From Halobiforma lacisalsi AJ5 (GTDB lineage: Archaea; Halobacteriota; Halobacteria; Halobacteriales; Natrialbaceae): a stretch of DNA of 64,000 nucleotides. Shown piece by piece: positions 1 to 64,000 of this stretch. Positions within the stretch are counted from its first letter, which is position 1. The number at the start of each line of letters is the position of its first letter. The stretch is taken from positions 2,356,001-2,420,000 of the forward strand of contig NZ_CP019285.1 in the NCBI RefSeq assembly GCF_000226975.2. The letters are read 5' to 3'. A model generated the notes under the pieces. That model worked only from the letters and a program-made list of their open reading frames with translations. It made no database searches and was not told the origin of the DNA. A program made the translations under genes and the position numbers.

Positions 1-119
1 CACCAGTAGAGGTAGACGCCGGCCAGGGAGAGCAGACCCCCGGGGACCAGCGGCACGACGGTGCCGGCGACGGCGGCGACGAGCAAGGCGACCGCGAGGA
101 CCGTGATCGCGTCGACCAT
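1..119 (-). CDS. DUF456 family membrane protein, N-terminal part
   Basis: The window edge cuts this gene, so only the first 39 residues are visible. They begin with a hydrophobic segment rich in Val, Ala and Leu, followed by VPLVPGGLLSLAGVYLYW. This is the typical start of the small multi-pass DUF456 membrane proteins, whose function is unknown. The ATG at 119 reads leftward. The next gene on the plus strand is divergent, so 120-301 must hold both promoters. The family call rests on recall of the VPLxPG motif; the rest of the gene lies outside the window. Confidence 0.6.
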   Translation of the reverse strand, partial: MVDAITVLAVALLVAAVAGTVVPLVPGGLLSLAGVYLYW

Positions 120-301
120 ACCCCGACGAACGTGGGCCGACGCCAAAGTCGTGCTGTCGGCACCTTGAGGGGGAAGGCTGAGCCCCGAGCCCGAACCCCG
201 CTACCTCGAGGACGGATACGGCTCACACCTCTCTACCCCTCCGCAGAGCGGACCGTCTCTCGAGTCGATACGATTACCTTCCGTCGGCTGAACGTCCACC
301 C

Positions 302-1039
302 ATGGCAGACGGCGCGATCATCGTCGGCGGTTCGTCCGGCATCGGCGAAGCGCTGGCTCGCGAACTCGCCGACGACGGCTACGTGGTCGGGCTGGCGGCC
401 CGACGGACGGAACGGATGCGACGGATCGGTTCGGAACTGGCGACCAAGTCCTACGTCGCGACGATGGACGTCACCGACCCCGAGGACGCCCGCGAGGGCT
501 TTTTCCAGCTCGCGGAGGCGATGCCGTCGGTCGACCTCGTGGTCGTCAGCGCCGGCGTCGCCGACGTCAACTACGACCTCGAGTGGGCGTCCGAACGGCG
601 CACGATCGACGTCAACGTCCGCGGGTTCGCGGCGATCGCGACGGCGGCGATCTCGTACTTCGAGGAACGCTCCGGCCGTGCCGGCGAGACGGGCGGGCAC
701 CTCGTCGGCATCTCCTCGGTCGCGAGTCGGTTCGGCAACGGCGGCACGCAGGCGTACAACGCCTCGAAGGCGTTCGTCTCGCGCTACCTCGAGGGACTGC
801 GAACCCGACAGGCCGGCTCCGGCGGGGACGTGACGATCACGACGATCGAACCAGGCTTCGTCGACACCGAGATGTCCTACGGCTCGTTCTGGCAGTGTTC
901 CCCGGAGACGGCAGCAAAGCAGATCGTCCGCGCGATACGGAAGGAGAAGACCCACGCGTACGTCACGCGGCGGTGGCGGCTCGTGGCGTGGACGCTGTCG
1001 CTGGTGCCGAACGCAATTCTTCGGCGGGCGCTGTCCTGA
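302..1039 (+). CDS. SDR family NAD(P)-dependent oxidoreductase
   Basis: This 245-residue protein is a classical short-chain dehydrogenase/reductase. The N-terminal Rossmann motif GGSSGIG sits at residues 8-14. The catalytic Ser lies in GISSVAS, and Tyr and Lys lie in AYNASK at about residues 155-160. An acidic residue after the second strand is replaced by AARRTER, which suggests NADP(H) preference, although that is inference. The substrate cannot be read from sequence. The gene stands alone, convergent with tmcA, with only five bases between the two stop codons. The ATG at 302 gives the expected SDR start just before the first beta strand. Confidence 0.85.
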   Translation: MADGAIIVGGSSGIGEALARELADDGYVVGLAARRTERMRRIGSELATKSYVATMDVTDPEDAREGFFQLAEAMPSVDLVVVSAGVADVNYDLEWASERRTIDVNVRGFAAIATAAISYFEERSGRAGETGGHLVGISSVASRFGNGGTQAYNASKAFVSRYLEGLRTRQAGSGGDVTITTIEPGFVDTEMSYGSFWQCSPETAAKQIVRAIRKEKTHAYVTRRWRLVAWTLSLVPNAILRRALS

Positions 1040-1044
1040 ACGCG

Positions 1045-3348
1045 CTATTCCCCGAACCGTTCCCGGACCTCGAGGGCCGCATCGACTCCGCGTTCGACCC
1101 CGTATCGGTCGACCAGCGGCCGGACCGCATCGCCGAGCGCGCGCATACACTGCCCCGCGGAGGGGTACTCGAGCCGGTCCGCGACGGCGGGCCACTCCCG
1201 CCCCTGGAGCCCGCGGAGGACCAGCAGCCGCTCCTCCCGCGGCGTGAGGTCGACGTCGGCCGGGTCCTCGACGAAGTACCGGACGATCAGCCGGCGGAAC
1301 GGGCCGGGGTCGACGTCGAACAGCCCCGGGCCGTAGGCTGCGCCCCCGACCACGCGCCACTCGTGGTCGCTCACCTCGAGCGGCGGCGCGGCGTCGGCGT
1401 CGACGCTCCGGAGGACCGCGCGGGCCACGTCGGGATCGAGGTCGGCGAGCGAGTCGGTACATAGCGCGGAGAACCGCCGGGCGAACCACGCGGCGTGGCG
1501 GTCGCGGAGCCGCTGCCCGGCCCCGGAGACCGGCGCGAGCATGAGCGCCGAGTACTCCCCGCTGGCGTCGTTGCGGGTGGTCGAGACGTGAACGGTCCGG
1601 TAGCCGTTTTCGCGCCAAAACTCGAGCAAGCCGGGCGTCGCGCCGAAGCCGGTGCCGAGCCAGTCGATGTTCGAGTCGTCGTCGCTCGCGAACTCGTCGC
1701 GAACGTGCTCGAGCAGCGCCGAGCCGAGCCCGCGCGAGCGCGCCGCGTGGTGGGTCGCGATGCGGACGACCCGCAGTCCGGCGGGGGCGCCCGCTTCCTC
1801 GTCCCGGAGCTGGCTGGTCAACACGTCCGGGAGCATGTTCCCGCGCACGCGGCCGCCCTCGTACATCTCGGCGCGGGTCTCCGCCGAGAGGTTCCCCTCG
1901 CGAGCCAGGAGGGCGACGCTGACGACGTGGCCGTCGTGGACGAGGGCGCGAGCCTCGAGGTTCGGCGCGTCGAGCAGGCGCGCGAGGTCGTTGGGCTCGG
2001 TCCGGTAGTGGGCGAGCACCAGCAGCCCGAACGCCTCCCGCAGGAGGCGGTCGTCCGCGAGCAGGTCCACGGGCTCGAGTCGCCGGTACTCGACGCTGTC
2101 GGGGGCGGCGTCCTCGACCAGCGGCTCGACCGGCGGCCGGGCGTCGAGCAACAGCGCCCGGAAGGCCCATACCTCGACGGGGTCGCCCGCGGCGTAGCGG
2201 ATCGGCTCCACGAGGGTCCGTTCGGTCACCTCGTGATCGCTTCCAGCCAGTCGGTCCCGGAACCGAACGGAGAACCCGCGGCCGGCACCCTCGTAGCCGT
2301 GGATCGTCGTCGCGAACGCGACGGCGTCGGCCGCGAGGAACGCCTCGAGCCGCGAGACGGGCAGCGCGGCGGCTTCGTCGACGATCACGACGTCCGCCTC
2401 CCCGACCGCGTCGACGGCCGCGGCGGGTTCGAGGAACCGGACCCGGCCGCCCGCCGTCGTCTCGACGTGGCGGCCGTCGACGCTCGAGGCGACCCCCAGC
2501 GTCTCGCAGAGTTCGCCGGCCCGGTCGAACGCCTCGCGGGCGTTGCGCGCGTCGGGGGCCGTGACGAGCACGTCCGCGCCGTCGGCGGCGAACGCGCCGG
2601 CCGCGAGCCCCGCGGCGCTGGATTTCCCGCGCCCGCGGTCGGCCTCGAGCACGACGGCGCGGCGTGATTCCTCCTCGCCCGCGCGAAGCGATTCGAAGGC
2701 CTCGACCGCTTCGGCCTGGTCGCTCGTGAGACAGGCCTCGTAGGCTGCGGCCGGGAACCGACGGTCGGACGACGGGTCGGACCGCGGGTCGACGGCATCG
2801 GCGTCGACTTCGGGAAGGCGCGGCGCGGGATCCGTCAGCCCGTCGTCCGCGATCCGGCCGGCCTCGAGGTCGACGATCGCGACGCCCCGATGGTCCCGAA
2901 GGGTATCGACGAGCCGCCGGCGAAACCGGCCCGAAACGTCCGCGAGCGCGAACGGCGGGACCGCGAGCGACTCGTCGAACGACCCGCGACGGTCCGGCCA
3001 CTCCTCGAGCGGCGGGGTCAGGAGCACGAGCAGGCCGCCGCCGTCGACGGCGCCGACGACCTTCCCGAGGGCGTTCGGGCGGAGTCCGTCGTGGGCGTCG
3101 ATGGCGACGATATCGCGAGTCGTTCCGAGCAGTTCGCTCGCGTGAACGCCTTCGATCTGCTCGCAGCGCAGTCGGTCCTCGGGGCCGACGAGCGTGGTGC
3201 TCGTGATCGGCACCGGGAGCGAATCGAGGACCGCCTCGAGCGCCTCGTACCCGCGTTCGCGATCACCGGCGAGGACCAGGGCCCGGCGCTCGTTCGCATC
3301 TCGTGCCTCCGCGGCGAGCGCCGCCGCGAGGTCCGCGACGTCGTCCAT
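1045..3348 (-). CDS. tmcA: tRNA(Met) cytidine acetyltransferase TmcA
   Basis: This 767-residue enzyme should acetylate cytidine (ac4C) on tRNA and perhaps other RNA, using acetyl-CoA and ATP. In order it has an N-terminal DUF1726-like domain, a RecA-like helicase domain with a Walker A region RGRGKSSAAG and a Walker B region VVIVDEAAALP, and a GNAT domain near residues 450-620 with the VRIATHHAARSRGLG acetyl-CoA loop. A C-terminal tRNA-binding region follows. The open frame runs much further upstream, but MDDVADL at 3348 is the natural start. The upstream extension is read through the CPBP gene in the wrong frame. Confidence 0.93.
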   Translation of the reverse strand: MDDVADLAAALAAEARDANERRALVLAGDRERGYEALEAVLDSLPVPITSTTLVGPEDRLRCEQIEGVHASELLGTTRDIVAIDAHDGLRPNALGKVVGAVDGGGLLVLLTPPLEEWPDRRGSFDESLAVPPFALADVSGRFRRRLVDTLRDHRGVAIVDLEAGRIADDGLTDPAPRLPEVDADAVDPRSDPSSDRRFPAAAYEACLTSDQAEAVEAFESLRAGEEESRRAVVLEADRGRGKSSAAGLAAGAFAADGADVLVTAPDARNAREAFDRAGELCETLGVASSVDGRHVETTAGGRVRFLEPAAAVDAVGEADVVIVDEAAALPVSRLEAFLAADAVAFATTIHGYEGAGRGFSVRFRDRLAGSDHEVTERTLVEPIRYAAGDPVEVWAFRALLLDARPPVEPLVEDAAPDSVEYRRLEPVDLLADDRLLREAFGLLVLAHYRTEPNDLARLLDAPNLEARALVHDGHVVSVALLAREGNLSAETRAEMYEGGRVRGNMLPDVLTSQLRDEEAGAPAGLRVVRIATHHAARSRGLGSALLEHVRDEFASDDDSNIDWLGTGFGATPGLLEFWRENGYRTVHVSTTRNDASGEYSALMLAPVSGAGQRLRDRHAAWFARRFSALCTDSLADLDPDVARAVLRSVDADAAPPLEVSDHEWRVVGGAAYGPGLFDVDPGPFRRLIVRYFVEDPADVDLTPREERLLVLRGLQGREWPAVADRLEYPSAGQCMRALGDAVRPLVDRYGVERGVDAALEVRERFGE

Positions 3349-3413
3349 ACGTTCGCCTTCGCGCCTCGAGAGTAATAGGCACCGGAACCGCGAGGGGCGA
3401 GAAGCGGGGGCCG

Positions 3414-4385
3414 CTACGAGTCGGTCCGACCGGGAGCGTTCGGCCAGCCCATCGGCGTGCCGTCCGGCTGTCGGACCCACCAGCCCGCGAGGACGGCGTA
3501 GCCAGCCGCGACTGCGATCACCATCGGCAGCCCGCCGATGGGGTGCCACAGGCCGGGGCCGGTGACGGCGGTCCGGACGATCGTCGGCGTCGCCGGCTGT
3601 CCCGGTACGGGTGCGGCGAGGATGTTGTTCGCCGCGAAGTTGATCGCGAAGTGAACGCCGATCGGGGCCGCGAGTCGACCGGTGAGGACGTACGTGACCG
3701 CGAGCAGTCCGCCCATGAGCGTCCAGACGACGAGCATCCCGGCGAGCGAGGCGTTCCCGGGAACTGCCGACGCTGGCGCGTGGAGGGACCCGAAGACGAC
3801 CGAGGAGACGACGACGGCACCGACGGTGGCCGCACACGGGGACAGCGATCGGGAGGCCAATCCCTCGGTCGCGTTCGTGACGAACAGCCCTCGGAAGACG
3901 ACCTCCTCCCAGAAGCCGACGCAGAGCCAGACGACGGCGAACGCGGCGATACCGAGCGGAAGCGAGCCGACGGATCCGGGGGAGAGGACCCCTTCGATCC
4001 TGACGCTGCCGACCGCGTAGCCGATCCCGTACGCGAACCCGAGCACCGCACCCCCGAAGAGGACGCCGATCCCGAACTGCTGTCCCCACTCCCGGGACGC
4101 GTCGAACCCATACTCGGCGATCGGTCGCCGATCCAGCGCCCGCGCCGAACCGACGAGAACCAGGGCCGCGACGGCGGCGGCCGACCCGTTCGAGAGGAGA
4201 CCGGCCCACGGCGGTGCCGGCTCGAGGCCGAACGCGGCCGACAGGACGCCGGGGACGACGCCGGCCCCGATCACCAGGACCGTCAAGAGCGGAACCGCGA
4301 TCCGCCAGATAGCCCGTGGGCGGGGGTCGTCCCGGCCACGGACGATCCTCGAGACGAGACGGCGCAGGCGGCTCGGTTCGGTCAT
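3414..4385 (-). CDS. CPBP family intramembrane metalloprotease
   Basis: This 323-residue multi-pass protein carries the three marks of the CPBP (CAAX protease/bacteriocin-processing, Abi) family. They are the EExxxR motif in WEEVVFRGLF, a FxxxH in VVFGSLH, and HxxxN in VHFAINF. These residues would coordinate zinc within the membrane. At least eight hydrophobic segments surround them. The substrate is unknown; archaeal members are often annotated only as CAAX-like. It lies 65 bp upstream of tmcA on the same strand, so co-transcription is possible. The ATG at 4385 starts a short basic cytoplasmic head before the first membrane segment. Confidence 0.88.
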   Translation of the reverse strand: MTEPSRLRRLVSRIVRGRDDPRPRAIWRIAVPLLTVLVIGAGVVPGVLSAAFGLEPAPPWAGLLSNGSAAAVAALVLVGSARALDRRPIAEYGFDASREWGQQFGIGVLFGGAVLGFAYGIGYAVGSVRIEGVLSPGSVGSLPLGIAAFAVVWLCVGFWEEVVFRGLFVTNATEGLASRSLSPCAATVGAVVVSSVVFGSLHAPASAVPGNASLAGMLVVWTLMGGLLAVTYVLTGRLAAPIGVHFAINFAANNILAAPVPGQPATPTIVRTAVTGPGLWHPIGGLPMVIAVAAGYAVLAGWWVRQPDGTPMGWPNAPGRTDS

Positions 4386-4570
4386 CGGTCTACCACCGGC
4401 GAAAGGGCCGAGGGCGGGACGGAGTCGGCTGATCGCCGTCCGGCCGGTCGGTCGGTCAGGGGAACGATCCGGTAGCGGATGGACGGTCGCATCTGATCTC
4501 GAATGCGGACGCTCGGCCCGTATAACTGAGCCGTAGCGTATTATTGTTCTCGAGATTAGATGTCCAGGGG

Positions 4571-5482
4571 ATGGCCGACGATCGAACGCGGTGGACCGAC
4601 CGCACGGGGGTCTTCGATCTGCTCACCAACGAGACGCGGGTGGGGATCGTCGCCGAACTCGCGGCTCGACTGGGGGACGACCGCGACGGTCGTGACCTGT
4701 CCTTCTCGGAACTCAGGCGGCGCGTCGAGGGCCGGGAAACGGGGAACTTCTCCTACCACCTCGAGCCGCTCGAGGGGACGCTCGTCGAGCGGACCGAACG
4801 GGGAACCTACCGGCTGACGGAACGCGGCGCGTACCTCGCGAGCGTGCTCGCGGCGGGGTTCTACGAGGAACACGAACTGCGGACCGTCGCGAAGGAAGTC
4901 GGGCCCTGTCCGGAGTGCGACGAACCCCTCGAGTGTCGCCACGAGAACGGCCTGTTGCGCATCGCGTGTGCGAACGACCACGCTGCGGCCCAGATTCTGA
5001 TGCCCCGCAGCCAACTCGAGCGCCGTTCGGCCGACGAACTGGTGACCGCGGCGACGGCAGTCGCCCACTACCACACGTCGCTCGTCCGACGGGGAGTGTG
5101 TCCGCTGTGTCACGGCACGACGGAGGGCACGCTCGAGGAGGGGCCGGCCGAGCGCCCCCATGTGACGTATCGCTGTCGCCACTGCGGAGTCGCCGGGTTC
5201 GGCGCACCGGGCGTCTTCCTCCTCGATCATCCGGCCGTCGTCGCCTTTCTCCACGAGCACGGGATCGACGCCCGGGAGATACCACCCTGGAGCCCGCTGC
5301 TCGCTGACGGGGGTTCCGTCGACTCGACGGTGGTGAGCCGCGATCCGCCGCGGCTCCGCTGTAGGGTTCGGCTCGAGGGTGACGAACTCCAGTTGGGTTT
5401 CGACGTCGCCGCGGGCCGAACCCGGCTCGAGGGACCGGCCGGGGAGAGCGCTGGCGACGACGGTGGTGGGAACGGAGGGTAA
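4571..5482 (+). CDS. ArsR-type winged-helix regulator with zinc-ribbon modules
   Basis: This 303-residue protein begins with an ArsR-like winged helix (residues about 10-85: LLTNETRVGIVAEL, then FSYHLEPLEG in the recognition region). The rest has two candidate zinc knuckles. One is CPECDEPLEC near residue 117. The other is the pair CPLCHG and CRHCG near residues 177 and 203. Such haloarchaeal proteins are presumed DNA-binding regulators. A longer start at 4544 exists, but the ATG at 4571 better matches the family start. The gene is divergent from the CPBP protease, so that gene is one possible target. Confidence 0.78.
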   Translation: MADDRTRWTDRTGVFDLLTNETRVGIVAELAARLGDDRDGRDLSFSELRRRVEGRETGNFSYHLEPLEGTLVERTERGTYRLTERGAYLASVLAAGFYEEHELRTVAKEVGPCPECDEPLECRHENGLLRIACANDHAAAQILMPRSQLERRSADELVTAATAVAHYHTSLVRRGVCPLCHGTTEGTLEEGPAERPHVTYRCRHCGVAGFGAPGVFLLDHPAVVAFLHEHGIDAREIPPWSPLLADGGSVDSTVVSRDPPRLRCRVRLEGDELQLGFDVAAGRTRLEGPAGESAGDDGGGNGG

Positions 5483-5573
5483 CCGATTACCGGACCACCG
5501 GACCGGATCGTCATCACGGGAGCGTGCCGGAACCGTGCGGACGGCTCTCACCCCCTCGCGCGTTTGAACACGC

Positions 5574-5579
5574 TTTTAA
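5574..5579 (+). promoter_or_regulatory. TATA box of the L7Ae operon
   Basis: TTTTAA lies in an otherwise GC-rich stretch. Transcription would begin about 25 nt downstream, near 5600-5605, just before the first pairing base of the structured leader. This implies a leader of about 130 nt, unusually long for a haloarchaeal gene. Confidence 0.55.
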
Positions 5580-5604
5580 GGGGGGCAACGCTACTCCGTA
5601 GTAC

Positions 5605-5718
5605 ACCCTACGCGGGGTTGATGATGCTCCTAGCCACACAGGACTTCCGCCGAACTCAGTTCGGCCAGGGGTGACCAGCGCCCCGGACGGCAGGGGAGCG
5701 CGAGCCCACGCGTAGGAG
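5605..5718 (+). ncRNA. Structured leader RNA upstream of rpl7ae (possible L7Ae-binding element)
   Basis: CCTACGCG at 5607-5614 is perfectly complementary to CGCGTAGG at 5709-5716, closing a domain of about 110 nt. Inside, GGGTT (5615-5619) can pair with AGCCC (5703-5707), GCTCC (5626-5630) with GGAGC (5695-5699), and CCGAAC/GTTCGG (5650-5664) forms a hairpin with loop TCA. Between the first helices a box-C-like UGAUGA (5619-5624) faces CGA (5701-5703), which resembles an imperfect kink-turn. L7Ae binds kink-turns and is reported to regulate its own mRNA in other archaea. The element could be an autoregulatory leader or an embedded guide RNA; the sequence does not decide which. Confidence 0.5.
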
Positions 5719-5731
5719 AGGTGAACAACCA

Positions 5732-6094
5732 ATGTCAGTCTACGTCACAACCGACATCCCAGCCGACCTCGCCGACGACGCCCTCGAGGCGCTCGAGGTC
5801 GCACGAGACACCGGACGAGTAAAGAAAGGAACCAACGAAACGACGAAGGCGATCGAGCGCGGCAACGCCGAGCTCGTCTACGTCGCCGAAGACGTCTCGC
5901 CCGAAGAGATCGTCATGCACATCCCCGACCTCGCCGACGAGAAGGGCATCCCCGTCGTCTTCATCGAGACCCAGGACGACGTCGGCCACGCTGCCGGTCT
6001 CGAAGTCGGCTCGGCCGCCGCGGCGATCGTCGACGCCGGAGAGGCCTCCGGCGACGTCGAAGACATCGCCGACAAGGTCGAGGACCTCGACTGA
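5732..6094 (+). CDS. rpl7ae: 50S ribosomal protein L7Ae
   Basis: The 120-residue protein matches L7Ae over its full length. It has the RNA-binding core [17 protein letters not shown], the [18 protein letters not shown] strand-helix region and the [19 protein letters not shown] tail. L7Ae binds kink-turns in 23S rRNA and is also a core protein of box C/D and H/ACA ribonucleoproteins and RNase P. It is first in an operon with rps28e, rpl24e and ndk, a usual haloarchaeal order. The structured leader immediately upstream, with a GAGGTGA ribosome-binding site about 10 nt before the ATG, suggests translational control. Confidence 0.97.
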
Positions 6095-6105
6095 GGTGAT
6101 CAGAG

Positions 6106-6330
6106 ATGAGTGCTGAAGAGGAAGAAACCGGATCCACGCCCGCCGAGGTCATCGAGATCGTCGGCAAGACCGGCATGCACGGCGAGGCCATGCAGGTCAA
6201 GTGCCGGATCAAGGAGGGCGAGAATCAGGGACGCATCATCACCCGGAACTGCCTCGGGCCGGTCCGCGAAGGGGACGTCCTCCAACTTCGCGAGACCGCC
6301 CGCGAGGCGGACGCCATCGGAGGTCAGTAA
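6106..6330 (+). CDS. rps28e: 30S ribosomal protein S28e
   Basis: This 74-residue protein has the S28e OB-fold sequence with [20 protein letters not shown] and the conserved [19 protein letters not shown] core near the C-terminus, ending in the usual RETAREA. The length is normal. It lies 11 bp after rpl7ae with a GAGGTGATC ribosome-binding site overlapping the upstream stop region, and 3 bp before rpl24e, so it is clearly translated from the same operon. Confidence 0.97.
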
Positions 6331-6333
6331 CCA

Positions 6334-6684
6334 ATGGTCGAGAAACGCACCTGCGACTACACGGGCGAAGAGATCGAGCCCGGCACGGGCATCATGTACG
6401 TCAAAAACGACGGCACCGTGCTCCACTTCGTCGACTCCAAGGCCGAGAAGAACTACAAGCTCGGCCGCGAGCCCCGCGACCTCGAGTGGACCGCGGAAGG
6501 TCGCGCCGGCAAGGGTCCTGCGGGGCCCGACCAGGAGGAGGCCGCCGAATCCGAGGACCTCGAGGAAGAGACAGAGGTCGTCGAGGACGAGGACGAAGGC
6601 GAGGAAGACGAAGAAGAAGACGTGCCCGCCGGGGACGAGACGGTCGACGAGACCGAAGACGCCGAAGCCGAGGGTGAGGCCTGA
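6334..6684 (+). CDS. rpl24e: 50S ribosomal protein L24e, zinc-ligand-less form with acidic tail
   Basis: Residues 1-55 follow L24e ([19 protein letters not shown], then [12 protein letters not shown] and [11 protein letters not shown]). The four zinc cysteines of classical L24e are CxxC plus CxxxC. Here they read CDYT and FVDSKA, so three of the four are gone and zinc cannot be held in the usual way. After residue 60 comes a tail of more than 50 residues that is almost all Glu and Asp, which makes the protein 116 residues instead of about 65. The gene overlaps ndk at ATGA (6684). I infer a C-minus paralog; whether a zinc-binding copy exists elsewhere is not visible. Confidence 0.92.
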
Positions 6685-7148
6685 TGGGCGAGCACGAACG
6701 CACCTTCGTGATGGTCAAGCCCGACGCGTTCGCGCGCGGCCTGGTCGGCGAGGTCATCTCCCGACTCGAGGACCGCGGGCTGAAGCTCGTCGGTATCAAG
6801 GTCATCAACATGCCCCGCGAACGGGCGGAAGAGCACTACGCCGAACACGAGGACAAGCCGTTCTACGACGACCTCGTCGACTTCATCACTTCGGGCCCGG
6901 TCGTCCCGATGGTCTGGGAGGGCCAGGACGCGACCCGTCAGGTCCGCCAGATGATCGGCGCGACCGACCCGCTCGAGGCCGAGCCCGGCACCATCCGTGG
7001 CGACTACGCGCTCGACCTCGGTCGGAACGTCGTTCACGCGGCCGACCACGAGGACGAGGGCGCCAACGAACGTGAGATCGCGATCCACTTCGACGAGGAC
7101 GAACTGATCGATTACGAGCAACACGACGCAGAGTGGCTCTACGAGTAA
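6684..7148 (+). CDS. ndk: Nucleoside-diphosphate kinase
   Basis: The 154-residue enzyme transfers the gamma phosphate of ATP to nucleoside diphosphates through a phosphohistidine. The start FVMVKPDAFARGLVGEVISR is diagnostic, and the active-site histidine lies in NVVHAADHED, where most bacterial enzymes read NxxHGSD. The Ndk core is complete, with no extra domain. Its ATG overlaps the rpl24e stop codon (TGATG), so it is translationally coupled to the ribosomal genes. This is the last gene of the operon. Confidence 0.97.
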   Translation: MGEHERTFVMVKPDAFARGLVGEVISRLEDRGLKLVGIKVINMPRERAEEHYAEHEDKPFYDDLVDFITSGPVVPMVWEGQDATRQVRQMIGATDPLEAEPGTIRGDYALDLGRNVVHAADHEDEGANEREIAIHFDEDELIDYEQHDAEWLYE

Positions 7149-7457
7149 GCTAGTCGTACTCGTACTTACAGTCACACTCGAACTCGAACTCGCCTTCTCA
7201 CACTCGACGGATACTCTTCCGTCGATCCATCTCACGTTCTTCCCCGAAGAGTGCCTGCTGGCGGTTACAGAATCCGTATCACGCCGGAAGCGGCCGGTTG
7301 ATCGACAGTCGATCGTCGATTTACCGGGTTATAATTCCGGCCGATAGTAGATCATTTAATACAGATCGAGATTTCGGTAGACGTAACATCTAATGTGTCG
7401 GCTGCAGTAGAGGCTGCTGGTGGTTTCGAATGGTAACTCACGGTAGGTGGTTTGGGG
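7149..7457. other. Intergenic region with a post-operon hairpin and a TATA box
   Basis: There is no coding evidence in these 309 bases. A perfect 7-bp hairpin, CGACGGA and TCCGTCG around TACTCT, spans 7205-7224 just after ndk and could mark the 3' end of the operon mRNA. An AT-rich box, CATTTAATAC near 7350-7360, is a plausible promoter for the downstream DUF7344 gene and would leave a leader of about 70 nt. Confidence 0.4.
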
Positions 7458-7856
7458 ATGCGTGAAACCGAACGAGCGTCGGCTGTTCGCACGGCCGACG
7501 TGACGCCGTCGCTCGACCGGGTTTTCGACCTGTTGTCCGATCGTCGTCGCCGATACGCGCTGTACTATCTCAACGACCGGGGCGACGGGGTGGCGACCGT
7601 CGGCGAACTCACGGATCACATCGCGGCCCTCGAGAGCCGAGAGGACTCGACCGGCGGCGAGAGCGCGAGCACAGGCGGGCCGGAAACCGAGTCGGAACGC
7701 AAAGAGGGGATCCGAACGGAACTCCGACACGTCCACCTGCCGAAACTCGCTGAGATCGGTGTCGTCGAACACGATCAGCGAAGCGACACGGTCCGCTACT
7801 GGAGCCAGCCGTCGCTCGAGGAGTGGCTCGAGCACGCCGAACACAAGGAATTGTAG
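7458..7856 (+). CDS. DUF7344-type winged-helix protein
   Basis: This 132-residue protein has the haloarchaeal pattern LDRVFDLLSDRRRRYALYYL, then GVATVGELTDHIAA, then LRHVHLPKLAEIGVVEHDQ. That is a winged helix of the group I know as DUF7344, presumed to be small DNA-binding regulators. Residues 60-85 form a polar Ser/Gly/Glu insertion that looks like a disordered loop. I use the ATG at 7458 rather than the TTG two codons upstream. No target can be inferred. The gene ends about 200 bp before superoxide dismutase on the same strand. Confidence 0.75.
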   Translation: MRETERASAVRTADVTPSLDRVFDLLSDRRRRYALYYLNDRGDGVATVGELTDHIAALESREDSTGGESASTGGPETESERKEGIRTELRHVHLPKLAEIGVVEHDQRSDTVRYWSQPSLEEWLEHAEHKEL

Positions 7857-8058
7857 CCTGAGCAGCGACACCGAGCGACGGCGCTCGAAGCCCGGTTGCC
7901 CGGATGCTCGAGCGCGCTGAAAGGTTTAAGACCGAGTTCGTGGTGGATCGCGATGGAGTTCGGACCACTCGAACACCGATCTCGTGAGACATGATACCGT
8001 TTCACTCCTCAACGTTTAACAGGAGTGATACCGTTAGAAACGTCACAGGTGTGTACTT

Positions 8059-8661
8059 ATGACTGACCACGAACTACCACCGCTCCCATACGATTACGAC
8101 GCACTCGAACCGGCGATCTCCGAACAGGTCGTCACCTGGCATCACGACACCCACCACCAGGGGTACGTAAACGGCCTCAACTCCGCCGAGGAGACCCTCG
8201 CGGAGAACCGCGAGTCGGGCGACTTCGACTCGACGCCCGGCGCGCTCTCGAACGTTACCCACAACGGCTGTGGACACTACCTCCACACGCTGTTCTGGGA
8301 GAACATGTCCCCCGATGGCGGCGGCGAACCCGAGGGCGACCTCGCCGACCGCATCGAGGAGGACTTCGGCTCCTACGAGGGCTGGAAGGGCGAGTTCGAG
8401 GCCGCAGCCGGTGCCGCCGGTGGCTGGGCACTGCTGGTGTACGATCCGGTCGCGAAGCAACTGCGCAACGTCGCGGTCGACAAACACGACCAGGGTGCGC
8501 TCTGGGGCTCCCATCCGATCCTCGCGCTGGACGTCTGGGAGCACTCCTACTACTACGACTACGGTCCGGACCGCGGCAGCTTCATCGACGCCTTCTTCGA
8601 CGTCGTCGACTGGGACAAGGCCGCAGAGGAGTACCAGAAGTGCCTCGACCACTTCGAGTAA
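8059..8661 (+). CDS. sod: Superoxide dismutase (Fe/Mn family)
   Basis: The 200-residue protein is a full-length Fe/Mn-type superoxide dismutase that converts superoxide to oxygen and peroxide. The metal ligands are visible. The first His lies in WHHDTHHQGYV, the second in CGHYLHTLFWENM, and the Asp and last His lie in ALDVWEHSYYYDYG. Haloarchaeal members are usually manganese enzymes, and the G-rich stretch AAGAAGGWALLVYD suits that, but metal choice is inference. The leader shows a possible small stem-loop, CTCCT and AGGAG flanking CAACGTTTAAC, near 8008-8028. Confidence 0.95.
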   Translation: MTDHELPPLPYDYDALEPAISEQVVTWHHDTHHQGYVNGLNSAEETLAENRESGDFDSTPGALSNVTHNGCGHYLHTLFWENMSPDGGGEPEGDLADRIEEDFGSYEGWKGEFEAAAGAAGGWALLVYDPVAKQLRNVAVDKHDQGALWGSHPILALDVWEHSYYYDYGPDRGSFIDAFFDVVDWDKAAEEYQKCLDHFE

Positions 8662-8847
8662 GCGACAAGTAAGTCAACCCCGATTTTCTTTCGAGCGGTC
8701 GACGGGAGCGATGTGTCTCGCGTTTCCCACACAGTGTTTCGAGTGCTGGTCCCTCTCGATACGGTTCTATCGCCTCGCCGCGTGTGCTGCCTTCGTCCAC
8801 TGTGATTGACTACCATGGTTTATGTCAACGGCTGTTGAGGGGCCGGT

Positions 8848-11800
8848 ATGGCCGTCGAGAACACCGACGCCGTCGGCGATCCCGAACAGCGAACGGGTTC
8901 GAATCGACACGTGGAGACGGGCTCGAGGTCCGACCAGGGGGAGCCACGAGGGGGAGCGAGCGGGCAAGCGCAAGCGGAGTTAGCCGCCGACCTCCGGGAC
9001 GCCTGCCGCGGGGACGTCCGCTTCGACGAGTATACGCGAGTGCTGTACGCGACCGACGGGAGCATATATGGAGCACAGCCCGCCGGCGTCGTCCTGCCGC
9101 GGGACGTCGACGACGTCCGGGCGGCGGTCCAGGTCGCGAGCGACCACGGCGTGCCGATCCTCCCGCGGGGTGCGGGCTCTTCGCTGGCCGGCCAGACCGT
9201 CGGTCCCGGCTGCGTCGTACTCGATCTCTCGCGACACATGGACGTGATCCTCGAGATCGATCCCGACGAGCGTCGGGCGGTCGTCCAGCCCGGGGTCGTC
9301 CAGGACGACCTGGACGACGCGCTCGAGCCCCACGGGCTGAAGTTCGCTCCGGACCCGGCGTCGTCGAACCGGGCGACGATCGGCGGCGGGATCGGGAACA
9401 ACTCGACGGGAGCACACTCGGTCCGGTACGGGATCACAGACGCCTACGTCGAGGAGTGTACGGCGGTCCTCGCGGACGGCTCGATCATCGAGGCTCGCGA
9501 CGTCGTCCTCGACAGCGAGGAATGGGACCGGATCGTCTCGAAGGACGACCGCGAAGCGGAGATCTACCGGACGGTCAGGGCCGTCGTCGAGGACAACGCG
9601 GCGGAGATCGAGGAGCGGTACCCGGACCTGAAACGCTGTGTCAGCGGCTACAACCTCCAGAAGGTGATCCGTGAACCCGGAGAGAACGAGGGGGCTACCG
9701 CTTCGGAAGCCCGAGCGGGCGAAGCCCGCGAGGACGGCGAGCGGATCATCAACCTCTCGAAACTGCTGGTCGGGGCCGAGGGGACCCTCGGCGTCGTCGT
9801 CGAGGCGACGCTGTCGCTCGTTACCCGCCCCGAGGAGACCGCGTTGCTGGTCGCCTGCTACGACGACCTGCTCGAGGCGCTGTCGGCCGTTCCCGCGGCC
9901 CTCGAACTAGAGGCCAGCGCGGTCGAGTTGATGGACGACGAGGTGTTCCGGCTGGCCGCCGATTCGACGGAGTACGCCGAGTACGCCGCGCCGATCCCCG
10001 ACGATACCGCCGCGGCGCTGATGCTCGAGTTCGACTCGGAACTGTTCGACGACCTCCCGGCCGCGGTCGACGACGCGCGGGACCGCCTCGTCGCGAACGG
10101 GGCGGCCGTCGAGTCTCTCGAGGCCCTCGATCCCGCCGACCAGAAGCGGCTCTGGAAGCTCCGGAAGGCGGCGATTCCGCTGTTGATGAGCATGGAGGGC
10201 GATCCGAAACCGTACCCGTTCGTCGAGGACGCCTCGGTCCCGCCGGACGAACTCGCGGAGTACGTTACGCGGTTCGAGGACGTCCTCCAGGACCACGATA
10301 CGACCGCAGCATACTTCGCCCACGCCGGCGCCGGGACGCTGCACATCCGGCCCGTGCTGAACCTCAAGACCGAGGACGGCGTCGAGACGATGCGTTCGAT
10401 CGCCGCGGACGTCACGGACCTGGCCCTCGAGCACGGCGGGGCCTTCTCGGGCGAACACGGGGACGGACTGGCTCGCACGGAGTTCAACCCGAAGCTGTAC
10501 GGTCCGGAGCTGTGGGCGGCGTTCAAGGAGGTGAAATCGGCGTTCGACCCCGACTGGCGCATGAACCCGGGCAAGGTCGTCTACCGCGAGGACGTCTCCG
10601 CGAGCGACGCGACCGACCCGAGCGAAGGCTCGTCACGGGATCCCCGTGACGGTGACCCCACTGACAGCCGCAAGCACCTCCGGTACGGCCCCGACTACGC
10701 ATCGCTCGAGCCCCGGACGGAACTCGACTTCGACGAGGAGGGCGGCTTCTCGCACCTCGTCGAACTCTGTAACGGCTGTGGTACCTGCCGCCAGACGGGC
10801 AGCGACGTCATGTGTCCGACCTACCGGGCCACCGGAGAAGAGATCGCGACGACCCGCGGCCGGGCGAACCTGCTCCGGGCGGCGATCAGCGGCGAGATCG
10901 ACCCCGAGGAGCTGTACGACGAGCGGTTCCAGTCGGAGGTGCTCGACCTCTGTATCGGCTGCAAGGGCTGTCAGAGCGACTGCCCGACCGGCGTCGACCT
11001 CGCGAAGCTCAAGGCAGAGGTGAAAGGCCAGTACCGCAAGCGAGAGGGGGCGACGCTTCGCAACCGGCTGTTCGCGAATATCGACCGGCTCGCCGCGGTC
11101 GGGAGCCGGCTCGCGCCGGTCGCCAACCGGGCGACGGCCCTCCCCGGCGCGCGGCGGCTCCTCGAGCGGACGGTCGGGATCGCCGCCGACCGGTCGCTGC
11201 CGACGTTCCGACGGGAGACGCTGGTCGACTGGTTCGCCGCGCGCGGTCCCCGGGTCGATCCCGACCGGGCCGTCGACGGGGTCGTGCTCTTCCCGGACAC
11301 CTACACGAATCACTCGAGCCCCGAGGTCGGGAAGGCGGCGGTCGAGGTGCTCGAGGCTGCGGACGTCCGCGTCGCGATCCCCGACCTCGGGTCGACGGGA
11401 CGGGCGGCCTACTCCCAGGGGTTGCTCGAGGAGGCCAGGGAGCGCGGCCGGGAACTGCTCGCGGATCTCGAGCCGTACCTCGACCGGGGGTGGTCGGTCG
11501 TCTTCCTCGAGCCGTCGGACGCGTCCATGGTCGTCGACGAGTACCGGTCGCTGCTCGCCGACTCCGGCACGGCCGCCGACGGCGGCGAGCGGGGGTGGGG
11601 CGACGCGGTCGACGACACCCGGAGTCGGGTCGATCGGCTCGCGGACAACAGCTACGGCGTCTTCGAGTACCTCGATCGGCGGGGACTCGACGACGATCTG
11701 GCCTTCGACCCGGATCGCCGGGAACGACTGACCTACCACGGACACTGCCACCAGAAGGCCCGCGGCGCGGACCACCACGCGGTCGGGGTCCTCCGGAGAG

Positions 11801-12048
11801 CCGGCTATCGCGTCGAACCCGTCGACTCGACCTGTTGTGGCATGGCCGGCTCGTTCGGCTACGAGGCGGAACACTACGACCTCTCCCGGTCGATCGGTGA
11901 CCTCCTCCGGAGGAAACTCGAGGCGAGCGACGGTGCCGATGTCGTCGCACCCGGCGTCTCCTGTCGAACGCAGATCGGCGACTTCGAGGGGCGGTCGCGG
12001 CCGGAGCATCCAGTCGAGGCGCTCGCCCGCGCGCTCGATGCGGCGTGA
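8848..12048 (+). CDS. FAD-linked oxidase / Fe-S (GlcD-GlpC type) fusion dehydrogenase
   Basis: This 1066-residue polypeptide joins two proteins that are separate in many organisms. Residues about 60-240 form a FAD_binding_4 domain (VVLPRDVDDVRAAV, ILPRGAGSSLAGQTVG), and 290-570 an FAD-oxidase C-terminal domain ending in GEHGDGLARTEF. From about 640 there are two 4Fe-4S motifs (CNGCGTCRQTG and CIGCKGCQSDCPTG), followed by CCG-type heterodisulfide-reductase-like segments with STCCGMAGSFG near 995. Such fusions oxidise 2-hydroxyacids such as D-lactate or glycolate and pass electrons to the respiratory chain. The exact substrate is not readable. Acidic polar insertions near residues 285 and 590-610 look like halophilic linkers. 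Confidence 0.9.
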   Translation: MAVENTDAVGDPEQRTGSNRHVETGSRSDQGEPRGGASGQAQAELAADLRDACRGDVRFDEYTRVLYATDGSIYGAQPAGVVLPRDVDDVRAAVQVASDHGVPILPRGAGSSLAGQTVGPGCVVLDLSRHMDVILEIDPDERRAVVQPGVVQDDLDDALEPHGLKFAPDPASSNRATIGGGIGNNSTGAHSVRYGITDAYVEECTAVLADGSIIEARDVVLDSEEWDRIVSKDDREAEIYRTVRAVVEDNAAEIEERYPDLKRCVSGYNLQKVIREPGENEGATASEARAGEAREDGERIINLSKLLVGAEGTLGVVVEATLSLVTRPEETALLVACYDDLLEALSAVPAALELEASAVELMDDEVFRLAADSTEYAEYAAPIPDDTAAALMLEFDSELFDDLPAAVDDARDRLVANGAAVESLEALDPADQKRLWKLRKAAIPLLMSMEGDPKPYPFVEDASVPPDELAEYVTRFEDVLQDHDTTAAYFAHAGAGTLHIRPVLNLKTEDGVETMRSIAADVTDLALEHGGAFSGEHGDGLARTEFNPKLYGPELWAAFKEVKSAFDPDWRMNPGKVVYREDVSASDATDPSEGSSRDPRDGDPTDSRKHLRYGPDYASLEPRTELDFDEEGGFSHLVELCNGCGTCRQTGSDVMCPTYRATGEEIATTRGRANLLRAAISGEIDPEELYDERFQSEVLDLCIGCKGCQSDCPTGVDLAKLKAEVKGQYRKREGATLRNRLFANIDRLAAVGSRLAPVANRATALPGARRLLERTVGIAADRSLPTFRRETLVDWFAARGPRVDPDRAVDGVVLFPDTYTNHSSPEVGKAAVEVLEAADVRVAIPDLGSTGRAAYSQGLLEEARERGRELLADLEPYLDRGWSVVFLEPSDASMVVDEYRSLLADSGTAADGGERGWGDAVDDTRSRVDRLADNSYGVFEYLDRRGLDDDLAFDPDRRERLTYHGHCHQKARGADHHAVGVLRRAGYRVEPVDSTCCGMAGSFGYEAEHYDLSRSIGDLLRRKLEASDGADVVAPGVSCRTQIGDFEGRSRPEHPVEALARALDAA

Positions 12049-12143
12049 CTCGCGGAGCCGATAACGGCGGGGCAGTTCCCATTGATCGCCGGAGCTCGTT
12101 GCGTATCGGTGCGGTCTTGTGGGCCGATCCGGTACTACCCGCT

Positions 12144-12416
12144 ATGCCAGTTCCCAAATCCGAGTTCGACAGTCTCCCGCCGTGTGACTTCTACACGCCG
12201 GAGGAACTCCTCGAGCCGGAGCAGATGTACACCGTCTACGAGATCGCCCGCCTCCTGCAGGGCCTCGAACCCGACGCCGAGATCGAACGCGAGACCGAGG
12301 ACGTCCTGTTAGACTGGGCGATCCCCTGGATCATGATCAACGCGGACGAACTCGTCGTCGCCGAGCCGCGCAACGACGACGAACCGGGCTACTACGGGCT
12401 GAAATCCGACGAATAG
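12144..12416 (+). CDS. DUF5827 family protein
   Basis: This 90-residue acidic protein begins MPVPKSEFDSLPPCDFYTPE and contains LYxVYEIARLLQGLEPD-like helices and DVLLDWAIPWIMIN. The whole is typical of a small conserved haloarchaeal family that I recall as DUF5827, with no known function. The frame is open upstream, but the ATG at 12144 matches the conserved start. The stop codon lies one base before the ATG of the next gene, so the two are almost certainly co-translated and may act together. Confidence 0.75.
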   Translation: MPVPKSEFDSLPPCDFYTPEELLEPEQMYTVYEIARLLQGLEPDAEIERETEDVLLDWAIPWIMINADELVVAEPRNDDEPGYYGLKSDE

Positions 12417-12417
12417 G

Positions 12418-13251
12418 ATGCTGCTGCTCGTCGTCGGAGCCGACCGCGTCGACGCCGGCAAAACCACCTTCTCCGTGGGCTTGCTCGCACGGACCGGCGG
12501 GACCGGCTACAAGCCGCGGGCGGGCAACGACTACTGGTTCGACCACGACGACTGCCGGCACGCAATCGCGGACGGCCGTCTCTACGGGAAAGACGCCAAG
12601 CGACTCGCCGACGCCGAGGGGCGGGGTCGGGGGCCGGAGGACCTAAACCCCGTGCACCGGCTCTGGCGGCCGGCCCCGGGTGGCGGGTCCGGCCTGCTGG
12701 GCCGGGCGGACCGGGAGTTCCTGGTCGACCGCGTCGGTCGTCCGGACGGCGACGACGTCACCTACGTCCGGAACGCCACCGCGGAGGTTCCCGACCCAGT
12801 CGCCGACTCCCTGCCGCTCGAAGACGCAATCCCCGTCGAAACCGTCGAGGAACTGAACGAGGTCTCGGCCGAGCGGTACGTCCCGACGTTCGAGGATCTC
12901 GCCACTGAGATCGAAGCACGGGACCTCGCAGTCGTCGAATCCTACGGTGACATCGCGCTCCCGCTCGCGTCGCTCGATCCGGCGGCCGTGGCCGCGGTGG
13001 CCGTCGTCGAACCCGGCCGGGCGACCCTCTACCGCGGGGATCGGTACTGTCGGGCCTGCGAGATCGCCAGTTCGAGCCCCGTCGACGGCGCGCTCGAGAA
13101 ACGGGTCGGCGACGTCGTCGACTACCTGGAGCCGTTCGACCGCGTCCGGTTGCCGCCGCTCGGCAGCGACGCGCGAGCCGATCCCGGCCGGATCGCCGAC
13201 GCCTACGGGGAGGCCTACGACGCGCTGTTGGCCGCCGCGCGCGAGCGATAA
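12418..13251 (+). CDS. P-loop ATPase, dethiobiotin-synthetase-like fold
   Basis: The 277-residue protein opens with LLLVVGADRVDAGKTTFSVG, a degenerate P-loop of the SIMIBI/BioD type (xDAGKTT). It continues with an acidic region containing NDYWFDHDD, an insertion rich in Gly and Pro (residues 60-105), and the strands DLAVVESYGDIALPL and AVAAVAVVEPGRA, which look like the Walker B and later strands. It probably binds ATP. The substrate is unknown, and a true dethiobiotin synthetase role is not supported by context because there are no biotin genes nearby. It directly follows the DUF5827 gene by one base. Confidence 0.7.
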   Translation: MLLLVVGADRVDAGKTTFSVGLLARTGGTGYKPRAGNDYWFDHDDCRHAIADGRLYGKDAKRLADAEGRGRGPEDLNPVHRLWRPAPGGGSGLLGRADREFLVDRVGRPDGDDVTYVRNATAEVPDPVADSLPLEDAIPVETVEELNEVSAERYVPTFEDLATEIEARDLAVVESYGDIALPLASLDPAAVAAVAVVEPGRATLYRGDRYCRACEIASSSPVDGALEKRVGDVVDYLEPFDRVRLPPLGSDARADPGRIADAYGEAYDALLAAARER

Positions 13252-13269
13252 CTCCGTTCCCCTTTGGCG

Positions 13270-13317
13270 CCTTTCAGGCCTGGCACCTTTCAGGCCTGGC
13301 ACCTTTCAGACCTGGCG
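13270..13317. repeat. Three tandem copies of a 16-bp repeat
   Basis: The unit CCTTTCAGGCCTGGCA occurs at 13270-13285 and 13286-13301 exactly, and at 13302-13317 with two changes. The third copy contains the stop codon and last codons of the minus-strand MBL hydrolase, so that protein's C-terminus is repeat-derived. Confidence 0.9.
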
Positions 13318-13884
13318 CGCCATCCGCGCCGCGAGTTCGACGTGATCGTACGGCTCCGTCGTCACGCTCGGTCCGTGTCCGGTGTGTAACTCCGACAGGT
13401 CCTCGTCGACGATCTCGAGGACGCGGTCGAGACTCTCGATCAGCGTCCCGCGGTCCCCCTCCGGGAGGTCCGTCCGGCCGAAACTACCGTTCTGGAAGAC
13501 CAGGTCGCCGGCGAACAGCACCCCCGCCTCGGCCGAGTAGAAACAGAGATGATCGTCCTTGTGGCCGGGCGTGTGGAGCGCGAGGTACTCGTGGTTCCCG
13601 ATCGCGACGCGGTCCTCGTCGGCGATTTCGCGGTCGACCCCCTCGATCGAGGGATCGTAGCCCCAGGCGTCGACGTCGAAGGCCGACTTCACGTCCTCGA
13701 GGTTGCCCACGTGATCCCGGTGGGTGTGTGTCAGAAGGAGGGCGTCCAGACCGTCGACTCGAGAGCGGACCGCGTCGACGACGTCGAAGTTCGCCCCCGC
13801 GTCGATCAGGACCGTCCGGTCGCCGTCGACCAGAAAGACGTTGCTCGTAAACGCCTGCACGCCCTGCGCGAGGTTGTCGATCAT
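13306..13884 (-). CDS. MBL fold metallohydrolase
   Basis: This 192-residue protein is a compact metallo-beta-lactamase-fold hydrolase. The zinc motif is THTHRDHVGN (HxHxDH), followed by LHTPGHKDDHLCFY, GVLFAGDLVFQNGSFGRTDLPEGD and LHTGHGPSVTTEP. It resembles glyoxalase-II-like or general MBL hydrolases; the substrate is unknown. The open frame extends upstream, but MIDNLAQGV at 13884 is the usual start of this group. The extension includes unrelated translated DNA. The gene is convergent with the P-loop ATPase. Confidence 0.88.
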   Translation of the reverse strand: MIDNLAQGVQAFTSNVFLVDGDRTVLIDAGANFDVVDAVRSRVDGLDALLLTHTHRDHVGNLEDVKSAFDVDAWGYDPSIEGVDREIADEDRVAIGNHEYLALHTPGHKDDHLCFYSAEAGVLFAGDLVFQNGSFGRTDLPEGDRGTLIESLDRVLEIVDEDLSELHTGHGPSVTTEPYDHVELAARMARQV

Positions 13885-14062
13885 GCGCTCGAGTACGGCG
13901 TCGACCGGTTTGTGCGTGTCGACCCCGGAACGTGACGTAGGACCGGAGTCGTTCGAGTCGGTAGAGAGCAATCGTATTCCGAGAACTCGAGGAGGTGGAC
14001 GATCCAAATGACGATCCGCGTATTCACAAGCATTTTTAGCTACGGCACGTAGTGAAAAACGA

Positions 14063-15532
<1,470 letters not shown>

Positions 15533-15734
15533 CGCCGGTTCGTGGCGTACGGCTTCCACCGTTTCCATACGCGTCTGGACTATCGATCTCTGCTCGAGTC
15601 CGTTTCGCTGTTCGTCGTCCGCCGAGAGTCGACTCCCGTCTCCCGTTTAGTCCTGTGCTATCTCGAACCAAGTTCGGTTCGAAACGGAATGCTTAAACAT
15701 CGTACCGCGTAACGATAAGATGCACTCGCGGAAC

Positions 15735-15809
15735 GCTCCGATAGTGTAGTCCGGCCAATCATATTGCCCTCTCGAGGCAATGACCGGGGTTCGAATCCCC
15801 GTCGGAGCA
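15735..15809 (+). tRNA. tRNA-Glu (anticodon CUC)
   Basis: The acceptor arms GCTCCGA (15735-15741) and TCGGAGC (15802-15808) pair fully, with discriminator A at 15809. The anticodon stem TTGCC/GGCAA encloses a 7-base loop with CTC at 15771-15773. The T arm carries GGTTCGAATCC between CGGGG-type stems. No CCA is encoded and no intron is seen. A TTAAAC box about 45 nt upstream is a likely promoter. A ruined integrase follows about 160 bp later, so this gene is a probable integration target. Confidence 0.95.
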
Positions 15810-15966
15810 CTCCTTTCTGCCGCCGTCTCCTGATTTCGAGCCCGTGCTATCATCATGTACCCATGTGGCTCGAAGGCAATTCGATTCAGAAGGTCTGGTC
15901 ACCCCGGCGCTGTACAGCGATTAGAACGATTTACCCTGCAATCCGATTCGCAGGACTTACCCACCG

Positions 15967-17075
15967 GTGGTCGGCGTGAACCTGAGCGACTTCGCCGTCG
16001 TCCCGGAGCCGACCGCAAACCGCCTCAGCGAGCGTCAACTGGTGGATTACCGGTCCGAGCGGGAAGCGACGATCAAGTGGTTGCTCACGTTCGGCATCGA
16101 CCCCGAGAAGGCCAAGGGATACGCGGAGAGTACCGTCAAGAACCGCATCTACCGAATGGACCAGTTCTACCGGTACGCGTGGGACGAAGAAGAACAGTAC
16201 ACCACCGCCGTTACCCACGAACACGCCGACGCGTGGATGCAAGAGTTGGCCTACGCCGACTGCAGCGACACGCACCGCGACCTGTGTCAGAAGGCCGTTC
16301 GGATGCTGTTCAAATGGCGCGCCCACGAGCGGGGCGGCGACGAGTGGGAGCCGACGATCACGTTCGCCTCCGATAGCAGAACGACGACACCCCGGGACTA
16401 CCTCACGCTCCAGGAGCGCCAACTCGTCCGAGAAGCCGCGCTCCAGTACGGGAGCGTTCCGTCGTACAACAACGTCTCACCCCGTGAACGGAGCAAGATC
16501 GCGGCGTACCTCGCTCAGCGAATCGAGAAACCAGTCGACGAGATCACGAAACAGGACTGGGAACGGGCCAACGACTGGAAGATCCCCAGTCTCGTCAGCG
16601 TCAGTCTCGACGCCGCACTGCGCCCGATCGAGGTCGAGCCGTAGTACAGTGGGTCGATCTCGATAACGGGATCTTGCGAACCCCCATCGAGGACAGCTCA
16701 AAGAACGAGGACAACTGGCGAGTCGGCCTCAGTAGTCGCACGATCACCACGCTCGAGCGGTGGCTCGATCAGCGTGCGACGTACGATGTGTACGAGAGGC
16801 GAGGCGAGTTGTGATTGACGCGAGAAGGAAACCCGTACGGCGCTGCCGCCCTGCGACGAATTCTCCACGATCTGTGCGACACCGCTGGCATCGACTACGA
16901 AGATCGACAGATGAGCTGGTACACCATCAGGCACTCCACGGGGACGTACATGACTCGTGAAGAGGATCTTGCGGCCGCACAGACACAGCTTCGTCACAAG
17001 AGTCCGGAGACGACCATGAAGTACGATCAGGTACCCGTCGAGGACCGGCAAGACGCCCTCGACCGGATAGGCTAA
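15967..17075 (+). pseudogene. Tyrosine recombinase/integrase, frameshifted and with a nonsense codon
   Basis: The first frame (15967-16644) encodes the N-terminal SAM-like domain and the start of the catalytic domain up to SLDAALRPIEVE with the first catalytic Arg. One base is then missing near 16640, and the protein continues in another frame (VVQWVDLDNGILRTP). That frame meets TGA at 16812-16814, where relatives would have Trp, as I judge from the flanking GEL and LTREGNPY. The last part holds WYTIRHSTGTY and LRHKSPETTMKYDQ with the His, Arg and Tyr residues. All catalytic residues are still recognisable, so decay is recent. Its place next to tRNA-Glu marks the edge of an integrated element. 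Confidence 0.88.
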
Positions 17076-17199
17076 CGAACGCGAACGATCGCTGCCCCGA
17101 ACTAGTTATTTTCGCAAAACCCTACGTTCCTTCCACTGACGGGGGGAGTAACGACGAGAGGCTGCCTTATCGGAAGCGCTCCGCGTTCGATTGACTCCT

Positions 17200-18546
17200 T
17201 TATATCACTCCATGTAAAACCGACTCTAACTCCGCTTCCAACTCAGAAGCCTGCAGAATGGCAATCTCCTGCTCACCTTGGCCCTCTACAGACGCCGTCT
17301 CCCGATCAAGATCCTGCACGACCAGCATCCCGTTCCACCCCGATCCGAAGTACTCGCCGTCTTCCTCGCCAAACACGAACTCGTCGTTCACCCGCAAAAA
17401 CGCGAGATACTCGAGCGTCTCCTTGATCCCCTGGCGAATCGTCTCCTCCCGCGTACTATTTTTCACCTCGACGATCAGGTACTCGTGCTCGTTCTCGTCC
17501 TCCGAAATGACCTCGAGGACGATCACGTCAGGCCGACCCGTGTGATTCTGGTAGTCCTTTCCGAAGTAGTTGCCAGCAATCTCCTGTGCGGCAACCTGGA
17601 CCTTGTCCGTCCGAGATAACTCCGCTTTGTCCTCATCAGGGACCGCCACAAACGATAGCTCACGATCCCGGGCCGAGTTATCGTGGTAGAGGACGATCTC
17701 TTTCTCGCCCTTGAACCGCGCCAGTTCCTGTCGATCCGTGGCGATCGTTTTGAACTCGGGCTGGGTCTCCCGCATCTCCTCGAGAGTCGCCACGAACCGG
17801 AAGAGGACGAACAGCTCGAACAACGTGTCCTGATCGTCGGGTGCGATAGCGGTCTCTTCGAGCAACTGCCGGATCGCGTTGGGCTCCCCTCGGAACAACC
17901 GCTCTCGAGAGCGAAGCAACGACGCCGCATCCCGATACACCTCGTGGCGCGAATTGGCAGCCGTCGTCAGCATCCGCTCGGTTGGCTCATAGGTATCGGG
18001 CTCGCGGATCCGCCGGACGTGTACGTTTCGCTCGACGATACGCTGGAGTTCATCAACCAGTTCGTCGCTCCCCTTCCATGTCTCCGTGACCCACTCGTAA
18101 TCGCCCCGGAGGTACTCCTCGGCTTCTCGAATCGTCTCGTGGACGACGGAAATCAACCGCTTTAGAACGATATTCTCGGGGATGTCGTAGTCCTCGGATC
18201 GATTCTCGCAGACAAAAAGCGACCTGTCGCGGGGATGCTCCGCATACCGTTTCTTGATCGTCTTCCCCCAGTTGATTCGCCCATCGACCGTTCCCCGCCG
18301 CGTTCGAGACGTCGTCTGTGTCTCGGTCCGAATACTACGCAGATGCGCTGGCAGTTCCCTGAAGAACTCGACGACGTCGCTCTGGAGAATGAAGTGCAGA
18401 TCCAGGAGCAACTCGTATTCCTCGAACCGCTCGTCTAACTGCTCGGGCTTGATCGACCGGGCCAACTCCTGCTCCGGGAAGGAGCCATGCTTCGCGTAGG
18501 CGAGGATGTCCTCGGTGAGCTGCTCGAGGAGGGCGTCCCTATTCAT
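17200..18546 (-). CDS. mcrC: McrC-type restriction nuclease subunit (DUF2357/PD-(D/E)XK)
   Basis: The 448-residue protein is a McrC-like partner of the ATPase gene upstream. Its middle region has VDGRINWGKTIKKRY and ENRSEDYDIPENIVLKRLI, typical of DUF2357/McrC proteins. The C-terminal nuclease core is GRPDVIVLE followed by EYLIVEVKN (Asp near 340, Glu-Val-Lys near 360-362), the PD-(D/E)XK signature. McrC subunits cut DNA when driven by the McrB GTPase/ATPase. The ATG at 18546 lies inside the last codons of mcrB (the two genes overlap by 8 bases), so the subunits are translationally coupled. Catalytic residues are intact. Confidence 0.85.
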   Translation of the reverse strand: MNRDALLEQLTEDILAYAKHGSFPEQELARSIKPEQLDERFEEYELLLDLHFILQSDVVEFFRELPAHLRSIRTETQTTSRTRRGTVDGRINWGKTIKKRYAEHPRDRSLFVCENRSEDYDIPENIVLKRLISVVHETIREAEEYLRGDYEWVTETWKGSDELVDELQRIVERNVHVRRIREPDTYEPTERMLTTAANSRHEVYRDAASLLRSRERLFRGEPNAIRQLLEETAIAPDDQDTLFELFVLFRFVATLEEMRETQPEFKTIATDRQELARFKGEKEIVLYHDNSARDRELSFVAVPDEDKAELSRTDKVQVAAQEIAGNYFGKDYQNHTGRPDVIVLEVISEDENEHEYLIVEVKNSTREETIRQGIKETLEYLAFLRVNDEFVFGEEDGEYFGSGWNGMLVVQDLDRETASVEGQGEQEIAILQASELEAELESVLHGVI

Positions 18547-21500
18547 TCGTGGCAAGCGTCACCTGGAGCATCTCTTGGGCAGCCGATTCGAGCAGATCGC
18601 CATTGATTTCGTCGACAGCCGCGAGCCTTCGAACGATCTTCTCACGTCTCGGCACCCCCTCTAACTGCGGGAAAATGTAGCTGATGACCGCCTGCGTTAG
18701 GTGCTGGTCGAGGTCCGCTTCCGGGTGATGCGTGATGTATCGGAGGATGTCTTCGACGATTGCGGGCCCGATCGCTCGTTCGTCTATCGCCTGGTTGGTC
18801 GCTTGCCAGACACGGCCGACTGCCCACGCCTGGGGACGGGACGCTTCGATTTCCCACGCATCGGCATACTCGAGCACGACGTCCTCGACCGTTCGTCCAC
18901 CCTCTGTTTGTCCTGTTCCCTCCGGAAGTTCGGGCACAGGGATGCGAACGAACGCGAACCGTCGCATGAACGCGTAACTCATCTCGTACAGCGACGTCTT
19001 GTCGTAGGCGTTCATCGTAGCGAAGATCCGCCACGAGTTGGGAACGACGTACTGGTTTGCAGCAGGACGTCCTTCGAGGTCCGCATACGTCGTGAGTTCC
19101 ACTTCTCGCCCATCGACCGTGTACGGCAGTTGCACCGATTGGCCGGACAACAGCGTGAAGAGTTGCCCGAACGCTTTGTCGATATCCGCTCGGTTGAGTT
19201 CGTCAATCACGAGGAGTTCATTCGACTGCGTCCCACTCTCGAGATCTTTGAGCCGGTTGAGGACGATACCGGGTGTAAAGGAGAGGTCGTCACCGTTCTC
19301 ACCGGATTCGTTCGGCATATACCCGCCGACGGTATCGAACGTCGACCAGTCAGCAGTGGCTGTCGTCATCTCGAAATCCGTGTACAAGTGAGGGTGATGC
19401 TCGACGAGATACTCACAGACCCGTTCGGCGATCTCCGTTTTCCCCGTTCCCGGCGGGCCGGTAAGGAAGACGTGCTTACCGGATTGCAGCGCTGTCGCGA
19501 TCTGCTCGAGAATCTGCTCACCGCGTCCATCTTCGAAGTGAAGCCCCTCGAGGATGTCCGTCGGAAGCGTACACTCGAGGTCCTGGTGAGGATTGATCGG
19601 TGAGACCTCCTGTAGGTCCTCAGCCATCCCCTCGATCAACGCAGCGGGACGCTCGTAATCGATTTCACCGTCCTCTGTCCGGAAAGTCCCATACATCGAT
19701 TGCGCGGGGAACTCCTTTCCGGAGATATTCGCACAGAGTCGATTGGCCTCCTCGATCGACAAGCAATTGGCCGTCAGGGCAGCCAGTTCTTGATTGACTT
19801 GTGCTGTCTCTTTGGCAGTGATCCCTTCTGTGAAGTCGATAGCGTCGACGTCCCCGGTAAGGAAGAGCCGATCGAAGCCGGCGATCATCGAGAAGTCCGC
19901 ATCGGTCTCGTATTCCTCCCACCACCATGGGTCGGGTTTCTCAGTGGTTTCGCCGAAGACGACTGCACCGATTACACCGCTTGGTTGGGAATCGAGTTCC
20001 TCCTTTCCAGGTTCGGTTCGTGAATGAAGAATCCCGACGTCACCCTTCTCGAGCTGTTCCCAGCGATTGCGATGTTCCGGCTCGAACGAGAGCGATCCGT
20101 GTTCGATGGCCGTGAGCCAGTACTCTGGCGGCGCGGTAAACTTGTAGACAGTCGGTTCCTGGTCTCGCAGGTGCGTCGTTAGTGGATGGTCGATTTCAAC
20201 CGATGGTTGGACCCGGGATGGATCACCAACCTCGTATGAATCTTTGAGCACACTGTTGAGTCGAGGTTGGTTGAGACCACCCCCGAGATCTAGTTCCTCC
20301 TGGCGAAGTCGCACCCAGCCCAAGAAGAGGGTCTGAGCGGGCGAAAACCGACCAAGTGTTCCACTGCCGAGGGCAGACGCTTTCTCGGCTAAATCCGCCT
20401 CGAGAGTCCGGTAGACGATCCGAAGCTGATCGAGTTTCGTTGCGGTCGACCGGTCGACAGTATCGGATGGCCTGAACCCCTCGAGCGCCTCCGACCACTC
20501 TTCGATGAAGGAGTCCCCGACTCGAGTCTGGAACCAGGACTTGTCTTCTGCCGAGAGACGAGACCGAATATCCTCGAGGGCCGCGTCTAACGAGTCGTAT
20601 TCCCCGGCAGCCCCGTCAGGATAAAGCTGTTCGCCCTGAATCACCTCGATGAACAGGGAGACAGAATCGTACTCCTCGTAGAACCCTGAGCCACCGCGAT
20701 CGAAATTGATGGCACTGAACGTATCGTTGGGCCAGCCCTTGAACCCGAGCAGATCCCAGAACTGCGCTCGATCGAGCTTGGCTTCGTAGATCGGTTCGAG
20801 GAACATTACATGCGGGAAGACCTGATCGGTCACATCGCCCCAGCCGACTGCGTTAGTGAACTGGGCTGCTACATCGTCATCTAACACTGTGGCGTGGGTG
20901 ATCTGCGCAAGGAGTGTATACGACCCGCCACGGCGTCCCTCTCGATCAGCGAAGAGGAGGTAATCGCCCTCATCGGCCGGCTCGTCTTCCTGGTTCCCCC
21001 AGACTCGAACGGAGTCCCCGTCGATCGGCGGCTCGTAGGTATCGGTGATTTGGTCGCGGGGAACGTCCTCGAGTATGGTCCGCTCGAAATTCGTCCGGAT
21101 GGGGCCATCACCCGTCTTGATCGGGACCTGGTACACCGAGGGATCGGCAAACTGCTGCAGGTTCGAGTTCGCACCCGTCTGAATGGAGCTAGAATCGGTG
21201 CTCTCTCGAGTCCCGCGTTCGGCTGGGAGTTCGTCGTCCCGAATTGGCGCAAGGAGGAACCGAATTGCACGTCGTGTGTTCCCCTCCGAGTCTGGGAGTC
21301 CTTCGTAGAAGTGACCCGCATAGAGGTATTGCCCGATGTAGCGGACGCCATCGTCTTCCATCTCGAAAAAGTGCAACTCGCGGCCGTCCTCGAGATGATC
21401 TCGAATCGCTCGGTTGCCCCGGACCATCTCCATGTCGCCGACCTGGCCTTCGCCCGTGTAGACTATCGTGCCATCCGAGCGGAGTTTATCCTGGTAGCCA

Positions 21501-22189
21501 TGTTCTTCGCCGGTGCCACCGCTAAAGAGAAAGACGACCGGTTCGTCCCTCGAGGGAGCGATTCCTCCCTGGATGCTGCCGCCATATGCCGAGTGCAGTT
21601 CGCGGCGTTCGTAGATAGTGTCAGACTCGAGGTCGACACTCGAAACCCCGTGTAGTTGTTCGGCGACTGCTTCACCGGCTGCGGTGAGATGGATCTGATC
21701 GTCGCTTCGATCGACGTAGCCGGTCGTCTGCAGCCACTCACGATGGCGGCTCGCAACGCCGGGCGTTTCCATCTGACACTCCTCGAAGGTCTCCACGAGC
21801 AACTCCATGAGTTCCTCATCGGTTTTCGGTTCAGTAGTGAGTGCAGCGAGGATCGTGTCGAACCCTTTGACCGTGGTTCGAAGGGCGTTGTAGAGGACCG
21901 CTGGGTCCTGTTCCTCGAGATAGCACCGTCCAATTCGGGTACAGCTGTATGTAGCATCCGTGCTCTCGAGCAGGTCCAATTGCTCGAGGAACTGCAGTCG
22001 TCGTTCGATGGCGTCAGGGTCTTCAGCGTTCGTCCTGGCGGCGATCCAGTCTACGACGTCGTCTCGAGGAACGCCGTCTGAGTTTTCGCCAGCCGACTCG
22101 AGAAACGAGAGCAAATCAGCCAGAATCTCGGATCGCTCCGCGAGGTCACCGTAGAACCGTGCGGTAGACATCCGACGATCGTCCGTCAT
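18539..22189 (-). CDS. mcrB: McrB-type AAA+ restriction ATPase with SRA-like and EVE/PUA-like reader domains
   Basis: The 1216-residue protein has, in order: winged-helix-like segments (residues 15-185); an SRA-like domain of the ScoMcrA type (about 195-315; YGGSIQGGI, VYTGEGQVGDMEMVRGNRAI); a first PUA/EVE-like region (390-520; VRVWGNQEDEPADEGDYLLF); a helical part; a second EVE-like region (680-790; EYWLTAIEHGS, EKGDVGILHSR); and a McrB AAA+ domain. The last shows Walker A GPPGTGKTE near 911, Walker B LLVIDELNRAD near 994, and MNAYDKTSLYEMSYAFMRRF as the McrB MNxxD motif. It should load on modified DNA and drive McrC. A TATA box at 22215-22224 supports the leaderless ATG at 22189. The reader-domain calls are from motif reading only. 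Confidence 0.85.
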   Translation of the reverse strand: MTDDRRMSTARFYGDLAERSEILADLLSFLESAGENSDGVPRDDVVDWIAARTNAEDPDAIERRLQFLEQLDLLESTDATYSCTRIGRCYLEEQDPAVLYNALRTTVKGFDTILAALTTEPKTDEELMELLVETFEECQMETPGVASRHREWLQTTGYVDRSDDQIHLTAAGEAVAEQLHGVSSVDLESDTIYERRELHSAYGGSIQGGIAPSRDEPVVFLFSGGTGEEHGYQDKLRSDGTIVYTGEGQVGDMEMVRGNRAIRDHLEDGRELHFFEMEDDGVRYIGQYLYAGHFYEGLPDSEGNTRRAIRFLLAPIRDDELPAERGTRESTDSSSIQTGANSNLQQFADPSVYQVPIKTGDGPIRTNFERTILEDVPRDQITDTYEPPIDGDSVRVWGNQEDEPADEGDYLLFADREGRRGGSYTLLAQITHATVLDDDVAAQFTNAVGWGDVTDQVFPHVMFLEPIYEAKLDRAQFWDLLGFKGWPNDTFSAINFDRGGSGFYEEYDSVSLFIEVIQGEQLYPDGAAGEYDSLDAALEDIRSRLSAEDKSWFQTRVGDSFIEEWSEALEGFRPSDTVDRSTATKLDQLRIVYRTLEADLAEKASALGSGTLGRFSPAQTLFLGWVRLRQEELDLGGGLNQPRLNSVLKDSYEVGDPSRVQPSVEIDHPLTTHLRDQEPTVYKFTAPPEYWLTAIEHGSLSFEPEHRNRWEQLEKGDVGILHSRTEPGKEELDSQPSGVIGAVVFGETTEKPDPWWWEEYETDADFSMIAGFDRLFLTGDVDAIDFTEGITAKETAQVNQELAALTANCLSIEEANRLCANISGKEFPAQSMYGTFRTEDGEIDYERPAALIEGMAEDLQEVSPINPHQDLECTLPTDILEGLHFEDGRGEQILEQIATALQSGKHVFLTGPPGTGKTEIAERVCEYLVEHHPHLYTDFEMTTATADWSTFDTVGGYMPNESGENGDDLSFTPGIVLNRLKDLESGTQSNELLVIDELNRADIDKAFGQLFTLLSGQSVQLPYTVDGREVELTTYADLEGRPAANQYVVPNSWRIFATMNAYDKTSLYEMSYAFMRRFAFVRIPVPELPEGTGQTEGGRTVEDVVLEYADAWEIEASRPQAWAVGRVWQATNQAIDERAIGPAIVEDILRYITHHPEADLDQHLTQAVISYIFPQLEGVPRREKIVRRLAAVDEINGDLLESAAQEMLQVTLATNE

Positions 22190-22214
22190 TCTTTCGTAAC
22201 ACGTCACAGCACCG

Positions 22215-22224
22215 TATTATAAAT
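22215..22224 (-). promoter_or_regulatory. TATA box of the mcrB-like gene
   Basis: On the minus strand this reads ATTTATAATA, centred about 31 nt before the ATG at 22189. This fixes the seventh codon of the long frame as the likely leaderless start and gives mcrBC its own promoter, separate from that of the upstream nuclease-like gene. Confidence 0.6.
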
Positions 22225-22380
22225 CCTGTTTACACCGATGTCAACTTCGTCCTCTACAATACAGTTTGATGATAACAGTCTCCTCTTCGAAGAAGTCGAC
22301 ATCGATATGTTCAATTCGCCGTCGACAGTGAGTTCGTAGCTCGGTGAAACGCCTCAGCCAACGAGGGAACCGAGATGCCG

Positions 22381-23421
22381 TCAGTATTGGTGTTCGAACC
22401 GCAACTCATCATGAGTGTAAGAGTAGGATTTGATACCCGCTTCTTCGCAACGCGAACTGAGGTCGGTCGGATTTACGTCGTGCTGTTCGCCGAGTTCTTT
22501 TTCGAGATGCTTACAAAACGCGATAGTGATCTCTCGGTCATCGTCGGACTCCTCTGCAACCTCGAGAACCACTGCTAGATCCGGGTCGTCGTAATCTGGT
22601 TTGATGACGTAGTCTCCTGGGGTGAAAGGGTTCTCAGGATACTCGAGATTCGTGTGTTTGTAGGTATAGAGCTTGATATCTTGATCGTCACAATACGAAG
22701 CTAGCTTCGCCGGATGGATCTCTCTCCAGTTCCCAGGACCGTTATCGAGCATATTCGGAAACGCGACGTTCACGGCTTCCCCATCCATCTCTTGCCCGTA
22801 AGCTGTCGTATTTTTCTCCGGTGGCAATACCTCAACGACCACTGCGACCGAAGCATCACCGTCTCCTTGCTTTACGACACGATCGCCGGGTGAGAACGGG
22901 TTCTCCGGTTTTTGATTGAGATGAGCTGTGTTCGGGCCCAAGTCGTGTAACTCATTCATCGGCCGGGCAGCCAGGTGGGCGAGTTTCTCGGGCCCTTCGC
23001 CGGAATATGCCTCCTGGGTACTGACCTTCGATTTGAGCGTCTCAGTGCGTTCCCATCCCAACAGGATCAGGGCATCCTCGTTGTCCCGATGCCAGACCAT
23101 CGCGATGATGTCGTCGTCAGGATCGTTCTCCAGCAGATTCGATGGCCGAAACGCCGAGACGTCTCTCGAGGTCTTCACGTCTACATCGTACCCGAACACC
23201 TCGAAATCGTGGCCAGAGAAACTCTCTGGGTTACACCGCCGAATTGCCGCTTCGTTCTGCCATTCCCACATCTCGACTGGAAGGTACTCTCGACAGAACT
23301 GCTCGAACGCGAGCTCACCGAGATTCCCGATCCGTTTCACGTCGATGTCGTCCGCACCCTGAATCACCGCCTGGTGATTCGCTCGCTCCCGGTCGATCTC
23401 GTCCGGCGAATAGAGATACAT
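22381..23421 (-). CDS. PD-(D/E)XK nuclease-like protein with duplicated C-terminal domain
   Basis: I do not recognise this 346-residue protein by name. Residues 30-125 look like a restriction-endonuclease fold. They contain GNLGELAFEQF with a helix Glu (36), then HDFEVF (Asp72) and YDVDVKTS (Asp81, Lys83), then IIAMVWHRD and ALILLGW. The C-terminal half is a tandem duplication: NPFSPGDRVVK (174) and NPFTPGDYVIK (264) each lead to a VAVVVEV/LAVVLEV strand, then VAF or IAF, then a Cys-bearing helix and IKLYTYKH or IKSYSYTH. This suggests two small beta-barrel binding modules. It precedes mcrB on the same strand, making it a probable third part of the module. Confidence 0.7.
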   Translation of the reverse strand: MYLYSPDEIDRERANHQAVIQGADDIDVKRIGNLGELAFEQFCREYLPVEMWEWQNEAAIRRCNPESFSGHDFEVFGYDVDVKTSRDVSAFRPSNLLENDPDDDIIAMVWHRDNEDALILLGWERTETLKSKVSTQEAYSGEGPEKLAHLAARPMNELHDLGPNTAHLNQKPENPFSPGDRVVKQGDGDASVAVVVEVLPPEKNTTAYGQEMDGEAVNVAFPNMLDNGPGNWREIHPAKLASYCDDQDIKLYTYKHTNLEYPENPFTPGDYVIKPDYDDPDLAVVLEVAEESDDDREITIAFCKHLEKELGEQHDVNPTDLSSRCEEAGIKSYSYTHDELRFEHQY

Positions 23422-23443
23422 TACACGGAGATCATCTATTAGT

Positions 23444-23453
23444 CAAATATACT
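23444..23453 (-). promoter_or_regulatory. TATA box of the nuclease-like gene
   Basis: The minus strand reads AGTATATTTG, centred about 28 nt before the ATG at 23421, consistent with a leaderless transcript that opens the restriction module. Confidence 0.6.
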
Positions 23454-23710
23454 TTGGGTACTGGGATTCTTCTCTCGCACATCGATTCAAGCGAAGAATT
23501 CCAGGCTCGTTTTGGCAGGCGTTCGTATGCATATTCGGGAACCTGATTCCGCCGACGTGCAACCCCAGGGAGAAGGGCGAGAATAGATCATCCGGTGTGT
23601 TGAATTTCTCACCCAGTGATAGTTTTCAATAGTTGTGCTGAATACAGAGCGCATAGTCAGTAGCCTCGATGTTCAGTTCGAGAGGGAAGTGAGCAGGCAG
23701 CACGGGGCGC

Positions 23711-24862
23711 TCACGTATCGATAGCCGGCAGTGTAAACGAGAACGTCGTCCCCTCGCCGGGTTCGGAGTTGACCCGGATCTCGCCGCCATGACGCTTGAC
23801 GATCCGCTGGCAGAGCGCCAGGCCGATCCCCGTGCCGGCGTGTTCTTCGCGGGAGTGTAACTGCTGGAATACTTCGAAGATGCGGTCCTGCTGCTCCGGA
23901 TCGATGCCGATCCCCTCGTCGCGCACCGAGATGCACCACTTCGACCCCTCGTGGTCGGCCGACACGTGGATCCGCGGCGGCTCGTCGCCACTGTACTCGA
24001 TTGCATTGTCCAGCAGGTTCTGGAACACCTGGCGGAGCTGTTCGCCGTCACCCTGGACGGTGGGCAGGTCGTCGACGGTGATGTGGGCATGCGTCTCTTC
24101 GATTTGGAGTTGGAGATCCGTCAGCACGTCGTCGAGCACCGCATCGAGATCCACGGGCTCGAAGGGGTCGCCCTCCGTCTCGACGCGGGAGTACTCGAGC
24201 AGACCGTCGATCATGTCGCGCATCCGGTCGGCACCGACAACTGCGAACTCGATGAACTCCTCGCCGTCTTCATCCAATTCGTCGGCGTATCGGCTCTCGA
24301 GCAGTTGGAGATAACTCGAGACCATCCGCAACGGTTCCTGCAAGTCGTGGGAGGCCGCGTAGGCGAACTGTTCGAGACGCTCGTTGGATTCCTCCAGCAT
24401 GCGCTCGTACTCCCGACGCTCGGTGACGTCCTGGATTACGAGCATACCCGCGAACACCTCGTCGTTGACGTCCCGGACGGGCAGCGTGTTTCCATAGAGG
24501 TGGCGGTCGGCGTACTCTATCTCGAAAGATTTCGGTTCGCCGTCGAGTGCGGCCTCGAAGTAGGGCTGTACCTCTTCGACGATCTCCGGCGGATGGAGTT
24601 CGGTAAACTGCTCACCGATTCGGTCCTCCGGATCGAGATCGAAATCGAGGTCATCGAAGAGCTGACCGCCGGCGGCGGTGTACCGCAGGTCCTCGTCGAA
24701 CAGGCCGACCGACCCGTTCGGGAAGTGCTCGACGAGCGTCCGGTAGCGCCGCTCGGACTCCTCGAGGGCTTCAAACGACGTGATCCACACGGCGCAGGTC
24801 AACTGCTGGTCAAGAGACGCCGCGAACGACAGTGACGGTTCAGCCGCAGGTGTTGTCGGCAA
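23711..24862 (-). CDS. PAS sensor histidine kinase
   Basis: The 383-residue protein has one PAS domain (residues 30-150; YRTLVEHFPNGSVGLFDEDLRY, ending GMLVIQDVTERREYE). A HisKA dimerisation domain follows with the phospho-acceptor in FAYAASHDLQEPLRM, then a HATPase_c with VFQNLLDNAIEYS, DEGIGIDPE and HAGTGIGLALCQRIV. No membrane segment is present, so it is a soluble kinase. The TTG start overlaps the stop of the methyltransferase gene; the first 25 residues look unrelated to PAS, and relatives usually carry further N-terminal sensor domains, so it may be a shortened copy. GTG at 24790 is an alternative start. It closely resembles the C-terminus of the kinase at 28005. Confidence 0.88.
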   Translation of the reverse strand: MPTTPAAEPSLSFAASLDQQLTCAVWITSFEALEESERRYRTLVEHFPNGSVGLFDEDLRYTAAGGQLFDDLDFDLDPEDRIGEQFTELHPPEIVEEVQPYFEAALDGEPKSFEIEYADRHLYGNTLPVRDVNDEVFAGMLVIQDVTERREYERMLEESNERLEQFAYAASHDLQEPLRMVSSYLQLLESRYADELDEDGEEFIEFAVVGADRMRDMIDGLLEYSRVETEGDPFEPVDLDAVLDDVLTDLQLQIEETHAHITVDDLPTVQGDGEQLRQVFQNLLDNAIEYSGDEPPRIHVSADHEGSKWCISVRDEGIGIDPEQQDRIFEVFQQLHSREEHAGTGIGLALCQRIVKRHGGEIRVNSEPGEGTTFSFTLPAIDT

Positions 24863-25442
24863 AGACGAACTCGCTGTCGGTTCCCAGTGGGTCAGTGACC
24901 GTTCTCGTATCCATGATCTCGAAGCCGGCCTCGGCTAATTGCTCGAGGGTCCGTTTTCGACCGGGCGTTGAAAAGAACATCTTCCCACCCATCCACCCAT
25001 TGCGAACGGTTTCGAAGCGCCCGGTCGGAAGCGTCATCAGTAGTCTGCCGCCCGGTTTCAGTACGCGAGCAAACTCGCGGTACACCGTCGGATGGTCGCT
25101 TCGTGGCACGTGAAAGACGGCGTGGTAGGCCGTCATTCCATCGGCGGTGTTCTCCGCCACCGGCAGGCTGGCCATATCCGCCTGCACGAGTGCCGTCGAC
25201 GGGACGGTGTCGGCCGCCAGCTGAAGTCCTGCCCGGGAGAGATCAACGCCGACGCTCCCTGCCGGAAGATTGGCGAGGGTTCTGGCTCCATCACCGCACC
25301 CGATATCGATAACCAGCGGCTCCGGCGGACAGTCGACAAGCAAGTCCTCGATGAGCGCTGCGTCGGAGCCATCCGGGTTTCGACGCTCGGCGTAGGTCCG
25401 GGCAATCTCGTCCCACGCGCGGCGGATTTGGTCCCGCTCCAC
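24840..25442 (-). CDS. Class I SAM-dependent methyltransferase
   Basis: The 200-residue enzyme has the class I fold. Motif I is LVIDIGCGDGARTL, motif II follows as VGVDLSRAGLQL, then VQADMASLPVAENTADG and a YHAVFHVPR strand, and then LKPGGRLLMTLPTG. The start MERDQIRRAWDEIARTYAERR resembles UbiE/COQ5-like small-molecule methyltransferases; the acceptor is unknown. The gene ends inside the start of the histidine kinase downstream (overlap 24840-24862), so the two are likely co-transcribed, although a functional link is not evident. Confidence 0.88.
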   Translation of the reverse strand: MERDQIRRAWDEIARTYAERRNPDGSDAALIEDLLVDCPPEPLVIDIGCGDGARTLANLPAGSVGVDLSRAGLQLAADTVPSTALVQADMASLPVAENTADGMTAYHAVFHVPRSDHPTVYREFARVLKPGGRLLMTLPTGRFETVRNGWMGGKMFFSTPGRKRTLEQLAEAGFEIMDTRTVTDPLGTDSEFVFADNTCG

Positions 25443-25641
25443 ACACCGACTAGTGGCGAAGACTGCATCAGTCTTTGCTCCCGGTCGAACGAAGGTGTTC
25501 GACGAGGGACAAACTCAGCGTCTGACACCGTAACAGCTTCGTTCGCGTCTCGAGTCGGGAGCCGGCTATGAGCCGCGTTAAGCAACCGGGCTGTTCAGGT
25601 CGGCGTCCTTCGATTGGTCACCGGGGTTCCTCTCCACGATA

Positions 25642-26075
25642 ATGGGTGAGGGGAATCAGAAGCGGCAATACTATTGATAGAGGATAATCCCGGCGACGTT
25701 CAACTCATAAAAGAATCCTTCTCGGACGGCAACATCGCAAACACACTCCAACGGTCACTGAGGGTCAAGCGGCCCTCGCAAGCGGCCCTCGACTTCGTTT
25801 ATCGACGCAACGAGTACGAGGACGCTTCCGGACCGGACATCGGATTGCTCGACCTGATCCTGCCGAGAGTGGACGGTGAAGACGTTCTACATGAAATCGA
25901 ACACCATCCCGAACTGGAACACGTCCCAGTGATCGTCCTGACCGGAGTGGACGAGACCCTCACTGAATCCCGCGATCTCTGTCACGACACGGACGAAGAT
26001 GCAGTCCTCGAAAAGCCGGTCGATCCCGGCGAGTTCGCTGAGGTAATTCGGTCGTTCGATCAGTTCCGGTTATAG
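25642..26075 (+). pseudogene. Response regulator receiver, several indels
   Basis: The receiver fold is clear: LLIEDNPGDVQLIKESF, then GLLDLILPRVDGEDVL with the phospho-acceptor Asp, VPVIVLTG, and VLEKPVDPGEFAEVI with the conserved Lys. The natural ATG at 25642 (MGEGNQKR) is one base out of frame with ILLIEDNP, so a base has been lost near 25666. A 13-bp tandem duplication (25766-25778 and 25779-25791) and a nearby one-base loss together scramble about seven residues where TVTEGQAALDF would read. A TTG at 25674 would allow a shortened product, but the damage suggests decay. It belongs to the Rcp1-like stand-alone receivers common beside PAS kinases. Confidence 0.75.
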
Positions 26076-26388
26076 CAGTTATGCAGGATAACTGACGAAG
26101 ACGGTCTCTACGACAACTTCTTGACCTGTACTGAACGATCACTACCTTCGAAACTTGACTTTCATTCCATGTCGCATTCCCGCCCCGTAGTCAGTAGAAA
26201 CTGAACGTTCCACTCAGGTTCCGTCTGAAGACGTCTACTGAACAGAGAGTGTGAGTACAGCAGTCGGTGACTGTCGAGTTTACACGCAGTAAACCGCGAA
26301 CCAACTGATCGATAGAACTGTGTCCTCCGTAGGGGAGACTTCTGTGCTAGACAAACACACAAGTACCGAACCCGTCGAACGTACGGGC
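26076..26388. other. Intergenic region without recognisable gene
   Basis: These 313 bases are slightly AT-richer than their neighbours. No frame gives a credible protein and no RNA fold stands out. It must hold the promoter of the pterin dehydratase gene. Confidence 0.4.
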
Positions 26389-26742
26389 ATGGTACCGTCA
26401 CTTGCCGACGAGGAATGTGAGGCCTGTACATCAGAGGACGAACCACTCACAGAGGCAGAGTATGCCGGCTACCTAACTGAAATCGACGATGATGTCTGGG
26501 AAGTGGTCAACGACCATCATCTCGAAGGAGTGTATCCGTTCGAAAATTTCCGCGACGCACTCGAGTTCACTTACGAGATCGGGGAACTCGCGGAAAAAGA
26601 GTGGCATCACCCAGACATTCATCTTCAGTGGGGCGAGGTGCGAGTCGAAATGTGGACGCACAAAATCGACGGACTGCACAAGACAGACTTCGTAATGGCG
26701 GCGCGCATGGATCGGATTCACGAAGCGTACGCTCCAGATTGA
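26389..26742 (+). CDS. phhB: Pterin-4a-carbinolamine dehydratase
   Basis: The 117-residue protein matches PCD/DCoH. The conserved core is [28 protein letters not shown], with the active-site His-His-Pro-Asp, and then [23 protein letters not shown] with the other active-site histidines. It dehydrates 4a-hydroxytetrahydropterin, recycling the cofactor of aromatic amino acid hydroxylases. In haloarchaea it may serve another pterin process; no hydroxylase is nearby. [13 protein letters not shown] at 26389 is the usual start; the open frame begins 23 codons earlier. The gene is convergent with the SDR gene. Confidence 0.9.
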
Positions 26743-26788
26743 AACCGACTGAGAAGCGTCTCAACAGCTCAATACTCCCTCGAGTCGG

Positions 26789-27721
26789 TCATTCCGATGG
26801 CGGGTTGACACTCTCTCCGACCTCCGCAAGCGGTTCGTCGATGTCGAGGAGGGTCGCGCTTCGTTCCCACAGACGGCGTGCAGCGTCGTCGTTCCTGGCC
26901 GCCCGCGAAGGTGTTCTGGTCGACTGCTTCGCAAAATACTGGCCAGTGACGGCCGTGGCTTCGGGCGAGAGAGCAGCATACAGCAGTTCAGCAGCGCCAT
27001 CGGCAACCGACGTGATACCGGGAACCACGTCGAGCGCGGAGACGAGCGCCGGAAGCGGTCGTGGCAGGAACCGGCTGAAGTCGGTTCCCGGAATCGCACC
27101 TGGATGGACGCTATTCGATCTGATCGATCGACCTTGGGCAGCGACCCGACGGGCGAGTTCCCTCGAAAAGAGAATATTCGCGAGTTTCGAGTGGCTGTAA
27201 GCCCGCATCGAGGAGTACGACTCGACCGTTTCGACACGATCCAGGTCGAGCGATACGCCGCGGTGTGCCGCCGACGATGTCGTGACGATACAGGCATCGT
27301 CGGTGAGGTGGTCGATCAGGTCCGCGGTCAGTTGATACGGTGCGATGTGATTGATGTGAAACGTGTACTCGACACCCTGATCAGTGAGTCGACCCGTACG
27401 GAAATACCCGCCAGCGTTGTTGAACAGGTAATCGAGACCATCGGTTTCCTCCCGAACTGTCCTGGCGAGTTCCCGAACGGCATCGATATCCGTGAAATCA
27501 GCAGGGACGAACGTCGCCTCGGCACCGATCGTCTCCAGTTCATCGACGACGGACTCGCCAGCGTCTACATCTCGTCCGTGAACGACTACATCAGCGCCGA
27601 GTCGGCCGAGCGCGAGGGCAGCAGCACGCCCAATTCCGTTCGTCGAACCCGTAATCAGCGCGGTTTGCCCGCTACAATTTACGTGACCCACGCCTGCGAG
27701 TCCCTCCGGACGATCGTTCAT
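26789..27721 (-). CDS. SDR family oxidoreductase (retinol-dehydrogenase-like)
   Basis: The 310-residue protein has the Rossmann motif ALITGSTNGIGRAAALALG, the NNAGG motif in LDYLFNNAGGYF, catalytic Ser in IVTTSSAAH, and YSHSKLAN supplying Tyr and Lys. The C-terminal region (NSVHPGAIPGTDFSRFLP) and length fit the RDH/WWOX-like classical SDRs. HGRDVDAGE after the second strand suggests NADP(H). The substrate is unknown. I choose MNDRPEGLAGVGHVNCSG at 27721; the open frame starts 18 codons earlier with an atypical sequence. Confidence 0.85.
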   Translation of the reverse strand: MNDRPEGLAGVGHVNCSGQTALITGSTNGIGRAAALALGRLGADVVVHGRDVDAGESVVDELETIGAEATFVPADFTDIDAVRELARTVREETDGLDYLFNNAGGYFRTGRLTDQGVEYTFHINHIAPYQLTADLIDHLTDDACIVTTSSAAHRGVSLDLDRVETVESYSSMRAYSHSKLANILFSRELARRVAAQGRSIRSNSVHPGAIPGTDFSRFLPRPLPALVSALDVVPGITSVADGAAELLYAALSPEATAVTGQYFAKQSTRTPSRAARNDDAARRLWERSATLLDIDEPLAEVGESVNPPSE

Positions 27722-28004
27722 ACCGCGACAACGAGTTCCGTTCTCAAGACGGCACTCCCTAACCGGACCGAGCACGAGGACGAACCGAACACCGAGTTGG
27801 TGAACGCGCCTCCGAAGATCGTTCCGTCGAGTTTCGATCGGAGTTCGGTGTCGTTGGATTCAACGCCAGCCGTCGTCGGTTACTGGTTCAAGAAACTGCG
27901 CGGAAGAGGTCTCACTGTCACCAGACGAAGTCAAGAAGCTGTTCCCCTGTCTGCTGTCCGTGTGTAGCGGGCACTTTAACAGCCTCTATCGCAAGCATGG
28001 GGAT

Positions 28005-31000
28005 ATGAGTACACGATCGGGCTCGTCTGAAGAGGCGTTCTGGGGGGATGCCGATGCAAACGTAGCCCTGCAACGCTACCGGACGCTCGTCAATACCATC
28101 GACGATGGAATCTACCAGCTCGATCGCGAGGGTCACTTCGTCGCCGTCAACGACGTGATCGCGGAAACGACCGGCTACTCACGTGACGAACTTCTCGGCG
28201 AGCACGTTTCGCTCGTCCTCGCCGATGGCGACATCGAACGAATCGAACGGAGAATCACGAGCCAACTCGAATCGAACAGGGGCGGGATCGCCACCTTCGA
28301 ACTCGCCATACAAACTGCCGACGGAGGGGCGGTCCCGTGCGAACTGCGGATCAGTCTCTTGATCGAAGACGGGGAGTTCCAGGGGACTATCGGCGTCGCT
28401 CGCGACATCTCCGAGACGAAGCAACGACTGGACTCGTTGGCGTCAGCACACGCCTCCTACGACGCGATTACGAACGTGCTCGACGAAGCGAACGTCGGCG
28501 TCTTCATCCTCGACGACGGGTTCGACGTCGCCTGGGTCGACGAAACTGCTTGCCGGCATTTCGATCTCGATCGGGACGACCTCATCGGCCGGAACAAACG
28601 ACAGGTCGTCACCGAAATCGCACAGGAGGCTATCGTGGACTCGGAACAATTTGCCGATCGAATTCTGTCGACCTACAATGACAATGACTACGTCGAACGG
28701 TTTGAATTCCGCATCTCTCCGGGCAACGACCGACAGGAGCGTTGGCTAGAGCACTACAGTGAACCGATCGAATCCGGCCAATACGCCGGTGGGCGCATCG
28801 AACTCTACTACGATATCACGGAGCGCAAACGATCCGAAGACGCCCTTCGCGAAACGGAAGAGCGCTTCCAATCACTGGTCGACGCCGTCGAGGAGTACGC
28901 TATTTTCCGCCTCGATATCGAGGGGAACGTCATCAGCTGGAACGAAGGCGCCAAGGAGATCAAAGGCTACGAGGCATCGGACATCCTGGGCGAACACTTC
29001 TCGAGGTTCTATACGGCCGAGGATCAAGCGGCGGGTGTTCCCGAACGGAATCTCCAGCGGGCACTCGAAACCGGTTCGACCGAGGACGAAGGGTGGCGGG
29101 TCCGCAAGGACGGCACGCAGTTCTGGGCAAACGTGACGATCACCGCCGTGTGGGACGACGATGGAACGCATCGTGGGTATCTCAAGGTCACCCGCGACAT
29201 GACTGACCGACGGCGGCGCGAACAGGAACTGGAAACCGAACTCCAGCGGATCCTCGGTCGAATCTCCGACGCGTTCTTCGCCGTCGACGAAGGCTTCCGA
29301 TTCACGCTGGTTAACGAGCGTGCCGAGGAACTCCTCCAGCGCTCCGAGGAGGAACTCCTCGAGGAACGCCTCTGGGATGTCCTCCCCGCTGCCGCCGAGA
29401 TCGACGAAATGTGGGACGCCTTCCACACGGCGATGAACTCACAGAAAGCGACCAGTTACGAACTCTACTACGAGCCACTCGACTTCTGGATCGAAGCGAA
29501 TCTTTACCCCTCCGAATCCGGTATTTCGGTGTACTTCCGGGACGTCACAGAGCGGAAGGAACGTGAACGAGCGCTCCAAGAGCGGGAACGGCAACTGTCG
29601 ACGCTGATGGATAACGTCCCGGGAATGGTCTACCGGTGCCGCAACGAGCGGGGCTGGCCCATGGAGTTCGTCAGCGATGCCTGCCTGGAATTGACGGGCT
29701 ACGACTCCGATTCCCTCGAGAGTGGCGACATCGAGTGGGGTCGCGATATCATGGTCGAGGAGGAGCGCGACACGCTCTGGGAAACCGTCCAGCGCACGAC
29801 CGAAGAGGAGCCGATGTTCTCCGAGACGTATCGCATTGAAACCGCAGACGGCGAACGCCGGTGGGTCAAGGACTACGGTCGCGCCGTTTTCGACGACGGA
29901 ACTCTCGGAAGCGTTGAAGGGATCATCGAGGACGTTACCGAGCGAAAAGAGCGGGAGCGAGCGCTCGAACACCGAGCACAACAACAGCAGGTCGTGGCCG
30001 ACCTCGGGCAGTTCGCCCTGGAAACCGATGACGTGGACGAACTCATGCATGAAGCGGCCCGGAACGTCGCCGAGGTACTCGACAACGACTACTGTAAAGT
30101 GCTCGACCTCGATTCCTCCGAGCAAGAGTTGCTGCTGCGCCAGGGCGTGGGCTGGGATGAGGGAGTCGTTGGAAACGCGACCACCGCCATCGACGACAAC
30201 TCGCAGGCCGGGTATACCTTGCTCTCCGAAGAACCAGTCGTCGTCGACGATCTCGACGCGGAAACGCGGTTCAGTGGGCCGGAACTGCTCACCTCACACG
30301 ACGTACAGAGCGGGATCAGCACCATCATCGGGTCGATCGACAACCCGTGGGGAATTCTCGGCACGCACGATACCACCAAGCGCGACTTCACCGAGGAGGA
30401 CCTCACCTTCGTTCAGAGCGTCGCCAACATCCTCGCCGAAGCGATCGAACGGAATCGGTACCAGCGAGAACTCGAGGAGGTGATAGCCGACCTCAGGGAA
30501 TCCAACGAGCGGTTAGAGCAGTTCGCCTACGCGGCCTCGCACGACCTCCAGGAGCCGCTTCGGATGATTTCCAGTTATCTCCAGCTCATCGAGGATCGGT
30601 ACGGCGACGAACTCGACGAGGACGGCGAGGAGTTCCTCGAGTTCGCGGTGGACGGGGCCGATCGGATGCGCGAGATGATCGATGGGCTGTTACAGTACTC
30701 GCGGGTCGAATCGCGCGGCGAACCGTTGCAACCGGTCGACCTCGATGCCGTTCTCGACGACGTTCGAGACGACCTCCGGGTGAAAATCGAAGAGAGTGAT
30801 ACCGAGATATCCGCCGACCCGTTGCCCCGCGTCAACGGCGACGAGGGGCAGTTGCGACAAGTCTTCCAGAATTTGCTGGAGAACGCTATCGAGTACAGCG
30901 GCGACGAGCCACCGGAGGTGGATATCACGGCCGAACGCGATAGCGACGAGTGGGTAATTTCCGTCAGCGACCGGGGCATCGGTATCGATCCGGAAGATAC

Positions 31001-31190
31001 CGACCGTATCTTCGAAGTGTTCCAGAGCCTGCACGGACCGGACGATCATTCGGGAACGGGAATCGGATTAGCGCTCTGTGAGCGAATCGTCGAGCGCCAC
31101 GATGGCGACATCTGGGTCGACTCGGAACCAGGCGACGGTGCCACCTTCTCGTTCACGCTGCCCGCTGTTCGGAAGGCTTCCAACGACTGA
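28005..31190 (+). CDS. Multi-PAS/GAF sensor histidine kinase
   Basis: This soluble 1061-residue kinase carries five PAS-type domains in series, with boundaries marked by GVARDISETK, YYDITERKRSE, KVTRDMTDRRR, YFRDVTERKER and IIEDVTERKER. A GAF domain follows (about 680-830; VADLGQFALETDDVDELM, VQSVANILAEAIERN). The output is a HisKA domain (FAYAASHDLQEPLRM) and a HATPase_c (VFQNLLENAIEYS, HSGTGIGLALCERIV). The third PAS (VISWNEGAKEIKGYEASDILGEHFSRFY) is of the type repeated in the Bat protein at 32342. A ruined receiver gene follows at once. MSTRSGSSEE at 28005 is the better start. The signal is unknown. Confidence 0.92.
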   Translation: MSTRSGSSEEAFWGDADANVALQRYRTLVNTIDDGIYQLDREGHFVAVNDVIAETTGYSRDELLGEHVSLVLADGDIERIERRITSQLESNRGGIATFELAIQTADGGAVPCELRISLLIEDGEFQGTIGVARDISETKQRLDSLASAHASYDAITNVLDEANVGVFILDDGFDVAWVDETACRHFDLDRDDLIGRNKRQVVTEIAQEAIVDSEQFADRILSTYNDNDYVERFEFRISPGNDRQERWLEHYSEPIESGQYAGGRIELYYDITERKRSEDALRETEERFQSLVDAVEEYAIFRLDIEGNVISWNEGAKEIKGYEASDILGEHFSRFYTAEDQAAGVPERNLQRALETGSTEDEGWRVRKDGTQFWANVTITAVWDDDGTHRGYLKVTRDMTDRRRREQELETELQRILGRISDAFFAVDEGFRFTLVNERAEELLQRSEEELLEERLWDVLPAAAEIDEMWDAFHTAMNSQKATSYELYYEPLDFWIEANLYPSESGISVYFRDVTERKERERALQERERQLSTLMDNVPGMVYRCRNERGWPMEFVSDACLELTGYDSDSLESGDIEWGRDIMVEEERDTLWETVQRTTEEEPMFSETYRIETADGERRWVKDYGRAVFDDGTLGSVEGIIEDVTERKERERALEHRAQQQQVVADLGQFALETDDVDELMHEAARNVAEVLDNDYCKVLDLDSSEQELLLRQGVGWDEGVVGNATTAIDDNSQAGYTLLSEEPVVVDDLDAETRFSGPELLTSHDVQSGISTIIGSIDNPWGILGTHDTTKRDFTEEDLTFVQSVANILAEAIERNRYQRELEEVIADLRESNERLEQFAYAASHDLQEPLRMISSYLQLIEDRYGDELDEDGEEFLEFAVDGADRMREMIDGLLQYSRVESRGEPLQPVDLDAVLDDVRDDLRVKIEESDTEISADPLPRVNGDEGQLRQVFQNLLENAIEYSGDEPPEVDITAERDSDEWVISVSDRGIGIDPEDTDRIFEVFQSLHGPDDHSGTGIGLALCERIVERHDGDIWVDSEPGDGATFSFTLPAVRKASND

Positions 31191-31194
31191 GCAG

Positions 31195-31627
31195 GGAGGT
31201 CGTTCTTCGGCGGACGTTCTCCTGGCCGCAGATAACCCGGATGGCGTTCGTCTGACGAAAGAAGCGTTCGAAGACGGTCGGATCGATAGTCCGCACCACA
31301 TCGTTGGCGATGGGGCTGACGCGCTGGATTTCCCGTTCCAACGGGGGGAGTACGCTACTGCGCCCCGTCCGGATATCGTGTTCCTTGTGCTCGATCTTTC
31401 ACGAAAGGACGGGGCGAGGTTCTCGAGGAGATGCAAGCGGCCCCCGACCTTCGACGGATACCGGTGGTCGTGTTGACGGGTTCTCGAGCCGAGGGGACGT
31501 TACGAGATCGGACGATCTCGGAGCGAATGCGTGTCTCACGAAGCCCACCGACCCGGACGAATTCATCGATAGTATCCGGAGGGTGGAGGAGTTTCGGTTG
31601 TCTACCGCTCGGCTCTACCCACGGTGA
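31195..31627 (+). pseudogene. Response regulator receiver remnant
   Basis: Immediately after the kinase, one frame reads DVLLAADNPDGVRLTKEAFEDGRID, then DALDFPFQRGEYATAPRPDIVF and DLSRKDG, where a receiver's acceptor region should be. The continuation VVLTGSRAEGT lies in a second frame and ANACLTKPTDPDEFIDSIRRVEEF in a third. The gene has therefore lost its frame at least twice. A receiver directly behind a PAS kinase is the usual cognate arrangement, so the kinase has probably lost this partner. Confidence 0.82.
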
Positions 31628-31722
31628 CAGCTACGCAACGTGTAGTGATTTGATGGAACGCGAGGACGCTGCTCGCTTGGTCCACCCGAAGTCGACCGGA
31701 CCACCGACAGTCGAACGGCCGT

Positions 31723-31947
31723 TCACCCATTCCTATTTCCTGAGATATCTCCGTCGCTCCAGGCCGCTTTACATGCTTCATCACAGAAGGATCGGATGAC
31801 GAGATTCCCGTCAGTATCGGTATCCGTGATTATTGGGCACCACTCGTCCTTCGAGAGCGCTGCCCCGCAGTTGGCGCACAGCTCGAGTTCCTTGTTTAGA
31901 GGCGCGTCCGAAGGCGTTTGGTCCGGCTTTTCGTCTGGGTCTGGCAT
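31723..31947 (-). CDS. Small zinc-knuckle protein (DUF7576-like)
   Basis: The 74-residue acidic protein has a CANCGAALSKDEWCP motif and FCDEACKAAW, giving a CxxC and CxxxC pair that could hold one zinc. Proteins like this (DUF7576 from memory) are common and short in haloarchaea and have no known role. The N-terminal 20 residues are polar and probably disordered. It lies 23 bp after the HalOD1 gene on the same strand and is probably in one transcript with it. Confidence 0.7.
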   Translation of the reverse strand: MPDPDEKPDQTPSDAPLNKELELCANCGAALSKDEWCPIITDTDTDGNLVIRSFCDEACKAAWSDGDISGNRNG

Positions 31948-31970
31948 CGGCTAGTGGTTCTCCGGTGAAC

Positions 31971-32264
31971 TCACGCTTCGAGACTACTCTCGCAGTCAGC
32001 GTCGGACGGCGTCACCGTCACCGTCACCTGCCTATCGCTGCTGATGGTAACGTCACATCCAGCGAACGTAAACTGGACCCGCAGGGATTCGTTTTGAACC
32101 TGTGATTGGAAGAGCTGGTCGATAGCATCGGGGTCGATCGCGTAGTACAGCGGAGGGAGTTCGGTCGGATCGACACCTTTGGTATCTGCGACGGCGGTAA
32201 CGATATCGATGGTGACTGGCTCGGTGGCGGGCTCTGCACTTGCGGGGAGGGTGATCTCTGACAC
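31971..32264 (-). CDS. HalOD1 output-domain protein
   Basis: The 97-residue protein matches the stand-alone HalOD1 domain: VTIDIVTAVADTKGVDPTELPPLYYAIDPDAIDQLF, here quoted only to mark residues 16-51, then VQFTFAGCDVTISSDRQVTVTV. HalOD1 is a predicted signal-output domain specific to haloarchaea, often found with receivers. Its target is unknown. It precedes the DUF7576-like gene. The setting, between a PAS kinase and a PAS/Bat regulator, fits a signalling role. Confidence 0.8.
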   Translation of the reverse strand: MSEITLPASAEPATEPVTIDIVTAVADTKGVDPTELPPLYYAIDPDAIDQLFQSQVQNESLRVQFTFAGCDVTISSDRQVTVTVTPSDADCESSLEA

Positions 32265-32341
32265 AACTATCGGTACGCCCGGCTCGGGGAAGGGGATTTA
32301 TTGTTGATGCGTAACCGCCGTTCTCGTCGCCGGTTATTTAT

Positions 32342-35050
32342 CTAGATCGGTGGCGTCTCATCGTATAGCATCCCGAGTAGTTCGCGCTGACTGGCGCGGA
32401 GGTGGTGATTGACCGTCGGCTGGGATACGCCCAACGCCTCGCCGATCTCTTCGCCGGTGCTCCTGCGCGGCGCGTCGAAAAACCCGCTGAAGTACGCAGT
32501 CCGGAGGACCTCGCGCTGTCGGTCAGTAATTCGTTCTTCGAATGCGGCTTTGAAATCCTCAGGCGTCCGTGCTCCCCGATCACGGGTTCGCCGTGCCGTC
32601 AGTTCCAACTCGTGGTACTTCGACTGCAGCATTTCGATGAATTCCCGGACGTCGGCCTGCGTAGAGAGGGCGACGACCACGCGCGCTTCCCCGGCTTCGG
32701 CCGTGATCGTCCGTGGGACTGCTCCGTGATCCAGTAGCGTTGCAATGATACTCCCTTCGTCCACGGTTACCTCGAACGTGCATTGCTCTTCGTCATCTTC
32801 GACGATGAGTCGGAGGTCTGAGAACGCGAGTGACTGCTCGACGAAGTCTTCGATCGCCGACCGCTCTGCACCATGGGTGGTGAAAAATGCGCTAAGGGAC
32901 CCATCTTCGTACGATAAGACGTTATCGAGTTCGAACGTACAGTCCGCCCGATCGACCAGTCGGAGAAGTGGGACGTCGCTATCACGGACGCGGAACGCCA
33001 GTTCGATGATTTCGTCGCTCACGAGCGCTTGCTTGCTTTCGAGCGCGTTGATCGCGTGAGCGACGGTTTCCCCGAGTTCTTCGATGACCTGAGCTTCCAT
33101 CCCGGTGAACGTTTCGGGCTGCTCGGCCTGAACCGTGAGAACACCGTAGAGCGTATTCTCGTAGAGAATCGGCACGCTGATCATGGACCGATAGCCCCGC
33201 TTGAGCGCTTCTTTCCGCCAGGGCTCGAACGGGGGATCCGACCGGATATCCTGGATCGTATACGGTTCGCGCGAGCGGGCGGCGATCCCGGCCGGGTGCT
33301 CCGCCGCCGGCCCGTCGTCGGTGTCGATGTCGAGATCGGCCACGTAGTCGGTCTCGATGCCAGCGGCAGCTACTGGGGTGATCGACTCGGAAGCCGCATC
33401 TTGCCGCCCGATCCAAGCGACCCGATACGGTCCGGCAGTCACCAATTCGGTACAGACTGCCTGTTCGATTTCGTCCCGCGTCGATGCGCCGATGAGCGCC
33501 TGGTCGATGGTTCTGATGATGCCGTTGATCCGATTGAGGCGGGCGAGCGAGTCGTTTTGGTCCTCGAGGGCCGCTTCCCGTTCGCGAAGGAGTTGTTGCC
33601 GGTCCACGTGGTCGAGGGCGGCTTCGAGATCCGCTGCAACGATCTTCACAAAATCGAGCGCCTCGTCGCTCGGGCGTTCGGGTTCTTCGAAGCCAGTGAT
33701 GAAGACGCCGTGCCTACCGAGAGGGATGATAATGCCGCTCGCTATCGGCGGATCGGCCGGTAGCTGGTCGAACTGGTTCGTGAGATCATCGATGACGAGG
33801 GGCTCGTCGCTGCCGAACGCGTCCCAGGGAACGTCGGACGTCGGATTGAGAAACGGGACGTCCGACTGTAGCTGTTCGGCACGGGTCGTTTGCCCGAGCG
33901 GTCGGAGTGTGCCGCTTTCGTCGTCGTACAGGGCGATCATCGTGATCGGAAGATCCAGGTCGGTCTCCGCCGCATCAGTGACCGTTTCGCTGACGTCCCG
34001 TGGTGACTCGGCCTCGAGCAACTGGCGGCCCATCTCGTCGAGCGCGGCGAGGCGATCCTCACGGCGTTTGCGCTCCGTCAGGTCGCGCGTGACTTTTACG
34101 AAACCACGAAGTTCCTCGTCGTCGTCGTACAGGGCTGTGATGACGACGTTCGCCCAAAACCGCGAGCCGTCCTGTCGGAGACGCCAGCCTTCGTCTTCGA
34201 CCCGTCCTCGAGCGGCAGCCTGTGCGAGCATTTCCTCGGGTGACCGATCCTCCCTGTTCTCGGGGTAGAAAAGCGAGAAGTGTTTGCCGACGATCTCCCG
34301 CTCCCGGTAGCCTTTGATTCGTTCGGCGCCCTCGTTCCAGGTCTGAATATAGCCCTCCGGATCCAGCATGAAGATGGCGTAGTCCTGAACCTCCTCGACC
34401 ATCCGCTGGAATCGCTCTTTCTCCCGGCGGAGTCGTTCTTCGTATTCGTGGCGCTCGGTCATATCCCGCGTCACTTTCGCGAAGCCGCGCAACTCGTCGT
34501 CGTCACCCCAAATCGGTGTAATCGTTACGTTCGCCCAGAACCGCTCACCGTTTTTGTGGATCCGCCAGCCTTCGTCCTCCAGGTAGCCACGCTCTCGCGC
34601 CTTTTCCAGATTGTTCTCCGGAACGCTGGCCTCGACAGCGTCGTCCGGATAGAAGATGGAGAAATGCTCTCCGATGATTTCTTCTTCGGAGTACCCTTTC
34701 AACTGCTCGGCGCCGGTGTTCCAGCTCTGAACGATCCCGTTCGGATCCATCATGAAGATGGCGTATTCCGTGACCGCTTGAACAAGGGCTTGAAACTCTT
34801 CCCCACGTTCGGCTTCGATCGTCTCGCGTTGGTCAGCGGAACGCCACCACAACTCCCCACTTTCAGTCCGCTTTCGCTCGAGCGCATCCTGCTCTGCTAG
34901 CGCGTGAAGCTTCTCGGACGTACCCTGTCGTTCGCAACCCAGGGCCTCCGCAACTTCGGCCGTGGTGAGGGGCTCTCCGGATTTATCTAAAGCGTCGAAA
35001 ACACGTTGCACGTCGGCTAGCGTCGGCTCTGGACGACCCGACTCATCCAT
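32342..35050 (-). CDS. PAS/GAF/Bat-type HTH_10 regulator
   Basis: The 902-residue protein starts with a winged-helix-like segment (residues 8-65; GEPLTTAEVAEALGCER). Two PAS domains follow (80-200 and 205-330; AIFMMDPNGIVQSWNTGAEQLKGYS and AIFMLDPEGYIQTWNEGAERIKGYR), then two GAF domains, a Bat domain (640-800; IIELAFRVRDSDVPLLRL) and a C-terminal HTH_10 (ITDRQREVLRTAYFSGFFD, SQPTVNHHLRASQREL). It is a one-component sensor-regulator of the bacterio-opsin activator type. The first winged helix adds a second possible DNA-binding end. The target genes and signal are unknown. Confidence 0.9.
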   Translation of the reverse strand: MDESGRPEPTLADVQRVFDALDKSGEPLTTAEVAEALGCERQGTSEKLHALAEQDALERKRTESGELWWRSADQRETIEAERGEEFQALVQAVTEYAIFMMDPNGIVQSWNTGAEQLKGYSEEEIIGEHFSIFYPDDAVEASVPENNLEKARERGYLEDEGWRIHKNGERFWANVTITPIWGDDDELRGFAKVTRDMTERHEYEERLRREKERFQRMVEEVQDYAIFMLDPEGYIQTWNEGAERIKGYREREIVGKHFSLFYPENREDRSPEEMLAQAAARGRVEDEGWRLRQDGSRFWANVVITALYDDDEELRGFVKVTRDLTERKRREDRLAALDEMGRQLLEAESPRDVSETVTDAAETDLDLPITMIALYDDESGTLRPLGQTTRAEQLQSDVPFLNPTSDVPWDAFGSDEPLVIDDLTNQFDQLPADPPIASGIIIPLGRHGVFITGFEEPERPSDEALDFVKIVAADLEAALDHVDRQQLLREREAALEDQNDSLARLNRINGIIRTIDQALIGASTRDEIEQAVCTELVTAGPYRVAWIGRQDAASESITPVAAAGIETDYVADLDIDTDDGPAAEHPAGIAARSREPYTIQDIRSDPPFEPWRKEALKRGYRSMISVPILYENTLYGVLTVQAEQPETFTGMEAQVIEELGETVAHAINALESKQALVSDEIIELAFRVRDSDVPLLRLVDRADCTFELDNVLSYEDGSLSAFFTTHGAERSAIEDFVEQSLAFSDLRLIVEDDEEQCTFEVTVDEGSIIATLLDHGAVPRTITAEAGEARVVVALSTQADVREFIEMLQSKYHELELTARRTRDRGARTPEDFKAAFEERITDRQREVLRTAYFSGFFDAPRRSTGEEIGEALGVSQPTVNHHLRASQRELLGMLYDETPPI

Positions 35051-35317
35051 GGATAGGGCTTGGTACTCTTCCGATGCGGAAAGGTCACTCGCCTAGGGGT
35101 CGTGGGTCGGTTGCTGGCCGGATTGTCCACGGAGCGATCTCACGACTTCAGTCGTGCGGCGACTCAAAGCGTTCGGTCCCGAGGTCGTCGGCGATGCGAA
35201 CCGATCCACGCTGGCGACGCACCGATCGCGAACCGTGCTGTCGGTCGGGGAGTGGTCGTATCGTCGTCCGATTTTCTCGCGTTTCAATGTGTTGCGCACG
35301 CTCGAAGACGGAACGTG

Positions 35318-35720
35318 ATCTTCCTGACCAGAAGCGCGTGCTGAACTGCGCATCGATGACTTTCTCCCCGTACTCCTCGAAGGTGTCGTCGAAGTCACAG
35401 TCGGCCACCAACTCCTCGAATTCCCCACATTCCTCGTCTAGACACGACCGGCGGCGTTTCACATCGTCTCGGCCCCTCGCTGGATGTCAACGGAGGCGTC
35501 GGCGAGCGTCACCGGCGCGACGTTGTCGGGATACGACGGCACGTATTTCAGTGCCAGCCGCCCACCCCACGATTGTCCGTACAGGTGAAATTGCTTCGTG
35601 CCGAGCGCCTCATGCACCACCTCGAGGCGCTCGGCATACTCGTCGATGGTGTAGTGGTCGTACACGCTGTCCGGAGGCTGATCGCCGTCGTCGATATAAT
35701 CGTCCGGTGTTCGCCGTCCC
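35318..35720 (-). pseudogene. Alpha/beta hydrolase (proline iminopeptidase type) fragment
   Basis: A frame on the minus strand reads YTIDEYAERLEVVHEALGT, then FHLYGQSWGGRLALKYV with the nucleophile elbow GxSxGG, and SYPDNVAPVTLADASVDIQRGAETM. It then stops at TGA (35459). The following codons continue the family pattern (KRRRSCLDEECGEFEELV) in the next frame from 35462. The N-terminal part with the oxyanion-hole motif and the C-terminal part with the catalytic His are missing. The gene is broken at both ends and frameshifted. Confidence 0.65.
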
Positions 35721-35753
35721 AACCTTTTAGCCACTATTCCGAGACCATGCACC

Positions 35754-36107
35754 ATGACTTCGGGACTGGATCCGACGGAGAAATATGACGGATCGATCCG
35801 GGTTCGACTCCTGGATGACGAATCCGGGACGGAAGAACTCAGTTGTAACTCGTACGAGGCTGCGATCGACGTCGTCAAGAAGAATCAGTACAGGGTGACG
35901 GCAGCGAAAATCGTGGACCGGGACGGTAACGTTGTCTTCACGTCCGCCGAGATGGATATCGACGACTGGGAAAGCGTCTGGCGACGGGAGAAACGCCGTC
36001 AATCCGTCGACGTTGACGAATACGACTGTCCCTACGATAGCGTTTCGTGTTTTGCTGAGGATCTATGTGTCCAGTGTCAAATAGACAAAGTCCAAAGCCA
36101 GTATTGA
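35754..36107 (+). CDS. Hypothetical protein with C-terminal cysteine cluster
   Basis: I do not recognise this 117-residue protein. The first 85 residues alternate short strands and helices (SIRVRLLDDESGT, AAIDVVKKNQYRVTAAKIVDRDGNVVF). The tail holds CPYDSVSCFAEDLCVQCQ, four cysteines within about 18 residues, which could bind a metal. Codon use and acidity suit a real haloarchaeal gene. The ATG at 35754 is the first in frame. It is divergent from the hydrolase remnant. Confidence 0.6.
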   Translation: MTSGLDPTEKYDGSIRVRLLDDESGTEELSCNSYEAAIDVVKKNQYRVTAAKIVDRDGNVVFTSAEMDIDDWESVWRREKRRQSVDVDEYDCPYDSVSCFAEDLCVQCQIDKVQSQY

Positions 36108-36171
36108 GCGGGTTTGTTGGTTCCTTTAGACGCTAGACAGTTATCCTCTTCTGAACGCACATGTACGAAAT

Positions 36172-36909
36172 ATGACCTCGCACGTCGGGGTAGACTGGGC
36201 CTCACGGGGCTGGCTCGCCGTGGGAACGGACGGGCAGGAATGGACCGCCCGAATGCATCCGTCGATACACAGCGTCTGGTTCGAGCATCGGGACGCAGAC
36301 GCGATCCTGGTCGACGTTCCGATCGGCCTACCGGCGGATCACCGACGAACGTGCGACAGAGAAGCGAAAGACTTTCTCGGACCGGATCGAGCGAACAGCG
36401 TCTTCTGGACGCCCTGTCGAGCGGCCGTTGAGGCCACTACCTACGAACAGGCAAAAGAAGCCAATCAAATGCGTCGAGGCGACAGTCTGTCGAGCCAGGC
36501 GTGGGGACTCATCCCGCGGATCCAGGAAGTCGATCGGTTGCTCCGAGATGCCGAGACGGCGCGGCAAACGATCCTCGAATCACATCCCGACGTTTGCTTT
36601 ACTGCTCTCAGCGGGGGTGATCCATTGAGTCCCAAACAGAGTGCTGCAGGCGAAACCGAGCGCATCGCCTGCCTCGAGGAGGTTGACGACGCTGTTCGAC
36701 CTGCGTACGATCGATTCGTTTCGACGTATATCGAGGAGCAAGAGCCCTGGGCCCGGCGGATCGGCGCTTCGAACCGGGATGACTTGCTGGACGCGATGGT
36801 GCTGGCCCTTACCGCTACACTCGCCGACGGGGAGTTCGAGACGCTGCCGGCCGACCCCCCGACGGATCAAGAGGGGTTACCGATGCAGATCATCTACGCG
36901 GAAGCGTAG
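36172..36909 (+). CDS. DUF429 family protein (predicted RNase H-like nuclease)
   Basis: The 245-residue protein has the DUF429 signature: HVGVDWASRGWLAVG at the start with the first acidic residue, DAILVDVPIGLP as the second strand, CDREAKDFLG and NSVFWTPCRA, then LIPRIQEVD and VLESHPDVCF-like ILESHPDVCFTAL. The last helix, DDLLDAMVLALTA, supplies another acidic residue. The family is predicted to adopt an RNase H fold with intact acidic residues, but no substrate is known. It stands alone on the plus strand. Confidence 0.82.
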   Translation: MTSHVGVDWASRGWLAVGTDGQEWTARMHPSIHSVWFEHRDADAILVDVPIGLPADHRRTCDREAKDFLGPDRANSVFWTPCRAAVEATTYEQAKEANQMRRGDSLSSQAWGLIPRIQEVDRLLRDAETARQTILESHPDVCFTALSGGDPLSPKQSAAGETERIACLEEVDDAVRPAYDRFVSTYIEEQEPWARRIGASNRDDLLDAMVLALTATLADGEFETLPADPPTDQEGLPMQIIYAEA

Positions 36910-36939
36910 TTCGACCTGGTGGGCCAGCAGCCGCGAAAC

Positions 36940-37341
36940 TCACTCTTCCTGGCTTCTGTCTGGCTCGACTTCGCGGATTCGAAGCGAATACTGATCCGGT
37001 ACGTCGTCGATCAACACCCTGATCTTCAGTACTCGTTCCTCAGTTGCGAGTTCTCGCATCGTTTCCATCTGCGATCGTTCGAAGGACGCGTTTCCCGTTT
37101 TGATCTCACAGTAGTATCGCTCGAGGACGTCGCCGTTCCAGCCGTCCCTCGCCACGAGTTTACAGTCCGGACGCCAGGTACGTCGCTCCGCATCGGACTC
37201 GGACCTCGACCTCGAACTCGAGTCACCCCTCTCGCTGCGCTCGGCCCTCGAGTTCGCGGCAGCGTACGCCGCGATCCTCTTCGCTTCGGTCGGTTCGCAG
37301 GCGTGAATCGGCGACCTCGGCGTCCTCGTCTTCGTCCTCAC
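36940..37341 (-). CDS. Nuclease-like domain protein, probably N-terminally truncated
   Basis: The last 75 of 133 residues are well ordered: RPDCKLVARDGWNGDVLERYYCEIKTGNASFERSQMETM, mentioned here by its landmarks Asp-Cys-Lys at about 61 and Glu-Ile-Lys at about 78, then VLKIRVLIDDVPDQYSLRI. The D-(x)n-EIK pattern resembles a PD-(D/E)XK core. The first 58 residues are rich in Arg and Ser and lack haloarchaeal acidity, so they are probably not the natural N-terminus. It lies 15 bp after the DUF2267 gene on the same strand. I regard it as a truncated or damaged gene. Confidence 0.4.
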   Translation of the reverse strand: MRTKTRTPRSPIHACEPTEAKRIAAYAAANSRAERSERGDSSSRSRSESDAERRTWRPDCKLVARDGWNGDVLERYYCEIKTGNASFERSQMETMRELATEERVLKIRVLIDDVPDQYSLRIREVEPDRSQEE

Positions 37342-37356
37342 GTGACGGCGCTGGAG

Positions 37357-37878
37357 TCAGTCTTCGGTCTCGTCGACCGGTTCGTCGCCGGCCGGTTCGG
37401 GACCGCCGTCGCCTTCGGGCTCGGGCTGTGGACCGCCGCCGGTCTGTGCCTCCTGGGCGTCGCCCCAGCCGCCGCTGTCGACGACTTCGAACAGCTTGCG
37501 CCAGTTCTCATCGGACTCGCTTTCAGGGAGCTGATCGCGAAGCTGCTGGAAGTCCGAGCCCGGGACCTCGGATTCAACGAGGTCGACGACGATCCGCGCG
37601 TGGTAGGCGGCCTCCGCGGGATCGGTGCGGCCCCCTTCGCGCTCGGTGACTCGGTCGAGGAACTCCTGCCAGTCGAACCGCTGTCCGTGCTCCTTGACGG
37701 CACCGGTCAGGTACCACTTGATCTCTACAGGGAGCGATGCGGCCAGATCCTCGGCTGCCCCCTCCGGGATTCGCTCGCCCAGAGTCATGAGTGTCACCCT
37801 GATCGCCCGGACCGTCCGGCCGGTGTCCGGCAGTTCGAGACGGTGCTGTATTTCGCCCGTGAACTCATCGAAATCCAT
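37357..37878 (-). CDS. DUF2267 domain protein
   Basis: The 173-residue protein begins MDFDEFTGEIQHRLELPDTG and continues RAIRVTLMTLGERIPEGAAEDLAASLPVEIKWYL, then WQEFLDRVTEREG and AAYHARIVVDLVESEVPG, which follow the DUF2267 helical pattern. The last 35 residues are a disordered Gly/Pro/Glu/Asp tail. The function is unknown; in haloarchaea and bacteria these genes often sit near stress proteins, as UspA does here. I use the ATG at 37878 rather than the open-frame start at 37932. Confidence 0.85.
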   Translation of the reverse strand: MDFDEFTGEIQHRLELPDTGRTVRAIRVTLMTLGERIPEGAAEDLAASLPVEIKWYLTGAVKEHGQRFDWQEFLDRVTEREGGRTDPAEAAYHARIVVDLVESEVPGSDFQQLRDQLPESESDENWRKLFEVVDSGGWGDAQEAQTGGGPQPEPEGDGGPEPAGDEPVDETED

Positions 37879-37916
37879 CGCAGTCCCTTCGTCGCCGAGC
37901 AGGGACGTCAAGCCAC

Positions 37917-38213
37917 GTGGGATCGGTAGCATTCCTGATCCGTCGGCTGACGGCGACGGTCGTCGTCGTCGACGACGGCGTCGCGACGGGGTCGACCGCC
38001 AGAGCCTGTCTTTCGCGCCTCGAGGCGTCCGACGCCGATCGGGTCGTCCTCGCGGTCCCCGTCGGCCCGCCGGACACGATCACAGCCCTCGAAGAGCAGG
38101 CCGACCAGGTCGTCTGTCTCGAGATACCGACCGGCTTCCGGGGGGTCGGCCAGTTGTACAGGGATTTCACGCAGGTCTCGGACGAAGAGGCGATGGATTA
38201 CCTCGAGCAGTGA
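37917..38213 (+). pseudogene. Phosphoribosyltransferase C-terminal fragment
   Basis: The frame reads TVVVVDDGVATGSTARACLS, the PRPP-binding loop of type I phosphoribosyltransferases with its two Asp residues, followed by RVVLAVPVGPPDTITALEEQADQVVCLEIP and YRDFTQVSDEEAM. Full-length relatives have about 120 more residues in front, with the first strands and hood. Here the match begins abruptly, right after the divergent DUF2267 start. The 5' half has been deleted or replaced, so the fragment is probably not functional. Confidence 0.75.
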
Positions 38214-38303
38214 TGATCCGCGACGAGAAGATCTACGACCGGACGGGGAAACCGCCCCGCGTGGATCTGGAAAACACGGTCCGGCTGGCTTCTCGAAGAG
38301 GAG

Positions 38304-38753
38304 CTACCGGACGACCGTTACCGGGATCGTCGCCCGCTCGACGATCGACTTCGCGACGCTGCCGACCATCGCGTCGGTCCGTTCCGAGCGACCGCGATGG
38401 CCGACGAAAATCGCGTCGAATCCCTTCTCGTCGGCGTAGTCGGAGATCTCCGTGACTGGATCGCCGTAGAGGAGTTCGACTTCGACATCCTGGCCGAGCT
38501 CGGCGGCGAAGTCCGCCGCGTCCTCGAGCAAGTCGAGCCCTCGCTGTTCGACGTCGGCGACGCTCTCGAGGGTCAGCCGACGGTCTGCATCCCACAGCGA
38601 GACGTTCGGTTCGTCTCCGCCCTCGTCGCGGACGGTAGGATCGGCCGCGTAGACGATCGTGATCGAGCCGTCCATCGCATCCGCGATGTCGGCAGCGTAA
38701 GCGAGGGCGTTCTCTGATTCTTCGGAGCCGTCGACGGCCACGAGAAACTTCAT
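38304..38753 (-). CDS. Universal stress protein, UspA family
   Basis: The 149-residue protein starts MKFLVAVDGSEESENALAYAADIAD and ends with IFVGHRGRSERTDAMVGSVAKSIVERATIPVTVVR. That has the Gly-x2-Gly-x9-Gly-Ser nucleotide-binding motif of the ATP-binding UspA subgroup (GHRGRSERTDAMVGSV). It probably binds ATP and dimerises; the role in stress or transport is not specified. I take the ATG at 38753; a longer start at 38774 adds seven unlikely residues. Confidence 0.9.
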   Translation of the reverse strand: MKFLVAVDGSEESENALAYAADIADAMDGSITIVYAADPTVRDEGGDEPNVSLWDADRRLTLESVADVEQRGLDLLEDAADFAAELGQDVEVELLYGDPVTEISDYADEKGFDAIFVGHRGRSERTDAMVGSVAKSIVERATIPVTVVR

Positions 38754-39293
38754 GCGGTCCCAGTCGACGTCCACGGAGTTAAAGGGGGCTCCCGTTTCAC
38801 TGGCCTATCCTTATTTTATCAGCGACGGAGTACTCCACAGTTCACGGATCGATCTCGGCTACGACGACGGTACCGCCGAAGAACGCTACCTCTCGAGAGC
38901 GACCAGGGAGATTGACGATGACCCTGGACGTCCCTGTTTCCGAGCCGCCGGACCTGTCGAACTCTTCCGAGACTTGGGCGACGAAAGCCGGGTTCGACGC
39001 CCTATGGCCTCCAGAGGACGCGACGGCGACGTGCACGACGCCTTCGACGACGAAACGACGACGAGCAACATCGAACTCGAGGAGCTAACCCAGGCGGTAA
39101 TCGAACTAATCGCGGACGGATCTCCGGACTGGCGCGACGAGCCGTCGGACTGCGGCTGTGACGAAGAGAGGGTCCGGGAGGGTATCGACGTCGTCGGAGA
39201 CGGCCTCGTCGACGTCGTCCCCTCCCGGAGTTCGAGCGGACGTTCACACAGTTATCGGCCAGTACTATCCCCTGTTCGGCGTCAAAGCGACCG
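38754..39293. other. 540-base region without a recognisable gene
   Basis: A plus-strand frame from ATG 39004 reads an acidic stretch (TTTSNIELEELTQAVIELIADGS) that looks protein-like. The frame then runs on through the opposite-strand YwbE gene, and I know no relatives. It may be a remnant of a small acidic protein. No RNA or repeat structure is evident. Confidence 0.3.
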
Positions 39294-39488
39294 TCAGGTC
39301 TCCGGACCGATGCGCTTGACCCGTCCCCGTGCACCGGATTTGAGTTTGACGAGGATTCCCTCGGGATGGGTGCGCTCGTCGGTGAGGACGGCGCCGACCT
39401 CGCCAACGATCCGGTCGCCGTTCTCCTGTTCGATCTCGACGGTCATCCCCTGGACGAGTTCGTCCCGCGTTGGCAAGTCCGCCGACAT
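39294..39488 (-). CDS. YwbE family (DUF2196) protein
   Basis: The 64-residue protein reads TRDELVQGMTVEIEQENGD, then GEVGAVLTDERTHPEGILVKLKSGARGRVKRI. It is a complete YwbE/DUF2196 domain, with the HPxGIxVxLxxGxxGRV core. It should form a small SH3-like beta barrel. The biochemical role is unknown. ATG at 39488. Confidence 0.88.
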   Translation of the reverse strand: MSADLPTRDELVQGMTVEIEQENGDRIVGEVGAVLTDERTHPEGILVKLKSGARGRVKRIGPET

Positions 39489-39698
39489 ACGCGTCTCCGG
39501 ACGACGCCGATGCCCTTAGAGGATTGCGTCGATGCGAACCCGTCGTCCTGTCGGCTCAAGCGGTAGTCACGTACTCTTCGGAGCGGCTGGAGCATGTCGG
39601 TGTACCTCGCTCGAGAGACGAAACCGGGACTATATGCCGAGTGCCCGCTGTGCCGAGACGTCGTGAACCCGCAATAGCCACCCATGCTATTTGAAGAT

Positions 39699-39869
39699 AT
39701 GAATCGGCTACGGGGCCGGAAAACCCAGAAAGAGGCCGTGTACGACTGCCGGTGGTGCGGAGCCACTGTCGATAGAGACATCGAGACTTGTCCTGCCTGC
39801 GGTGCAGAAGGGACCAGTACCGAATCTCCTAGGACACACCAGAGGAATACAACCCGATCGTCGATGTAG
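39699..39869 (+). CDS. Small zinc-ribbon protein
   Basis: The 56-residue protein has YDCRWCGATVDRDIETCPACGAEG, two CxxC knuckles about 14 residues apart, a rubredoxin-like zinc ribbon. The last dozen residues (Arg/Thr/Ser) look unlike the rest. One base over, another frame reads TPEEYNPIVDVAENTGP, a more typical acidic continuation, so the natural C-terminus may have been lost to a frameshift near 39830. An alternative ATG lies at 39684. Confidence 0.55.
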   Translation: MNRLRGRKTQKEAVYDCRWCGATVDRDIETCPACGAEGTSTESPRTHQRNTTRSSM

Positions 39870-40214
39870 CGGAGAACACGGGACCACCGTCCAGGAACGC
39901 ACGGACCGCGCCTGTGACTACGTATCAGCGACACAGATCTCCTCCCTCACGCCTACACATCCAAGTGTCAGTCCGTCGTTAGCGCCTATGCTACTTCCCG
40001 GCAAAGGTGCAGACGAACTTTCGAAGAGAACTCAAAAATACGCTGCCGAACCTCCGATGGCGACCGCCACTGAAGTCCCACGACCACGATCACCACCGAT
40101 AGACACGACCCCGTCACACTGGGGAATACGTTTACTGGACGGACAGCAACGATTATTCAGTCTTTGATGTATCCTGGGCCAAATGGTAAACTCACGCCTC
40201 TCATTTGTTGTTCC
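39870..40214. other. Intergenic region, possible shifted gene end
   Basis: The first 90 bases may encode the frameshifted tail of the zinc-ribbon gene. The rest shows no credible frame. It carries the promoter region for the gene at 40215. Confidence 0.3.
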
Positions 40215-40481
40215 ATGTCACCGGAGGCAGACGAGATTCGCGTGTGGCTCGTTGAACGTGGGTACAACAACCGTGATCTAATCGTTCTCAAGTACACGAC
40301 ACCCGAAGGAGATCGAGTCTTCCGGAAAGAAGTTGCGTCGCAGGCTCTAGAGACGGTGACCGCCGCAAAAGATGTCTCCCCTGACAATCTTGGAACCGTC
40401 GACGAGACTGAAGTGCAAGAACGGTATGCTGCTGAAGCTACGCGAATGGCAGAGAACCACGATCCCGATGACCCGGTGTAA
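40215..40481 (+). CDS. Hypothetical protein
   Basis: I do not recognise this 88-residue acidic protein. It begins MSPEADEIRVWLVERGYNNRDLIVLKY, continues EGDRVFRKEVASQALETVTAAKDV and ends in a charged helix (ETEVQERYAAEATRMAEN). The composition and codon use are haloarchaeal. An earlier ATG at 40164 adds seventeen residues with two cysteines that do not look natural, so I use 40215. Confidence 0.55.
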   Translation: MSPEADEIRVWLVERGYNNRDLIVLKYTTPEGDRVFRKEVASQALETVTAAKDVSPDNLGTVDETEVQERYAAEATRMAENHDPDDPV

Positions 40482-40565
40482 CCGCTACCAACAAAGAAAC
40501 ACCTTCCTACGCTATATGCAATGTCGGATACCTGTGGCCTAGTTTTCGTCCCTTCGTTAGCCGAA

Positions 40566-40889
40566 CTATTCCAATTCCTCCTCTGGGGAGTGTGTTCCGT
40601 CATCGGTATTCGGCTGCAGTTGGCGGATCAAATTCAGGTGCATGAGATGGAGATGCATCCCGATTCCGTACAGGATTAGCCCCAACCCCGCGAAGATTAG
40701 CGGGAGGAGTATCGAATCAATTGCCTGTGACACGCTATCTAAATTTGCCGGTAAGATGCCCACAACTGCCAAGAGGAACGCACACAGGATGACGAGGTAT
40801 CCCACACGAACTGCGCGAGAATAGCCTCCGACCTGTTGAATTCGACGCTCGATTTCGTTTTGCGTGGGACGCGATTTTTCGTTAGTCAT
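40566..40889 (-). CDS. Small two-helix membrane protein
   Basis: The 107-residue protein has a polar N-terminus, then two membrane helices: VGYLVILCAFLLAVVGIL at about 30-47 and ILLPLIFAGLGLILYGIGM at about 60-78. A HLHLMHLNLIRQLQ segment and an acidic tail follow. No family is recognised. It may be a small regulatory or structural membrane protein. The start MTNEKSRPT at 40889 follows from the pattern; a longer start at 40901 adds four residues. Confidence 0.6.
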   Translation of the reverse strand: MTNEKSRPTQNEIERRIQQVGGYSRAVRVGYLVILCAFLLAVVGILPANLDSVSQAIDSILLPLIFAGLGLILYGIGMHLHLMHLNLIRQLQPNTDDGTHSPEEELE

Positions 40890-41033
40890 AGACGGATGCA
40901 AGTCGATAATCGGTGGTTGAAAGGATAGTTATGCAACTTGCAAATATATTGACTGGCTGTGTCGTGCTACCACGCATAGATACGGGAAATCTGATCGAGT
41001 CCGAGACTCGATGTTAGGAGCAGAAAGTGAAAG

Positions 41034-41387
41034 TCATTCTGACCGTTCGAGCCTTTTCCGGCGGGTCTCGAACTCTTCGTCGGTGAGATCGCCGCGAGCA
41101 TATGCTCTCCGTAATTCCTCCATCTCCGAGGTTTGCGACGGTTGATTTTTCGTTGTGCTTCGAATGACGAGATACCCGCCGCCGAGTAGGACGAGAAGGA
41201 AGACGGTCGGGACGAGTATCCCGGTGAACGGCCACTAGCCGCCGGAAGTCCCGTTCCCACTCATCATTCCGCCGTATCCCATCATTCCTCCGAATCCGAA
41301 CCCCATCGTGAGCATCGGCAGTACGATAATTGCTCCGAGGAGTAGAAGGATGAGCGTCGTCGTGTCGAGTTGATTTGAGGATGACAT
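41034..41387 (-). pseudogene. SHOCT-domain membrane protein with in-frame TAG
   Basis: Reading from ATG 41387, the frame gives MSSSNQLDTTTLILLLLGAI, then a Gly/Met-rich stretch, and an amber codon at 41235-41237. In the same frame it continues WPFTGILVPTVFLLVLLGGGYLVI, a second membrane helix, and ends with MEELRRAYARGDLTDEEFE, a SHOCT motif. One nonsense codon thus interrupts an otherwise perfect 117-codon gene. Loss of function is likely; readthrough cannot be excluded. It lies just downstream of the DUF302 gene on the same strand, a pairing that suggests a shared transcript. Confidence 0.75.
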
Positions 41388-41392
41388 CGGTT

Positions 41393-41809
41393 TCAGGCCT
41401 CCGAGGCGGGTTCGAAGTCGTCTGTGACGGCCGACAGCGTGCGTTCGATCCTCTCCTGAACTTCGGTTGCGATACCGTCGAGTGCCTCGTTGTCGGCGAT
41501 CCCAAGGAGTTTGTGGGGGTCGACAGCACTCACTACGACCTCTCTGTCGTCGGTTTCGTAGACGATGACGTTACACGGGAGGAGCGCCCCGAGTTCGGTT
41601 TCCTCGGTTATTCCCTCGTGTGCGAGTGCCGGGTTGCACGCACCGAGAATTCTGTATTGCTGGAATTCCTCTCCGAGTTTCTCCTCGAGCGTGGCTTGGA
41701 CGTCGATGTCACAGAGGACACCGAATCCTTCGTCCTCGAGCGAAGCGATCGTGGCATCGACGACCTCGTCGAAGTCACCTGATACGGATGTTTGTATGGT
41801 ATAGTCCAT
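41393..41809 (-). CDS. DUF302 domain protein
   Basis: The 138-residue protein starts MDYTIQTSVSGDFDEVVDATIASLEDEGFGVLCDID and continues EEFQQYRILGACNPALAHEGI, then GALLPCNVIVYETDDREVVVSAVDP. This is a full DUF302 domain. The conserved Cys residues in GACNPALA and LLPCNVIVY are present. Its biochemical role is unknown; in many prokaryotes DUF302 genes lie near metal or sulfur functions, and copA is 1.2 kb away. It ends 6 bp before the start of the interrupted SHOCT gene. Confidence 0.9.
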   Translation of the reverse strand: MDYTIQTSVSGDFDEVVDATIASLEDEGFGVLCDIDVQATLEEKLGEEFQQYRILGACNPALAHEGITEETELGALLPCNVIVYETDDREVVVSAVDPHKLLGIADNEALDGIATEVQERIERTLSAVTDDFEPASEA

Positions 41810-42004
41810 ACACTACACAACTATCCGCATCCATTTAACAGTGTGCTTGCAGAATAGGGGTCAGCGGTAGTATCCTCGGAACCGTTCTCAATAGGTGTCG
41901 TGGGAGTCAGGGGCGACTGTCACGATGATGGTTGCAGTCGTGATGGCCACGATCAGTAAAACGGGTTCAGAATAAGTAAACTGTCCCAGGGTCGAGCCTC
42001 GAGA

Positions 42005-42457
42005 TTAGCGTCGTCTACGTGGGTGAGTTCCGTGGCGAGGCTTTCCAGAACGGTGGCATCTGTGTCGGCCATTTTGGGCCCTCCGACCGGAAGGATCGTC
42101 CTGCTTTCCGCCATTTCGTTCTCCCTTCGACCGGTTCTCCCTGTTCGCGGTCGCACCTGCTGTCCCGGGATCGATATCCAGCCGATCCGTGGCATCGTCG
42201 ATCTCTAGTAGGGTCTCTATTCGACGCTCGAACTCCGTGTCGCTGATTTCGCCAACTGCGTACTGGTGCTTGAGGGTATCTAGAGCCGCCGTTTTATCCG
42301 TCGAACCGTTCGAAATCTCACTGTCCGTACTAGGACGCCGGTTCAGTTCCCCGCTGGCCAGTGTCCACACTGTGACAGCCCCAACGACAAACAGAGGGAG
42401 GAGCCAGAACCAAGTGCTGTTCGACTCTGTCGCCGCGAGTCCACTGCCAAGCAGCAA
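42005..42457 (-). CDS. SHOCT-domain membrane protein
   Basis: The 150-residue frame has membrane helices LLLGSGLAA and WFWLLPLFVVGAVTVWTLAS, a polar linker and a SHOCT motif (ALDTLKHQYAVGEISDTEFERRIETLLE). The start is uncertain. The frame is open back to about 42500 with credible residues (ILGRRINRLWAIGFL) but no good start codon, while the nearest ATG (42515) is in another frame. A small 5' frameshift is therefore possible. The last 40 residues, rich in Arg and Gly, are unlikely to be natural. Confidence 0.5.
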   Translation of the reverse strand: MLLGSGLAATESNSTWFWLLPLFVVGAVTVWTLASGELNRRPSTDSEISNGSTDKTAALDTLKHQYAVGEISDTEFERRIETLLEIDDATDRLDIDPGTAGATANRENRSKGERNGGKQDDPSGRRAQNGRHRCHRSGKPRHGTHPRRRR

Positions 42458-42614
42458 AAAACCGATGGCCCAGAGACGATTGATCCGTCGACCCAGAATT
42501 GTTTGTCCAATACATTACCGCTACATCCGGACGATCAAAAGGTTCACGGCGCCATGCAGGGCGACCTACCTAACACGCGTCCAGATAGTCAGGTGTTCCG
42601 CCCGGTGATCGTGC

Positions 42615-42930
42615 TCGGACACGCTACGACCGCGAAACCCCCGACGAAGCGGCCATCAAAGAAGTCACAGTTAGAAGGGGCAACCGGCGACTGGTCCCTC
42701 TCTTTCGGCCTGAAAACCCGACGACAACAGCCTTCCCGAGAAACCCGCTCTCGACTCGCTCAACGCGAGCAACAGCATCGGCATCGACCTCGGCAGTGTC
42801 GACTATATCCACACTACCGACGGGACGACCGTTGATCGGCTCTCCCACGAAGACGGATACGAGCGACTCCGGCGTGAGCAACGCAAATCGTCTCGCGGAC
42901 GTCGACTGAAAACGGAACTGAGCGGAACGG
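42615..42930 (+). pseudogene. TnpB (IS200/IS605-type) remnant
   Basis: From about 42727 the frame reads LPEKPALDSLNASNSIGIDLGS, VDYIHTTDGTTVDRLSHEDG and YERLRREQRKSSRG. This is the RuvC-I region of TnpB (GIDLG with its first catalytic Asp) and the following segment. The preceding part, ATGDWSLSFGLKT, lies one base out of frame at about 42715. Everything after the RuvC-I region, including the zinc ribbon and the other catalytic residues, is missing. No left or right end and no TnpA are visible. It is an old insertion-sequence scar. Confidence 0.78.
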
Positions 42931-42989
42931 CTGATCGTTCTCTCACGGTCCGTCGCCAGTGGTCAGACAGCCGAACGGAGTGTGCCCGT

Positions 42990-45614
42990 TCAGCGCAGGA
43001 ACCCGAACAGTTCGTAGTCGTAGTCAGGGTCGTACCGGCGGAACAGCAGGCTGTTCGATAGTACGGAGACGCTCGAGAACGCCATTGCGGCGGCGGCCAG
43101 CACCGGTTGGAGCAACCCGAGCGAGGCGAGCGGGATGAGCGTCGTGTTGTAGCCCAGGGCCCAGACGAGGTTCTGCTTGATCTTCTGGAGCGTCGCGTCG
43201 GAGATGCGGATTGCCTTCACGACGTCGACCGGATCGTCGCGCATCAGCGTCACGTCGGCCGCTTCGATGGCGACGTCCGTCCCGCTGCCGATCGCCGTGC
43301 CGACATGTGCGACGGCCAGCGCTGGGGCGTCGTTAACCCCGTCACCCACCATCATCGCCTGTCGGCCCTCCGCCTGAATCGCCTCGACCGCGTCGGACTT
43401 GTCTTCGGGGAGGACTTCGGCCCGAACGTTTTCCGGGTCGATTCCGACTCGTTCGGCGACGGCGCGGGCCGTCCGATCGTTGTCGCCAGTGATCATCATC
43501 ACGTCGGTACCACGTTCGTGGAGTGCGGTGACCGCCTCTTCGGCGCTCTCTTTAACGGTGTCGGCATCGGCGATCACGCCCGCGAGCACGCCCTCGTCCG
43601 CGTCGGCCGGCACGTGGGCGACGAGCATCGCCGTCTTCCCCTCGTTCTCGAGTCGTTCCATCGTCTCCTCGGCGGGTGCGGGGTCGACCCCATTGTCCCG
43701 GAGCAGCTTCCGGTTCCCGACGAGTACCTCGTCGCCGTCGACGGTGGCTCGGACGCCGTGTCCGGGGACGTTCTCGAAGGACTCGGGATCGGACACCTCG
43801 AGCCCGCGTTCTTCGGCGCCCTCGACGATGGCTCGGGCGAGCGGGTGTTCGCTAGCGCTCTCGGCCGCTGCCGCGAGTCGGAGCACGTCGTCTTCCGTGA
43901 GCCGGCCGCTGGTGGCAGGGATGCCGCTGTCGGCCGCTGCCGTCCCGCCGTCGGGCACCGGGCGGTCGTCCGCGTCGAATGCAACGACGTCGGTCAGCTC
44001 CATCTCGCCCTCGGTGAGCGTCCCGGTCTTGTCGAAGACGACCGTGTCGACGTCCTTCGCGCGCTCCAGAATGTCACCGCCCTTGAACAGGACGCCGTTT
44101 TGCGCACCGATCGCGGTCCCGACCATCGTCGCCGCGGGCGTCGCCAGTCCGAGCGCACAGGGACAGGCGATCAGGACCGCCGAGGCGAACACGACGATCG
44201 CGAACTCGAAGACCGAGACGCTACCGCCGGCCGGCGCCGGACCGCCGGCAACCTGTCCCCACAGCGGGAGCCACTCGACGAAGCTCGCCAACGCCTCGGG
44301 GAAGAGGAACCAGACGGTGCCCCAGAACAGGGCGTTGGCGATGACGGCGGGGACGAAGTACGCCGAGATCCGATCGGCCAGGTTCTGGATCTCCGGCTGG
44401 CGGGACTGCGCCTCCTTGACAGTCTGAACGATCTGCTGAAGCGCCGTGTCCGAGCCGACGTTCGTCGCCTCCACGGTCAGCACCCCGTTCTCGTTGATCG
44501 TCGAGCCGACGACCTCGTCACCCGCTTCCTTCTCGACGGGGACGGACTCGCCGGTCACCATCGATTCGTCGACGGCGGACTGACCGTCGACAACGACCCC
44601 GTCGGTCGGGATCTTCTCGCCGGGCCGGACTTTCATCCGGTCGCCGACGTCGACCTCCTCGAGGGGGACCTCCCGCTCGGTGCCGTCCTCGTCGACGATC
44701 GTGGCCGTCTCGGCCTCCATTTCGAGGAGCTTCCGAAGGGCGTCGCCGGCCTGGCCTTTCGACCGGGCCTCGAGGTAGTTCCCGAGCGTGATGAACACGA
44801 GGATCAGCGCCGCGGTGTCGAAGTACGTCTGCCCGGCGACCACCCCCAGCAGGACGGCGAGGCTGTAGATGTACGCCGTCGAGGACCCCAGCGCGATGAG
44901 CACGTCCATGTTCGCCCGACCGTTCTTCACGATCGCTTTGTAGGAATTCTCATAGAACGGTTTGCCGAGGACGACCTGGACCGGCGTGGCGAGCAGGAAG
45001 CCAACCCACTCGAACTCGAACCCGAAGACGGTGTCAGGGAAGACGGTTCCGCCCAGAAGGAACCGATCGGCCAGGAAGAACAGGAAGGGTGCCGACAGCA
45101 CCGCCCCGAAGAGCGTCAGTCGGAGCTGTTTAGTGATTTCTTCCTGGCGGGCGGCGTCGCGTCGTTCCTGGTCCGACTCCGCAGCGCCGTCATCGTCACG
45201 GATGGGCGTGTAGCCCGCTTCCTCGACCGTGTCGTAGAGTTCGGACCGCGAGACATCGGCGGGGTTGAACTCGACCTGCGCCTCGTCGGTTGCGTAGTTC
45301 GCCTCCGCGGTGATGACGCCGGGCACCAGTTCGAGGGCCTCCTCGTTGGTGTCGGCGCAGTTCGCACAGGTCATGTCCGCGATGCCGATCGACGCGGTCG
45401 CGGACTCGGCATGGTAGCCGGCCTCGTCGATCGCGTCGTAGATCTCTGCGAGCGATACCGCTCCTGGATCGTACTCGACGGTGCCCTCGTCGGTGGCGAA
45501 GTTGATGTTCGCCTCCGAGACGCCGTCGAGCGCTTCCAGGGATTCGGTGATCGACTGCGAGCAGTTCGCGCAGCTCATCCCCTGAATCTCGAGACGACTG
45601 GTTCGATGACTCAC
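42990..45614 (-). CDS. copA: Copper-translocating P-type ATPase CopA
   Basis: The 874-residue pump exports Cu+ at the cost of ATP. Two N-terminal heavy-metal domains carry GMSCANC (about 12-18) and DMTCANC (about 79-85). The transmembrane metal site is CPCALG near 485, the phosphorylation motif DKTGT near 526, and the hinge [10 protein letters not shown] near 756. [10 protein letters not shown] marks the actuator domain. The C-terminus ends [15 protein letters not shown], with Asn and Tyr residues typical of P1B-1 copper pumps. All key residues are intact. A CopR-like regulator follows upstream on the same strand. Confidence 0.96.
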
Positions 45615-45780
45615 TATCGTTTCATAGGGCCCCCTCGTTTACCACGGTTTCCAGTAGAGATTCAAAGCGATCCGCCCCGCCACCTTTGGAAAGATAAGTG
45701 GACTCGACGTCCGGTTCAGGGCCGATCGATATATTCCTTCGAACTTCGACCGGTTCGACGGCGAAACGGAGGACTCCCGC

Positions 45781-46103
45781 TCAGCTCCTGACGGTCGCGT
45801 AGAGACGCCGGAGACGTCGTCGGTGGTAGAGGATCGAAATCGCAACGAGAAACAGGACCGTCGCGATTTCGTACCCCCACCGCCCGCTATCAAGACCACT
45901 GAAGAACTGGTGGCACCGCCCGCGAGCAGCGGGCCGAACATCGGTCCGACACAGGCGGGACACGCAGCGAGCCTTTTGACGTCCCCGATGGCCGACCGAG
46001 CGAGTGCGAGGACCGCATCGTAGACGAGATAGGCCAGTGCGACCAATCCAAGGGTCTGGTATGGAACGAGCGTCAGCGCGAGCCAATCACCGGCGTACAC
46101 CAC
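45781..46103 (-). pseudogene. Multi-pass membrane protein (DUF7546-like), frameshifted
   Basis: The frame begins YAGDWLALTLVPYQTLGLVALAYLVYDAVLALAR and has a membrane CPACVGPMFGPLLAGGA segment. After about 45905 it loses sense, while the next frame gives FFSGLDSGRWGYEIATVLFLVAISILYHRRR up to the stop at 45781. Upstream, the codons before 46103 (SPGWSAVV) still resemble the family, and 46104-46330 may hold scattered pieces of the N-terminus. This family, as I recall it, has Cys pairs in a membrane helix and often accompanies copper genes in haloarchaea. The copy here is damaged. Confidence 0.5.
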
Positions 46104-46569
46104 GACCGCGCTCCACCCTGGCGATCGACCCTACGTGAGGCCGATCCCGTTCGCATCAATCAACTGGTCGATAAGCGAGGGAACTCGTTTGGAGGAGGCC
46201 CGAGAGATGGAACAGCACCAGCAATACGCCGTAGCGACGGCAGCAGCGGGAGCCCGGACGCGAGGCCGTGGTGAATCGGGGCGAGTGTGCCAGACGACTC
46301 AGATGGAACCAGTACGCCAAACAAACGGGATGAAAAAGTGAGTCATCCGTTGTCCCGTCTCACCGTAACGCGAACGCAAGTCCCGCAGTCATCTGAATCG
46401 CGAACAACAAATTCGGTCGCGTACCCGTTGCCATGAACCTGGGAGGGCGCCGTTATCGATCGTCGATGTCGCTTCTGTCGCGCCCACGATTGCACGATAG
46501 ACACAGACCGGAAAAGAAATCGGTCTGGGCGCCACCCCCGGGTGATCGTGCCGGTATTCCGCCGGCAGG
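46104..46569. other. Intergenic region with possible gene debris
   Basis: The 230 bases next to the frameshifted membrane gene show short minus-strand hydrophobic stretches in different frames and may be its ruined 5' part. The remaining 230 bases, up to the regulator's stop codon, show no coding signal. Confidence 0.3.
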
Positions 46570-47160
46570 CTATGCTCCCTTCTCAAGGCGGTCGTAGCGG
46601 TCTTCGAATCGGCTCTGACACGACGGACAGCAGAAGTGATACGGTCGACCGTCGATCGTCATTGACTCTCCTTCGGTGTCAACGGTGTTGCCGCATTCGG
46701 CGCAGGTGAGTGCGAACTCGGTCCCGTCGAGCGAGGGTTGCCACTCGACGTCATCGATCAACGTCACCGTGTAGTCGACGTCGTCGACGTCCGCGAACAG
46801 TCCGTCGAGCCACTGATGAACGTTCCGGACCTGTGCGCGGGCATAAAACCAGATATCGCCGTCCGCGGTCACGAACACGTGTTCGACCGCCTCGGCATCG
46901 CTGATCCGGTCTCTGAGATCGTCGACGGCGTCGATGATACTCGATACCTGAACGAATACCGGGATACCGGCCTGGAGTTGTGAGTGGTCGACATCGACGG
47001 TAAAGCGATTGATGACGCCCGCCTCCTGCAATCGCTCCACGCGGTCCGAGACAGCAGGTCCGGAGAGGTCGACCTGTTCGGCGATGTCGCTGAACGGTCG
47101 TCTTGCGTCCTCTCCAAGCAGTCGCAAAATCTCCATATCGGTCTCGTCGAGGTCTCGCAT
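46570..47160 (-). CDS. AsnC/Lrp-type regulator with TRASH metal-binding domain (CopR-like)
   Basis: The 196-residue protein begins with an AsnC-type HTH (MRDLDETDMEILRLLGEDARRPFSDIAEQVDLSGPAVSDRVERL, residues 1-44). An alpha/beta sensor-like region follows (VFVTADGDIWFYARAQVRN), and then a TRASH domain: CAECGNTVDTEG and YHFCCPSCQSRFEDRY, four or five cysteines that bind metal. TRASH regulators control copper efflux in archaea. Its place 1 kb upstream of copA on the same strand makes copA the likely target. I use the ATG at 47160, not the open-frame start 28 codons earlier. Confidence 0.88.
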   Translation of the reverse strand: MRDLDETDMEILRLLGEDARRPFSDIAEQVDLSGPAVSDRVERLQEAGVINRFTVDVDHSQLQAGIPVFVQVSSIIDAVDDLRDRISDAEAVEHVFVTADGDIWFYARAQVRNVHQWLDGLFADVDDVDYTVTLIDDVEWQPSLDGTEFALTCAECGNTVDTEGESMTIDGRPYHFCCPSCQSRFEDRYDRLEKGA

Positions 47161-48007
47161 GGCTGTTGTACGTCTCGAGTCGGGATATATTCCCGGAAAT
47201 GGTTTGGAATCGAAAGTCCGATCGACGAGCAGCTCCGCAGACAAGGCTCATTGGACGACCGCGAATCGCCAGTGATGTCGATCGGGTGTTCAAAGAGCTG
47301 GACCGAGAGCAGCAGACGACGGTGAGCGTGCGATCCGATCCACTCTGTGAAGATGGCTGGCGCGAGTGGCGCTCATTTCTCGAGCGTCGTCGGTCGAGCG
47401 AACCCGCTCCGGTACCGACCGACACCTCGTTACTAGTCGTTCGGTAACACCGGATTCTCGGACTATTCGGCGTGCTCGACGGCCTTCCGGGAGTACATTA
47501 CACGTTCATCTGACGAACACCCTCGAGCAACTGTTCCCTGTAGTTCGGCACGAGCGTCGATAAACTGGCAGTTTTCGCCGAGGGTGCCTGTGCAAGGCTG
47601 AAATCTATCCCGGAACTCCGCCAACGGTATTGTAAAATGGCCACAATGATGGGTCAGATATCTTCTGAACGGCTCGCGGAAATATGCGAGTCGACGAGTG
47701 GGTTACGATCGTCGCTCCGCCTCAGTCGCCGGATTCCAAGTCGTCGGGTGTCTTCCCTGCTCTCTTACGGCCCGTCTGGCGGTCAGCCCGATCACGAGAA
47801 TCGCTATCCCAGTAATAGCGACACAGGCTGTACCCCAGAAGGATCACAACCCCAAGCGGCACAGTCAATACTCGAAGAGGTGGCTATGGATGGGGCGCTT
47901 CCGATGTCTCTGAGTACGGGTATCGCCGTGCCGATCTTTCCGTCCCGACTTCGTCGGGTGTGTCACCGCCCACGGGCGCACGACCCGCCGACTAGAACGA
48001 CTGGAGC
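47161..48007. other. 847-base region without an intact gene
   Basis: No frame has the acidic composition of a local gene. Around 47720-47880 on the minus strand, VPLGVVILLG in one frame is followed in the next frame by TACVAITGIAILVIGLTARRAV, so a small membrane protein may have decayed here. The rest shows nothing I can name. Confidence 0.3.
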
Positions 48008-49021
48008 ATGAACCTCGTCGCCCTCGCTCTTGGCGTGGCTCTTCTCGTCGCGGTCATAACAGATATCCTCTGGACGACGCTGTGGGTCGAAGGCGGCGCC
48101 GGTCCACTCACGTCTCGGCTGATGGCGTGGACGTGGCACTCACTACGAAGAATCGGCGCCCAGAACTCGCGGCTACTCAGTCTCTCGGGGCTGTTGATCT
48201 TCATGTTGAGTCTCTCGCTCTGGATCGTGCTTCTCTGGAGCGGATGGACGCTGATCTTCGCCAGTGCCGAGAACGGTCTTATTGATACGCTCAACCGCGG
48301 GTCTACGTCGTGGTCCGACTGGATCTATTTTACTGGATACACCGTATTCACGCTAGGAAACGGTGATTTCGTTCCACGGAAGGGGATCTGGCAGTTCGTC
48401 ACGATACTCGCGACGGGGAGCGGATTGCTCTTCGTGACGCTTAGCGTCACCTATACGCTTTCAGTTCTCGATGCAGTCACCCAGAAACGTGCGTTCGCCA
48501 ACAACGTGAGCGGATTTGGAACGGTCAGCGAGGATATCGTTCGAGCAGCCTGGAACGGTGCGGAGTTTCGAGGACTCGATCTCCCGCTGAACACCTTCGA
48601 AGCACAACTCACTCTGCTCACGGAGAATCACAAGGCGTACCCCGTTCTTCACTACTTTCACAGCGCTCGAGCAGACCGGTCCCCGGCCGTCGAAATAGCC
48701 GCTCTCGACGACGCCTTGACGCTCGTCCGGTTCGGAGTTCCGAAAGAACACCGCCCGAACGAGATCATCGTCCGGAATGCCCGGACAGGAATCGAGAACT
48801 ACCTCGAAACGCTCCACGAGACCTTCGTCAAACCCGCGGACACCACTCCTCCCGCACCAGATCTGACCGCCCTCCGAGAGGCAGGGATTCCGACGGCTTC
48901 GGACGACGAATTCGACGCATCTCTCGACGACCTCGAGATGCGGCGGCGGACATTATTCGGGTTCATTGAATCCGACGTACGGCAATGGCCGACTCGAGAA
49001 ACCGAACGTCCACCGCAATAG
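48008..49021 (+). CDS. Potassium-channel-like two-pore-helix membrane protein
   Basis: The 337-residue protein has membrane helices at about 2-22, 58-85 and 125-150. Between the last two lies YFTGYTVFTLGNGDFVP, in the position of a K+ channel pore loop, with TLGNGD where TVGYGD is usual. The C-terminal 180 residues are soluble and helical (RAFANNVSGFGTVSEDIVRAAW) without an RCK nucleotide-binding motif. The changed filter leaves ion selectivity open. Haloarchaea have several such proteins, which lack studied functions. It is convergent with the CoA transferase gene, one base apart. Confidence 0.75.
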   Translation: MNLVALALGVALLVAVITDILWTTLWVEGGAGPLTSRLMAWTWHSLRRIGAQNSRLLSLSGLLIFMLSLSLWIVLLWSGWTLIFASAENGLIDTLNRGSTSWSDWIYFTGYTVFTLGNGDFVPRKGIWQFVTILATGSGLLFVTLSVTYTLSVLDAVTQKRAFANNVSGFGTVSEDIVRAAWNGAEFRGLDLPLNTFEAQLTLLTENHKAYPVLHYFHSARADRSPAVEIAALDDALTLVRFGVPKEHRPNEIIVRNARTGIENYLETLHETFVKPADTTPPAPDLTALREAGIPTASDDEFDASLDDLEMRRRTLFGFIESDVRQWPTRETERPPQ

Positions 49022-49022
49022 C

Positions 49023-50228
49023 CTATAGACAGCCGCTGTTTCGGAGCGATTCGATTTCTGCATCCGAATAGCCCAGGTCGCGGAGAACAGCGTCGGTATC
49101 GGCACCGAGTTCCGGCGGGTCGGTCGGTTCTGGACGCTGGAACTGCGAGGAACGGAGAGGGAGCTTCGGGACCGAGACCGAGGTGGACTCGCCCTCGGCT
49201 GTCTCGATTTCTCCGAGGGCGTCCGTTGCAGCCAAGTGTTCGTCCGACGGGACTTCGTCGACATTCTGAACCGGCGCGACCGGAACACCTACGTCGCGCA
49301 GTCCCTCGACGAGTTCATCAGCTGTGAGTTTTTCGATTGCGGCTTGAAGTTCGTCGTCGAGGGCGTCCTCGTTCCGCCGCCGGTCGTCGACGGTTTCGAA
49401 TCGATCCTCTTCGTGGAGTTGGAGTCCGAGCGCCTCACAGAGTCGTTCCCATTGTGCCTGTGAGGACGGACCGACGAACACCCATCGATCATCGCCCGTT
49501 TGATAGACGTCGTAAGGTGCCCAGTTGTCGTGGCCAGCCCCGAGCGGTTCGGGGCGCGTATCGTACGCCTGCGCATATACCAGCCAATACCCCATCAGCG
49601 ACACTGTACTCTCGAATAGCGGAGCAGTAACGTGTTGCCCGGTTCCGGTGTGTTCTCGCTGTCTGAGCGCCGCGGTGATCCCGAAGGCCCCAAACAGGGC
49701 AGCAGTCATATCTGCGACGCTAGTTCCAGCGCGTGCGGGTGATTTGTCCGGGTGGCCCGTTACGCTCATTAATCCGGAGAGCGCCTCCGCGACGGGATCG
49801 AGCGCAGGGTAGTCCTCGTACGGACCTTCATTGAATCCCTTGATCGAACAGTACACGAGCTCGGGATTGACATTGCGGAGGTCATCATAGCCGATACCGA
49901 GTTTCTCTGGGGCGCCAGGGCGGAGATTCTCGACGAAGACGTCCGCGGTCGTGATCAGTTCACGGAACGCCTCCATGCCGCCGTCGGTTTTGAGGTCGAG
50001 ACTGATCCCTCGCTTGTTCCGATTAACGGCGTTGAAGAGACTGTTCCCGACTGGTGTACCGCCGCGAACGGAGTCGCCGCCGGATGCCCCGTGTTCGATC
50101 TTTATCACGTCTGCTCCGAGTTCCGCCAGTAGCAGCGAGCAGAACGGGCCGGCAGCGATATGCCCCAGTTCGATGACGGTCGTATCTTCGAGCGGTCTAT
50201 TGGTCGGTGTATCAGTTGCTGTGGTCAT
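49023..50228 (-). CDS. Family III CoA transferase (CaiB/BaiF)
   Basis: The 401-residue enzyme shows the family III pattern: TTVIELGHIAAGPFCSLLLAELGADVIKIE at the start, NRNKRGISLDLKTDGG, then the catalytic Asp region in ARAGTSVADMTAALFG, and VFVGPSSQAQWERLCEALG. It moves CoA between carboxylic acids through an Asp-CoA thioester. The acid is not readable, but the neighbouring TctCBA transporter and LeuA-like enzyme suggest a di- or tricarboxylate or its product. It is the fourth gene downstream of TctC, separated from tctA by 135 bp. Confidence 0.92.
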   Translation of the reverse strand: MTTATDTPTNRPLEDTTVIELGHIAAGPFCSLLLAELGADVIKIEHGASGGDSVRGGTPVGNSLFNAVNRNKRGISLDLKTDGGMEAFRELITTADVFVENLRPGAPEKLGIGYDDLRNVNPELVYCSIKGFNEGPYEDYPALDPVAEALSGLMSVTGHPDKSPARAGTSVADMTAALFGAFGITAALRQREHTGTGQHVTAPLFESTVSLMGYWLVYAQAYDTRPEPLGAGHDNWAPYDVYQTGDDRWVFVGPSSQAQWERLCEALGLQLHEEDRFETVDDRRRNEDALDDELQAAIEKLTADELVEGLRDVGVPVAPVQNVDEVPSDEHLAATDALGEIETAEGESTSVSVPKLPLRSSQFQRPEPTDPPELGADTDAVLRDLGYSDAEIESLRNSGCL

Positions 50229-50363
50229 TGTCGAGTGCAAGGTGATGAGCTAGCTGGTTGCGGTACAGCGATCGAAACGCCGGTTGAAGGATACAGTTGA
50301 TCGGGTCTTGTCGCCCTCGAGAGCGGCAGCATGCAACTGTCTGGGGGGAGGTCAGCGACAGGT

Positions 50364-51860
50364 TCACGAGTCGTTCCCCGCGTGCCGTCGTCGTCGCCAG
50401 TTCTGTACGACCGGTCCGATTAGAACGATGATGATAAGCCCCACAAGGAGTCGTGACGGCCAACTCGCGACGAAAATCGTCCACGATCCGTCGGACAACT
50501 GTAACGATCGGAGGAAGTTCTCCTCGGCAATCGGTCCCAAAACCATTCCCAGGATGAATGCGATGACCGAGTACTCGTGTTTGAACATGTAGTACCCGAT
50601 CGCGCCGAGAACGAGGACTGTCGCGACGTCGACCCAGTTGTTTCGCAGGGTGAAACTTCCCGCCACGGCCAACACGACAATCATCGGGATGAGGTACTCG
50701 GTGTTGATTCGAGTGAGGTACTCCGCCCTGGTGATGAGGCCGAGTCCGAGCACGAGGATGATGATGTTCCCGAGAAACAGAGCAACAAAGATGCTGTAGG
50801 TGAGGTGGAGGTCCGAACTGAACAGATCCGGACCCGGCTGGAGGCCATGCATCAGTAGACCACCGAGCAACACCGCCGTTGCCCCTGAGCCGGGAATGCC
50901 GAACGACAATGCCGGGATGAGAGAGCCGCCGACTGTCCCATTGTTCGAGGCCTCGGCAGCGATAACGCCGGTGATTTCTCCGTTTCCGAATCGATCCGAG
51001 GCGGTCGATCGCATCGCCTCACCGTACGCGACGAAGTTCGAGACCGACGCGCCCGAACCGGGGAGAGATCCGATGAACATCCCGATGAACGCGGACTTGA
51101 CGAGTGGTATCGGCTTTGAGAGGGCTTTACTGGCACCGGCAAGCACGCTTCCGGAGGTGTCGATCTCGTCGCGGGCGATGCTTCCTTCCTCACCCGCGAG
51201 CTTCAGCATCTCGGCAATGGCAAACAGCCCGAGAATCGCCGCGACGAACGAGAGACCGTCATAGAGTACGAGTGACCCGCCGGTGAATCGGAGTTCCGAC
51301 GACATCGGTGCAATACCGATCGTCGTTACTAACAACCCGAACGCCCCGGCGACGAATCCCTTGACCATCGAGCCGCGGGCGACGATAGTAATCATCGAGA
51401 GTCCGAGCACTGCGACAAGAAAATACTCCGGCGAGCCCAGCAAGAGGACGAGCGCGACGATCCCCGGAGAGATCACGATGAGGGCCGCGATCGTTAGAAA
51501 TCCTGCAACCGCGGAACTCAGTGCGGACGCTGACAGTGCGAAGGATGCCTGACCCTGTCGGGAGAGAGGATACCCGTCGAATGTCGTTGCCGCTGCAGCC
51601 GCTGTTCCGGGGACGTTCATCAGGATTGCCGCGATCGACCCGCCATACATCGATCCGGAGTAGATGCCGACGAGCAGGATGATCGCGTTCGTGCCGCCAA
51701 GCGGCAGGGTCAGCGGTAACGCAACTGCCATCCCGAGATTCGGTCCAATTCCAGGAATCGCACCGATCACGATACCCAGGAGGACGCCGACGACCATCCA
51801 GCCGATAGTCGGCCACGAGAGGGCAATCTGGATGCCTTCCAGGAATGCGTCGGAGACCAT
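50364..51860 (-). CDS. tctA: Tripartite tricarboxylate transporter, large membrane subunit TctA
   Basis: The 498-residue protein has about twelve hydrophobic segments and the TctA signatures GIVIGAIPGIGPNLGMAVALPLTLPLG near residue 28 and FIGMFIGSLPGSGASVSNFVAYGEAM near 255, which are the paired PGxG loops of the two repeats. It is the large permease of the TTT family, working with TctB and a TctC binding protein to import citrate-like or other carboxylates by ion symport. The start overlaps the tctB stop by one base (51860), so translation is coupled. Confidence 0.95.
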   Translation of the reverse strand: MVSDAFLEGIQIALSWPTIGWMVVGVLLGIVIGAIPGIGPNLGMAVALPLTLPLGGTNAIILLVGIYSGSMYGGSIAAILMNVPGTAAAAATTFDGYPLSRQGQASFALSASALSSAVAGFLTIAALIVISPGIVALVLLLGSPEYFLVAVLGLSMITIVARGSMVKGFVAGAFGLLVTTIGIAPMSSELRFTGGSLVLYDGLSFVAAILGLFAIAEMLKLAGEEGSIARDEIDTSGSVLAGASKALSKPIPLVKSAFIGMFIGSLPGSGASVSNFVAYGEAMRSTASDRFGNGEITGVIAAEASNNGTVGGSLIPALSFGIPGSGATAVLLGGLLMHGLQPGPDLFSSDLHLTYSIFVALFLGNIIILVLGLGLITRAEYLTRINTEYLIPMIVVLAVAGSFTLRNNWVDVATVLVLGAIGYYMFKHEYSVIAFILGMVLGPIAEENFLRSLQLSDGSWTIFVASWPSRLLVGLIIIVLIGPVVQNWRRRRHAGNDS

Positions 51861-52444
51861 CAGAACATCCCCCGTGGAAACAACAGCGATCGGTCGAGCG
51901 GTGCGTTAGCTATGGACATAAACAGTAGACAGATCCCGATCGAGACGACCGTCAGTCCGATGACGGCCCATCGCGGCTGCCGGTTCCAGTAGCCGTACGT
52001 GAGCACGAATAGGGGTGTCGCAACCAGAATGCTCAGCACGTACGCAACTCCGACGTACCCGGCTATGGCGCCGAAGGTGAACTGCCGCGCCGTAAGTCGG
52101 TCGAGAACCGGCGGCAGGTCCCGACGGTCGGGCTTGGTCGTAGTTTCGCCCGCATCGATCCCGGTTATTGCCGTATCGCTATCGTCGCCTCCGTCTTCCC
52201 CGTTCATCCCGAACTCGTCTCGATCGACGATATCGACAGACTCGGCGACAATCCGTCGAACGGGTTCGGGCAGCCGCTTCTCCAACAGGAGAAGGCCGAT
52301 GCCGACAACGATGACGGTGCCTGTTAGTCGTGGAAACAGCTGTGCTGACGACGATCGGAACGTCGTCGTCAGCCCGATAAAACCGACGGCAACCGCCAGA
52401 AACACCCCGAGTAACCCCAGTTCCGAGAGTTCGCGTTCTGCCAT
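51860..52444 (-). CDS. tctB: Tripartite tricarboxylate transporter, small membrane subunit TctB
   Basis: The 194-residue protein has four hydrophobic segments: LGLLGVFLAVAVGFIGLTT, LTGTVIVVGIGLLLL, FGAIAGYVGVAYVLSILVATPLFVL and WAVIGLTVVSIGICLLFMS. These are in the TctB arrangement, with a polar acidic loop of about 60 residues after the second. TctB sequences diverge strongly, so the call leans on length, helix pattern and place between tctC and tctA. It lies 9 bp after tctC. Confidence 0.88.
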   Translation of the reverse strand: MAERELSELGLLGVFLAVAVGFIGLTTTFRSSSAQLFPRLTGTVIVVGIGLLLLEKRLPEPVRRIVAESVDIVDRDEFGMNGEDGGDDSDTAITGIDAGETTTKPDRRDLPPVLDRLTARQFTFGAIAGYVGVAYVLSILVATPLFVLTYGYWNRQPRWAVIGLTVVSIGICLLFMSIANAPLDRSLLFPRGMF

Positions 52445-52453
52445 CGATAGGTG

Positions 52454-53452
52454 TTACTCTGCGGCCTCGCGAAGCTCCTCGATGTCGACGACGTCGGGAA
52501 TCTCGGTCCAGATCTGTTCAAGAACCTGATCTGCCTCCTCTGGGGGACCGTACGCCATTCGGTTATTCGTTTCATCGGCCCAGTTTTGAATGGTCTCGCT
52601 CTCGATCGTTGCTTCAACGGCCTCTGTGAGCGGTTCAATACGGTCTTCAGGCGTCTCCGGCGGCACCCACATCGAACGGGTCACCTGTCCGAGGAAGTCC
52701 ATTTCCTCGAATCCCTGATCCGTCACGTTCGTCACGTCCGGGAACACGGCACTCCCCGACGTCGTCAAGACGGCGGCAACGTCCGCGTTCCCCTCCTCAA
52801 CGACGCCGATAGAGCTGAGATCCGCGTTGACGGCGGCAGGAACCTCGCCAGAAGCGACGGCTTGATTAATCGGACCGCCGCCCGAGTACTGAATGTAATT
52901 GTCCCACTCCATACCGTACCGTTCCTTGAAAAACATCGCGTGCGGGAGATACTGTGCCCCAAGGCCGCCGATGTTATCGATCTCTCCATCGTCGTACCGA
53001 TCGACGAGGTCTCCCAGTCCTTCGATTTCGAGTTCAGTGTCGGTAATAACCACGAGAGCGTTCGATCCTATCGTCGCGAGGCCCTTCAGATCCTGAAATT
53101 CGAAGTCGGGCGGATTGATCAGCGCCTGGATCGATGTCGTTAGCGGGTTGAATTTTCCGAACGTGTAGCCATCCGGCTCGGAAGTAATGAGTTGGCCGAT
53201 GCCGCGCATTGCGCCGGCTCCGGGCACGTTCTCGATCCGGATGTCTTCGTCAAGTTCCTCGGAGAGTGGCCCTGCCATCTGGCGGATGATCGTATCGGAG
53301 CCGCCACCCTCGTCGAACGGAACGATCGCGGTCAACGGGTCGCTTGGATACTCACCCTCGGCGCCGAGACAACCGGCCAGGCCGGTCATCCCCGTGGCTG
53401 TCGCCGCGCCAATCGTCGTCAGTGCCTTGCGTCGATTGATGTGCCGTGTCAT
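52454..53452 (-). CDS. tctC: Tripartite tricarboxylate transporter substrate-binding lipoprotein TctC
   Basis: The 332-residue protein starts MTRHINRRKALTTIGAATA with a twin-arginine motif and a lipobox, GLAGC near residues 24-28. It is therefore exported folded and anchored by lipid, as is usual in haloarchaea. The mature part reads YPSDPLTAIVPFDEGGGSDTIIRQMAG, the Bug/TctC start with the carboxylate-binding region, and NVPGAGAMRGIGQL. It delivers the ligand to TctAB. It is first in its operon, and its upstream region carries the 16-bp element shared with the LeuA-like gene. Confidence 0.94.
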   Translation of the reverse strand: MTRHINRRKALTTIGAATATGMTGLAGCLGAEGEYPSDPLTAIVPFDEGGGSDTIIRQMAGPLSEELDEDIRIENVPGAGAMRGIGQLITSEPDGYTFGKFNPLTTSIQALINPPDFEFQDLKGLATIGSNALVVITDTELEIEGLGDLVDRYDDGEIDNIGGLGAQYLPHAMFFKERYGMEWDNYIQYSGGGPINQAVASGEVPAAVNADLSSIGVVEEGNADVAAVLTTSGSAVFPDVTNVTDQGFEEMDFLGQVTRSMWVPPETPEDRIEPLTEAVEATIESETIQNWADETNNRMAYGPPEEADQVLEQIWTEIPDVVDIEELREAAE

Positions 53453-53592
53453 TGCTGGTGAATAGTTCGTGCTGTGTGCCCACCGTCTGCATTCCCTGGG
53501 CGGGAGATGAGATCACTTCGTCTCCTCATTGAGACCGTGTGACTCGGTGGCGTTCTTTTCCATAGGATCGGCAAGTGAGTTGAGCCAACAGC

Positions 53593-53608
53593 CGTAGGTC
53601 GTTTATAT
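53593..53608 (-). promoter_or_regulatory. Shared 16-bp promoter element, copy 1 (tctC side)
   Basis: On the minus strand this reads ATATAAACGACCTACG, a TATA box followed at once by ACGACCTACG. It is identical to the element at 55519-55534. It lies about 140 bp before the tctC start and only 38 bp before the divergent regulator gene, so it can serve either. Confidence 0.6.
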
Positions 53609-53645
53609 ACGGAAGGTTCATAATCGAGAGTGATCGACTCCGAGT

Positions 53646-54287
53646 ATGCTCCGGAGTACCGTACAACTGGACCTCGACTCCGACTACGTTCTCAACGACG
53701 TGACACAGGAGTTCGATGTTCCGTTCGTAGTCACGCGCGAGGAGGTTCACGAGGACGGCACGCTGACGTTCGTCGCTGAAATGCCGGAACACCGCGACGA
53801 GGTCGCGTCGCGACTGCGAGAGTCCGACGCCGTTCGACGGGTCGGAACCGTCGGCGATTCGACGATCTTAGTTCGGAAGCAATCCTGTGGAGCAATCGGT
53901 ATCATCCGGAAACACAACGGAATGCTCGTCGGTGTCGACCGGGCGTTTAGGACCGAACGGACCTTCGATATGATGGCCTTTTCACGCGAAGATGTCAAAC
54001 GGATCGTCGAGGACCTCGGCGACCTGGGAACTGCCAGTGTCGAACGACTTGTTCGCGTTCCAGATCGACCAGCGGGTCTCTCCAAACGGCAATACGAAGT
54101 CGTCGAAGCTGCCCTCGAGGCCGGCTACTACGACTGGCCCCGCGAGACGGATGCCGAGTCTGTCGCTGAAGGGCTCGGTATCACGCACCCGACGTTTCTC
54201 GAGCACCTGCGGAAAGCCGAAAAGAAACTCCTCGAGCGCGCGGTCAACGGACGATCAACGGACCAGCTCGACGCACAAATGGGCTGA
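53646..54287 (+). CDS. Bat-type HTH_10 regulator of the tct cluster
   Basis: The 213-residue protein has an N-terminal alpha/beta region (QLDLDSDYVLNDVTQEFDVPFVVTREEV, residues 7-34) and a C-terminal HTH_10 domain (LSKRQYEVVEAALEAGYYDWPRET, then GITHPTFLEHLRKAEKKLLE). It lacks the PAS/GAF sensors of larger Bat proteins. It sits divergent from tctCBA and convergent with the LeuA-like gene, so it is the natural candidate to regulate both. The TATA box at 53601-53608 reads toward it as well. Confidence 0.85.
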   Translation: MLRSTVQLDLDSDYVLNDVTQEFDVPFVVTREEVHEDGTLTFVAEMPEHRDEVASRLRESDAVRRVGTVGDSTILVRKQSCGAIGIIRKHNGMLVGVDRAFRTERTFDMMAFSREDVKRIVEDLGDLGTASVERLVRVPDRPAGLSKRQYEVVEAALEAGYYDWPRETDAESVAEGLGITHPTFLEHLRKAEKKLLERAVNGRSTDQLDAQMG

Positions 54288-54307
54288 CAGTCACCGGGGG
54301 CGACGAA

Positions 54308-55411
54308 TTATGTACCGAGTCGGCGTTCGATGAGCCTGACAGCAGCCGCTGTCTCGAGTGGCCCCTCGTCGGCGAGTAACTCGAGGACAGTGGTAACAGC
54401 GTCGTCGGTTCCCTCGACGGCAACGTCGGCGCGTTCAAGGAGCCGACGGGCGCCACCACGACCGGTTCCCTCTCCGAAGATGAGTTTGCGACGGCTTCCA
54501 AACCGGCTCGGATCGAACGGTTCGAAGACGCTCGGTTCCTCGATCATTGCAGCCGTGTGTATCCCTGACTCGTGACGCGTCGTCTCGCGACCGAGTAGCG
54601 CCTTCTGGTCCGGAATATTCTCTTCGAGGATCGTCAGCACTCTCTTGCATGCGGGAACGAGATCGGCCGTCCCGACGCCGAAACTCGTGTCGTGTTCCAG
54701 GTCGCCGATCGCGACCACCTCTTCCACGGGCGCATTGCCGGCTCGCTCGCCGAGACCGCCGACGCTGACGTCGGCTTTACCGACGCCCGCCTGGAAGGCA
54801 GTAATCGTGTTCGCCGTCGCGACACCGAGGTCGTCGTGGAAGTGTACGCCCACCCTGGAGAGGTCGATGCTATGTTGCTCATCGAGTCCCTCGAGGAACT
54901 GTTGTACAGACGACGGACTGGCCGATCCGACTGTATCCGGGAGATTGACGTACGAAACTTCGGAGAACCGATCGAACGCAGTCACGAGGTACTCCGGATC
55001 CGTTCGAAAGGCATCGAGCAGACTGAGGTGGACGTCGACACCACCCTCGAGTGCCAGATCGATCGCCTCGCGAAGGGCTTCGAACATCTCCGCCCGCGAC
55101 GAGTCAACGACATACTCGAGTTGCCTGTCGGAGAGCGGAGCGAACACCTCGACGACATCGACGTTCGCGTCGAGTGCTGCTTCGACATCGCCGGGAACCG
55201 CGCGAGCAAGTCCGATCAAATCGGCCTCGAGGTCGTCGCTAAGGCGGCGCGTCGCCTCACGATCGACCGCCCCGGTCGCCGGGAAGCCAGCCTGAATATA
55301 CGGCAGGTCGAGGCGACTAAGTTCTACCCCCGCCGAAACCTTCTGTTCTACGTCGTAAGATCGTCCCGGTAGCTGTGCCCCCTCTCGCAGTGTGACGTCG
55401 GTGAGTTGCAT
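54308..55411 (-). CDS. LeuA/homocitrate-synthase-like HMGL-family enzyme
   Basis: The 367-residue enzyme begins MQLTDVTLREGAQLPG, where 2-isopropylmalate synthases read LRDGEQxPG. It keeps the divalent-metal residues in VHFHDDLGVATANT and the G-loop in VGGLGERAGNAPVEEVVA. RHESGIHTAAMIEEPSVFEPFDPSRFG resembles the homocitrate-synthase helical subdomain; the large LeuA regulatory domain is absent. It may condense acetyl-CoA with a 2-oxoacid or cleave a related product. The neighbouring transporter and CoA transferase suggest catabolism of an imported acid. Asp to Glu (LREG) and Glu to Ala (GAQ) differences set it apart from biosynthetic LeuA. Confidence 0.82.
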   Translation of the reverse strand: MQLTDVTLREGAQLPGRSYDVEQKVSAGVELSRLDLPYIQAGFPATGAVDREATRRLSDDLEADLIGLARAVPGDVEAALDANVDVVEVFAPLSDRQLEYVVDSSRAEMFEALREAIDLALEGGVDVHLSLLDAFRTDPEYLVTAFDRFSEVSYVNLPDTVGSASPSSVQQFLEGLDEQHSIDLSRVGVHFHDDLGVATANTITAFQAGVGKADVSVGGLGERAGNAPVEEVVAIGDLEHDTSFGVGTADLVPACKRVLTILEENIPDQKALLGRETTRHESGIHTAAMIEEPSVFEPFDPSRFGSRRKLIFGEGTGRGGARRLLERADVAVEGTDDAVTTVLELLADEGPLETAAAVRLIERRLGT

Positions 55412-55941
55412 AGTGTCTGTGGGAATCCTGCGGGCGTAGATCGACCAAGCGTCGGCGGTATCCGACAGTCGTTGACCTGTGTTCTACCGGGACGGTCCGT
55501 CAACGTTGAACCTCCGCTCGTAGGTCGTTTATATTCTCCCAGCTAACGTGGCGTCAGTACCTGACCTCCCGCATGACGTGTTCAAGGGTTGGAGTCAAAC
55601 GAACGCGTGCACGCCACGAGAGGTTCAAGTGGACAGTCACTGATGCAGTCGGTCCGGACCTCTCGCAGCGGGCGTGGCAGTTGGCCGCTGCGGGACAGAT
55701 TGTGCGTGACTCGAGTCCGCCGAGAGTGCCACCCAACCCGAGATCGCTGCAGGAGTGGGGTTTCCATGCTCGCGGAAATCTCGCGGTTCCGGTCGTCAAC
55801 GGGCTGCATCCACTCCGCCGACTGGTGAACGGATGTGGGATGTCACCTGAGTAGTCATTCTCTCCCAGCTACCCATTAAATAAAGGGTATTCGATCATCC
55901 ACGTTCGCCCCGTCTATTCAAGTACAAGAGGTCACCCGATT
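55412..55941. other. 530-base region with promoter element, no convincing gene
   Basis: The 16-bp shared element lies at 55519-55534. A 93-codon frame at 55573-55854 is rich in Arg, Pro and Val and poor in Asp and Glu, unlike local proteins, and I do not accept it as a gene. TCTCCCAGCTA occurs at 55535-55545 and again near 55861. An AT-rich CATTAAATAAAGG near 55875 is a good promoter candidate for doxX. Confidence 0.4.
55519..55534 (-). promoter_or_regulatory. Shared 16-bp promoter element, copy 2 (LeuA-like side)
   Basis: The minus strand reads ATATAAACGACCTACG, identical in all 16 bases to the element upstream of tctC. It lies about 108 bp before the LeuA-like start. Read leftward it is a TATA box with a fixed downstream sequence where a regulator could block or aid initiation. 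Confidence 0.6.
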
Positions 55942-56499
55942 ATGTCCACAACTACTCGAAACCGACTCGAAAGCCGATACGGAGGAATCACACTCGAAGG
56001 ACGGCCCCACGCGCTGAGCGCGTGGTTCGTCGTGGCGCTGCGGTTCGTAATGGGCGGTATGATCCTGTTTGCGGGCCTGGGAAAGGTCGCGGACTGGCCG
56101 TTCGACGCCAGCGGCTTCCTGGTCCACGGCGTCGACCCGGCCAGCCCCGTCAGCGGTCTCTACGCCGCGATGGCAGCCAACCCCGCGCTGATGGAGGTCA
56201 TCAACGTCGTCGTGCCCGCAACGCAGCTGCTGATCGGCGTCGCGCTGATCGCCGGCGCGTTCGTCCGCCTGGCAGCCCTGGGCGGGGCCATGCAGATGGT
56301 CCTGTTCTACCTCGGCGGCTGGGAAGGTGAGTGGCTCGCGCTGTTCGACTCGACGCTGATCTACGCCGTCGCGTTCCTCGCGCTCGGCGCCTTCGCAGCG
56401 GGCCGCATCGCCGGCCTCGACCGCTATATCGAAGGGATCAACGTCGGCGGCCAACCGCTTCTCGAGCGGTTCCCCAGGCTCCGGTACGTCCTGGGCTAA
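55942..56499 (+). CDS. DoxX family membrane protein
   Basis: The 185-residue protein has four membrane helices in the DoxX layout: WFVVALRFVMGGMILFAGLGKVADWPF, then VINVVVPATQLLIGVALIAGAFVRLAALGGAMQMVLFYLGGW, and LIYAVAFLALGAFAAGRIAGLD. The GLGKVxDWPF motif is typical. DoxX was named for a thiosulfate:quinone oxidoreductase subunit, but most family members have unknown roles, some in redox homeostasis. It stands alone on the plus strand. Confidence 0.9.
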   Translation: MSTTTRNRLESRYGGITLEGRPHALSAWFVVALRFVMGGMILFAGLGKVADWPFDASGFLVHGVDPASPVSGLYAAMAANPALMEVINVVVPATQLLIGVALIAGAFVRLAALGGAMQMVLFYLGGWEGEWLALFDSTLIYAVAFLALGAFAAGRIAGLDRYIEGINVGGQPLLERFPRLRYVLG

Positions 56500-56884
56500 G
56501 CAAATCGGCCGGCGCTCGACTGGACGAATAGCGGTTCCGACACTCGATCTAGCTTTTGGCGGAGGGGGAAGGAAGGAGGACGAGGCACAGTTTCCGAGAC
56601 CACTATCGTCTTCACAGCTAGTGCAAGATCGCTCGGTAGCGATCCGGCTCTCGTCTCAGTCTTTCGTCGCACGCTCCCGAACCCAACCATAATAGCACGT
56701 TGGAAGGGATGTCCATACGGTCCTCCGTTCATATCTCCATCGAACCGACCCGCTCGACGCGGAGGAGCGGATTCGGATCGGTTGTGACAGCGGATGTCCC
56801 TGGCGATGGTTGGACGGGGAAATCCCGCGACGGTCGTGAAAGAACTCGAGACAGTCGATGATCGGACTGTCAGTAGTTGGTCGA
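56500..56884. other. Intergenic region, nothing recognised
   Basis: These 385 bases after doxX and beyond the rnhA stop contain no credible frame, repeat or RNA fold. The genes on both sides converge here. Confidence 0.35.
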
Positions 56885-57538
56885 CTATTCTGGTCCGAAG
56901 GCCGCGATATCGGCCCCCACTGTCGCCAGTGCGTCGGCAGGGTTCGGGTCGCTGTCGGCCAGATGCGTGTACTCGTGTTCCGGGATGTTCGACAGTGCTT
57001 CCGTGACGGCCTCGCTGTACGTCTCGACGCCCGATTCCGTCGGGTCGTTGCCACCCCAGACGTCCCGGATAACCGTCATCGAGTCGATTCGTACCTCCAG
57101 TCTGTGTGGCTCGTAGCGTGCCAACAGTTCGGAGAGTCCGAGGTGGAGGGCGACGTATTCGGCGGTGTTGTTCCCCGTCCGGGCACCGACGGGTCGACCG
57201 AGACGGGCGAGTTGAGTCTCCGCAGCGTCCATGATCACGGCACCCGCACCTGCGGGCCCGGGGTTACCGCGTGAACTGCCGTCGACGTAGAGGACGAATG
57301 CGTCGCTCGTCGGCTCGGAGACGGCTGGCCGTGTGAGTCCCGATTCCAGGAGGCTCTCGAGCGCGTGACGCAACTCGTCGGGGGGAGTCTCGGGGGCGAA
57401 CAGACCGCCGTAGCCGGGGACGGCGTCGTCGATGGCGTCGGTGGCCGGGGCCATCTCGTAACCGACGCCCGCGAGCACCTCGTCGACGAGCGTGGCGAGC
57501 GGGGAGAGGTGTTCGACTGGGAGGGGTTCGTCGGTCAT
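56885..57538 (-). CDS. rnhA: Ribonuclease HI (archaeal type)
   Basis: The 217-residue enzyme cuts RNA in RNA-DNA hybrids. The RNase H fold is in the C-terminal 140 residues: FVLYVDGSSRGNPGPAGAGAVI with the first catalytic Asp, then GNNTAEYVALHLGLSEL with Glu, LEVRIDSMTVIRDVWG with Asp, and the last Asp in ALATVGADIAAF or the nearby LADSDPNPADA. The N-terminal 70 residues are an additional helical domain found in haloarchaeal RnhA. The length is normal for that group. Confidence 0.93.
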   Translation of the reverse strand: MTDEPLPVEHLSPLATLVDEVLAGVGYEMAPATDAIDDAVPGYGGLFAPETPPDELRHALESLLESGLTRPAVSEPTSDAFVLYVDGSSRGNPGPAGAGAVIMDAAETQLARLGRPVGARTGNNTAEYVALHLGLSELLARYEPHRLEVRIDSMTVIRDVWGGNDPTESGVETYSEAVTEALSNIPEHEYTHLADSDPNPADALATVGADIAAFGPE

Positions 57539-57847
57539 GCCACGTGATCCGTCCGGCTTCGGTTTCGGACTCTCTCCTCACGTTCGGACGCGCTCGGTAG
57601 CTGGTCGCGCCACTGCATACCGGTCTTCGGAGGTCGAGCGGGATAATCCCTTCACGTAATCACGTGATCGACTGTCGCAGTCACTGCGATTCCCTCGAGG
57701 GATTGTCGTTTTCAGCTACCGGTTGCGTTCGTTCGACGTCTCGACCGACGCCTCCCTCGCGACGAGTGTTTCATACCGCCTCTATTATTGGAGAGAATAT
57801 GCTATTGCATAGTCCAATATTGGAGTCACGAGTCTCCGACGCCTGGC
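57539..57847. other. Intergenic region with an AT-rich palindrome
   Basis: Most of these 309 bases are featureless. Near 57795-57830 there is an AT-rich stretch with the inverted repeat TATGC-TATT-GCATA and two near-copies of TTATTGGAGA and ATATTGGAG around it. It could be a promoter or operator, but only 3' ends and the rnhA start adjoin it. Confidence 0.35.
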
Positions 57848-59101
57848 TTACTCCGAGGGGATCTCGGAAGTACCTGCAGTGGAAGTAGATGGTGTAGTCA
57901 GTGCCGTCCAGAGATCGACGGCGAAGAACCCCCAGGCGACGGCGACGAGGAGGTAGCCGACGAGTGACAGCGAGTCGACGGTGCCTCCGACCGGGAGTAT
58001 CGCGGTCAGCCAGAGCGCCAGCATCCCGAGGTTCACGCTTGCGATCTGTAGCCAGGATGGAGTTCTGACGGTCTCGCTCGCCGCAGTCGTCCGGGCGGCG
58101 AATCCCGCTCTATCGCTTTTTGCGCCGACTGCGACGATGGGGAGAAACGCCATCGCTAGCTGTAGCATCCACCCGAACACGAGGCCGTCGATCGCCGCGA
58201 TTTCGATCGCCGTGGCGGGGACCGTCTCCGGAAAGAGCAGTACGAGCGGCGCCCACGGAACGGGGAACGCCAGCCAGAGGTACGCCCCGAGAATAAGGGC
58301 GAATCGCTCCGGCTGGGCCCGTTCGCCCACGCGGTACGTGCCGATGACGTTCGCTAACAGCGCCGCCGTCCCGACCACGTAGACGACGAGCCCAAGCATC
58401 GTGAGTTCGTGGCGCGCCAGCCATGGTCCCGCGACGAGGCCAACGGCGCCAGCCGTGATCCCCCAGTAGGTGACGCGTCGGAGGCGCGGATACCGCAAGT
58501 CGGCTCCGAACAGCCGAGGAAGCACCGTGAAGAGAGCGCCTGCCGCGACGAGGGCGAGGAACCCCCAGACGTTTGCGTGAACGTGGGCCTCGACCGTCCC
58601 GAAGTAGCCGCCCGGTCCGTGGACGTTCAGCAACATCCCGAACGCAGCGAGGATGCCGACGACCAAGAACCACGGCGCAGTCCGAAAGTAGAAGCGTCCG
58701 TCGACGGCGGGGTCTTTCGATCGATACACCGTCGCCAGTAGTCCAGCGAGTGCGCCGAGGACGAGGGAGGCACCGACGACCGCGACGATGGTTGTGCCGG
58801 TCGCCATCCCGATCAGGATGAGCGGATAGCCGGCGTTCAGCGAGAGCCACTGGAGCCACCGGTTGCGAACCGTTGCGTCCGTCGTGTCCTCGCGCCGGGA
58901 ACCGGCTAGCGCCGGGAGCACACCGAACAAGGCCTGAGTCATCCCGCCGATGGTCACGAAGTGGATCGTCAACCACCGAAGCCGCGGCAACACGTCGATC
59001 ACACCGGCTTCGACGCCGAGCGTTCCAACGGTAGCGAACAATCCAATCACGAGGTATAACCCAGCCATGACGAGAAACGGATCGTTCCGCGTTCGAAGCA
59101 T
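57848..59101 (-). CDS. Twelve-helix membrane protein, NnrS/heme-copper-oxidase-like
   Basis: The 417-residue protein has about twelve membrane helices. Conserved histidines sit in membrane segments: LTIHFVTIGGMTQALFG, LLNVHGPGGYFGTVEAHVHANVWGFLALV and WLARHELTMLG. This is the pattern of NnrS-type and heme-copper-oxidase subunit I-like proteins, which bind heme or copper; NnrS relatives act in nitric oxide metabolism. The function here is inferred only at that level. A divergent HTH_10 gene 139 bp away is its likely regulator. ATG 59101 starts just before the first helix; a longer start at 59179 is possible. Confidence 0.65.
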   Translation of the reverse strand: MLRTRNDPFLVMAGLYLVIGLFATVGTLGVEAGVIDVLPRLRWLTIHFVTIGGMTQALFGVLPALAGSRREDTTDATVRNRWLQWLSLNAGYPLILIGMATGTTIVAVVGASLVLGALAGLLATVYRSKDPAVDGRFYFRTAPWFLVVGILAAFGMLLNVHGPGGYFGTVEAHVHANVWGFLALVAAGALFTVLPRLFGADLRYPRLRRVTYWGITAGAVGLVAGPWLARHELTMLGLVVYVVGTAALLANVIGTYRVGERAQPERFALILGAYLWLAFPVPWAPLVLLFPETVPATAIEIAAIDGLVFGWMLQLAMAFLPIVAVGAKSDRAGFAARTTAASETVRTPSWLQIASVNLGMLALWLTAILPVGGTVDSLSLVGYLLVAVAWGFFAVDLWTALTTPSTSTAGTSEIPSE

Positions 59102-59240
59102 CGTAGTGAACACCTGCCTGTCGGTACTCACCTGTCCCGGGTAGCGGTTTGCCCGAACCGGTCGGCACTGATCTAACATCTCAGGGTATCACTGACATGT
59201 TAGGAAGAAGTTCAAGGCGGTGACGACGCCACTATCCGAT

Positions 59241-59885
59241 ATGCCGCGAGCGCAACTGTCGGTCTCGCTGCCCGAGGACGTCTGGATACACGAGGTGTCG
59301 ACCGCACACGCGGAGGCAGGGTTCGAAGTCGTGACGGCGCTGGCCGGGGAGGACGCCGGGATCGCCCTGGTCCGGGTCACGACCGACGATCTGGTCTCCA
59401 TCCTCGGGACGATCGACGCCCAGTCCGATGTCGTCTCGCTCGACTTGCTCTGGACACAGGGTGGGACGGGGCTCGTACAGGTCGAGGCGACGAGTCCGTC
59501 GCTGCTCTTGCCGCTGTGGCAGGCCGGGATCCCGATCGAGATGCCGTTCAGTATCGACGACGGGACGGCAACGTGGGAGTTGACGACGTCGTCGGACCGG
59601 CTGTCGGAACTCGGCGAATACCTCGACGAAGCGGCCGTCGAGTACGACCTCGAGTTCGTCTCGGAGATCGGTTCTCAGGCTGCGAACCGACTGCTGACCG
59701 AGCGCCAGCGGGAGGTACTAACCGTCGCGATCGAGGAAGGCTACTACGCAGTACCGCGCGAAGCGTCGCTCACGCAGGTCGCAGAGACGCTTGGCGTCTC
59801 CAAAGCGACCTGCAGCGACGTCCTCCACCGAGCCGAGAGCGGGATCGTCAACTGGTTCGCAGAAGAGCATCTCGCACAGAGCTAA
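59241..59885 (+). CDS. Bat-type HTH_10 regulator
   Basis: The 214-residue protein has an N-terminal alpha/beta sensor-like region (RAQLSVSLPEDVWIHEVSTAHAEAGFEVV) and a C-terminal HTH_10 domain (LTERQREVLTVAIEEGYYAVPREASLTQVAETLGVSKATCSDVLHRAE, residues about 157-205). It is divergent from the heme-copper-like membrane gene, sharing a short intergenic region. I infer it controls that gene, perhaps in response to oxygen or nitrogen oxides as related pairs do. The ATG at 59241 gives MPRAQLSV, a natural start. Confidence 0.85.
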   Translation: MPRAQLSVSLPEDVWIHEVSTAHAEAGFEVVTALAGEDAGIALVRVTTDDLVSILGTIDAQSDVVSLDLLWTQGGTGLVQVEATSPSLLLPLWQAGIPIEMPFSIDDGTATWELTTSSDRLSELGEYLDEAAVEYDLEFVSEIGSQAANRLLTERQREVLTVAIEEGYYAVPREASLTQVAETLGVSKATCSDVLHRAESGIVNWFAEEHLAQS

Positions 59886-60126
59886 TCGGGAGATACTCGC
59901 CGCCGTTACGTCTCTCGAGGTCGGAACACAGGAGCGGATAGACGGGGCCATTGATAGTTGCTTCAGAGCAGTTGATTGGAACAAGCGAAGTCGATTTGCT
60001 GTATGCCTTCTCCGTATTCAGCCGTCACTTCTGACTGTGACAGGAGTTCGATTACGAACTCCGTCAGACGTCACCAGAGGGCTGTCGACGAGGCCGCTCG
60101 CTCGTCTGGTCCCGCTGTTTAGTGTG

Positions 60127-60831
60127 CTATCGGTTACTCTCACTGTCGCTTGCCTCCACGTCCGCCGTGTATGTGTCGTTCACCGCGTTCTCCACACGTG
60201 ATTTGATACCGCGAAGCATCCCGCGGGTCATTACGAACGTAACTGGATCGAGAACCAACTGGCTGGCGAACCTAATTACGGGATTCTGTGGAAGGCGGAT
60301 TCGAGCCCGGACGAGGAGTCGTGTTTCGGTCGGACCGACGGGAGCGAGTACGAACGCCCAGACCCACCAGGGAGGCTGATCGGGGGTTCGAAGCACGAGC
60401 GATTTCTCGGGGGCCACCGAAGCCACCTCGAGTTTCGTCTCGGGGAACCGGTCGGCACGAGCCAGTCGTACCGTATCACCGACCGCGAGGTCCTGGTACC
60501 TGGGGATGATTTCGTCGGCATTATGGATGTCGAATCCGAGCAGATTCTCCGCCCACGTGTAACTGTAGAACCCACCGCGCTCCTGACCGAGTTGCAGCAA
60601 CCACGGCCACACGTCTTCAGGCGGTGCATCGATACCGATACTCACCGTCGATTCTCCATCCGGTTCGGGAAGTAAATCGTCTCCCGGGAGTTGTCGCGTG
60701 GTTTCCTCCGGAGTCGCGCCCCAGGTCATCATTCGTGGTCTGACGCCGACCCAGTACAGGGCTCCGATGACGCCGGCACCTACGGCCTGACGTACCCGGC
60801 GTTTGACCGTGCGCGTTTGATTGGGATCCAT
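60127..60831 (-). CDS. SRPBCC family protein
   Basis: The 234-residue protein has a short membrane-like N-terminal segment (VGAGVIGALYWVGV) and then a START/SRPBCC lipid-binding-type domain: STVSIGIDAPPEDVWPWLLQLGQERGGFYSYTWAENLLGFDIHNADEIIPRYQDL (landmarks only), and DTVRLA to SLVLRTPDQPPWWVWAFVLAP. The C-terminus RIRLPQNPVIRFASQLVLDPVTFVMTRGMLRGIK matches a common haloarchaeal and bacterial group. A hydrophobic ligand is likely; its identity is unknown. Confidence 0.85.
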   Translation of the reverse strand: MDPNQTRTVKRRVRQAVGAGVIGALYWVGVRPRMMTWGATPEETTRQLPGDDLLPEPDGESTVSIGIDAPPEDVWPWLLQLGQERGGFYSYTWAENLLGFDIHNADEIIPRYQDLAVGDTVRLARADRFPETKLEVASVAPEKSLVLRTPDQPPWWVWAFVLAPVGPTETRLLVRARIRLPQNPVIRFASQLVLDPVTFVMTRGMLRGIKSRVENAVNDTYTADVEASDSESNR

Positions 60832-61051
60832 ATCAGAGGACGTGCTTCGACGTAGAGGGTGTCGTCATCCTGTTCACCTGTTTTCGATATACGGTAGGAA
60901 AAAGCATAAACAAGAGTGCGACCACCAGTTGACTCCTGTTACCATCCCGTCACACAGACGCTCATCTATTATCGTGTGCTTCTGGGATATTCCGGCCAAA
61001 GGGATGAGGCGATTTCCGACCCGGGGATGCGATCGAGATCGAAAACGCAGA

Positions 61052-61756
61052 TCACGCGATCCTCACTCCCGACACGGGTTTAACTCCCTCGTCGTCCGGG
61101 TGGGTGAACGTCAGGACCGTCAGGATATTCGTGATGAGGTTCTCGAGCGCAGCGTGAACCCGCTTCGAAAGCGCCTGCTGTGAGATCTCCATTACCTCGG
61201 CCAGGTCGCTCATCGAGACTGTCTGAGGTACTTCGTAGTACCCCTGTTTGAGCGCGGTAACCAGCGTCTCACGTTGCTTCGTCGTGAGATCGTACTGGGC
61301 ACTCGCCATCGGCTGTTCTTGATCCTGTATTCGGTTGAGTTCGAACGAGATCGCGTTCTCCTCGCAGTACGTTCGGAACTGAGAGGGACTCTCTTGATCG
61401 TCAAACCGCATCCGGAGCTCCCAGTTTTCAGCTCTGCCGATCGCCTGTAGAATCGTCGCCCCGAGTTCGACGTAGGCATAGACGATCGATTCGATGTTTT
61501 GCGTCCACTCGGCACGATACAATCTGGCATCGTCTACTTCGTCAATGGGGGCGACGTTCGTGACCGAGTCGTCGTATTCGAACGCCGCTTCGAACTCCGC
61601 ATGATCTCCACCAGTCAGCCGGAAGTACGGCATCACCTTGTCTCACATCGTCGCTACGACCTGCTCGATCTCGACCACCATGTGCGGCGCTTCCGTAAGG
61701 GCATGATTCAGCGCAAAGGCGTCGGACTTAACCGAGAACTCCGCAACAACACTCAT
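61052..61756 (-). pseudogene. Bat-type HTH_10 regulator interrupted by in-frame TGA
   Basis: The frame from ATG 61756 reads MSVVAEFSVKSDAFALNHAL, then APHMVVEIEQVVATM, and hits TGA at 61643-61645 (codon 38). It continues in frame DKVMPYFRLTGGDHAEFEAAF, the core of the Bat N-terminal domain, and ends with an intact HTH_10 (LTTKQRETLVTALKQGYYEVPQTV, then MEISQQALSKRVHAAL). One nonsense codon therefore splits a full-length regulator gene. Restart at GTG 61636 could yield a 194-residue protein without the first 40 residues, which may or may not work. Confidence 0.75.
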
Positions 61757-61849
61757 ACAGCGGATTCGCGTCTGAGAGGGTTGAAACCGATGTCGAATCG
61801 GCTGACCGGCTGAAGCTGTATTCTTGTAATTCGCGGAATTCAGTGCCGG

Positions 61850-62113
61850 TTATCTCGTTAACGAAAAGAGAACGAGGACCATCCCGCTCGAGACGATGGC
61901 GGCCTGTACGAGCGCAGCGGACGCGATCGTCGTCCCGAACACGTGGTAAACGAGCCCCTCGCAGATCGCACCGGCGCCGATGAAGATGAACCCGCCGGAG
62001 ACGTACAGCATCGGCGTCTCACCGCTTCGGCGATAGCCATGGTACGCGAGATACGCGACGAGAAGACTCAGGATGAGCGTTATCAGTTTGGCAAGCAGGA
62101 ACGACGCGTCCAT
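61850..62113 (-). CDS. DUF7521-like small membrane protein
   Basis: The 87-residue protein has three membrane helices: LITLILSLLVAYLAYHGYRR, LYVSGGFIFIGAGAICEGLVY and ALVQAAIVSSGMVLVLFSL. This is the layout of DUF7521 proteins, which in haloarchaea usually follow an ArsR-type regulator gene. The overlap of its ATG with the upstream stop (62113) supports a functional pair. The role is unknown, but membrane partner and regulator may form a small sensing unit. Confidence 0.82.
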   Translation of the reverse strand: MDASFLLAKLITLILSLLVAYLAYHGYRRSGETPMLYVSGGFIFIGAGAICEGLVYHVFGTTIASAALVQAAIVSSGMVLVLFSLTR

Positions 62114-62478
62114 CAGTCCTCCCCCCGAAGGTTGCTCCAGAGCGAGGTGAAGTTGTCTGCGAGTTCGTCTCGCGTCTCCATCGTCAGCGAGAGTTGTCCG
62201 TCCGAAATTTCGACGTGGAGTTCTTCGAGCGACGTTTCGAACTTGCTCCGGTGCGAGCCGTCGTCGTCGACCGTGTGGTGTTCCTCGATGAGGCCGTAGT
62301 CTTGCAGCTTCGATACCCGCCGATAGATCGTCGTAAGCGAGGCGTCACACTCCTCGCTGAGCGTTTTCGCGGTCTTCGGGCCGTGATCCGCGGCGAGGAG
62401 TATCTTCCGTGCGTACTCGTCCGCGAGGATTTGGAAGATTTCAGCCGAGTCCGAGGACGAGGACCCTCCGTATTGCAC
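62113..62478 (-). CDS. ArsR-type winged-helix regulator paired with DUF7521
   Basis: The 121-residue protein has IFQILADEYARKILLAADHGPKTAKTLSEECDASLTTIYRRVSKLQDYGLI, a winged-helix domain at residues about 13-63, and a helical tail with METRDELADNFTSLW. The frame is open far upstream, but the sequence there is basic and unlike haloarchaeal protein. A GTG at 62478 just before QYGGSSSSDSAE is the most natural start. It overlaps the DUF7521 gene by one base and so is co-translated with it. Confidence 0.78.
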   Translation of the reverse strand: MQYGGSSSSDSAEIFQILADEYARKILLAADHGPKTAKTLSEECDASLTTIYRRVSKLQDYGLIEEHHTVDDDGSHRSKFETSLEELHVEISDGQLSLTMETRDELADNFTSLWSNLRGED

Positions 62479-62968
62479 ACCATAGACCCTACTGTTCACC
62501 GGCAAATAGGTCACGATTCGCTGACTCAGCAAATCACCGCGAACGTCTTGTATGCCGCCCCTTTTCGCCGTCGCGCCTACCGAGGTACTCCACCCGTTTC
62601 GCTCCTCGGCGGTACCCAGACGGTGTCGAACCGGCCCGCCTCGAGCGCTCGAACTCGTCTCGATCGGTCGGCTCTCGGACGGACGTTCGTGTAGCGAGCG
62701 GACGGCTAGGGCCACTCTCTCGCAGCGTCCCGGAAAATCGAGCGCGTGCTCCGTCAGCAGCGGGCGAAATACCGCCTATAATCGTCCCGTTTTCGGGCGC
62801 TTCGACGAAGAACTGAACGTGATCGACGTCGTATCACCCAGGAAGGGGGACGCGTACGGACGATCGGCTATCAGGTGCCGATTTCGAGCGATCGTGTACC
62901 GATTTCGGTGCGTTCACGCGGTTGGCTGATGCCGCGAGAGGGGCCCGAGATTCGCGAGGTGAAACGAG
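62479..62968. other. Intergenic region, nothing recognised
   Basis: These 490 bases show open frames on both strands, but all are rich in Arg, Ser and Pro, as shadow frames are at this base composition. The promoter of the ArsR/DUF7521 pair should lie in the first 50 bases. Confidence 0.35.
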
Positions 62969-63460
62969 TCATGCGCAGGTCGAACAGGAGCGACTGTGAC
63001 GGAGATAGATCAGTCCTGCCAACAGTGCCACCGAGACCGCGCCCAAGAGGGGCCGTAGCGGATCGAAGTACGTCATGAGCGCGGACGAACTGAACAGCGT
63101 GAGCAAGACGACGTTACAGATCGGACAGCCGACCGCCAGAAAGCCGCCGACGAGACCACCGAACGCGAGCCGATCCTCGCCACTCGTATCGCCAGTCTCG
63201 CTTCCGTCGTCGCCCTCGAGTTCGGTGCTGACCACTTCGGTCGCCACCCGCTGTGCAATGTAGATGCCCGCAAGCAGCGCAGTCAGCGTCAGGAACAGAT
63301 AGTCGGTCGGCGTCCGCGGGACCATCCGAACGTAGAGCGGGTTCGGAATGAGGCCGGTCACGAGCCCGAACAGGAGGAACACGCCGACCCCGGTGGCCGT
63401 TCCCCAGGCCATCGCTCGTCGATCCGACCGGATCGATCCGACGAAACCACGACCCGTCAT
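62969..63460 (-). CDS. Membrane protein with Cys-Pro-x-Cys in a membrane segment
   Basis: I do not recognise the 163-residue protein by name. It has four or five membrane helices. In the fourth lies GFLAVGCPICNVVLLTLF, a CxxC inside or at the edge of the membrane, and the C-terminus ends SCSTCA, a second CxxC. This arrangement suggests metal or redox handling in the membrane, which is inference. Its ATG overlaps the stop of the next gene (63457-63460), and that gene has a similar Cys pair, so the two probably work as a complex. Confidence 0.65.
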   Translation of the reverse strand: MTGRGFVGSIRSDRRAMAWGTATGVGVFLLFGLVTGLIPNPLYVRMVPRTPTDYLFLTLTALLAGIYIAQRVATEVVSTELEGDDGSETGDTSGEDRLAFGGLVGGFLAVGCPICNVVLLTLFSSSALMTYFDPLRPLLGAVSVALLAGLIYLRHSRSCSTCA

Positions 63461-63954
63461 TTTGACGCCTCCGTCGGGATCGCACACCGTTCGGGATGTC
63501 CCGCACGGCCCAGGAAGAACAGCAGGAGAAAGAGGCCGCCGATGCGAAGCACTGCGCCGTCGTAGGGAAGCGCCGCGAGACCGCCGGCAAACCCGAGGAA
63601 GCCGAGAAGGCCGGCACCACAGCTCGCACAGCCCGACGCAAGGAGTCCGGGAACGACTCCGGAGAGATCGGTGAGGCTCGCGACACCGACGATTCGCAAC
63701 TGTGCGACGGCGTTGACGACTGCGACGCCGGAAAGGAGCGAATAGAGACCGATGATCCCGAGGCCGGACCAGCCGTCGGTGCGGTACACCGTCTCCGTCA
63801 GCGAGACGAGGACGTACTCGAACCAGTGGATGCCGTCGCCGAGCATCTGGATCGAGAACTCCGGCATCGTACTCAGGAGCAGCAGAACGTACGTGACAGC
63901 CGCAGCGAGGACGAGTCCGATCGTGCCCCACCACGTCTCGAACGGATACGACAT
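63457..63954 (-). CDS. Membrane protein with Cys-x-x-Cys, partner of the downstream gene
   Basis: The 165-residue protein has four or five membrane helices (GTIGLVLAAAVTYVLLLLSTM near the start). After an amphipathic loop it has GVVPGLLASGCASCGAGLLGFLGFAGGLAAL, with a CxxC in the membrane segment. No family name comes to mind. It overlaps the next gene by four bases. Both proteins keep a Gly-rich, Cys-paired helix, which also resembles the damaged protein near copA. The ATG at 63954 is close to the window edge, so upstream operon members may lie outside. Confidence 0.65.
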   Translation of the reverse strand: MSYPFETWWGTIGLVLAAAVTYVLLLLSTMPEFSIQMLGDGIHWFEYVLVSLTETVYRTDGWSGLGIIGLYSLLSGVAVVNAVAQLRIVGVASLTDLSGVVPGLLASGCASCGAGLLGFLGFAGGLAALPYDGAVLRIGGLFLLLFFLGRAGHPERCAIPTEASK

Positions 63955-64000
63955 TGCCGCGGAGAGGTTCGCGAGATGGTTCCCGATCGCGTTTCGCCGT

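What the first reader, a model, noticed from the sequence alone, without database searches (positions are those of the whole stretch)
17200..23421. Intact three-gene McrBC-type restriction module beside tRNA-Glu
Three minus-strand genes form a coherent unit: a PD-(D/E)XK-like protein, a 1216-residue McrB-type ATPase and a McrC-type nuclease. All catalytic motifs are intact, and two leaderless promoters and an 8-base mcrB/mcrC overlap are visible. The integrase that brought them is ruined, so the cargo has outlived its vehicle, which suggests selection to keep it. McrBC systems usually have two genes; the extra nuclease-like gene is not a standard part that I know.
Basis: partly seen in the sequence, partly recalled or inferred. 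Interest (0 to 1): 0.85.

Follow-up and report, generated by a model that had tools for sequence, protein, structure and literature searches.

The report
McrBC beside an independent mobile nuclease
A salt-loving archaeon carries an intact two-gene system that probably cuts chemically modified foreign DNA; the third gene beside it is not part of that system but a widely travelling, undescribed stand-alone nuclease gene that has landed next to it.

Summary
In detail: three intact minus-strand genes, an 8-base mcrB/mcrC overlap (ATGAATAG, kept in most relatives checked), separate TATA boxes, and a broken integrase after tRNA-Glu. The 'three-gene module' does not. In 391 haloarchaeal genomes the first gene and mcrC co-occur exactly at chance (42 genomes, 41.6 expected). 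The first gene lies beside mcrBC at 10 of about 100 loci, in three orientations, with eight label changes on its tree; elsewhere it stands without mcrBC on chromosomes, plasmids, an integrated element at tRNA-Glu in a congener, and an inducible pleolipovirus beside a cytosine methyltransferase. It encodes a PD-(D/E)XK-like nuclease (E36, D72, D81-x-K83) with C-terminal tandem Tudor/SH3-like domains; no Pfam, NCBIfam or PADLOC model matches it. The window's copy is a natural mosaic, breaking near the boundary of its two halves. mcrBC is a type IV-like system whose McrB stacks winged helices, an SRA-like domain resembling ScoMcrA, an unassigned segment and an EVE/YTH-like domain before an NxxD AAA+ motor. 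McrC's PD...ExK is invariant in 39 sequences. The sister species keeps mcrBC at the same tRNA without the integrase, so 'the integrase that brought them' is unproven. Function is inferred.

The parts
15735..15810 (+). tRNA-Glu (CTC); integration site
   Evidence: congener G052 holds the full tRNA plus further partial copies of its 3' part (52 bp at 100%, 47 bp at 94%)
15967..17075 (+). Broken tyrosine-type integrase, two pieces (15967-16644, 16815-17075); flanking element, not part of the restriction system
   Evidence: 67% DNA identity to an intact integrase beside the att copy in G052
17200..18546 (-). mcrC-like nuclease gene, 448 aa; PD...ExK (P342, D343, E363, K365 in P0003 numbering)
18539..18546 (-). 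8-nt mcrB/mcrC overlap ATGAATAG
18539..22189 (-). mcrB-like gene, 1216 aa
21638..22189 (-). McrB winged-helix region (about aa 1-184)
   Evidence: Pfam HVO_A0261_N E 1.1e-8, at its cut-off; 12 of 32 members of the alignment; helical/wing pattern in the model
21344..21625 (-). McrB SRA-like domain (about aa 189-282)
   Evidence: phmmer to ScoMcrA chains 5zmn (E 0.0042) and 5zmm (0.0094); same region matches phage HNH proteins
20600..21148 (-). McrB segment R2 (about aa 348-530), possibly another PUA-like domain
   Evidence: profile comparison with the EVE region gives only 17% probability: unassigned
19601..20197 (-). McrB EVE/YTH-like domain (about aa 665-863)
   Evidence: PH1033 Z 13.1, YTHDC1 Z 11.9; local pLDDT about 47-84
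18542..19537 (-). McrB AAA+ motor; Walker A at 19436-19459
   Evidence: AAA_5 E 5.5e-17; E. coli McrB 6ut6 E 3.4e-14
22215..22223 (-). TATA-like box of mcrB (TTTATAATA)
   Evidence: GGATTTAT kept in 12 of 12 relatives
22381..23421 (-). Stand-alone nuclease gene, 346 aa (P0001)
23008..23421 (-). P0001 PD-(D/E)XK-like half (aa 1-138)
   Evidence: invariant E36, D72, D81, K83
22384..22902 (-). P0001 tandem Tudor/SH3-like half (aa 174-346)
23445..23451 (-). TATA-like box of P0001

Best explanation
Two independent defence-type units lie side by side next to a tRNA-Glu integration site. Unit 1 is a two-gene McrBC-type (type IV) system. McrB is inferred to scan DNA with a stack of readers (winged helices, SRA-like, a further segment, EVE/YTH-like), to assemble through its AAA+ motor, and to move DNA with GTP until McrC cuts both strands; the EVE/YTH-like and winged-helix readers make modified adenine or cytosine the likely target, but which one is unknown. 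Unit 2 is a single-gene mobile nuclease: a PD-(D/E)XK half joined to tandem Tudor/SH3-like domains, with its own leaderless promoter, which probably acts alone against incoming DNA; its C-terminal half appears exchangeable by recombination and may aim it. Shown: gene structure, conserved motifs, independence of the two units, mobility, mosaicism. Inferred: every biochemical activity and the targets.
For: Independence: co-occurrence at chance in 391 genomes (from lists); 8 of the 42 genomes with both have them adjacent, in three orientations; 6 of 64 named-genome loci; eight label changes on the P0001 tree, forced by well-supported branches. The homology blocks between window and sister start just upstream of each promoter: mcrBC 17200-22233 at 91.4%, P0001 22602-23459 at 79.0%. 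Mobility: plasmids, pleolipovirus Halfgib1, tRNA-Glu element in G052 without mcrBC. McrBC: AAA_5 and E. coli McrB matches, NxxD motif, EVE/YTH-like fold, SRA-like match, McrC motif invariant, overlap. P0001 fold.
Against: No biochemistry. P0003 matches no Pfam model by itself and its profile finds no solved McrC; only weak DUF2357 and PD-(D/E)XK hints in relatives. The McrB N-terminal model is poor overall (pLDDT 51, pTM 0.31). P0001's nuclease assignment rests on the motif; its model is moderate (pLDDT 75) and fold matches are dominated by the Tudor part. Adjacency to mcrBC in about 10% of loci is more often than random placement would give, so some functional benefit of being together is not excluded.
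Confidence: 0.72

Rival explanations
1. P0001 is a facultative accessory of McrBC: it works alone but improves or regulates modified-DNA restriction when beside mcrBC.
For: Adjacent in 8 of 42 genomes that hold both, and in several lineages and orders, including P0001-mcrB-mcrC in Haladaptatus litoreus with a different McrB N-terminus. The mosaic P0001 stays beside mcrBC in both sister species.
Against: Genome-level co-occurrence is at chance; own promoter; orientation varies, including convergent; P0001 is not retained with mcrBC in most genomes.
Confidence: 0.15
2. P0001 is the endonuclease of a restriction-modification pair that has lost, or borrows, its methyltransferase.
For: In virus Halfgib1 and Haloferax gibbonsii it lies 119 bp after a C5 cytosine methyltransferase; in several Halorubrum and Halobellus loci a Dam-like methyltransferase lies about 1.1 kb away.
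Against: Most loci show no methyltransferase within 6 kb by motif; among 123 immediate neighbours only one matched the Pfam C5 methylase model. A resident unmodified genome would be cut unless other protection exists.
Confidence: 0.15
3. All three genes are one decaying mobile cargo kept only by chance, with no current function.
For: Integrase broken; P0001 fragments occur in other genomes.
Against: Three long frames are open with invariant motifs, and mcrBC is kept at 91% DNA identity in the sister species.
Confidence: 0.08

Closest known systems
E. coli K-12 McrBC (type IV restriction)
   Same: McrB AAA+ motor followed by McrC with a PD-(D/E)XK motif, two genes in one operon; NxxD motif (PMC11090510 describes the two-component layout)
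   Different: The window's McrB has no DUF3578/MrcB_N reader and instead carries a much longer N-terminus with winged helices, SRA-like and EVE/YTH-like domains; McrC is too divergent for Pfam
EVE-McrB and YTH-McrB fusions (e.g. Thermococcus gammatolerans McrB)
   Same: PUA-superfamily reader fused before the McrB motor (PMC7641849, which also says extra domains are often present)
   Different: Additional winged-helix and SRA-like domains in the same chain, swapped in and out among haloarchaeal relatives
ScoMcrA
   Same: SRA-like domain with sequence similarity (5zmn, 5zmm)
   Different: ScoMcrA is recalled as an HNH enzyme; here the domain is joined to a McrB motor. A 472-aa haloarchaeal protein (L189) has winged-helix, SRA-like and HNH parts instead
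HHPV4I (haloarchaeal virus m6A-dependent SRA-wH-HNH enzyme)
   Same: Winged-helix plus SRA-like parts in a haloarchaeal restriction protein (PMC10101028)
   Different: Order reversed, no HNH; no HHPV4 match was listed when the McrB N-terminus was searched against phages
DpnI-type PD-(D/E)XK enzymes with a separate sensor domain
   Same: P0001 works like this if its Tudor-like half is a sensor (inference)
   Different: Tudor/SH3-like tandem instead of a winged helix; no sequence match to any family

Membership tests
McrBC type IV system | McrB AAA+ motor with Walker A, Walker B and NxxD | tested here: met
   NAYD at 1060-1063
McrBC type IV system | McrC directly downstream with a PD-(D/E)XK motif | tested here: met
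   8-nt overlap; PD...ExK invariant in 39 sequences
McrBC type IV system | McrC N-terminal DUF2357 | tested here: inconclusive
   1 of 28 homologues at E 0.0098, window protein none; no solved McrC found
McrBC type IV system | Modified-base reader at the McrB N-terminus | tested here: met
   EVE/YTH-like fold, Z 13.1 over 136 residues at 2.9 A; SRA-like match. Reader class only, not binding
McrBC type IV system | GTP-dependent cutting of modified DNA | not testable with these tools
   needs biochemistry
E. coli-type McrB (DUF3578/MrcB_N reader) | PF12102 domain | tested here: not met
   absent from the window protein, present in 3 of 32 relatives
CoCoNuT (coiled-coil McrBC branch) | NxD motif instead of NxxD | tested here: not met
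   NAYD; definition from PMC11090510
PD-(D/E)XK nucleases (P0001) | Conserved E, D and (D/E)xK acidic-lysine motif | tested here: met
   E36, D72, D81-x-K83 invariant to remote paralogues
PD-(D/E)XK nucleases (P0001) | PD-(D/E)XK core fold | tested here: inconclusive
   fold matches dominated by the Tudor part; one influenza endonuclease hit at E 0.07
   42 genomes with both, 41.6 expected
HHPV4I-type enzymes | SRA-wH-HNH order | tested here: not met
   wH before SRA-like, no HNH in McrB

The most novel reading that the evidence does not exclude
P0001 founds an undescribed family of single-gene haloarchaeal restriction nucleases in which a PD-(D/E)XK cutter is aimed by tandem Tudor/SH3-like domains, and specificity is renewed by natural recombination that swaps the C-terminal half between lineages.
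Probability: 0.3. Interest if true: 0.55.

Novelty: new variant of a known kind. Interest (0 to 1): 0.36.

Why it matters
It separates a real, ordinary pair (McrBC) from a neighbour that only looks like a partner, using hundreds of genomes. It also points to an undescribed nuclease family found in about a third of sampled haloarchaeal genomes and on a virus, and to McrB proteins whose readers are exchanged as modules, which makes it testable what modification each reader senses.

Tried and rejected
Three-gene operon: rejected. Homing endonuclease with one target site for P0001: the 5' flanks beyond about -45 differ between loci, so no common site was seen; 3' flanks were not tested. Viral-contig scans with P0001 and P0002 found no relative. 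Second copy of the tRNA-Glu 3' end in the window: none, so no distal att site. CoCoNuT membership: rejected by NxxD. R2 as a third PUA domain: only a weak signal. PDB profile searches for P0001 and McrC: nothing useful; this does not show a new fold. The fold of residues 185-530 of McrB was not resolved (pLDDT mostly under 50). The nuclease half of P0001 was not folded alone, so its fold was barely tested.

Full report
WHAT IS THERE. The window is part of a 4.38 Mb haloarchaeal genome. After tRNA-Glu (15735-15810) come a broken integrase (15967-17075), then on the minus strand an McrC-like gene (17200-18546), an McrB-like gene (18539-22189, 1216 aa) and a 346-aa nuclease-like gene, P0001 (22381-23421). 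The mcrB stop and mcrC start share ATGAATAG; six of eight relatives checked keep exactly this, one has ATGGATAG, one differs. P0001 has a TATA-like box at -30 to -24 and mcrB one at -34 to -26; both recur in relatives.

McrB. The C-terminus is a canonical AAA+ motor (AAA_5; E. coli McrB 6ut6 E 3.4e-14) with Walker A, Walker B and NxxD. Before it, residues 665-863 of the model match EVE (PH1033, Z 13.1, 136 residues, 2.9 A) and YTH (YTHDC1, Z 11.9) structures, although the model as a whole is poor (pLDDT 51). Residues 189-282 resemble the SRA-like domain of ScoMcrA. The first 184 residues look like winged helices (HVO_A0261_N, at its cut-off). Relatives carry different N-termini on the same core: some begin at the R2 segment (about 880 aa), some lack the helical segment (757-792 aa), some carry MrcB_N. 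A 472-aa protein (L189) has winged-helix and SRA-like parts joined to HNH. So the readers behave as exchangeable modules.

McrC. No Pfam model matches the window protein, but P342, D343, E363 and K365 are invariant in 39 sequences, and relatives give weak PD-(D/E)XK and DUF2357 hints. With its position and overlap this makes it a divergent McrC (inference from several weak lines).

P0001. E36, D72 and D81-x-K83 are invariant in 60 homologues and in paralogues at 24-32% identity: a PD-(D/E)XK signature. The model (pLDDT 75) shows C-terminal barrels; Foldseek and VIA-align matches are tandem Agenet/Tudor, chromodomain, KOW and SH3-like folds at modest scores, so Tudor/SH3-like is a fold class, not a function. 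Nothing in Pfam, NCBIfam, PADLOC or PDB sequences matches.

IS IT A THREE-GENE MODULE? No. In 391 genomes of the class, P0001 matches occur in 125 and P0003 matches in 130, with 42 holding both; chance gives 41.6. The lists count partial matches and E up to 0.001, so they are broad. Of the 42, eight have the genes adjacent (G000, G320, G166, G282, G361, G278, G226, G141): upstream co-directional, convergent downstream of mcrC, or divergent. Random placement would almost never give eight neighbours, so there is real clustering, as expected of shared defence islands or integration sites. In the genome-contig scan, 6 of 64 loci had mcrBC nearby. On the P0001 tree, ten mcrBC-linked copies need eight label changes, all forced by supported branches; shuffles average 9.7 and 20 of 500 are as low, so there is slight clustering. 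Immediate neighbours at other loci are mixed: integrases, HNH and Mrr nucleases, and ordinary metabolic genes.

MOBILITY. P0001 relatives lie on plasmids and in Halfgib1, an inducible pleolipovirus of Haloferax gibbonsii (PMC7911831), 119 bp after a cytosine methyltransferase. In congener G052 the full tRNA-Glu is followed by two partial tRNA copies; beside one of them is an intact integrase 67% identical in DNA to the window's broken one, and P0001 lies about 3.4 kb beyond that integrase; G052 has no match to McrB or McrC.

SISTER SPECIES. Against Halobiforma haloterrestris, the left flank (11644-15814) is 95.7% identical and ends at tRNA-Glu; mcrBC (17200-22233) is 91.4% identical; P0001 (22602-23459) is 79.0%. 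Where the window has the integrase, the sister has about 340 bp of unrelated DNA. So mcrBC has probably been at this site since before the two split, and the integrase need not be what brought it. The window's P0001 is 87-91% identical to the sister's over its first 400 nt and then 50-71%, whereas it stays at about 80-90% to copies such as L191 over most of the rest. That is a mosaic with a breakpoint near residue 133, close to the end of the nuclease half. One copy was examined in this way; that such swaps are common is not shown.

COMPARISON. The two-component layout, NxxD motif and EVE-McrB fusion are known (PMC11090510, PMC7641849). Winged helices sense 6-methyladenine in DpnI and HHPV4I (PMC10101028, PMC11037411), and YTH-McrB is reported to bind m6A in DNA (PMC7641849). 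These make adenine methylation a candidate target here, but the last paper also notes that the SRA-like part of HHPV4I appears not to sense the modification, so the readers in the window cannot be assigned by analogy.

VERDICT. An intact McrBC pair of a known kind with an unusual stack of readers, next to an independent, mobile, undescribed nuclease gene. Interest moderate.

Noticed in passing
window 22381-23421: P0001 is a natural mosaic: first 400 nt like the sister species, the rest like copies from other genera, with the breakpoint near the end of the nuclease half.
   Followed up: partly
L255 3668-5798 (MW344766.1): An inducible pleolipovirus carries a P0001 relative 119 bp after a C5 cytosine methyltransferase, an arrangement like a restriction-modification pair.
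   Followed up: partly
G052:C1:2512664-2598583: A congener has a full tRNA-Glu and two partial copies of its 3' part in tandem, which looks like stacked integrated elements at one tRNA.
   Followed up: partly
L211 12386-17097 and L213 12389-15688: The same mcrB is whole in one Halorubrum and split by what looks like a transposase gene in another.
   Followed up: no
L171 8956-10023, L172 9251-10318, L173 902-1882: Remote P0001 paralogues (24-27% identity) with a different C-terminal half; in L171 one directly follows a short helicase-like reading frame.
   Followed up: no
L207, L208, L209, L210, L214, L223, L181: In Halorubrum and Halobellus, P0001 is followed by a conserved reading frame and then a Dam-like methyltransferase about 1.1 kb away.
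   Followed up: no

Follow-up and report, generated by a model that had tools for sequence, protein, structure and literature searches.

A candidate one-gene restriction nuclease of haloarchaea and their viruses with exchangeable SH3/Tudor-like reader domains

A gene without a name stands directly ahead of a mcrB-like gene in a stretch of 64,000 nucleotides from Halobiforma lacisalsi AJ5, a haloarchaeon of the family Natrialbaceae (contig NZ_CP019285.1, positions 2,356,001 to 2,420,000), the whole of which we call the window. An earlier note on this DNA had described its product as an unfamiliar nuclease-like protein with a duplicated C-terminal domain that might add a second nuclease or a targeting function to McrBC. 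What kind of enzyme does this gene, here called P1, encode, what might its repeated domains do, and does it belong to the McrBC system at all? Weighing the evidence below, we lean towards the view that P1 is a restriction-type nuclease that works alone, spreads laterally, carries reader domains open to exchange and probably senses modified DNA.

The P1 gene and the island around it

The locus contains the following features:

22381-23421, minus strand: P1 gene, PD-(D/E)XK-type nuclease domain followed by two predicted SH3/Tudor-like domains, 346 aa, ATG start
22966-23421, minus strand: N-terminal nuclease domain of P1, residues 1-152, assigned from residue invariance, the ExK variant and the predicted fold
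23314-23316 (E36), 23206-23208 (D72), 23179-23181 (D81) and 23173-23175 (K83), minus strand: putative catalytic codons of P1
22633-22902, minus strand: C-terminal copy 1, residues 174-263, predicted SH3/Tudor-like reader domain
22384-22632, minus strand: C-terminal copy 2, residues 264-346, predicted SH3/Tudor-like, the fastest-evolving part of P1
23445-23451, minus strand: TATA-like box of P1, TATATTT, 24-30 nt upstream of the ATG
18539-22207, minus strand: mcrB-like neighbour, 1222 aa, AAA_5 GTPase-type domain, probable ATG at 22189
22215-22223, minus strand: TATA-like box of mcrB, TTTATAATA
17200-18555, minus strand: mcrC-like neighbour, 451 aa, overlapping the mcrB stop (ATGAATAG), assigned from context and conserved mcrB linkage
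15735-15810, plus strand: tRNA-Glu (CTC), island edge
15967-17075, plus strand: broken tyrosine-type integrase, N-terminal SAM-like and catalytic parts in different frames, internal stop

The open reading frame, its four proposed catalytic residues and the two units of about 85 residues were all found where the earlier note had put them: E, D, D and K stand at residues 36, 72, 81 and 83, the units start with NPFSPGDRVVK at residue 174 and NPFTPGDYVIK at residue 264, and the motifs IKLYTYKH and IKSYSYTH start at residues 249 and 330. An alignment of the two units scores 134, whereas 1000 shuffled versions averaged 25 and never exceeded 46; the similarity is thus far beyond chance and the C-terminal half is a genuine duplication of one domain. 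The protein also proved as unfamiliar as it had been called. No model in Pfam, NCBIfam or PADLOC matches it, and searches of the PDB sequences with P1 or with profiles returned nothing meaningful. Only PHROG 18072 (phrog_18072), a family without an assigned function, matches P1, over its full length (E 5.8e-178); it is the same family, and the divergent subfamilies match it too. Upstream of P1 and its relatives (64 relatives or loci) the A+T content peaks at -30 and -27 (0.83 and 0.79), within -33 to -25, so that the box of P1 is promoter-like, in the position expected of a leaderless archaeal transcript.

The mcrBC/P1 island begins at the tRNA-Glu gene, followed by the frameshifted, stop-interrupted integrase, which marks its edge; an exact att repeat longer than 13 bp was not found in the window. 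As the earlier note had it, P1 precedes mcrB on the same strand, with a gap of 173 bp. The mcrC-like protein (451 aa) gave no match in any library searched. The McrB-like protein is unusually long: a winged-helix-type N-terminus (HVO_A0261_N) lies ahead of the AAA domain, residues 236-295 give a very weak SAD_SRA match (E 0.23), and residues ~690-780, before the AAA domain, look EVE-like by eye.

Putative nuclease and reader domains

For the N-terminal domain a PD-(D/E)XK core had been proposed from four residues, and their conservation bears this out: none of E36, D72, D81 and K83 varies among 37 core P1 members, and the same E/D/D/K residues are kept in three divergent relatives (L085, L086 and L087; ~30% identity). 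The C-termini of L085 and L086 are unrelated to that of P1 and L087 consists of the nuclease domain alone; a reciprocal search from L085 recovers the P1 family with E values of 1e-12 to 1e-17. With the divergent relatives included, 19 of the 152 N-domain columns are invariant, and by a simple count the chance that the four named positions all fall among them is ~2e-4. A profile search of the phylum added two still more distant nuclease-only proteins (L188 and L189, 180-187 residues), in which the Glu of the helix and the Asp are retained and ExK takes the place of DxK (D81 replaced by E). Exchange of D and E beside a conserved lysine is a signature of the PD-(D/E)XK superfamily, and its acidic triad with lysine, (E)...D...(D/E)xK, is present in P1 and its relatives. 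The genes of the two distant proteins (L188:110-670 and L189:3903-4442) adjoin a PCNA-like gene, outside Halobacteria, and one of them also lies near terminase- and portal-like genes (gene names read from sequence); both loci are apparently archaeal tailed proviruses.

The predicted structure points weakly the same way. The N-domain model (pLDDT 68; residues 54-71 below 50) has a helix at residues 26-46, strands at 73-75, 78-85, 105-112 and 117-125, and a second helix at 126-138. PD-(D/E)XK nucleases make up almost all of its structural neighbours, although each match is weak and none individually significant: VIA-align returns DXO1/Rai1, influenza PA endonuclease, Eco15I and NhoI at Z 4.5-5.4 (best Z 5.4), and the Foldseek neighbours include HincII, lambda exonuclease, MGME1 and Cas4, each with E >0.2. 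Phage proteins named restriction endonuclease are among the matches in a viral library. We infer that P1 very probably cuts, i.e. that it has nuclease activity.

Both C-terminal repeats are modelled as SH3-like barrels, with pLDDT mostly 80-90. Their top Foldseek match is a tandem Agenet structure (E 9.8e-4), followed by the tandem Tudor domains of SETDB1, UHRF1 and 53BP1; VIA-align, mostly with copy 2, gives Z 6-7 (weak if taken alone) to SH3-like barrels including chromo-barrel and Tudor domains and R67 DHFR. As generic SH3 barrels such as R67 DHFR are reached at equal Z, we draw no functional reading from these matches. According to the models, then, the P1 repeats are tandem SH3/Tudor-like barrels, which supports the fold and not a ligand; Tudor and SH3 folds bind proteins and RNA too.

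Single-copy members of the family exist, mostly in proviruses. In a tree of the copies, copy 2 of 47 of the 48 rows falls into one clade, so that one old duplication explains nearly all of the two-copy members; the same tree places an independent duplication in one Natrinema lineage (L071/L168). Mean pairwise identity is 80% for the nuclease domain, 71% for copy 1 and 45% for copy 2. Judged from the median dN/dS (0.05, 0.10 and 0.23, respectively; dS near saturation), the reading frame is under purifying selection in all its parts, and copy 2 appears to evolve about five times faster than the nuclease domain, a factor to be read with dS near saturation. Positive selection on copy 2 was considered and rejected: dN/dS is below 1 everywhere, and our claim is therefore limited to faster evolution.

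The readers also change by exchange. An island with the identical order P1-mcrB-mcrC is found in Halobiforma haloterrestris, of the same genus (L118). Between the window and this island the two mcr genes are 90-92% (mcrB) and 92.5% (mcrC) identical in DNA sequence, and the P1 nuclease domain 86% (94% as protein); identity then falls to 67% in copy 1, 55% in copy 2 and 54% in the spacer. In L118 and in a second locus, L055, the nuclease domain is 93-94% identical to that of the window, the readers only 57-59%; these readers come closer (77-81% identity) to those found in a different group, L061, L065 and L067, whose nuclease domains are ~80% identical. Accordingly, L118 and L055 group with the window type in the nuclease tree (split 100/100) and with L061/L065/L067 in the reader tree (split 100/99). 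The AU test rejects the opposite grouping for the reader data (p 0.018); for the nuclease data the split of group A against group B plus the chimeras is not rejected (p 0.28), a split that only needs group A to stay together. Since the two proteins stand on opposite sides of the nuclease and reader trees, the reader region has been exchanged by recombination beneath a conserved P1 nuclease.

Distribution, neighbours and related proteins

Full-length relatives of P1 at 60-89% identity occur across Halobacteria. Broken copies counted, relatives are present in 50 of 125 Natrialbaceae and in 125 of 391 Halobacteria genomes; the Natrialbaceae copies comprise 38 intact and 10 broken ones. Haloarchaeal plasmids and the pleolipovirus Halfgib1 have relatives as well. 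When 85,000 species genomes were scanned, 70 P1 loci emerged, whose named organisms are all haloarchaea or haloarchaeal-type metagenome genomes; no homologue was confirmed in two scans of the IMG/VR viral contigs. One relative (L073:8362-10450, the gene also found as L164) is split by an insert of ~1 kb exactly between its nuclease and reader domains; further interrupted copies occur in genome G050 and in Haloterrigena sp. H1.

Twelve distinct pleolipovirus-type (pro)viruses carry P1 (13 loci, two of which are Halfgib1 and its host copy), in a slot between the repressor/integrase cassette and the VP8 gene. Over all 72 loci a methylase was recognised beside P1 in about 10 (D12 in 7, Dcm in 2 that belong to one virus, Eco57I-type in 1; not every neighbour is annotated). 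In the 7 loci with D12, six of which came from the scan of species genomes, P1 is followed by a Mrr_cat nuclease and the methylase, and in Halfgib1 and its host copy L150 a C5 methylase directly precedes P1. The pairing of a Mrr-type enzyme with a methylase downstream of P1 in Halorubrum and Halobellus is odd: a conserved Mrr_cat+DUF7226 nuclease stands with the D12 adenine methylase directly after P1 (L139:9095-11017, with equivalents in L033, L123-L126 and L130). Genes for orc1/cdc6 and MCM lie beside P1 in some loci, and in Haloferax profundi (L154:993-4449) P1 sits between two MCM-related open reading frames (411 and 398 aa) of one cluster.

The repeat unit, searched as a profile, turned up in other fusions. 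It is joined to an HNH nuclease in three genes (L055:7858-8862, L052:7678-8547 and L218:4437-5333; Pfam HNH E 4e-13 to 9e-15), two of which directly adjoin P1 and are convergent with it, and to a ParB_N-like domain in two others (L217:4825-5547 and L221:4397-5167). It also occurs in small proteins of ~170-300 residues (L210-L215), with several paralogues in genome G120, and within a protein of 570 residues (L216); plain tblastn likewise ties these reader proteins to P1. The P1 reader is hence common to two unrelated nuclease folds, as is the case for the known specificity modules SRA and EVE, which occur with HNH or PD-(D/E)XK domains (PMC11347163; PMC7641849).

Proposed function and comparison with known systems

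In the reading that we prefer, P1 would act on its own as an endonuclease, a defence unit of a single gene that passes back and forth between haloarchaea and their viruses. The residues E36, D72, D81 and K83 of its N-terminal PD-(D/E)XK domain would bind metal and cut, while the SH3/Tudor-like barrels would recognise a target feature, most likely foreign or modified DNA, and would direct or license cutting by a nuclease that has no specificity itself, in the manner of modular type IV (modification-dependent) restriction enzymes. Cells and proviruses with P1 would in this way exclude incoming viruses and plasmids. DNA is the likely substrate of P1, and a role in defence or exclusion seems equally probable; that the enzyme depends on DNA modification is a suggestion we make tentatively. 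An enzyme that acts alone has to leave its host unharmed, and this suggests that it senses foreign or modified DNA. In Natrialbaceae, the presence of intact P1 is independent of that of C5 and D12 methylases, with no sign of avoidance (odds ratios of 1.38 and 1.37, respectively, not significant). This is a weak argument against 5mC or Dam-type methylation as a general mark, though not against particular sequence contexts or other modifications. A 5mC or Dam-type link by way of methylase avoidance thus gave no signal and was set aside.

The closeness to mcrB that gave rise to the earlier proposal is real. The window, L118 and L109 all have P1 adjoining mcrB in the same orientation, and by the listed coordinates P1 and McrC lie within 10 kb of each other in 8 of the 42 genomes that have both, compared with 0.2 expected (Poisson P(>=7) 3e-9). 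An accessory subunit of McrBC, be it a second nuclease or a targeting factor, is nevertheless a highly improbable role for P1: across 382 genomes the two show no association (odds ratio 0.99, p = 1), McrBC is near P1 in only 7 of 72 loci, in variable and often convergent orientation, and mcrB has its own TATA-like box and overlaps mcrC, with P1 173 bp away. Independence at the level of genomes together with closeness above chance is the pattern of a defence island and not of a two-part system. The implied partnership therefore fails on co-occurrence and gene arrangement, mcrB and mcrC not being constant partners; P1 is not a McrBC subunit, and mcrB is a neighbour rather than a part of the P1 system.

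Three other explanations, ranked by likelihood in the order given here, have to be set against a solo restriction-type nuclease. P1 might be a sequence-specific type II endonuclease relying on a methylase encoded elsewhere, for example the Dcm of Halfgib1 or a persistent orphan methylase of the host. Its place directly behind a C5 methylase in Halfgib1 and in L150 would also suit a type II pair, and variation and exchange of the readers would fit changing target sequences; we still consider this rather unlikely, as a methylase was recognised beside P1 in so few of the 72 clustered neighbourhoods (not every neighbour being annotated) and Halorubrum, a genus in which intact P1 is common, almost entirely lacks the obvious universal protector, the orphan CTAG m4C methylase (1 of 10; PMC10609329). 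The distribution of this methylase also disfavours P1 as a CTAG cutter shielded by it. Improbable, too, is an RNA-cutting or self-toxic effector that kills or arrests the infected cell, with the Tudor-like domains sensing a viral product. RNA enzymes (PA, DXO/Rai1) are among the structural neighbours of the N-domain, which counts against the DNA-cutting reading, and the frequent decay of P1 (10 broken to 38 intact copies in Natrialbaceae) fits a costly gene. Decay is usual for restriction genes as well, however, the reader is also found joined to HNH and ParB-like domains, both of which have DNA as their target, and no recognisable antitoxin accompanies P1 in several proviruses. A nuclease for replication, recombination or maintenance of mobile elements, without a part in defence, would explain why P1 occurs on plasmids, in proviruses and in some loci beside orc1/cdc6 and MCM genes, and why L188 and L189 adjoin PCNA in what appear to be archaeal proviruses. 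This is quite improbable to us, since P1 is present in only a minority of the related pleolipoviruses, where its slot varies, since the majority of copies stand alone on chromosomes or plasmids, and since restriction genes recur as neighbours.

If P1 is indeed a solo restriction-type nuclease, about one third of the haloarchaeal genomes carry an unrecognised one-gene restriction enzyme or its remains. Current defence-gene finders would overlook it, since none of the PADLOC, Pfam and NCBIfam models matches, and it would also arm pleolipoviruses against competitors. Its reader would be a testable candidate for a new class of archaeal DNA-modification or sequence sensor, for which the natural exchange of readers offers ready-made pairs for mapping what is recognised. 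A bolder and rather doubtful idea is that haloarchaea and their viruses use a modular DNA-targeting set built on one SH3/Tudor-like reader with PD-(D/E)XK, HNH or ParB-like modules, in which the readers are duplicated, fast-diversifying and recombined, giving solo restriction enzymes that change their specificity for a DNA mark or sequence. Should this hold, a Tudor-like domain would for the first time be given a prokaryotic role in detecting DNA that is modified or foreign.

We found no description of the P1 family in the literature searched, whose coverage is thin for subscription journals, and P1 is most likely a new nuclease family with a reader domain that, to our knowledge, has not been linked to restriction before. 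None of the known modification-sensing domains (SRA, EVE, NEco, wH) is matched in P1 by Pfam, and we know of no modification-sensing role for an SH3/Tudor-like fold. New here are the reader fused to HNH and ParB-like domains or standing alone, the fast copy 2 and the exchange of readers.

Among known proteins, the eukaryotic tandem Tudor/Agenet readers (AGDP3/ADCP1, SETDB1, UHRF1) share with P1 two consecutive SH3-like barrels, predicted in P1. The barrel fold alone is common to them, TM-scores over both domains are low, and methyl-lysine binding is not implied. McrBC, a GTP-dependent type IV system, is likewise a PD-(D/E)XK restriction system and neighbours P1 in the window and in several other islands; P1, for its part, lacks a dedicated NTPase partner and is found independently of McrBC. 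MspJI and PvuRts1I (PD-(D/E)XK with SRA) and the BisI family (Eco15I, NhoI) resemble P1 in that a PD-(D/E)XK domain is joined to, or itself forms, a modification sensor. Eco15I and NhoI are among the structural neighbours of the P1 N-domain; no sequence similarity of P1 to MspJI, PvuRts1I or the BisI family was found, and the reader fold differs, being SRA in MspJI and PvuRts1I, absent in the BisI family and, by prediction, SH3/Tudor-like in P1. A parallel in lifestyle is HHPV4I (HhiV4I), the Gm6ATC-dependent SRA/PUA-wH-HNH endonuclease of the pleolipovirus HHPV4, which adjoins an integrase and two repressors there and has relatives in haloarchaeal genomes (PMC10101028). Like P1 it is cargo of a haloarchaeal pleolipovirus, placed next to the integrase and repressor genes, and it acts alone with readers separate from its nuclease, as we propose for P1; it combines HNH with winged-helix/SRA readers, in contrast to the PD-(D/E)XK-type domain and tandem SH3/Tudor-like barrels of P1, and no sequence relation was found. 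In most of the 72 loci no methylase was recognised beside P1 (not every neighbour being annotated), as would be expected of a type IV enzyme. By analogy of architecture, P1 may work like the modular enzymes of this type.
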